Of a stretch of 5,681 nt of DNA, positions 1 through 5,681 are shown in pieces. The notes beneath the pieces are model-generated. The model searched no databases and had not been told where the DNA came from. It saw nothing but the letters and a program-made list of their open reading frames with translations. The stretch spans positions 11,302-16,982 of the forward strand of contig DNVQ01000032.1 in the NCBI GenBank assembly GCA_003507475.1. Direction: 5' to 3'. Both the position numbers and the translations under genes were made by a program. Position 1 is the stretch's first letter; each line of letters begins with the position of its first letter. The stretch is from Candidatus Moraniibacteriota bacterium. Its GTDB lineage: Bacteria > Patescibacteriota > Minisyncoccia > Moranbacterales > UBA9337.

Positions 1-282
1 ACCTAAAATTTTCTGAATATCTTGGATTATATTATTAAAAGAAAACATACTCATCCACTCCATTCCGCCTGGATGCTCTTTTTGATATTCTTCAGGACGA
101 CCAAGATTGGACATCATAGTTACTTTTCCTCCTTGCGCTATAATATAGTCAATTGTTTTTTTGACGGTCTCTATTTTATAAGGCTCTTTAATAACCTTAC
201 CTTCATAAGGCACATTAAAACTCACCCTCACTAAAACTTCTTTTCCTTTTAAATCAGCGTCTTGTATTTTTTTTATTTTCAT
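1..282 (-). CDS. pgk: Phosphoglycerate kinase, N-terminal 94 residues (partial, runs off the left edge)
   Basis: Reading the minus strand from ATG at 282 gives 94 open codons to the window edge. Phosphoglycerate kinase transfers phosphate between 1,3-bisphosphoglycerate and ADP in cytoplasmic glycolysis. The N-terminal fold is recognisable: DLKGKEVLVRVSFNVP (residues 10-25), a short loop with GKVI, a helix ending in IIAQGGKV, then MMSNLGRP (56-63) and a helix like the usual YSLxPVAxxLxxLLG (80-94). Three positions that normally contact 3-phosphoglycerate are changed: Asp of DFN is Ser21, the basic-loop Arg (Arg38 in yeast) is Lys36, and His of SHLGRP is Asn59. Asn23 and Arg62 are kept. The region after GRP is about 10 residues longer than usual. 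No Shine-Dalgarno site is visible; the start is fixed by homology to the family N-terminus. The family call is firm, but activity cannot be judged from the N-domain fragment alone. Confidence 0.88.
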   Translation of the reverse strand, partial: MKIKKIQDADLKGKEVLVRVSFNVPYEGKVIKEPYKIETVKKTIDYIIAQGGKVTMMSNLGRPEEYQKEHPGGMEWMSMFSFNNIIQDIQKILG

Positions 283-310
283 GTTTTTTATCTTATTATT
301 TATTATCTAT

Positions 311-336
311 TAACGAGTTAACGGATTAACGAGTTA
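311..336. repeat. Octamer repeat copy A (left arm around the four-helix-bundle gene)
   Basis: TTAACG recurs at 310, 318 and 326, an exact 8-base period (unit TTAACGAG, middle unit TTAACGGA). It ends in GAGTTA followed by a T-run, as left-hand copies do here. It provides the stop codon of the four-helix-bundle gene and lies 28 bases upstream of the pgk start. Confidence 0.9.
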
Positions 337-723
337 TTTTTTAAGAAATTCTTTATTTAATTTTTTCTTTTGCAAATAAACAATAAATCCTCCAATTTGA
401 TTAGCCACATCTTCTAATTTATTGTTTATATTATTGAATTCTTCTTGATTAATATAATTAATAGCTAAAGCAATATACAATTGATTTCTAACTTCGCCAG
501 ATGAACCTTTAGCTATTTTAAGAAATCTAACGAATTCATTATTGTTATTCTTTTCAAATCCTTCTACTATATTGGAACTTATTGAAACAACTGCTCTTCT
601 AATTTGATCTCTGAGACCATAATCTTTGGAAAAATTTCCTCTAGCGGTTAAATCATAAATGTTTTTCGTAATTGTTAAACTTAATTTCCAAATATTTAAT
701 TCTTCGAATTTTTGTATTTTCAT
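334..723 (-). CDS. Four-helix-bundle protein, S23 / intervening-sequence (IVS) family
   Basis: This 129-residue protein has the hallmarks of the S23/IVS four-helix-bundle family: FEELNIW near the N-terminus (6-12, usual form FEDLxVW), FSKDYGLRDQIRRA then SISSNIVEGF (usual SIPSNIAEG) in the middle, and the GSSGEVRNQL helix near residues 73-82. Its length is normal for the family. Relatives are encoded inside 23S rRNA intervening sequences and free-standing in many genomes; solved members form pentamers, and the related Avd protein of diversity-generating retroelements binds nucleic acid. The role of free-standing copies is not established. There is no Shine-Dalgarno site: the start follows the repeat's conserved AATTAT flank, and MKIQKFEEL matches the family N-terminus, so the start is secure. 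It lies between mraY and pgk, has no metabolic link to them, and is precisely enclosed by inverted repeats, suggesting it arrived as a cassette. Confidence 0.92.
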   Translation of the reverse strand: MKIQKFEELNIWKLSLTITKNIYDLTARGNFSKDYGLRDQIRRAVVSISSNIVEGFEKNNNNEFVRFLKIAKGSSGEVRNQLYIALAINYINQEEFNNINNKLEDVANQIGGFIVYLQKKKLNKEFLKK

Positions 724-751
724 AATTCGTTAACTCGTTAATGCGTTAACT
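724..751. repeat. Octamer repeat copy B (right arm, inverted relative to copy A)
   Basis: On the minus strand this reads GTTAACGCATTAACGAG followed by TTAACGAATT. It shares the GAATTAT end with the other right-hand copies at 2021-2048 and 3248-3275. The final AATTAT of the right-hand consensus supplies the AT of the four-helix-bundle start codon. It is inverted relative to 311-336. Confidence 0.9.
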
Positions 752-777
752 AAATAATAAATAATTTTATCTGAGAT

Positions 778-1875
778 TTAGTCCATTCCTAGTATTCCCA
801 CAATCACTCCGACAAGCGCACAAACTATCGCGATAATCCAAGCTCGCATCACCACTTTTGGCTCGGGCCAACCCTTGGCTTCGAAATGATGATGAATGGG
901 CGCAGCCAAAAAAACTTTTCGGCCAAAAAATTTCTTACTGGTCAATTGGATGCAGACGCTACCTGATTCCAAAACATAAATAAACACAATAATAAAAAGT
1001 GGGATAATAGCGTTGTTGAGCATCGCCACCACTCCCAAAGTCGTCCCTAGCGATATCGCTCCCGTATCCCCCATAATAAAACGAGCTGGGGGAATGTTAA
1101 ACCATAAAAAAGCCAAAAGTGCTCCGGAAATAGCCGCGCAAAAAGCCGCCAAGTCCACTCTGTTTTGAGCAAAAGAAATAATTGCAAAAGAAGAAAAAGC
1201 CATAAACAGAACTCCCCCATTTAAACCGTCTAGTCCGTCAGTTTCATTGGAAGAAATTGCAGTAAATAAAATTACAAAAATAAAAAGAGGAATATACCAC
1301 CAATCGATATAAAAATCACCAATCGCACTCAAATGCAATTTATCCCAGCCTAATTTATAAAAAAACCACCACCCTCCCGCCGCTGCCATTCCAAAAAGCC
1401 ACCAAAAACGCATCGCAAATCTCATTCCTCCACCCTTATTGGAACCAATCCTCTTCACACTCATATAGTCATCCAGTAATCCCAGAAGTCCGGCCGCAAC
1501 CAAAAAAAATAAAGGAAGCCAAGTTTGAGAACGACTCAAAAAATCCAATCGAGCAATAAAATTTATATCCAATATCTTAGCCACAAATGGAAATATGAAG
1601 TTAGAAGCATATACAAGAATAAGCACAGCTACCCAAACTATTAATCCTCCCATGGTAGGAGTGCCCGCCTTACCAGCATGCAGCTTGTTTACAAAGGTTA
1701 ATTTTTTCCCATCGACAGATGTGTTTTTAATTTTTATCCCTATCTTATATTTAAATAAAATTTTGGTCCAAATCGGAGTAATTACAAAAGCTACCCCGAA
1801 AGCGAGCAATCCAGTAAAAAGGATTTTTAAAACGTCTATTACTTCTGGGATTGTTTGGAATTGAGCGATAAGCAT
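778..1875 (-). CDS. mraY: Phospho-N-acetylmuramoyl-pentapeptide transferase
   Basis: MraY is an integral membrane enzyme that moves phospho-MurNAc-pentapeptide from UDP onto undecaprenyl phosphate, giving lipid I, the first membrane step of peptidoglycan synthesis. At 365 residues it has the usual length (about 360), with roughly ten hydrophobic segments. Diagnostic motifs are all present: AGTPTMGG at 70-77, the Asp pair LLDDY at 135-136, NETDGLDGLNGG at 210-221 (usual N..N.TDGLDGLA), FIMGDTG with the third active-site Asp at 270, and the histidine motif APIHHHFEAKGW with HHH at 328-330, followed by the usual KVVMRAW. The start at 1875 is the first ATG and gives a typical short cytoplasmic N-terminus; no Shine-Dalgarno site is visible. 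It lies downstream of ftsW, its partner pathway gene, as in cell-wall/division clusters, but the intervening mur genes are absent here and an inverted-repeat element fills the gap instead. Confidence 0.97.
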   Translation of the reverse strand: MLIAQFQTIPEVIDVLKILFTGLLAFGVAFVITPIWTKILFKYKIGIKIKNTSVDGKKLTFVNKLHAGKAGTPTMGGLIVWVAVLILVYASNFIFPFVAKILDINFIARLDFLSRSQTWLPLFFLVAAGLLGLLDDYMSVKRIGSNKGGGMRFAMRFWWLFGMAAAGGWWFFYKLGWDKLHLSAIGDFYIDWWYIPLFIFVILFTAISSNETDGLDGLNGGVLFMAFSSFAIISFAQNRVDLAAFCAAISGALLAFLWFNIPPARFIMGDTGAISLGTTLGVVAMLNNAIIPLFIIVFIYVLESGSVCIQLTSKKFFGRKVFLAAPIHHHFEAKGWPEPKVVMRAWIIAIVCALVGVIVGILGMD

Positions 1876-1891
1876 AGATTTTCTATTATTT

Positions 1892-2047
1892 AGTTAACGA
1901 GTTAACGCATTAACGAGTTGGTTTTTGATAAATTTTTATTTGATTTTTGAATTTTTAATTTTGACTCAAATAAAATTAAACCTAAATTAAAAATTCTAAA
2001 TTCTTAAATAAATTATTATAATTCGTTAACTCGTTAATGCGTTAACT
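1892..2047. repeat. Gene-less inverted-repeat element between mraY and ftsW (copies C and D)
   Basis: Bases 1900-1919 (AGTTAACGCATTAACGAGTT) are a perfect 20-base reverse complement of 2028-2047. Copy C spans about 1892-1919 and copy D about 2021-2048; both have the 8-base TTAACGAG period. They enclose 108 very AT-rich bases with no plausible gene. Copy C ends in GAGTT plus a T-run like copy A, and copy D ends in GAATTAT like copy B, so the pair has the same polarity as the one around the four-helix-bundle gene. It fills most of the 196-base mraY-ftsW gap. Confidence 0.88.
1949..1996. repeat. Inner inverted repeat nested in the C-D element
   Basis: Bases 1949-1961 (GAATTTTTAATTT) are the perfect 13-base reverse complement of 1984-1996, with a 22-base loop. 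Together with the outer 20-base arms this makes a nested double stem in DNA or RNA. The stem is purely A/T except for one G-C pair, so chance in AT-rich sequence contributes. Confidence 0.6.
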
Positions 2048-2071
2048 AATCAATAAATAATTTATTATCTA

Positions 2072-3178
2072 TTATATTTTACTCTGCTTTGAAATATTGA
2101 GCAATATTCCCATTCCTACCATCAGAAATACAAAGGACGTTCCTCCATAACTAATAAAAGGCAAAGGAATTCCTGTCAGCGGAATGATGGCCAAAATGGC
2201 AGAGATATTTACAAAAGCCTGCAAAATAACCCAACTCACTATTCCCATTGCTACAATTTTTCCAAAATCATCCGGAGCATTCTTGGCTATCTTCATTCCA
2301 CGCAAAGCAAAAAAAATAAAAAACATAACCACAATAACAGCACCAAGCATACCCAGCTCCTCTCCAACAATTGCGAAAATTGAATCGCCTACCGGCTCCG
2401 GCAGATAATTGAATTTCTGTCGACTGTGTCCCAGGCCCACTCCCAATACGCCGCCTGATCCAACCGCTAACAATGCTTGGGTAATCTGATAACCCACGCC
2501 CTGAGGATCATGACTGGGATTAAGAAAAACCAATACTCTATTCAATCGATAAGGCGCCATAGCAATCAATCCAGCCAAGATAACTCCTCCACCGATAAAT
2601 ATTCCCCAAATGTGAGACAAGTTGGCGCCCGAAATAAAAAACATAATTATTGAAATTAAAATAACCACCATCAAAGTTCCCGTATCGGGTTGCTTTATAA
2701 TCAAAAAACTCATCACCGCCAAGATTCCCAAGAATGGAATCATGCCTTCATAAATATCTTTTACTCTCTCCCTACCTCTTCCCGTTAGCCAAGCTCCCAG
2801 ATATAAAATTATAGCCAATTTAGACATCTCGGATGGCTGAAAAGAAATCGGACCCAAATTTATCCAACGACTGGCGCCGTAAATATTTTTTCCGATTCCC
2901 GGGATAAAAACTAAAATCAACGCTATTATGGAAATAATAAAAAAGGGTACAGCAAATTTTTTCCAAAAATGATAATCGATGCGGCTAAATATATACAAAA
3001 CTAAAATTCCAGGCAAAAACCCATATAAAAATTGATGGGATAAAAAGTAGTTGGGATCATTGAATCTAGTTTGAGAATACAAAACACTGGCGCTCGAAAT
3101 CATTATCAAACCAAAAACAGACAATGTAAGAATTATCGTTAATAAAGTTTTGTCTATTTGTTTTTTTTCTTTTTTCAT
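2072..3178 (-). CDS. ftsW: Septal peptidoglycan glycosyltransferase FtsW (SEDS family)
   Basis: FtsW polymerises lipid II into glycan strands at the division septum together with a class B penicillin-binding protein. The 368-residue protein has about ten hydrophobic segments. SEDS signatures seen: GASRWINLGP followed by FQPSEMSKLA (101-122), QPDTGT at 163-168, GVGYQ then QALLAVGSGG (227-243), GVGLGHSRQKFNYLPEP (246-262), DSIFAIVGEELG (265-276), and the C-terminal LTGIPLPFISYGG (334-346). Asp265 aligns with the Asp of the extracellular TDFIFA motif considered catalytic in RodA/FtsW. GLGxSxQKxxYLPE favours FtsW over RodA, as does mraY next door. The N-terminal tail is short and basic. The start at 3178 has GAGG (3183-3186) four bases upstream. 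Its upstream neighbour trmD is separated by an inverted-repeat hairpin. The penicillin-binding partner is not in the window. Confidence 0.95.
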   Translation of the reverse strand: MKKEKKQIDKTLLTIILTLSVFGLIMISSASVLYSQTRFNDPNYFLSHQFLYGFLPGILVLYIFSRIDYHFWKKFAVPFFIISIIALILVFIPGIGKNIYGASRWINLGPISFQPSEMSKLAIILYLGAWLTGRGRERVKDIYEGMIPFLGILAVMSFLIIKQPDTGTLMVVILISIIMFFISGANLSHIWGIFIGGGVILAGLIAMAPYRLNRVLVFLNPSHDPQGVGYQITQALLAVGSGGVLGVGLGHSRQKFNYLPEPVGDSIFAIVGEELGMLGAVIVVMFFIFFALRGMKIAKNAPDDFGKIVAMGIVSWVILQAFVNISAILAIIPLTGIPLPFISYGGTSFVFLMVGMGILLNISKQSKI

Positions 3179-3182
3179 TATG

Positions 3183-3186
3183 CCTC
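3183..3186 (-). promoter_or_regulatory. Short Shine-Dalgarno site for ftsW
   Basis: GAGG on the minus strand, four bases before the ATG at 3178. It is weak, but it is the only recognisable ribosome-binding site among the left-half genes and supports the chosen start. Confidence 0.5.
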
Positions 3187-3203
3187 AATTTTTTATTAAA
3201 GAA

Positions 3204-3275
3204 TTAACGCATTAACGAGTTAACGAGTTAAAAAATAAAAAATAATAATTCGTTAACTCGTGAACTCGTTAACTA
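3204..3275. repeat. Inverted-repeat hairpin between ftsW and trmD (copies E and F)
   Basis: Bases 3212-3231 are the reverse complement of 3253-3272 with one mismatch in 20, leaving a 21-base AT-only loop apart from one C and G near the right arm. Both arms carry the 8-base TTAACGAG period. The right copy (3248-3275) ends in GAATTAT like copies B and D; the left copy (3204-3230) ends in GAGTTA. As RNA it would form a long hairpin 16 bases after the trmD stop. It lacks a following U-run on the minus strand, so it is not a standard terminator. Confidence 0.85.
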
Positions 3276-3290
3276 AATAATAATAAATTA

Positions 3291-4121
3291 TTATTTTGAA
3301 TTATCTCTTCTCCATTTCTCTATCGCTTTATGATTTCCACTCAACAAAACTTCTGGAACTTTCCAGCCATTAAATTCTTCCGGCTTAGTGTAATGGGGAT
3401 ATTCCTTATTAGCTTGTAGCTTGTAGTTTGTTAGCTTATTAGCATCATTTGTTTTTGAATTATTTTCATTTTCATCCATCTGTGAACCGTGAACTATGAA
3501 CTGTGAACTATTCCCCTCTTCTTTTGTCTGTGAACTGTCAACCATGAACTCTGAACCGATACTATAGCTTTCTTCTGCCAATGATTCTTTGTTTCCCAGA
3601 ACTTCCGGCAAAAGCCGACTGACTGAATCCACTACAATCATGGCGGGAATCTCTCCTCCAGTTAAAACATATTCTCCGATAGAAAATTCTTCATCTATTA
3701 TATTATCCGCCACTCTTTCATCCACTCCCTCATAACGACCGCAAATCATTATCAAATTTTCATATTTGGACAATCTCTGTGCATCCGCTTGGGTAAACTT
3801 TTTTCCCTTCGCCGAAAACAAAATTATTCGAGTGTTTTTTAAATTTGGGATTTGGGATTTGATATTTGTTTGGAATTTGAGATTTGAGATTTGAGATTTC
3901 AAAAATTGAACACATCGCCAGATGGGTTCAATTTTAAGTACCATCCCCGCTCCTCCTCCATAGGGAGTATCGTCTACAGTCTGATGTTTGTCAGTAGCGT
4001 AATCTCTTAAATTATGAATTTTTATTTCAATTAAATTTTTCTTTTGCGCTCGCCCCAAAATAGACTCATTAAAATATGAATCAAAAATTTTAGGAAAAAT
4101 TGTAATTATATCAAATTTCAT
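3291..4121 (-). CDS. trmD: tRNA (guanine-N1)-methyltransferase TrmD with in-frame repeat insertions
   Basis: TrmD methylates N1 of G37 in tRNAs using S-adenosylmethionine, preventing +1 frameshifts. The knotted SPOUT domain is clear: [10 protein letters not shown] (1-10), [13 protein letters not shown] (48-60), [12 protein letters not shown] (126-137), [15 protein letters not shown] then PAM (143-161), [12 protein letters not shown] (165-176). The C-terminal part has YPHYTKPE (241-248) and [10 protein letters not shown] (255-264). Glu240 occupies the position of the catalytic Asp/Glu before the PHYTRP motif. Two regions exceed the family pattern: residues about 75-95 (a [12 protein letters not shown] peptide) and about 188-239 ([10 protein letters not shown] and [12 protein letters not shown] peptides). 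Both are translations of 7-base periodic DNA repeats. The protein also ends at WRRDNSK, lacking the roughly 30-50 residue C-terminal extension of E. coli-type enzymes. The frame is intact, so it is probably functional. No Shine-Dalgarno site is visible; the start is set by the canonical [10 protein letters not shown]. Confidence 0.95.
3409..3443. repeat. AGCTTGT-type periodic repeat inside trmD
   Basis: About four degenerate units related to AGCTTGT/AGTTTGT, mostly at a 7-base period, encode the [11 protein letters not shown] stretch of TrmD (residues about 229-239). Pieces recur in the trmD leader: TAGCTTGTAG is identical at 3410-3419 and 4149-4158, and TAGTTTGTTAG at 3424-3434 matches 4126-4136 at 10 of 11 positions. 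Confidence 0.7.
3482..3557. repeat. Two four-unit GTGAACT heptamer arrays inside trmD
   Basis: Bases 3482-3509 are exactly four 7-base units (GTGAACC, GTGAACT, ATGAACT, GTGAACT). Bases 3530-3557 are another four (GTGAACT, GTCAACC, ATGAACT, CTGAACC). They are in direct orientation and separated by 20 unrelated bases. In the TrmD frame they encode the [10 protein letters not shown] and SEFMVDSSQ peptides of the interdomain linker. Confidence 0.88.
3842..3899. repeat. ATTTGAG/ATTTGGG heptamer array inside trmD
   Basis: Three ATTTGGG/ATTTGAT units, an irregular spacer (ATTTGTTTGGA), then three ATTTGAG units and ATTTC. In the TrmD frame they encode residues about 75-95, giving LKSQISNLK and later KSQIPNLK. 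The insertion lies in the loop before the [10 protein letters not shown] strand. Confidence 0.85.
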
Positions 4122-4276
4122 GATTTAGTTTATTAGTTTTTTAGATAATAGCTTGTAGGTTTTTTATTAAAAAATTTAATAGCAAAATTAACAATATAAC
4201 AACACAACAATTTCAACAGTTAGAACAATTTCAACACGTAGAACATTAATCATCTTACCATTTTTTAAAAAATTTA
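4122..4276 (-). other. trmD leader region with periodic repeats; no clear promoter
   Basis: This AT-rich gap separates the lipoprotein gene's terminator from the trmD start. It contains a stretch related to the AGCTTGT repeat within trmD (4126-4158) and a 9-base-period array (4206-4250). No Shine-Dalgarno site precedes the trmD ATG. Several TTGAAA and TATATT-like words occur, but none form a convincingly spaced promoter. Because a terminator lies just upstream, the trmD-ftsW-mraY-pgk run should be started from here. Confidence 0.5.
4206..4250. repeat. Nine-base-period AACA repeat in the trmD leader
   Basis: AACA recurs at 4206, 4215, 4224, 4233 and 4242, giving five 9-base units. The first two units together (18 bases) are repeated by the next two with 16 of 18 identical. 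It is another short periodic family, distinct from those in trmD. Confidence 0.75.
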
Positions 4277-4312
4277 AAAAGGAGTCTGTTAGAAATCCAA
4301 CAAACTCCTTTT
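4277..4312 (-). terminator. Intrinsic terminator of the lipoprotein gene
   Basis: On the minus strand AAAAGGAGTTTGTT pairs with AACAGACTCCTTTT across an 8-base loop, 13 of 14 pairs being canonical and one G-U, followed by a T-run. It lies 17 bases after the lipoprotein stop. With A-tracts on both sides it may also work from the plus strand, but no plus-strand gene is seen. Confidence 0.88.
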
Positions 4313-4329
4313 GCGATTTGATTCTGATT

Positions 4330-4734
4330 TTATTTGCAGGGAATCACTTCTCCATCAGCATCAAAGAAAAATCCTTCATTGGGGTCAATGGTACTTCCGT
4401 AATTTCCCCAAAAATTGGCGTGGACCATATAAGATTTTCCTAGCTGCATTTTTCCACTACCTAGGGAATTTTTGGGACAATAGGCCCAAGAAGTATCTTC
4501 TTGGCCGGGTCTTTTAAAAAGACACCGATCATAATAATACTTGCCCGAAGAATTTCGACTTACCCTTGGCGCTACTGCCACTAGGACAAGGCACATATCG
4601 TGAGTACTGTTCCTTTCAATAGAGTCCTCTATGCCTGCCTTAATGTGTGCAACGCCGTTGTAGCAACCGCCCAGAAGAGCAATGAAAATAAAAACAAAAC
4701 CGCGAAATACTACTGAAAACAGAGACTTTTTCAT
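4330..4734 (-). CDS. Small cysteine-containing predicted lipoprotein, function unknown
   Basis: From ATG at 4734 the product is 134 residues. It begins MKKSLFSVVFR, followed by a hydrophobic stretch and a lipobox LLGGC with Cys24, so export and lipid attachment after signal peptidase II cleavage are predicted. The mature part has four more cysteines (48, 71, 86, 133), enough for two disulfides outside the cytoplasm. Aromatic and Gly/Asn-rich stretches (KYYYDRC, HANFWGNYG, EGFFFDADGE) suggest a compact beta-rich domain, but I do not recognise a family. The start is chosen because AAGGTG (4741-4746) lies six bases before ATG 4734; ATG 4740 or GTG 4743 would abut or overlap that site. A consensus promoter precedes it and a strong terminator follows, so it is monocistronic. 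Its neighbours give no functional hint. Confidence 0.8.
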   Translation of the reverse strand: MKKSLFSVVFRGFVFIFIALLGGCYNGVAHIKAGIEDSIERNSTHDMCLVLVAVAPRVSRNSSGKYYYDRCLFKRPGQEDTSWAYCPKNSLGSGKMQLGKSYMVHANFWGNYGSTIDPNEGFFFDADGEVIPCK

Positions 4735-4740
4735 ATTCAT

Positions 4741-4746
4741 CACCTT
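4741..4746 (-). promoter_or_regulatory. Shine-Dalgarno site deciding the lipoprotein start
   Basis: AAGGTG on the minus strand, six bases upstream of ATG 4734. The in-frame ATG at 4740 directly abuts it and the in-frame GTG at 4743 lies inside it, so 4734 is preferred. Confidence 0.75.
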
Positions 4747-4791
4747 GTTTGGTTTTTAATCAAATAACTCTCATTAATTTCATAACTTCTA

Positions 4792-4820
4792 ATTATACAC
4801 CAAAATTGCCATTTTGTCAA
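4792..4820 (-). promoter_or_regulatory. Consensus sigma70 promoter for the lipoprotein gene
   Basis: On the minus strand TTGACA (4815-4820) and TATAAT (4792-4797) are separated by exactly 17 bases: both hexamers and the spacing are perfect consensus. The transcript should start near 4785, leaving a leader of about 50 bases. No operator-like palindrome is evident, suggesting strong constitutive expression. Confidence 0.92.
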
Positions 4821-4880
4821 ACAAAACTTAAGATAAAATATTAATAATTTTGCTGACAAATTTGATGATTCATATATTTA

Positions 4881-4911
4881 AAAAGGGTGTCAGCACATCG
4901 TGCAAACACCC
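4881..4911 (-). terminator. Intrinsic terminator of the 72-residue protein gene
   Basis: On the minus strand GGGTGT (4906-4911) pairs with ACACCC (4885-4890). Inside, GCAC and GTGC form a second short stem around a 3-base loop, separated from the outer stem by a 2x2 internal loop. A run of T follows. It lies 12 bases after the stop codon at 4924. Confidence 0.88.
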
Positions 4912-4923
4912 CTCGATCCCTAC

Positions 4924-5142
4924 TCATGACAATCGCTCTACATAATCATTTAACACGATTGCCACATTGCTGTCAGGATGCTCTTCACAAATCTTTATCG
5001 CCAACAATGTTGGCCGTTCATTGTGACCAAAAATTTCCAAAAGGTGCAAAAATTCTTCTACCACATTTTTTCTGATATCACTCAGTAAATTTTTCTTTTT
5101 CTGTGATCTAACCAAAAAACTCGTCCAATCATCTGAAGCCAT
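4924..5142 (-). CDS. Hypothetical 72-residue charged, probably helical protein
   Basis: I do not recognise this protein. It has no signal peptide or membrane segment. It starts MASDDWTSFLVRSQ, has a basic KKK at 15-17, and then alternates hydrophobic and charged residues in a way that suggests two or three amphipathic helices (about 18-38, 44-53 and 58-71). A single Cys is at 52. It is real rather than a chance frame: ATG 5142 has AGGAGG four bases upstream, a promoter with a perfect -35 lies further up, and a strong terminator begins 12 bases after the stop. It stands as a single-gene unit between the acyl carrier protein and the lipoprotein. It is most likely a small cytoplasmic protein; regulatory or binding roles would be speculation. 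Confidence 0.75.
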   Translation of the reverse strand: MASDDWTSFLVRSQKKKNLLSDIRKNVVEEFLHLLEIFGHNERPTLLAIKICEEHPDSNVAIVLNDYVERLS

Positions 5143-5146
5143 CTCT

Positions 5147-5152
5147 CCTCCT
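5147..5152 (-). promoter_or_regulatory. Shine-Dalgarno site for the 72-residue protein
   Basis: AGGAGG on the minus strand within a longer GAGGAGGAG run, four bases before ATG 5142. It is a near-ideal site and the main evidence for this start. Confidence 0.8.
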
Positions 5153-5192
5153 CTGCTTTTTTGATAATATTAATCCTAATTCACAACAACTC

Positions 5193-5221
5193 ACATTACC
5201 CCAAAATCAAAACGATGTCAA
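5193..5221 (-). promoter_or_regulatory. Likely promoter for the 72-residue protein gene
   Basis: TTGACA (5216-5221) is a perfect -35. Seventeen bases on is TAATGT (5193-5198), a poor -10 that matches the consensus at three of six positions. The position is right for the gene starting at 5142; a weak -10 may mean lower or factor-dependent expression. Confidence 0.55.
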
Positions 5222-5260
5222 ATTTTAAGTTGCGTAATTTTACACAAAATTTACGAAATA

Positions 5261-5293
5261 AAAACCTCCTGCCGGGCGGTTGCCAAGCAGGAG
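5261..5293 (-). terminator. Intrinsic terminator of the acyl carrier protein gene
   Basis: On the minus strand CTCCTGC pairs with GCAGGAG (5287-5293 with 5266-5272). A smaller GGC/GCC pair lies in the 14-base loop, and the stem is followed by GGTTTTT-like sequence. It starts 19 bases after the stop at 5313. Confidence 0.88.
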
Positions 5294-5312
5294 AATGAGA
5301 AGGTTACAGCTT

Positions 5313-5543
5313 TTAATTTTCTATATAGGCGACAATATCGCCAACGGTATTCATTTCTCTTGCAATCTCTTGCGAAATTTCTATGCCAAATTGATTTTCA
5401 ATAGCCTCCACAACAAGAATAAAGTCCAATGAACTGGCTCCCAAATCATCCACCAAGGAGCTTTCGGAAAAAATTCTTTCTCCATCTATTTCAAGAATTC
5501 TCGAAACAATAGAAACCACTACCCAAAAGATTGATGCGTTCAT
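5313..5543 (-). CDS. Acyl carrier protein (acpP-like), with Ser-Ser-Leu at the prosthetic-group site
   Basis: This 76-residue acidic protein has the acyl carrier protein fold: helix I (about 3-17), then FSESSLVDDLGASSLDFILVVEAIENQFGIEI broken here at LGASSL (34-39), and a C-terminal TVGDIVAYIEN. Such proteins carry acyl chains on 4'-phosphopantetheine attached to a serine, here Ser38. The usual motif is Asp-Ser-Leu; this one has Ser-Ser-Leu (Asp replaced by Ser37), seen in some specialised carrier proteins. The start at 5543 is chosen because GGAGGAG ends two bases upstream, a normal AcpP length results, and a longer in-frame extension toward 5651 would run through the neighbouring terminator. 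No fatty-acid genes flank it; it is a single-gene unit, so the partner pathway is unknown. It could serve lipid, secondary-metabolite or lipid A-like acylation. Confidence 0.92.
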   Translation of the reverse strand: MNASIFWVVVSIVSRILEIDGERIFSESSLVDDLGASSLDFILVVEAIENQFGIEISQEIAREMNTVGDIVAYIEN

Positions 5544-5545
5544 AT

Positions 5546-5552
5546 CTCCTCC
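5546..5552 (-). promoter_or_regulatory. Shine-Dalgarno site fixing the acyl carrier protein start
   Basis: GGAGGAG on the minus strand; the GGAGG core (5548-5552) lies four bases before ATG 5543. It rules out the longer in-frame reading upstream. Confidence 0.82.
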
Positions 5553-5602
5553 GTTATTATCTATCGTTAATTTAAAAAATACAAAGTTTAACCACTCTGC
5601 TA

Positions 5603-5630
5603 AATATAACAAAAAAATAAAAAAAGTAAA
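5603..5630 (-). promoter_or_regulatory. Possible promoter for the acyl carrier protein gene
   Basis: TTTACT (5625-5630) and TATATT (5603-5608) are separated by 16 bases on the minus strand. Both are near consensus (4 and 5 of 6), and they sit between the upstream terminator and the gene. The very T-rich context makes chance matches likely. Confidence 0.42.
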
Positions 5631-5641
5631 TATCCAAAAAC

Positions 5642-5669
5642 AAAAAACCACCCCCTAAGGAGTGGTTTT
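5642..5669 (-). terminator. Intrinsic terminator of a gene beyond the right edge
   Basis: On the minus strand AAAACCACTCC pairs with the GG-rich partner ending GGTGGTTTT (stem 5644-5654 with 5659-5669, one G-U pair, 4-base loop), followed by TTTTTT. It must end a minus-strand gene located to the right of the window. Confidence 0.85.
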
Positions 5670-5681
5670 CAAAGTGATCGA

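Follow-up and report, generated by a model that had tools for sequence, protein, structure and literature searches.

An S23 four-helix-bundle gene enclosed by inverted short-period repeats as a likely minimal mobile element

The S23 unit and its copies in the host genome

The window, meaning the whole 5,681-nucleotide stretch analyzed here (positions 11,302 to 16,982 of contig DNVQ01000032.1, assembly GCA_003507475.1), belongs to a 1.2-Mb draft genome of a Candidatus Moraniibacteriota bacterium in 62 contigs (G000). It contains an S23 gene enclosed by inverted TTAACGNN octamers, with three units in each arm (310-335 and 724-749; Table 1). The encoded protein scores 121.6 bits against PF05635 (cut-off 33.8) and 113.6 bits against TIGR02436 (cut-off 24). 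Nothing else in the unit rose above the Pfam cut-offs besides this 23S_rRNA_IVP match, and no transposase or recombinase is encoded. The neighbors, read by eye, are pgk-like and mraY-like protein genes, and no Rfam family matched within the window, in agreement with an earlier note on this DNA that had placed the unit between protein-coding genes. The names pgk, mraY, ftsW, trmD, and pilC used for neighboring genes are those that we recognized by eye from the sequence. Elsewhere in the window, a trmD-like open reading frame (ORF; 3291-4121) holds in-frame runs of other short-period repeats in two loops (about 3406-3560 and 3844-3896), and its orthologues in relatives vary at the same two loops, some of them with repeat-like inserts. 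A further ORF (5313-5651) resembles, by eye, an acyl carrier protein.

Table 1. Features of the S23 unit and of its gene-less copies in the window
Feature	Position	Strand	Basis
S23 / 23S_rRNA_IVP four-helix-bundle gene, 129 aa, ATG start	334..723	-	PF05635, TIGR02436 and structure model
3' arm, units TTAACGAG TTAACGGA TTAACGAG, AT-rich outer end; inner edge holds the stop codon (334-336)	302..335	-	
5' arm, units TTAACGCA TTAACGAG TTAACGAA, AT-rich outer end TTATTTATTATTTAG; abuts the start codon (721-723)	724..765	-	
Gene-less copy, arms 1894-1919 and 2020-2045 with 100 nt and no gene between them; flanked by mraY-like and ftsW-like genes	1894..2045	-	
Gene-less hairpin copy, arms 3196-3229 and 3247-3272, loop of 17 nt	3196..3272	-	

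Gene and arms are fitted closely together. The stop codon (TTA) lies inside the left arm, as the earlier note had read it, and the start codon (CAT) directly adjoins the AATT of the right arm. The same note had described two 21-base arms complementary at 20 of 21 positions; the inverted arms are there, and the count in that register is 19 of 20 (309-328 with 723-742), or 30 of 35 in a register that includes the AT-rich outer ends (302-336 with 731-765). The inverted-flank score of this locus is 49, against at most 24 across 100 shuffles. Three arm pairs lie in the window, one gene-bearing and two gene-less. When folded as RNA, the region of the short gene-less hairpin (3190-3290) is predicted at -28.1 kcal/mol (z -7.0 versus shuffles), and the whole gene-bearing unit is predicted to close on its own arms (z -4.6).

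A structural model of the S23 protein (pLDDT 92.8) has 2gsc as its best match in the PDB (TM 0.83 by query, E 1.8e-6) and also matches the solved S23 protein 2rld. The match to 2gsc by profile A1 (E 1.6e-35) likewise identifies a four-helix bundle like that of XCC0516.

The host genome contains nine PF05635 loci. At one of them (L006), an S23 protein 90% identical to that of the window stands within the same arms and the same outer ends, among different neighboring genes. Gene and arms thus form one bounded unit, as the earlier note had proposed, and this unit is present in two copies with the same arms and outer ends. The motif TTAACGNNTTAACGNNTTAACG has 150 matches in this genome with up to three mismatches, against eight for the reversed pattern, and the octamer motif has 78 against one with up to two mismatches. 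Among 30 motif loci and the window there are 11 arm pairs and 16 single arms (one single arm untyped), so that gene-less arms far outnumber gene-bearing units. Every one of the 11 pairs joins one 5'-type with one 3'-type arm, as expected if the gene-less hairpins derive from gene-bearing units. Most of 40 distinct arms collected from the host genome and two relatives have, by eye, an AT-rich outer end close to TTATTTATTATTTAG.

Arms at S23 genes across relatives and phyla

To place the unit among its relatives, PF05635 was searched in 54 genomes at the level of the order and found at 150 places in 39 of them (E ≤1e-5). All but 12 of the 14 weakest places were taken in, and at 132 of the resulting 138 loci our own profile recovered 133 ORFs, of which 126 were scored, the flanks being too short at the other seven. 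With a threshold of 28 for the inverted-flank score, chosen after the first 34 loci had been seen, inverted short-period arms flank 87 of the 126 genes (median 35), compared with 72 of 1260 mispaired flanks (median 17) and eight of 104 other genes from the same genomes (median 18), three of these eight sitting in the window's own mraY locus. Values of the area under the curve for the flank score were 0.85 and 0.92. A wider scan of named genomes ranked the loci by their likeness to one S23 protein and covered the best 80 of 584; among these, 76 ORFs were scorable, and 52 reached the threshold, versus 17 of 760 mispaired flanks and one of 30 other genes. Among these best 80 of 584 loci, the hosts above threshold include Bacteroidota, Clostridia, Acidobacteriota, Kiritimatiellota, Fibrobacter, Omnitrophota, Sedimentisphaerales, proteobacteria, and candidate phyla. 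The earlier note had proposed, as a check, to see whether other four-helix-bundle genes are flanked by inverted periodic repeats; in both sets most of the scored genes are, and its reading is not refuted on this count.

When only DNA beyond the ORF is scored, 68 of 126 genes in relatives and 43 of 76 among the best 80 of 584 named loci reach the threshold, against 3.8% and 1.4% of mispaired controls, eight and nine in direct orientation, and none after shuffling. Below the arm threshold fall 39 of the 126 genes in relatives and 24 of the 76 in the named set (best 80 of 584 loci). Arms go with ORF length, occurring at 87 of 115 genes of 100-159 residues and at none of six of at least 180. The arm-less PF05635 proteins of 180-200 residues are found at L193, L195, L196, L197, L198, and L199; two of the six belong to G035, which has no RT match. 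A simple rule assigned 72 of 139 arms a best period of 7 nt; it was 8 nt for 11 arms, 9 nt for seven, and 6 nt for one, and 48 arms were left untyped. Five Flavobacterium genomes carry an S23 gene at one common locus (L261, L269, L272, L276, and L305), with flanks that can be aligned at 73-87% identity.

Arm motifs differ between S23 subfamilies. By eye, proteins that start with SYKDLIVWQ mostly have TTAGCTT-like arms, KFEDIIAWQ proteins have AAAGTCC or AAAGTTT arms, YDLEERT proteins have AATTTCT or CAAATTT arms, and FTDLxAW proteins have GTATxTT, GAATTAT, or other arms. The window's own subfamily has TTAACGAG arms, which also occur in G052, a genome from another host family, around a protein of 71% identity, and one outer end of that unit matches the window unit's. 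A Mantel comparison of arm motif with protein, restricted to strictly non-coding flanks and to pairs between host families, gave a rho of 0.28 over 6654 pairs (0 of 299 permutations). This result shows gene and arms to travel together; it is by itself no proof of binding, and a correlation with subfamily would also be expected from joint inheritance of gene and arms without recognition.

Three of the motifs were counted in all 54 genomes, and their counts are higher where the cognate subfamily occurs (p 0.0019 with only two cognate genomes, 0.0035 with eight, and 0.0004 with seven). In all, the 15 genomes without PF05635 have three matches to one motif, two to another, and fewer than the reversed control to the third. 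Strict co-occurrence of motif and cognate gene was not found. G040 has 34 TTAACG and 24 TTAGCTT matches and no cognate genes, G052 has 23 TTAGCTT matches without the cognate gene, and two of the eight genomes with a TTAGCTT-type gene have no TTAGCTT match at all; the coupling of repeats to gene is hence a loose one. With the third motif, the excess is just one and zero in two of the seven cognate genomes.

Periodic repeats were also sampled irrespective of motif, in 20 stretches of at most 20 kb per side (388 kb from genomes with PF05635 and 393 kb from genomes without). Genomes with the family gave 155 periodic runs, 20 of them with an inverted partner, and genomes without it gave 87 runs, two with such a partner, both A-rich (p 0.004). 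This value comes from the second and laxer of two repeat finders; the first and stricter one gave nine pairs, three of them periodic, against none (p 0.08). Runs with a direct partner numbered nine and one, respectively. Equal abundance of the repeats in genomes lacking the gene, which the earlier note had named as evidence against its reading, was thus not what we found, yet some relatives do have repeats without a cognate gene.

Filled and empty sites, orientation and partner enzymes

In the comparison of the mraY-pgk gap with its orthologue, also suggested by the earlier note, the unit is absent from G001, whose mraY has 84% DNA identity, and the gap is too diverged to yield a clean junction. 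G001 also has (L099, 2951-3862) a single TTAACGAG arm between pgk and, by eye, an aminoglycoside-phosphotransferase-type gene, with the gene start adjoining the arm; no partner for this arm was found in 4.4 kb.

Relatives of the unit on plasmids give a closer view. One S23 protein is matched by 31 plasmid records. A unit present on Trichormus variabilis plasmid C and on two further records is lacking from six records of 97.4-97.7% identity; four of these six were inspected (Tolypothrix, Aulosira, N. linckia, and N. carneum). Plasmid C differs from the empty plasmids by a single block of 428 bp, bordered on both sides by the duplicated 5-bp sequence GTAAT. A Nostoc record (C052) has a decayed copy at this site, and part of the pattern of presence and absence may accordingly stem from loss or from recombination between plasmids. 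Nostoc ATCC 53789 carries two related plasmids with S23 units in neighboring gaps, each gap being empty in the other plasmid, and further filled and empty pairs were found at nrdB-nrdA, cas6-cas4 (two), cmr2-cmr3, a TraM gap, and an Aulosira gap. Altogether, nine comparisons comprise one that is clean with a duplication (GTAAT), one that is nearly clean (possible TTCTA), and seven with extra or changed DNA. Read by eye, the unit starts at, or immediately downstream of, the preceding gene's stop codon in at least five of the nine, the junction itself restores a stop codon in three, and the arms on these cyanobacterial plasmids are heptamers. The filled and empty sites, together with the second copy within the same arms in the host genome, support the mobility that the earlier note had suggested. 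A search for phages as carriers returned no match to one S23 protein.

Three of the plasmid units (L326, L336, and L345) stand in CRISPR-Cas operons, at cas6-cas4 and cmr2-cmr3, and are missing in related plasmids. IVP genes are among those listed as associated with cas operons in the accessible part of one survey (PMC3936711). The S23 genes in cas operons look like passenger insertions, which may explain such reports. In Pseudanabaena ABRG5-3 the cas6-cas4 gap (L332) has no S23 gene and a different periodic repeat of ATTACGA type, as if gaps exchanged repeat families.

Orientation was scored where both neighbors are long open frames in the same direction. Gene-bearing units lie on the strand of their neighbors in 85 of 86 cases among relatives and in 54 of 57 among the best 80 of 584 named loci. 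Gene-less hairpins in the host genome run with their neighbors in eight cases and against them in seven (15 informative cases, two gene-bearing pairs left out; pairs 6:2 and singles 4:5 before that omission). Because gene-less hairpins face either way, the sense bias most likely reflects a need for read-through and not the insertion step, and insertion at the RNA level finds no support in these 15 cases as the source of the sense orientation.

As candidate partner enzymes, RT and Y1 matches occur in 25 and 27 of the 39 genomes with PF05635 and in three each of the 15 without it. Five draft genomes with PF05635 (G003, G017, G040, G043, and G052) have neither, and an obligatory partner of either kind in the same genome is therefore unsupported; since both are commoner alongside PF05635, a partner enzyme may still take part. 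Six of 16 hand-picked PF05635 places lie within 2.5 kb of an RT, one of them a 192-residue frame, and part of the family is accordingly DGR-like.

Interpretation and relation to known systems

We consider it likely that the unit at about 302-765 is a minimal mobile element, in which an S23 four-helix-bundle gene, free of any transposase, is carried within inverted short-period arms that its protein likely recognizes. The best reading is that such units generalize the S23-carrying intervening sequences of rRNA genes. Recognition of the arms by the protein, and the chemistry of movement, are parts of this reading that we infer. By analogy with its solved relative, the S23 protein is probably a pentamer, and it would bind the folded arms as RNA or as single-stranded DNA. 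Host enzymes would then make copies of the unit, or insert it, beside the stop codons of genes within operons. The weakest step is that the element would act at the DNA level with host enzymes once the protein has bound the folded arms. Gene-less hairpins may be deletion derivatives moved in trans. The S23 gene itself would be expressed by read-through, which would explain why gene-bearing units are in sense orientation.

Other explanations share parts of this evidence. The periodic repeats could be the mobile part, moved in trans by an RT or a Y1/RAYT-like protein, with the S23 gene as cargo or regulator caught between two arms. The higher frequency of RT and Y1 in genomes with PF05635, the excess of gene-less arms over gene-bearing units in the host genome, and the arms of G040 that have no cognate gene all point that way. 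Against this, the five draft genomes named above have PF05635 and neither enzyme, the link to RT may be inflated by PF05635 matches that lie beside RTs, as in DGRs, and the arm motifs track S23 subfamilies in a manner unlike random cargo. On balance we regard movement by such a trans-acting enzyme as unlikely. The arms could instead be RNA hairpins that act within the operon on stability, termination, or S23 autoregulation and are inherited with the gene, the unit no longer being mobile. Such a role would suit the strong predicted RNA hairpins and the fact that gene-bearing units in operons are almost always in sense orientation, and the hairpins of cyanobacterial STRR repeats have been suggested, in the available text of one study, to act on transcripts (PMC2670836). 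It fits poorly with plasmids that are 97.7% identical yet have a site filled in one and empty in another, with two copies placed at unrelated loci in a single genome, and with gene-less hairpins in either orientation (eight with and seven against), and appears very improbable. An origin of the arms by chance or from the base composition of AT-rich intergenic DNA can hardly be entertained; many arms in relatives are indeed AT-rich and repetitive, but some named hosts have G- or C-rich arms, and the mispaired, direct-orientation, and shuffled controls refute it.

Returning to the mobile S23 unit, an even chance seems to us fair for a wider proposal, namely a bacteria-wide class of mobile elements without a transposase of their own. 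In it, a pentameric S23 protein would read its own arms of 7-9-nt units and recruit host machinery for insertion beside operon stop codons, and the rRNA intervening sequences, the heptamer and octamer repeats of cyanobacteria and candidate phyla, and the "CRISPR-associated" IVP genes would be members or remnants. If true, this would give a common origin to the S23 ORFs of rRNA intervening sequences, to unexplained heptamer repeats, and to cas-associated IVP genes. The question of what S23 does would become one of binding between paired subfamilies and motifs, and a further question would be how a unit that has no nuclease, integrase, or reverse transcriptase comes to be inserted.

Compared with known systems, the unit resembles DNA transposons and insertion sequences in its terminal inverted repeats and encodes no transposase or recombinase. 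As in MITEs, the gene-less copies keep both ends of a gene-bearing unit; we know of no transposase-encoding parent for them, the parent here carrying an S23 gene. With the Avd proteins of DGRs the window protein shares its fold; its model matches Avd, more weakly than the solved S23 proteins, both alone (4dwl) and in the ribonucleoprotein (8ub7, 8ube). Unlike them, it scores below the cut-offs of the bAvd and Avd models (14.4 versus 40 and 16.7 versus 80), and the single RT match of the host genome is on contig C37, whereas the window is on C60.

Short tandem heptamers of the STRR, GGGAATC, and TAACTGA types are mostly intergenic, form hairpins in some cases, and are left unexplained in the available portions of the papers that describe them (PMC2670836, PMC4692102, PMC4679880). 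As described there, they resemble the S23 arms in their short tandem units, intergenic position, and hairpin formation. Neither S23 nor helix bundle appears as a term in the accessible text of two of these papers (PMC4692102, PMC4679880), and the former describes the heptamer repeats of Xanthomonas and Nostoc as having, in general, no link to insertion sequences or to transposable elements. Among the literature matches listed, with subscription papers mostly outside reach, none beyond the papers cited here describes S23 genes with inverted periodic repeats outside rRNA, and the accessible text of two others only names the S23 family (PMC10910872, PMC10053308).

The closest comparisons are with rRNA intervening sequences and with REPIN/RAYT systems. 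The intervening sequence of Coxiella burnetii, as given in the available text of PMC4990558, is 428 nt long and closed by a terminal stem of 28 bp; its loop holds an S23 ORF, tandem GACAGAT heptamers stand just upstream of the start codon, and the element has long been suspected to be mobile. Insertions in CPR rRNA genes also encode the S23 family (PMC11270868, in part). The window unit has the same protein family and likewise carries its ORF in the loop between terminal inverted repeats. The Coxiella element lies inside 23S rRNA, whereas units of the window type lie between protein genes of operons, are multi-copy, have gene-less relatives, and fall into many motif families. Excision from the transcript by RNase III is a further mark of rRNA intervening sequences. 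The analogy to REP sequences and RAYT proteins, drawn in the earlier note with the reservation that a transposase fold is lacking, holds as a likeness, and REPIN/RAYT is the system nearest to the S23 units in its working. REPINs are short repeats that stand as inverted pairs, scattered between genes, with each family close to a protein gene of its own (PMC3116915, accessible part). The arm pairs of the host genome are likewise inverted and scattered between genes. RAYT is, in the same source, a Y1-type transposase, whereas the S23 protein has no nuclease fold, the S23 arms are built of 7-9-nt repeats in tandem, and the S23 gene itself lies within the unit. No Y1 gene lies in the unit, its gene being PF05635, and repeats of the motif type occur in G040 and G052, both without Y1 matches. 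Because it is not located in an rRNA gene, the unit is not an rRNA intervening sequence, and because it has no transposase it is not a REPIN/RAYT system; we class it as an S23-carrying intervening element in a form of its own.
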